This document shows, piece after piece, positions 1-10,541 of a stretch of DNA of 10,541 nt. The translations under genes and the position numbers were made by a program. The notes beneath the pieces are model-generated. The model was given only the letters and a program-made list of their open reading frames with translations. It was not told the origin of the DNA and searched no databases. The stretch is from contig JAJZUN010000057.1 in NCBI GenBank assembly GCA_021848555.1, positions 1 through 10,541 on the forward strand, read 5' to 3'. Each line of letters begins with the position of its first letter. Position 1 is the stretch's first letter. This stretch comes from Pseudomonadota bacterium (GTDB lineage: Bacteria; Pseudomonadota; Gammaproteobacteria; Burkholderiales; SG8-39).

Positions 1-1
1 C

Positions 2-658
2 GGGCCCCGCTACCTGATGGACCGCATCGTCCCCGGCTGCGTGGCCGGCGATCTGGAGCGCGCCGGGCTGGACGCCGTGCGCGCCGAGTGCGACGTACTG
101 GAGCGCGAAGTGCGCGTGCTCAAGGACATTTACGACGACCACTCCGGGCTGCAGGACCGGTTCCTCACCTGCGGCCGGCTCACCGCCAGCACCGCGGGCA
201 AACTGGGCGTGATCGGCCTCGCCGGGCGCGCCAGCAGCCAGCCATGGGATGCGCGCGTGCAGGCCAAGCCCGCCCCCTATGACGTGCTCGACGTGAGCAT
301 GAAAACCCACAAGAACGGCGACGTCGCCGCGCGCGTCATCCTGCGCTTCGACGAAATCTTCGAATCGCTGCGCCTCATGCGCGCGATCGTCGAGGGCATC
401 GCGCCGGGCGCGGTCGCGGCGCCGCTGCCCGCGGTGCCCGCCGGTCGCATCGGGCTGGGTTGGGCCGAAGGCTGGCGCGGCGAATCGGTGGTCGCGCTGG
501 AATCGGGCGCGGACGGCCGCGTGCGCAACTGCCATGCGCACGACCCTTCCTGGCAGAACTGGCCGGCGGTCGCATTCGCCGTGCACAACAACATCGTTCC
601 CGACTTTCCGCTGATCAACAAGTCGTTCAACCTGTCGTACTCCGGGTGCGATCTGTGA
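2..658 (+). CDS. Hyf/Nuo-like large subunit of an Ehr-type complex (5' truncated)
   Basis: This is the C-terminal 218 residues of a large subunit of the HyfG/HycE/NuoD (49 kDa) family. The frame is open from base 2, so the true start lies outside the window. Family features visible are the 'FLTCGRLTASTAG' stretch, the 'SMKTHKNGDVAARVILRFDE' stretch before the long helix, and the terminal 'IVPDFPLINKSFNLSYSGCDL' region cut here into 'DFPLINKSF' and 'NLSYSGCDL'. In true group 4 [NiFe] hydrogenases this last region carries DPCxxC, whose two cysteines bind Ni. Here the aligned residues are N-L-S-Y-S-G, so both ligand positions are replaced. This matches what is known of Ehr complexes and complex I, which lack the NiFe site. 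The N-terminal CxxC cannot be checked. The subunit would sit on the cytoplasmic face with the small subunit encoded downstream. Family assignment is firm; the electron donor is unknown. Confidence 0.85.
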   Translation, partial: GPRYLMDRIVPGCVAGDLERAGLDAVRAECDVLEREVRVLKDIYDDHSGLQDRFLTCGRLTASTAGKLGVIGLAGRASSQPWDARVQAKPAPYDVLDVSMKTHKNGDVAARVILRFDEIFESLRLMRAIVEGIAPGAVAAPLPAVPAGRIGLGWAEGWRGESVVALESGADGRVRNCHAHDPSWQNWPAVAFAVHNNIVPDFPLINKSFNLSYSGCDL

Positions 659-719
659 ATATGTACGAAGCCTTGACTTCTGTCGCATGCTACGAAAAGA
701 CCTGCGCGCTGCGCGCGCC

Positions 720-770
720 AACCGTGTTTTCTGTACGGATAAAAAGCGCATCCGTACAGAAAACACGGTT
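720..770. repeat. Perfect 21-bp inverted repeat, hairpin 1
   Basis: The arms 720-740 and 750-770 are perfect reverse complements (21 bp) around a 9-base loop AAAAAGCGC, giving a 51-nt element. No T-run follows, so it does not look like an intrinsic terminator. The octamer AAACACGG in the right arm recurs at 783-790 and could compete for pairing with the left arm. In RNA it would be a very stable stem and a plausible RNase III substrate or 3'-end protector; as DNA it could be an extruded site or protein-binding site. Function is not known. Confidence 0.9.
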
Positions 771-808
771 ATGGTTAGCACCAAACACGGCGCGGAGGGG
801 TTATACAA

Positions 809-859
809 GATCGTCAATTGCGTGCGGATGTGCTGTTCATCCGCACGCAATTGACGATC
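809..859. repeat. Perfect 22-bp inverted repeat, hairpin 2
   Basis: The arms 809-830 and 838-859 are perfect reverse complements (22 bp) around the 7-base loop TGCTGTT. The total length is 51 nt, the same as hairpin 1. The left arm matches that of hairpin 1 at 13 of 21 aligned positions, with the best match next to the loop (GTRCGGAT), and each difference is mirrored in the other arm. The element starts 89 bp after hairpin 1 and, like it, lacks a T-run. Confidence 0.9.
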
Positions 860-860
860 C

Positions 861-884
861 GCGCGGACAGTCTTTCGTCCGCGC
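861..884. repeat. Short inverted repeat, hairpin 3
   Basis: GCGCGGAC (861-868) and GTCCGCGC (877-884) form an 8-bp perfect stem with an 8-base loop. It begins two bases after hairpin 2 ends, so the three structures are stacked in the spacer between the large and small subunit genes. Chance occurrence in GC-rich DNA is possible for this short one. Confidence 0.6.
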
Positions 885-955
885 AACATAGCAACTCCGC
901 AACAACAGTGAACCGTGATTCAACTTGCCGCGCATAGAAGGGCCGTTCAAATACC

Positions 956-1474
956 ATGTACCAGCTGCTGAGACAAATCACCCGCGTCGGCATCAAGACC
1001 GAGGCGCCGCCGCAGGCGGACGAGACGCTGCGCGTGCTCGGCCAGAAACTGCAGCAGGAAATCCTGGGTCTGTTCGCCGGATCGCTCGCCATCCGCCATG
1101 TCGACGCCGGCTCCTGCAACGGCTGCGAACTCGAGATCCACATGCTCAACAATCCCTATTACAACATCGAGGGACTGGGCATCAAGCTGGTCGCCAGCCC
1201 GCGCCACGCCGACCTGCTGCTGGTGACCGGGCCGGTGGCGCGCAACATGGAGGAGGCGCTGAAGCGCACCTTCGACGCCATGCCCGCGCCCAAGCTGGTG
1301 GTGGCGGTCGGCGACTGCGGCTGCAGCGGGGGAATATTCGGCGAGAGCTATGCCAGCCGCGGCCGCGTGTCCAATGTCATCGCGGTGGATGTCGCCGTGC
1401 CCGGCTGCCCGCCGACGCCGGCCGCGTTGCTGCAGGGCATACTCACCGCGATCAGTTCCGGCGGCCGCGGCTGA
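956..1474 (+). CDS. Hyf/Nuo-like small (iron-sulfur) subunit
   Basis: A 172-residue protein of the NuoB/HycG/HyfI family, which carries the proximal [4Fe-4S] cluster that passes electrons to or from the large subunit. The ligand pattern is complete: C54 and C57 in 'GSCNGCELE', C121 in 'GDCGCSGG', and C151 in 'VPGCPPTP'. The spaced CxxC (not the tandem CC of complex I NuoB) places it on the hydrogenase-like side of the family. Length is normal for HycG/HyfI-type subunits, somewhat short of NuoB. The ATG at 956 is preceded by AGAAGGG about 14 bases upstream. It is separated from the large subunit gene by a 297-bp spacer with hairpins, which is unusual for genes of one complex. The intact cluster with a degenerate NiFe motif in its partner argues for an Ehr complex. 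An alternative name, HyfI, would overstate hydrogenase function. Confidence 0.88.
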   Translation: MYQLLRQITRVGIKTEAPPQADETLRVLGQKLQQEILGLFAGSLAIRHVDAGSCNGCELEIHMLNNPYYNIEGLGIKLVASPRHADLLLVTGPVARNMEEALKRTFDAMPAPKLVVAVGDCGCSGGIFGESYASRGRVSNVIAVDVAVPGCPPTPAALLQGILTAISSGGRG

Positions 1475-1481
1475 CCAGCAG

Positions 1482-1922
1482 ATGAGCATTCCGGCCCTGC
1501 CGCTCGCCTTCATCGGCTGGTTTTTCGCGATCGCCAGCTTTGCCGCGCTGGCGATAGGCGTGTTCCTGCTGCAGCAGCTTTTCCGCAGCGGAAAGATTCC
1601 GCCCGAATACCTGCAGTCGCGCATCGTCGGCGATTTTGCGCTGCTCGCTGTCTGGCTGATCGGCCTGGTTTCGGCGTTCGGACTGCTCAACGGCCATGCC
1701 TGGGCGCGCACCGGCCTGGAGTACTTCTGCTGGGTGCTGATCGCGCTGACGCTGCTCTCCGGCGGCACGCGGCTCGCCACCTACGCCAGGCATCCGCAGG
1801 ACCAGGCGCTGACACCGCGCGGCTGGATGGTCGCCGTGGCCGGCGTGATGCTGATCGCGCTGCCGCTCCTGGCAATTTGCACCGTCGCCATCAATACGCT
1901 GCGTGGCGCGGTGATACCTTAA
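1482..1922 (+). CDS. Four-helix membrane protein of unknown function, end of the Ehr-like operon
   Basis: A 146-residue hydrophobic protein starting with ATG seven bases after the small subunit stop, so probably cotranscribed and translationally coupled; no strong ribosome binding site is visible. Predicted membrane segments by eye are about residues 5-30, 47-68, 75-95 and 112-138. A short polar loop 'RSGKIPPEYLQSR' follows the first helix, and the loop before the last helix is also polar. I do not recognise the family. It lacks the long antiporter-like helices of HyfB/NuoL and the quinone-pocket features of NuoH. Its position suggests an accessory membrane subunit or assembly partner of the complex, which is inference. 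The gene converges with the minus-strand lipoprotein gene that ends at 1981. Confidence 0.75.
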   Translation: MSIPALPLAFIGWFFAIASFAALAIGVFLLQQLFRSGKIPPEYLQSRIVGDFALLAVWLIGLVSAFGLLNGHAWARTGLEYFCWVLIALTLLSGGTRLATYARHPQDQALTPRGWMVAVAGVMLIALPLLAICTVAINTLRGAVIP

Positions 1923-1980
1923 GGCAGGTCCAAGCTGGGGCAGGACGTGCTGCTGTCGGAATTCCGCGAAATGCGGGACT

Positions 1981-2298
1981 TCAGACCGTGCCCGCCGGCG
2001 CATGACACCGCTTCATCTCGGAAAACAGGAATTGTCCGCGCACCGCCTCGGACAAGCCGGACTTCACGAGTACCAGGCATTTATTGGTCCCGCGCAAGCG
2101 CAAGGCGCAGCCTAGTTCGGACCTTCGGTTGGCACAATATTCGCTCGCATCGTACTTTTCGAACACCGCGACCTGGATCTGCCTGAAATCCGTGTTCCTT
2201 GCCGCGTTGACGTCGGCCTGCGGAGTCGCGCAGCCGGTGAAGAATAGTGCCAGCGCAAGCAACCACAGGGGTACTCGGCAGCGGTTGACTATGTTCAT
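1981..2298 (-). CDS. Small cysteine-containing lipoprotein
   Basis: A 105-residue protein with a charged N-terminus, a hydrophobic core (residues 10-20) and a lipobox F-T-G-C with the lipidated cysteine at residue 23, so it should be exported and lipid-anchored. A perfect GGAGG lies five bases before the ATG on the minus strand. After C23 the mature part has four cysteines (C55, C64, C74, C98), enough for two disulfides in the periplasm. I do not recognise a domain. It lies divergent from the homospermidine synthase gene and convergent with the membrane protein ending at 1922. No clear -35/-10 pair was found upstream. The excellent ribosome binding site and signal peptide support a real gene; function is unknown. 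Confidence 0.75.
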   Translation of the reverse strand: MNIVNRCRVPLWLLALALFFTGCATPQADVNAARNTDFRQIQVAVFEKYDASEYCANRRSELGCALRLRGTNKCLVLVKSGLSEAVRGQFLFSEMKRCHAPAGTV

Positions 2299-2613
2299 TA
2301 TTCCTCCGTTTGGATGTGCAAGCAGAGCGTATGGGCCTTCGCCGTTGGGCCATTCGCCCCGTTCCGGGTGAGCCTCTTTCTAATATCGGCAGGCGCGCCA
2401 GAAACTTCAGAACAAGTCTTGCCCGGCGCGAAGTCGGAGGTTCTAGACCGGCCGGACCTGAGTTCGAAACCGGACACATTACGTGCTGCTGATCCGGACA
2501 ACGCATTTGCTCCTGACACAATGCGCCGCGGCGTATTGCAGTAATGCCCGCTTTCGGATATAAACAATCGCAAGCGGTCGCAACGGCCGCGGAAAAAGAA
2601 CACCGGCTTGAAC
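2299..2613. other. Divergent intergenic region, lipoprotein / homospermidine synthase
   Basis: This 315-bp gap holds the lipoprotein ribosome binding site at its left end and the synthase promoter at its right end (2536-2564). The middle part (about 2390-2480) translates on the minus strand into a G-L-E-P-P-T-S string, often seen when degenerate tRNA-like DNA is translated, but no tRNA can be folded from it. No other gene is supported. Confidence 0.5.
2536..2564 (+). promoter_or_regulatory. Sigma-70-type promoter for homospermidine synthase
   Basis: TTGCAG (2536-2541) and TATAAA (2559-2564) are separated by exactly 17 bases. Transcription would start near 2571, leaving a leader of about 43 bases before the ATG at 2614. 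This indicates separate, probably housekeeping, expression of the synthase. Confidence 0.65.
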
Positions 2614-4026
2614 ATGGAAAAAATATTCGCCTCCTTTTCGGGCAGGATGCTGATGGTCGGCTTCGGCGCGGTCGGACAGGGCTCGCTGCCGCTGATCCTG
2701 CGCCATATCGCCATGCGGCCGGAACAGATCGCTATCGTCACGGCCAATGAATTCGGCAGGGACATCGCCGCGGAGTACGGCGTCGGGTTCCGCGTCGAAC
2801 CGCTGACGCGGGACAATTACGCCGCCATCCTCGCGCGCGAGCTCGGCACCGGGGACTTTCTGGTCAACGCCTCTTTCGACGTCTCCAGCGTTGCGCTCAT
2901 CGAGTGGTGCCAGCAGCGCGGCGTCCTTTACATCGACGCCTGCATCGAGCCCTGGCCCGGCGGCCATACCGACAGTTCGGTGCCCGCCAGCCGCCGCTCG
3001 AATTACGCCTATCGCGAGGCGGCGCTGGCGCTGCGCGGCAAGTTTCCCTCCGGCCCGACCTGCATCCTGATGCACGGCGCCAACCCGGGCCTGGTATCGC
3101 ACCTGGTGAAGCAGGCGCTGCTCAACCTCGCCGGCGACCTCGGCATAGCCACCGGCGCGCCGCGCAGCCGCGAAGCCTGGGGACGGCTCGCCGCGAAGCT
3201 CGAGGTGAAGGTGATCCACGTGTCCGAGCGCGACCACCAGACCAGCCAGGTGCGCAAGCGCAACGGCGAGTTCGTCAACACCTGGTCGAGCGAGGCGTTC
3301 TGCGGCGAATCGCTGCAGCCGGCCGAACTCGGCTGGGGCACGCACGAGCGCAACTGGCCGCACGACGGTTGCGAATACGGCTTCGGCAGCGGCGCCGCGA
3401 TCTACCTCGACCGGCCGGGCGTGGCCACGCGCGTGCGCTCCTGGGCGCCTAACGAAGGGCCGTTCCACGGCTGGCTGATCTCCCACGGCGAGGCGATCTC
3501 CATTCCGGACTACCTCTCGGTGCGGGAGAACGGCAAGGTGATCTACCGGCCGACCTGCCACTACGCCTACCATCCCTGCGACGACGCGGTGCTGTCGCTG
3601 CAGGAATTCGCCGGCAACGGCTGGCGCTTTCCCGCGCAGCAGCGCCTGCTGCGCGAGGAGATCGATGCCGGTTTCGATGAACTCGGCGTGCTGCTGATGG
3701 GCCACAAGAAAGGCGCCTACTGGTACGGCTCGCAGCTCGGGATCGAGGAAACGCGCAGGCTGTGCCCGCACAACAACGCCACCAGCCTTCAGGTCAATGC
3801 CCCCTATGTGGCGGCCATCGTCTGGGCGCTGAACCATCCCAGGGCCGGCATCCTGGAGCCGGACGAACTGGACTATCAGGTGCTGCTCGACATGTCCAAG
3901 CCTTATTTGGGAAAGCTGGCCGCCGCCTACACCGACTGGACCCCGCTCGCGGGCCGGGGCAGCCTGTATCCGGAGGACATCGACGCCTCCGATCCCTGGC
4001 AGTTCCGCAATTTCCGGGTGAATTAG
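2614..4026 (+). CDS. hss: Homospermidine synthase, bacterial NAD-dependent type
   Basis: A 470-residue protein that makes sym-homospermidine from putrescine (two putrescines, or spermidine plus putrescine) in the cytoplasm, with NAD+ as prosthetic hydride carrier. The N-terminal Rossmann fold has G-F-G-A-V-G-Q-G at residues 16-23. Residues recalled as important in the Blastochloris viridis enzyme (E117, N162, E210, W229, H296, E298) all appear here with a constant offset of five: E112, N157, E205, W224, H291, E293. The length matches the family (about 475). The ATG at 2614 follows a purine-rich GGAAAAAGAA (2591-2600); an in-frame TTG at 2608 is a possible alternative start. The gene has its own promoter and an inverted repeat downstream. 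Homospermidine is a major polyamine in many proteobacteria, so this is likely a core gene and not part of the cytochrome island. Confidence 0.95.
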   Translation: MEKIFASFSGRMLMVGFGAVGQGSLPLILRHIAMRPEQIAIVTANEFGRDIAAEYGVGFRVEPLTRDNYAAILARELGTGDFLVNASFDVSSVALIEWCQQRGVLYIDACIEPWPGGHTDSSVPASRRSNYAYREAALALRGKFPSGPTCILMHGANPGLVSHLVKQALLNLAGDLGIATGAPRSREAWGRLAAKLEVKVIHVSERDHQTSQVRKRNGEFVNTWSSEAFCGESLQPAELGWGTHERNWPHDGCEYGFGSGAAIYLDRPGVATRVRSWAPNEGPFHGWLISHGEAISIPDYLSVRENGKVIYRPTCHYAYHPCDDAVLSLQEFAGNGWRFPAQQRLLREEIDAGFDELGVLLMGHKKGAYWYGSQLGIEETRRLCPHNNATSLQVNAPYVAAIVWALNHPRAGILEPDELDYQVLLDMSKPYLGKLAAAYTDWTPLAGRGSLYPEDIDASDPWQFRNFRVN

Positions 4027-4079
4027 AATCCGTTGCATTCCGCGTCAGCGCACCGTGCTCCACCTACACTGCGCGGCAG

Positions 4080-4106
4080 CACGCCCAGCGTTCAATCTTG
4101 GGCGTG
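4080..4106. repeat. 8-bp inverted repeat downstream of hss
   Basis: CACGCCCA (4080-4087) and TGGGCGTG (4099-4106) form a perfect stem around an 11-base loop, 54 bases after the hss stop. It is followed by ATTGCC, not a T-run, so it is at best a weak or Rho-assisted terminator, or it stabilises the transcript end. Confidence 0.5.
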
Positions 4107-4241
4107 ATTGCCTGTCGCGGTTGACTATTGCTTGCGTCAGCTTCGGTGAACCGCGCTGCAGGGTTCGCATTCGAAGTACCTGCGCCACCGGCCGGAATCG
4201 CCACCCCGACAGATGGCCTGATTATTGCTTCTTCCACGGAA

Positions 4242-4247
4242 TATACT
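4242..4247 (+). promoter_or_regulatory. Possible -10 element for the FNR-type regulator
   Basis: TATACT is close to the -10 consensus and lies 101 bases before the TTG start. The -35 region at 17-18 bases (CTGATT/TGATTA) is poor, so an activator would be needed. This is a weak prediction. Confidence 0.3.
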
Positions 4248-4348
4248 CGCGCAAACGCGAATCCCTATACCGACGCAACCGTTGCCGCCCCATGGAACAC
4301 CGCGGGGAAATTGGAGTCAACGGTACTGTCGACTGACTGGAGCGTGGT

Positions 4349-5227
4349 TTGGCAAACAACACCGCATTACGCTTGGTCCCAGGCCGGAGCGGGCAGCCGA
4401 TCCCGACCACCGCCGCGCGTCAGCCCGAAGAACCTGCGCTCATCAAGACCACCTGCTCCACCTGCAAGCTGCGCGAACTGTGCACGCCCTGTTGCGGCCT
4501 GAGCCGGTCCGAGATCAACGACTCCACCCGCCTGCTGTTCGCGCGCCTGCGCATACGGCGCGGCGAAAACCTGTACCTTGCCGGCGATCGCTTTACGTCC
4601 CTTTATGCGGTGCGCAAGGGCTTCCTCAAGACCACGGCCATACTGGCGAAGGGCCGCGACCAGGTGACGGGATTCTCGATGACGGGCGAGGTCCTGGGCA
4701 TGGACGGCATCGAGGCGCAAAGACATGGCTGCAATACGATCGCGCTGGAGGACGGCGAAATCTGCGCCATCTCCTTTGCCAGATTGCAGGAACTGACCCT
4801 CGCCATCCCCAGCCTGCAGCGCCACTTCCACGCCATGATGAGCCGCGAAATCGTGCGCGAACACGGCGTGATGCTGCTGCTCGGAAGCATGAGCGCCGAG
4901 GAGCGCATGACAATGTTCCTGCTCGATTTTTCCCGGCGTTTTGCCGCGCAGGGCGGCACGGCGTCGGAATTCAACCTGCGCCTGACGCGCGAGGACATCG
5001 GCAGCTACCTCAGCCTGACTGTCGGCACGGTCAGCCGCTTGTTCGCCAGGTTCCGTGAAAGCGGGCTGATCGCGGTGCGGCAGAAGCTGGTCCGCATCGT
5101 CGACCGGGGCAAGCTTGAATGTGTGATTGGCCGGTCAACGCGCTCAGGCACTGCTGCTACAACAGGAACCAAGAAACGCGAGTCGCATTGGACGCATTGC
5201 AACGACCGGGTTCGCTTTTCCAAATAG
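4349..5227 (+). CDS. FNR-type oxygen/redox-responsive Crp-family regulator
   Basis: A 292-residue cytoplasmic regulator. The N-terminal CxxCx5C (C36, C39, C45) plus a central cysteine (C139 in 'GEICAI') matches the four ligands of the oxygen-labile [4Fe-4S] cluster of E. coli FNR (C20, C23, C29, C122). A cyclic-nucleotide-like beta-roll, a long dimerisation helix (about 158-180) and a winged helix follow. The FNR-like stretches 'SAEERMTMFLLDFSRRFA' and 'LTREDIGSYL' are clear. The recognition helix reads V-G-T-V-S-R (225-230), with G226 in place of the glutamate of the usual E-x-x-S-R. The start is TTG at 4349 because GGAG lies six bases upstream and the next in-frame ATG comes only after the cysteine motif. 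It is about 40 residues longer than E. coli FNR, split between an N-terminal and a C-terminal tail. It is probably cotranscribed with the CZB gene 10 bases downstream, and its targets may include the neighbouring cytochrome genes, which is inference. Confidence 0.9.
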   Translation: MANNTALRLVPGRSGQPIPTTAARQPEEPALIKTTCSTCKLRELCTPCCGLSRSEINDSTRLLFARLRIRRGENLYLAGDRFTSLYAVRKGFLKTTAILAKGRDQVTGFSMTGEVLGMDGIEAQRHGCNTIALEDGEICAISFARLQELTLAIPSLQRHFHAMMSREIVREHGVMLLLGSMSAEERMTMFLLDFSRRFAAQGGTASEFNLRLTREDIGSYLSLTVGTVSRLFARFRESGLIAVRQKLVRIVDRGKLECVIGRSTRSGTAATTGTKKRESHWTHCNDRVRFSK

Positions 5228-5237
5228 TAGGTGCCAC

Positions 5238-5609
5238 ATGGCAACCATTGAAGAGCTTGACAAAGCGATTGGTGATCACGAGATGTGGAAATCACGACTC
5301 CAGCTGGCCATCGCCACAGGGGAGACCGATACGCCCGTTGAAACAATGCAGCAGGACGATCAATGTGCTTTCGGCAAGTGGCTGTACAGCCCCGCCCTCG
5401 CGTCAATCGACAAAGCGTCGATCCACTACCAGATGGTAAGAGTCATCCATGCCGAGTTCCACCAAAAAGCTGCTCACCTCGCCACACTGGTCCTGGATCG
5501 CAAGAAGGAAGAAGCCGCGAAAATGCTGGGTTATCATTATGGTGAATTTGCAGCAGTTTCTACCAGGCTCACACAGGCCTTGATGGAGTGGAAGAAGGTT
5601 CTAAGGTAG
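5238..5609 (+). CDS. Stand-alone CZB (chemoreceptor zinc-binding) domain protein
   Basis: A 123-residue soluble protein consisting almost wholly of a CZB domain. The signature Hxx[WFYL]...CxFGxW...HxxxH is complete: H14-x-x-W17, C43-A-F-G-K-W48, H71-x-x-x-H75, the four zinc ligands of the family. CZB domains usually sit at the end of chemoreceptors or diguanylate cyclases and sense zinc, or oxidants such as HOCl through the zinc-bound cysteine. Here there is no receptor or output domain. The ATG at 5238 is 10 bases after the regulator stop, preceded by a weak purine-rich site, which implies cotranscription and perhaps coupling. It may act as a zinc/redox sensing partner for the regulator or for a chemotaxis or c-di-GMP protein elsewhere. 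The domain call is firm; the role is open. Confidence 0.9.
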   Translation: MATIEELDKAIGDHEMWKSRLQLAIATGETDTPVETMQQDDQCAFGKWLYSPALASIDKASIHYQMVRVIHAEFHQKAAHLATLVLDRKKEEAAKMLGYHYGEFAAVSTRLTQALMEWKKVLR

Positions 5610-5677
5610 AAGTGGCCTGGCTCTAGATGGAACGATGGGCCGCTGGCCTTCCGCCGAACGGCCACTGCGACCGCCCT

Positions 5678-6229
5678 TTACCCCAGGAGCCTATTCAAGC
5701 TGTCCAGCGATTCCCGCAGGCGGCGCGGATCGCCGGCCCCGGACAGTTCCGCGTCCAACTGCGCTAGGTGTTCGCGAATCGAGGCAAGGCGCGAGCGCTC
5801 GCGCGCCCTCTGATCCTGCGCCAGCTCCAGCAGCCTGTGCCGCCCGTTCGATTGCGCATCCGCGGAAAAATCCAGCCTGCCGCTTTTGCCGACCAGGCTC
5901 ATGAAACTGCGCAGCAAGGAATTTACCTGCCTGCGCCAGATGCCGTCCGCGAGCAGCAGGGCCAGCACGTTCGCAATCAGGAATACGCTCAGGATCAGCG
6001 GCGCCTCCCGCATCAAGCCGAAAAACAGGGACTGGTCCTCGGCAAGATGCACCCGGAACAGATTGTTCTCGATGACCTGCCCCAGGCGCCAGTGCAGCAT
6101 CCAGACCATGCCCGCCACCAGCCCCGCCTCCAGCCCGACCAGCGCCACCAGCAGCCATTTCTGCAGCGTCTTGTCCACGTAGTGAATATGGCGCCGGTGG
6201 GCGGCAGGGCGTTGTGGCAACGGGGTCAT
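5678..6229 (-). CDS. Two-helix membrane protein with coiled-coil tail, cytochrome partner
   Basis: A 183-residue inner-membrane protein, last gene of a three-gene minus-strand operon. A basic N-terminus ('RPAAHRRHIHYVDKTLQKW') precedes TM1 (about 25-46), a roughly 30-residue loop, TM2 (about 78-98) and a charged, helical C-terminal region rich in R/E/Q/L (about 125-183) that looks like a coiled coil. This is the topology of a chemoreceptor without its signalling domain. Its ATG (6229-6227) overlaps the cytochrome stop as ATGA, which is why I chose it; an ATG at 6250 would add seven residues. Overall plan is shared with the first gene of the operon, so the two may form a pair. I recall similar 'R-R-x-x-Y-x-V-D-K-x-x-Q' proteins annotated as chemoreceptor-like near multiheme cytochromes, but no function is established from sequence here. 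Confidence 0.75.
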   Translation of the reverse strand: MTPLPQRPAAHRRHIHYVDKTLQKWLLVALVGLEAGLVAGMVWMLHWRLGQVIENNLFRVHLAEDQSLFFGLMREAPLILSVFLIANVLALLLADGIWRRQVNSLLRSFMSLVGKSGRLDFSADAQSNGRHRLLELAQDQRARERSRLASIREHLAQLDAELSGAGDPRRLRESLDSLNRLLG

Positions 6230-7011
6230 ATGTCGTGGCATTGAAAGCACAAGGCGGAGCCTTTATTGGACATAACCAGCTTGCCGTGATCCTTCCTGTA
6301 AGCCTGATGACAGGACACACAGCTGATTTTGCCATCGGGCAGCGGGATTTTTTTCGACAGCCTGCTCTCCGCGTGAAAGCCGCCGGACTTCGCCGACTCC
6401 CGATAACGCTTTCCGATGGGATGGTTGGCCTCGCCGCTGGCATGGCGCAGGATGCCGTCACGCCCGATGCTGACGCCGATGGCGTCCGTTTGGCCGCCAT
6501 GGCAGCCCATGCATTGCAAAGAATACGGATCGAGCTGGATGTTGGTCAACGCGATGCCTGGATGCAAATGCCCCGACTGTTCGATCGAAGCGCCCCGGTC
6601 TTTCATCTTTTCGAAAAACGCCGCGTCATGGCAGGACAGGCACATCTGCCTGCCGCGCTTGTCGCCGCGCAACAAGCCATGCTCGCTGGCGTGCACCAGG
6701 TGGCAGGTGCTGCAGGTCAAGTCCCCTTTCCAATCCGGGGGATATCCCGGCGGCAGGCTGCGCGCCGGCACAAAACCGCTGGGATGGCTCACCCGCACCG
6801 CGTTCGGATGGCATTTGCCGCACAAGGCTTCCTGCGAAGCCAGGAGCTGGGACGCCTGTTCCGGCTTCACCTCCTTGCCCGCCAGATGGCAACCGCCGCA
6901 GTCGATACCGCTCAAATGCGGTCTGGCGCCTAAAGCGGCATAAAGCAAAGCCGCGGCGAAGAACAGAGCCGCGCTGCCGCCGGCAAGCATAAGCCGTCTA
7001 CAACTTGACAC
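6226..7011 (-). CDS. Heptaheme c-type cytochrome, periplasmic and probably membrane-anchored
   Basis: A 261-residue protein with seven CXXCH heme-binding motifs starting at residues 38, 64, 100, 124, 167, 231 and 255 (CGGCH, CGKCH, CSTCH, CLSCH, CMGCH, CVSCH, CFQCH). A single hydrophobic N-terminal segment (about 8-28) acts as signal peptide or anchor; no clear signal peptidase site is seen. Motif pairs and many extra histidines (10 beyond the seven proximal ones) fit bis-histidine ligation and the doubled-CXXCH family. The start is GTG at 7011, with GGAGG nine bases upstream on the minus strand, overlapping the previous stop by 14 bases. It should carry electrons in the periplasm between the quinone pool or an inner-membrane donor and other cytochromes. 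It is not NrfH/NapC-like or an MtrA-type decaheme by motif count. Confidence 0.92.
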   Translation of the reverse strand: MSSCRRLMLAGGSAALFFAAALLYAALGARPHLSGIDCGGCHLAGKEVKPEQASQLLASQEALCGKCHPNAVRVSHPSGFVPARSLPPGYPPDWKGDLTCSTCHLVHASEHGLLRGDKRGRQMCLSCHDAAFFEKMKDRGASIEQSGHLHPGIALTNIQLDPYSLQCMGCHGGQTDAIGVSIGRDGILRHASGEANHPIGKRYRESAKSGGFHAESRLSKKIPLPDGKISCVSCHQAYRKDHGKLVMSNKGSALCFQCHDI

Positions 7012-7576
7012 GGCCTTCGACCTCCTTCAACCGCGCGACGGCTTGCCCCAGCGCAGCCTGGTCCGATGCCGCACCCGCGTGCAGCGACCGCTCGGTCTGC
7101 GCCACCGCCTGTCTCAGTTCGCTCGAATGCCGGCGCAACAAAGCGGTGCTCGCCTTGAATTCCTGCCACTCGCGCTGCAACTGATCGCCGCGGCGGATCG
7201 CGACCGGCTCGACCGGCCCTTGTTCGATTTCGATTTCCAGGTTGCGCGCGAACCGGTATAGCGGTCCCGCAATGCGGAAACTGCTGTAGAGCGCCACCAG
7301 CCAGGTGACCACGCAGGCCAGGGCGGTCAGCGCCAACCCGCAAACCAGCAGGGCGGGCCCCAGATTCTGGAATGCGTAACTGCGCTCGCTTATAAGCTGA
7401 CCGTAGCTCCCGCCTGGTTTATCCGCCAGCAGCATCAGCACTGCGAGCAAACCGGCGCACGCAAGCACACCGACGCTCAGCGCGATTTTCGCCACCATCT
7501 TCAGATGAAAAAACATCGGCGTGTCGCCAGCATTTGGCATCGGGTTCACGTTATTTTGAGAGCGGTTCAAGAGCAT
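6998..7576 (-). CDS. Two-helix membrane protein with HAMP-like linker, cytochrome partner
   Basis: A 192-residue inner-membrane protein, first gene of the minus-strand operon. TM1 is about 28-51, followed by a short periplasmic loop, then TM2 (about 75-97). The next stretch, 'SFRIAGPLYRFARNLE', resembles the entry of a HAMP domain with its conserved proline (P105), and a charged helical tail (about 125-190) follows. No methyl-accepting, kinase or cyclase domain is present, so any signalling would have to be by direct contact. The start is uncertain: ATG codons at 7576, 7540, 7516 and 7498 are all possible and none has a good ribosome binding site. I give the longest because the promoter at 7612-7641 places the transcript start just upstream of it. 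The stop overlaps the cytochrome start, so the operon is translationally coupled. It could shield, anchor or regulate the heptaheme cytochrome. Confidence 0.75.
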   Translation of the reverse strand: MLLNRSQNNVNPMPNAGDTPMFFHLKMVAKIALSVGVLACAGLLAVLMLLADKPGGSYGQLISERSYAFQNLGPALLVCGLALTALACVVTWLVALYSSFRIAGPLYRFARNLEIEIEQGPVEPVAIRRGDQLQREWQEFKASTALLRRHSSELRQAVAQTERSLHAGAASDQAALGQAVARLKEVEGRVKL

Positions 7577-7611
7577 CGAAGGTACGCGGCCCGCGCGACC
7601 GCCGTCCCTAC

Positions 7612-7641
7612 CTTATAAGCGCTGACCGACCTCGGCGTCAA
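7612..7641 (-). promoter_or_regulatory. Sigma-70-type promoter for the heptaheme cytochrome operon
   Basis: On the minus strand TTGACG (7641-7636) and TATAAG (7617-7612) are 18 bases apart, giving a start near 7605 and a leader of about 29 bases to the ATG at 7576. Confidence 0.6.
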
Positions 7642-7875
7642 CCTGAGCCGCTCCCGCTGCGGCAGGAATGCAAGCGCGTGCCCTGGCCCCCGCACTACCC
7701 TGTCTGCATCGGACGCCCCGTTCCGGAAGCGCCCTCCGGACTGCGCGCAAGAACTGGCACGAACCATGCTAGCGTCCTATATACTTTGACTGAAGAAAAT
7801 TCAGAACCATCTTCGCCCTCGGCTCGCCTGTGCCGGTTCGCGCATCGAAACCGGCGATGGCCTTTCCCCGGCCTG

Positions 7876-7905
7876 TTGACCTGGCCCGAACGACCAAACT
7901 ATTAT
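7876..7905 (+). promoter_or_regulatory. Sigma-70-type promoter for the NHL lipoprotein and cytochrome genes
   Basis: TTGACC (7876-7881) and TATTAT (7900-7905) are 18 bases apart. Transcription would begin near 7912, leaving a leader of about 79 bases before the ATG at 7991. Confidence 0.6.
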
Positions 7906-7990
7906 CGGCACGATGGCGGAATTCCTTAGATGAAGGTGGAAATTTCCGGTGTAAGCTAAACGCAATGGAAGCAACCCATAGAGTGAATCA

Positions 7991-9184
7991 ATGATGACGG
8001 CAGCTCGATATTCGGATGTAACGGCCGCAGGCGCGCTGGCGCAACCGCGGCTGAGCCGGCGCGCGCAGCGCGCGGGCAAACTGATCGCCCGGCTGTTCGC
8101 CCTGTGCGCCGTGCTCACCCTGGCCGCCTGCGGCGAAGTGCCGACGACGCCGGAAAGAAAAGCGCCGGAAGCGCAAGTGGTGTTCCCTTCGCCGCCCGAC
8201 GAACCCCGCTTCTATTACGAGCGCTCGCTCTACGGCAGTGCCGATGTGGTGCGCGGGGAAACCAATTCGACCATGCGCCAGTTGCTGACCGGCGAAGGGC
8301 CGAAAGCGGGCGAAGGCATGGGCAAGCCTTACGCCGTCGCGGTGCACCAGGGCCGGGTATACGTTTCCGATTCGGTACAGCGCTGGGTGACTGTGTTCGA
8401 TATTCCGAACCAGCGCTTCTACCGCATCGGCGACGAAGGCCCCGGGCAGTTGACCAAACCGCTGGGCCTGGACGTGGACCGCGCGGGCAACCTGTACGTG
8501 GCCGACGCGACCACCAAATCGGTGGTGATCTTCGATGCGGAGGGCAACTTCCTGCGCAAGCTCGGCGGCGAGAAATGGTTCGACCGCCTGAGCAGCGTCA
8601 CCATCGATCCCCGCGGCGACCGCCTTTACGTGGTGGACATCGGCGGCGTCAAATCGAACGAGCACCGGGTGCGGGTATTCGACCCGGTCAAGGGCACGCA
8701 TCTGTTCGATTTCGGCACGCGCGGCGCCGGCCCCGGCGAGTTCAACTTTCCCTACGACCTCGCCGTGGGCAAGGACGGCAAGCTCTACGTCGTTGACTCG
8801 GGAAATTTCCGCGTGCAGGTATTCGACCGCGACGGCAAATACCTCAGCACTTTCGGCAGCCTCGGCAGCCAGATCGGCAGCTTCGCGCGGCCCAAGGAAA
8901 TCGCGGCGGATGCGGACGGCAACCTGTACGTGATCGACGCGGTATTGGGCCATTTCCAGATCTTCGACCCGGACGGGACCCTGCTCCTGGCCATCGGCCA
9001 ACGCGCCGAGCAGGACGGCCCCGCGAAATTCATGCTGCCCTCGGGCATACACGTCGACGAGAACGGCAGAATCTACGTCGTGGACCAGTGGTTCCGGAAA
9101 ATCGATGTGTTCCGCCCGGCGAAACTGAAAGCGGACCAGGGTTTTCTCGCAGTAAAACCGCCATCCCCTCCAGCGAAACAATAA
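7991..9184 (+). CDS. NHL-repeat beta-propeller lipoprotein
   Basis: A 397-residue exported protein. A long, arginine-rich N-region precedes a hydrophobic stretch and a lipobox L-A-A-C with the lipidated cysteine at residue 47. The rest is a six-bladed propeller: the repeated pattern [RNK]-[LVI]-Y-V-x-D ... [VI]-x-[VI]-F-D ... G appears six times ('RVYVSD', 'NLYVAD', 'RLYVVD', 'KLYVVD', 'NLYVID', 'RIYVVD'). NHL propellers are non-catalytic scaffolds in most settings. Proteins of this kind, beginning with 'P-x-x-P-R-F-x-Y-E-R', are known from gene clusters of extracellular multiheme cytochromes, including the OmcS cluster of Geobacter as I recall. A role in cytochrome secretion or filament assembly is therefore plausible but inferred. 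The ATG at 7991 overlaps the stop of a nine-codon upstream frame (ATGA). It is followed after 269 bases by the tetraheme cytochrome gene. Confidence 0.9.
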   Translation: MMTAARYSDVTAAGALAQPRLSRRAQRAGKLIARLFALCAVLTLAACGEVPTTPERKAPEAQVVFPSPPDEPRFYYERSLYGSADVVRGETNSTMRQLLTGEGPKAGEGMGKPYAVAVHQGRVYVSDSVQRWVTVFDIPNQRFYRIGDEGPGQLTKPLGLDVDRAGNLYVADATTKSVVIFDAEGNFLRKLGGEKWFDRLSSVTIDPRGDRLYVVDIGGVKSNEHRVRVFDPVKGTHLFDFGTRGAGPGEFNFPYDLAVGKDGKLYVVDSGNFRVQVFDRDGKYLSTFGSLGSQIGSFARPKEIAADADGNLYVIDAVLGHFQIFDPDGTLLLAIGQRAEQDGPAKFMLPSGIHVDENGRIYVVDQWFRKIDVFRPAKLKADQGFLAVKPPSPPAKQ

Positions 9185-9209
9185 TACGCCGCGGGGCACC
9201 CCGGCAGGA

Positions 9210-9227
9210 TTTCCCAATTATGGGAAA
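9210..9227. promoter_or_regulatory. Palindrome between NHL and cytochrome genes
   Basis: TTTCCCA (9210-9216) and TGGGAAA (9221-9227) are perfect 7-bp arms around ATTA. The spacing suits a dimeric regulator site or a small hairpin just after the NHL stop. No T-run follows directly. Confidence 0.5.
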
Positions 9228-9272
9228 CCAGTCTCCCGCGTTCAGGAGAGCTGGCCGGTGACTGGGGTTTTT
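9228..9272 (+). terminator. Terminator or attenuator with two exclusive hairpins
   Basis: CCAGTCTCC (9228-9236) can pair with GGAGAGCTGG (9245-9254, one bulged G). Alternatively CCAGTC (9228-9233) can pair with GACTGG (9260-9265), which is followed by GG and five Ts (9268-9272), like an intrinsic terminator. The two pairings cannot coexist. It could end the NHL transcript or adjust read-through into the cytochrome gene. Confidence 0.4.
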
Positions 9273-9453
9273 GACCTGGATCCGGCATCGGCTTTGACCT
9301 TCCTCAAGTAGCGAAAATGCGTTTCAGATGTAGGACCTACCCGCGCATGCTTCAGCAGAAGACATACGCGGCATGCTTCTTGCTCATTGTAAGGGCAGGA
9401 AGTGGATATACGGGTTTGGTACGCATTTTTCGTTCACAGCTAGGGAGAAGTAA

Positions 9454-10338
9454 ATGAAATCAAGAAAGTTTCTTCTGGGGGCCGCCTTAGTCCTCGCATC
9501 CTTGATGGCGCAGCAGGCAGTCGCCGCCATCGCCTTCAGTTTTACCAATAGCAGCATCAGGAACTCGAAGCACGATTTGAGTTCTTCGAGCACGACGACC
9601 GGACCCAAGGCTGCATCAACCGCAGCGGCAGCGGACGAAGTCTGCGTGTTCTGCCATACGCCGCACGGCGCGGATTTCGCCAAGGGTCCGCTGTGGAATC
9701 GCGGCGGGACGACGACCATCACCAATGCCTATTCCAACCCGGACACCATGGACAGCGCGGTGCTGGCCAGCTTCGCGACCTCGTCGGCCGCGTGCATGAC
9801 CTGCCATGACGGCTCGACCGCGCTGGACAACCTGATCAACGCTTCGGGCAGCGGCGGCTACACTGCCGGTGGTGTGTCGCGCAACTATGGCGCCGCGGGC
9901 GCCACGATGGGCCCGATCGCCGCAGGGGTGACCGCCATTACCGGCGACCTGCGCGACGACCATCCGATCGGCGTCGCCTATTGCGGCGGCTTCCTCGGCG
10001 GCACCGGCGGCTGCGTGGACAGCGATTTCGTCGTCGCCGCCAACAGCGGCCAGACCGTCGCCGCGCTGGTCAAGAACGGCACCGCCGGCGCGACCGCCGC
10101 GGTGAATTCCACGGTCGCCACCGACAAGTACTGGATCGACACCGACGGCACGACCACCTCGAGGTCGAAGCAGGATCTGACGCTGTTCGTGCGCGCTTTC
10201 ACCCAGACCGTCAATTCCGGCAACCAGCCCGCGGTGGAATGCGCCAGCTGCCACGACGTGCATAACTCGGGCAACGGCACCTTCCTGCGCGTCAGCAACC
10301 TCAAGAGCGCGCTGTGCTTCGCCTGCCATAACAAATAG
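9454..10338 (+). CDS. Secreted tetraheme c-type cytochrome, OmcE-like
   Basis: A 294-residue exported cytochrome with a classical signal peptide (cleavage probably after 'AVAA', near residue 25). Four CXXCH motifs start at residues 64 (CVFCH), 114 (CMTCH), 263 (CASCH) and 288 (CFACH). The protein has exactly eight histidines: the four proximal ones plus H40, H71, H170 and H270, precisely enough for four bis-histidine hemes. Conserved-looking blocks 'NSKHDLSSS', 'CHTPHGA', 'PLWNR', 'CHDGS', 'LRDDHPIG' and 'VECASCHDVHN' are those I recall from the OmcE/OmcX-type family of extracellular cytochromes. The region between motifs 2 and 3 is long, rich in G, A, S and T, and has two extra cysteines (C177, C187) that may form a disulfide. 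AGGGAG lies six bases before the ATG, and a strong terminator follows. It is probably an extracellular electron conduit, possibly a filament subunit; filament formation is inference. Confidence 0.9.
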   Translation: MKSRKFLLGAALVLASLMAQQAVAAIAFSFTNSSIRNSKHDLSSSSTTTGPKAASTAAAADEVCVFCHTPHGADFAKGPLWNRGGTTTITNAYSNPDTMDSAVLASFATSSAACMTCHDGSTALDNLINASGSGGYTAGGVSRNYGAAGATMGPIAAGVTAITGDLRDDHPIGVAYCGGFLGGTGGCVDSDFVVAANSGQTVAALVKNGTAGATAAVNSTVATDKYWIDTDGTTTSRSKQDLTLFVRAFTQTVNSGNQPAVECASCHDVHNSGNGTFLRVSNLKSALCFACHNK

Positions 10339-10381
10339 TCGTCCTGGCCTCAACCTCTCCAGGCAGGGCCTAGCAGTATAG

Positions 10382-10414
10382 AAGGGCCAGGCGCAAGCGC
10401 TGGCCCTTTTTTTT
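10382..10414 (+). terminator. Rho-independent terminator after the tetraheme cytochrome
   Basis: AAGGGCCAG (10382-10390) and CTGGCCCTT (10400-10408) form a 9-bp perfect stem around a 9-base loop, running into eight Ts (10407-10414). This is a textbook intrinsic terminator, 44 bases after the cytochrome stop and only 14 bases before the next ATG. Confidence 0.9.
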
Positions 10415-10428
10415 GGGGTATCGCTTCA

Positions 10429-10541
10429 ATGAAAAATCCAGGCAGAAGGTGGATTGCCGTCCTTGCTTTGCTCGCCGTAGCCGGAGCCGCCTGCGGCGCC
10501 GAAGCGCCGCAGGCAACGAGCGGGGGCGCGGAACCGGCGTT
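10429..10541 (+). CDS. Start of an exported protein (3' truncated by window end)
   Basis: Only the first 37 residues are visible: a basic start (M-K-N-P-G-R-R-W), a hydrophobic core (about 9-20) and A-G-A-A-C-G, either a lipobox-like site (cysteine 22) or a Sec cleavage region, then a small-residue and proline-containing linker. GGGG lies 10 bases before the ATG. In related cytochrome clusters the next gene is often a peptidyl-prolyl isomerase, a TPR protein or another cytochrome, but none can be identified here. Its position after a strong terminator implies read-through or a promoter inside the short gap. Confidence 0.65.
   Translation, partial: MKNPGRRWIAVLALLAVAGAACGAEAPQATSGGAEPA

Follow-up and report, generated by a model that had tools for sequence, protein, structure and literature searches.

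In filaments of the OmcE type, one heme is ligated by a histidine from the neighbouring subunit (PMC9473688, PMC12954529), and homologues of OmcE have been published from across bacteria and archaea (PMC12307469); in Geoalkalibacter, according to the accessible text of PMC12016550, such a homologue shares one locus with two NHL proteins. Whether OmcE conducts electrons in living cells is a matter of dispute (PMC11077965 disagrees with studies cited by PMC12307469), and for OmcS the anchoring and secretion of a cytochrome filament have been called speculative (PMC12307469). The Uet (undecaheme electron transfer) set of Tenderia and Gallionella is described, in the accessible part of PMC10734462, as a tetraheme (UetA), a PPIase (UetB), a porin (UetC), trihemes (UetD, UetE and UetG), NHL proteins (UetH and UetI) and an undecaheme cytochrome (UetJ), and uetABCDEFGHIJ has been named as an electron-uptake cluster (PMC12575090). 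The gene reported here lies in a window of 10,541 nucleotides (the whole stretch of DNA that was analysed) and is best explained as the uetA of a Uet locus, a point missed by a preliminary description of the same DNA. The OmcE-type reading given in that description holds as regards kinship, but the kind of protein was already in print, both as OmcE homologues and as UetA. What is new is the link between UetA and OmcE, the finding that part of UetJ is OmcE-like, and the terminator that follows uetA; none of the matches listed in a literature search, outside which the original Uet description falls, connects UetA or Uet with OmcE or with filaments.

The open reading frame 9454-10338 (+) is real, with a GC3 of 84% and the sequence AGGGAG at 9442-9447 ahead of its ATG. 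The N-terminus of the product, judged by eye, is signal-peptide-like and has no lipobox. The CXXCH motifs start at residues 64, 114, 263 and 288, the histidines are 40, 68, 71, 118, 170, 267, 270 and 292 only, and the cysteines beyond the CXXCH motifs are 177 and 187 only. This confirms the four CXXCH motifs and exactly four other histidines first pointed out in the preliminary description, the latter being H40, H71, H170 and H270. The features of the window are collected in Table 1.

Table 1. Position of uetA, its heme-related motifs and the neighbouring features in the window.
Feature	Position	Strand	Basis or remark
FNR-type regulator gene	4349-5227	+	Pfam
Upstream gene for an NHL beta-propeller protein; LAAC resembling a lipobox near N-terminus (by eye)	7991..9184	+	Pfam NHL 4.7e-26
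TTGA-N6-TCAA palindrome, Crp/FNR type, 160 bp before uetA	9294..9307	+	sole exact match in window, 0.05 expected
uetA-like gene, OmcE-type tetraheme c cytochrome	9454..10338	+	294 aa, ATG start
Probable Sec signal peptide, residues 1-24, AVA end	9454..9525	+	translation read by eye
H40, distal heme ligand candidate	9571..9573	+	140/140 alignment rows
CVFCHTPH, heme site 1 (residues 64-68) and H71, distal ligand candidate	9643..9666	+	C64, C67, H68, H71 in 140/140 rows
CMTCH, heme site 2 (residues 114-118)	9793..9807	+	C114, C117, H118 in 140/140 rows
H170 in DHP, distal ligand candidate	9961..9963	+	140/140 rows
Long stretch from H170 to heme site 3, with C177 and C187	9964..10239	+	DHP to third CXXCH, 94 residues
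CASCHDVH, heme site 3 (residues 263-267) and H270, distal ligand candidate	10240..10263	+	C263, C266, H267 in 140/140 rows; H270 in 139
CFACH, heme site 4 (residues 288-292)	10315..10329	+	C288, C291, H292 in 140/140 rows
Intrinsic-terminator-like hairpin and T run directly 3' of uetA	10380..10410	+	scanner and folding
Start of next gene, 37 residues, signal-peptide-like; cut by window end	10429..10541	+	ORF

A homologue search with the window UetA, in which 7,990 candidates were scored, gave at least 444 proteins at E 1e-3 or better, and the best 120 of these, the window protein among them, were used. Among the matches listed, the nearest other homologue is 82% identical and eight of the ten bearing an organism name are from Betaproteobacteria, from which the host is taken to be probably a betaproteobacterium. 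Four CXXCH motifs are present in all of the best 120 of the at least 444 homologues. In an alignment of 140 rows, made up of these 120 proteins and of further ones encoded in 20 of the 43 genome loci that a search with the window protein gave, H40, H68, H71, H118, H170, H267 and H292 occur in 140/140 rows and H270 in 139/140, while non-ligand histidines take up 53 of 29,824 positions in the first 120 rows. Judged from this alignment, the conservation of the ligand histidines exceeds chance. Exactly eight histidines, counted from the column of residue 30 on, are found in 93/140 rows and nine to 11 in the other 47, and since stray histidines are very rare the count of eight is typical of the family and not unusual. 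From the conservation of the eight histidines we infer that heme would be attached at each CXXCH and that the ligation would be bis-His.

The homology search against OmcE proposed in the preliminary description gave a match to 7TFS (E 1.5e-22), and together with the predicted fold this supports the description of the protein as OmcE-like. The four CXXCH motifs and the four distal histidines come in the OmcE order, and the fold predicted for the monomer, at middling confidence, is that of OmcE; confidence is low at residues 53-75, 77-86 and 120-161. The match to 9YUQ is stronger still (E 2.6e-27). For 9YUQ no organism or paper was found in the literature search, and it is absent from the Foldseek matches of the UetA model (library up to 2026-04-08). 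An ordinary soluble cytochrome c3/c7 was considered and rejected: the general paired-CXXCH model is the only one of Pfam and NCBIfam to pass its cut-off, and among solved structures only OmcE and 9YUQ are credible relatives. Most of the 43 loci are labelled Beta-, Alpha- or Gammaproteobacteria, in line with the earlier suggestion of a setting outside Geobacter.

The stretch from DHP to the third CXXCH has 94 residues in the window UetA versus 53 in OmcE and 44 in 9YUQ. It had been called rich in G, A, S and T, which does not hold when the rest of the protein is considered (47% for residues 171-262 versus 48% for mature UetA), and its two extra cysteines, thought to be a possible distinguishing trait, are common to many relatives. 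Between H170 and C263 two cysteines occur in 89/140 rows, none in 51/140 and never one, and the two are found only where the stretch is long. Such a distribution, with none or two but never one, suggests a disulfide in the long stretch. Much of the region between H170 and site 3 is modelled as strands, with fair confidence, in the predicted monomer. A maximum likelihood tree with midpoint root was made from 56 rows of our own choice, including the window protein, two PDB sequences, 14 of the 119 other listed homologues, 32 tetrahemes from the loci and seven of 11 UetJ parts; the loci L003 and L013 are absent from it. The window protein falls within a UetA group of 32 rows (support 100/96), apart from OmcE and 9YUQ, and the loci of this group are labelled Beta-, Gamma- or Alphaproteobacteria, Proteobacteria, or orders or families inside them. 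On the opposite side are OmcE, 9YUQ, proteins from Desulfuromonadales and the UetJ parts. The DHP-to-third-CXXCH distance is 70 to 101 residues across the UetA group and 32 to 55 on the opposite side, except for L043 (70); no DHP was found in the rows of L020 and L028, which also lie opposite to UetA. By these alignments, the longer stretch with no or two cysteines is a newly described trait of the UetA group.

Within the window, the Uet-type genes are uetA, the NHL gene before it and the first 37 codons of the gene behind it, which is probably uetB (PPIase), as judged from the gene order in the relatives. Among the 43 loci, 17 of UetA type (L001-L015, L017 and L038) were compared. In 16/16 of these with upstream DNA, a homologue of the window NHL protein is encoded ahead of uetA at a distance of no more than about 1.2 kb, in L014 on the opposite strand. 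The PPIase gene follows uetA in 16/17, in three behind a second uetA copy; these second tandem copies before uetB are in L008, L010 and L017, three Kiloniellaceae loci. A large non-heme gene comes after that for the PPIase in 14/14 loci with enough DNA, and farther downstream, as far as the fetched DNA reaches, there are genes for triheme cytochromes, for proteins of the TPR type and their like, for NHL proteins and for a multi-heme protein related to OmcE. Pfam identifies the PPIase and the c7-type trihemes in the relatives' loci, and the NCBIfam name of the triheme domain is nanowire_3heme. A combination of NHL, OmcE-like tetraheme and undecaheme-type genes is also seen in L018, L020, L028, L029 and L033 (Bacteroidota, Myxococcota, an alphaproteobacterium and Woeseiaceae); no UetB or UetC homologues were detected in the fetched stretches of these five loci, and they possibly represent a second lineage of the same idea.

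For the large non-heme gene (UetC), the copies searched against Pfam and NCBIfam gave no match. Its product is modelled, from an alignment of 16 sequences, with 28 long strands (confidence 86.4), and a Foldseek search matches outer-membrane barrels in general, the leading rows with large rmsd. Within the best 50 of these fold matches the highest TMq (0.43) belongs to the match of rank 9, chain 6r2q_B of the Mtr complex, which we take to be MtrB; on such modelling a kinship of UetC to MtrB specifically is not claimed.

Eleven UetJ-type proteins were examined, with 10 to 12 CXXCH motifs each, the copy in L011 being incomplete at the edge of the locus. In all eleven, the first four-heme part is matched by the UetA-family profile (whole-protein E 7e-34 to 2e-51). 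In this part HN/HD-L is found in 11/11, the site-1 CXXCHxPH in 10/11, DHP in 10/11 and a further CXXCHxxH in 11/11; the protein from L033a is the one without both the site-1 motif and DHP. UetJ of L024 matches 7TFS over residues 7-227 (E 2e-22). The first four-heme part of UetJ is, by sequence comparison, OmcE-like, which is described here for the first time, and we therefore propose that UetJ may stack with UetA and act as the base of a UetA filament.

The terminator directly behind uetA is a new observation. The segment 10370-10425 has a fold energy of -24.4 kcal/mol (z -2.8), equalled by one of 200 shuffles; the hairpin is not among the sites of a consensus terminator scan. With one scanner and in the same loci, a terminator site was found at 12/23 UetA-type gene ends versus 2/121 ends of ten other gene classes, and the same scanner gave a site in 5/380 random segments. 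Fisher's test for the enrichment gives 1e-9 with relatedness ignored, and as the loci are related the counts are not independent. The stem is near-identical in L001, L003, L004 and L005, and L012 resembles L013 in its stem; on the other hand, no two stems are the same among the window, L006, L007, L012, L014 and L015. Eighteen uetA ends were tested (17 loci and the window), of which 11 have a strong site, one (L010) a weak site and six (L002, L008, L009, L011, L017 and L038) no site, and none was seen at four tested tandem uetA-uetA junctions. A terminator in this position would lead to higher levels of uetA mRNA than of mRNA from the genes downstream, and it fits what is expected for a subunit produced in excess.

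The Crp/FNR-type palindrome before uetA is not general among the relatives, 13/17 sources having no exact palindrome within 500 bp before the gene. In the 17 sources (282 kb), four of seven exact palindromes lie at most 500 bp before uetA (binomial 7e-5). The best site near uetA has at least 8/10 matches in 8/17 sources and 6 or 7 in nine (L001-L007, L011 and L015), and near-uetA sites scoring at least 8 number 11 versus 3.5 expected (p 0.001). A homologue of the FNR-type regulator is encoded near uetA in L008, L009, L010 and L017 (labelled Kiloniellaceae or Alphaproteobacteria). In the window, the regulator gene is followed by one for a CZB (chemoreceptor zinc-binding) domain protein at 5127-5609 (+), the mechanical ORFs overlapping.

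Other genes of the window were also observed. A seven-CXXCH cytochrome is encoded at 6226-7011 (-), overlapping the small ORFs 6998-7576 (-) and 5678-6250 (-), whose products look like membrane proteins and match nothing in Pfam at E 0.01. The cytochrome has 308 homologues at E 1e-3 or better, and the names attached to some of them are Sulfuritalea, Sulfuricella, Sterolibacterium or Gallionellaceae; in L008, L009, L010 and L017 homologues adjoin the uet clusters, and L042 and L043 contain further ones. NuoD-like (17-658, +) and NuoB-like (956-1474, +) genes (Complex1_49kDa and Oxidored_q6) perhaps belong to a group 4 hydrogenase-like complex, and in L002, which is a MAG from Burkholderiales, homologues of both precede uetA by about 8 kb.

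We consider it probable that the uetA product is a secreted tetraheme with the OmcE fold, most likely polymerising as the subunit of an OmcE-type filament. Because its fold is predicted to be like that of a known filament and its relatives lie in a cluster proposed for electron transfer across the outer membrane, UetA is a good but unproven nanowire candidate. UetA would be secreted and its subunits would join head to tail once outside, a distal histidine of each would complete the neighbour's heme as in OmcE, and the hemes would form a continuous chain, which the UetC beta-barrel, the periplasmic trihemes and the 11-heme UetJ, going by the cluster, may connect to the periplasm; uetA mRNA raised by the terminator above that of the downstream genes would suit a polymer subunit. 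Against this, UetA groups apart from OmcE and 9YUQ in the tree, the longer insert could alter or block the filament interface, the model has the low-confidence regions given above, the window breaks off too early for uetB to be recognised in it, and the terminator is missing at 6/18 and weak at 1/18 uetA ends and is not seen at the tandem junctions. UetA could instead be a tetraheme carrier that works as a monomer or short oligomer, in the periplasm or loosely attached to the surface, and that has the OmcE fold and makes no long filaments. No evidence of UetA polymerisation was found, the 53 residues of OmcE are replaced by 70 to 101 in the UetA group, and PMC10734462 calls UetA an extracellular tetraheme, the word filament being absent from its accessible text. 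We nevertheless regard such a carrier as unlikely, since the only credible solved relatives are a filament (OmcE) and an entry deposited with 16 chains (9YUQ), every ligand is kept in the UetA group, including the one supplied by the neighbour in OmcE, save H270 in one row, and the terminator pattern suits a protein needed in excess. Very unlikely, in our view, is a stub or cap, with one or few UetA subunits stacked, at the cell surface, on the part of UetJ that is OmcE-like; the OmcE-type blocks retained in UetJ, the match of the L024 protein to 7TFS and the presence of UetA and UetJ in one cluster are in its favour, but it leaves unexplained why uetA, of eleven gene classes, is the one that commonly precedes a terminator.

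The direction of electron flow is a separate matter, compatible with the filament reading either way. Electron uptake is the published proposal for Uet (PMC12575090), and the system was described from cathode-oxidising Tenderiales and iron-oxidising Gallionella (PMC12575090, PMC10734462), which speaks against export in respiration of Fe(III), Mn or humics. Export is still quite conceivable, if not what we would favour: the FNR-type regulator gene and the Crp/FNR-type palindrome suggest low-oxygen control, and undecaheme cytochromes are mentioned for manganese-reducing Dechloromonas in the accessible text of PMC13264449. Returning to the filament, it is tempting to speculate that Uet is a complete nanowire machine, in which UetA polymerises on a UetJ base, a single heme chain runs through both the filament and the outer-membrane conduit, the UetC barrel either encloses this base or serves as the exit port, assembly is the task of the NHL proteins and the PPIase, and the terminator sets the subunit excess. 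In this full form the proposal is tentative and rather doubtful; if true, it would explain how a cytochrome filament is anchored and wired at the outer membrane, a question still to be answered in Geobacter. If UetA polymerises at all, Uet-bearing Proteobacteria would be nanowire makers, and the one cluster would offer a compact system for studying the anchoring and secretion of a cytochrome filament.

Compared with known systems, OmcE of Geobacter sulfurreducens (7TFS) has eight cysteines and the shorter stretch of 53 residues, against ten and 94 in the window UetA, and the two belong to separate tree groups; the relatives of the window UetA also have Uet-cluster neighbours, unlike OmcE. The closest solved relative by sequence is 9YUQ ('Putative multiheme cytochrome c', 16 chains), which has the same ligand order and differs by its 44-residue stretch, its eight cysteines and its place on the OmcE/UetJ side of the tree. 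UetJ is distinguished from UetA by seven further hemes, a DHP-to-third-CXXCH distance of 32 to 53 (n=7) and a separate tree group. The PCC3 porin-cytochrome system was rejected as a counterpart: the median number of heme sites in its cytochromes is 34 and 21, these cytochromes are accompanied by an inner-membrane protein that is conserved, and NHL is not mentioned in the accessible text of PMC5566968. The likeness is to the Uet cluster of Ca. Tenderia and Gallionella, where, by the published gene lists, the tetraheme is followed by PPIase, porin, trihemes, NHL and undecaheme as in the relatives of the window; unlike that cluster, the window and its relatives have an extra NHL gene upstream of uetA. 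In this way uetA links two literatures, that on the Uet pathway proposed for electrode- and iron-oxidising bacteria and that on the OmcE filaments of Geobacter.
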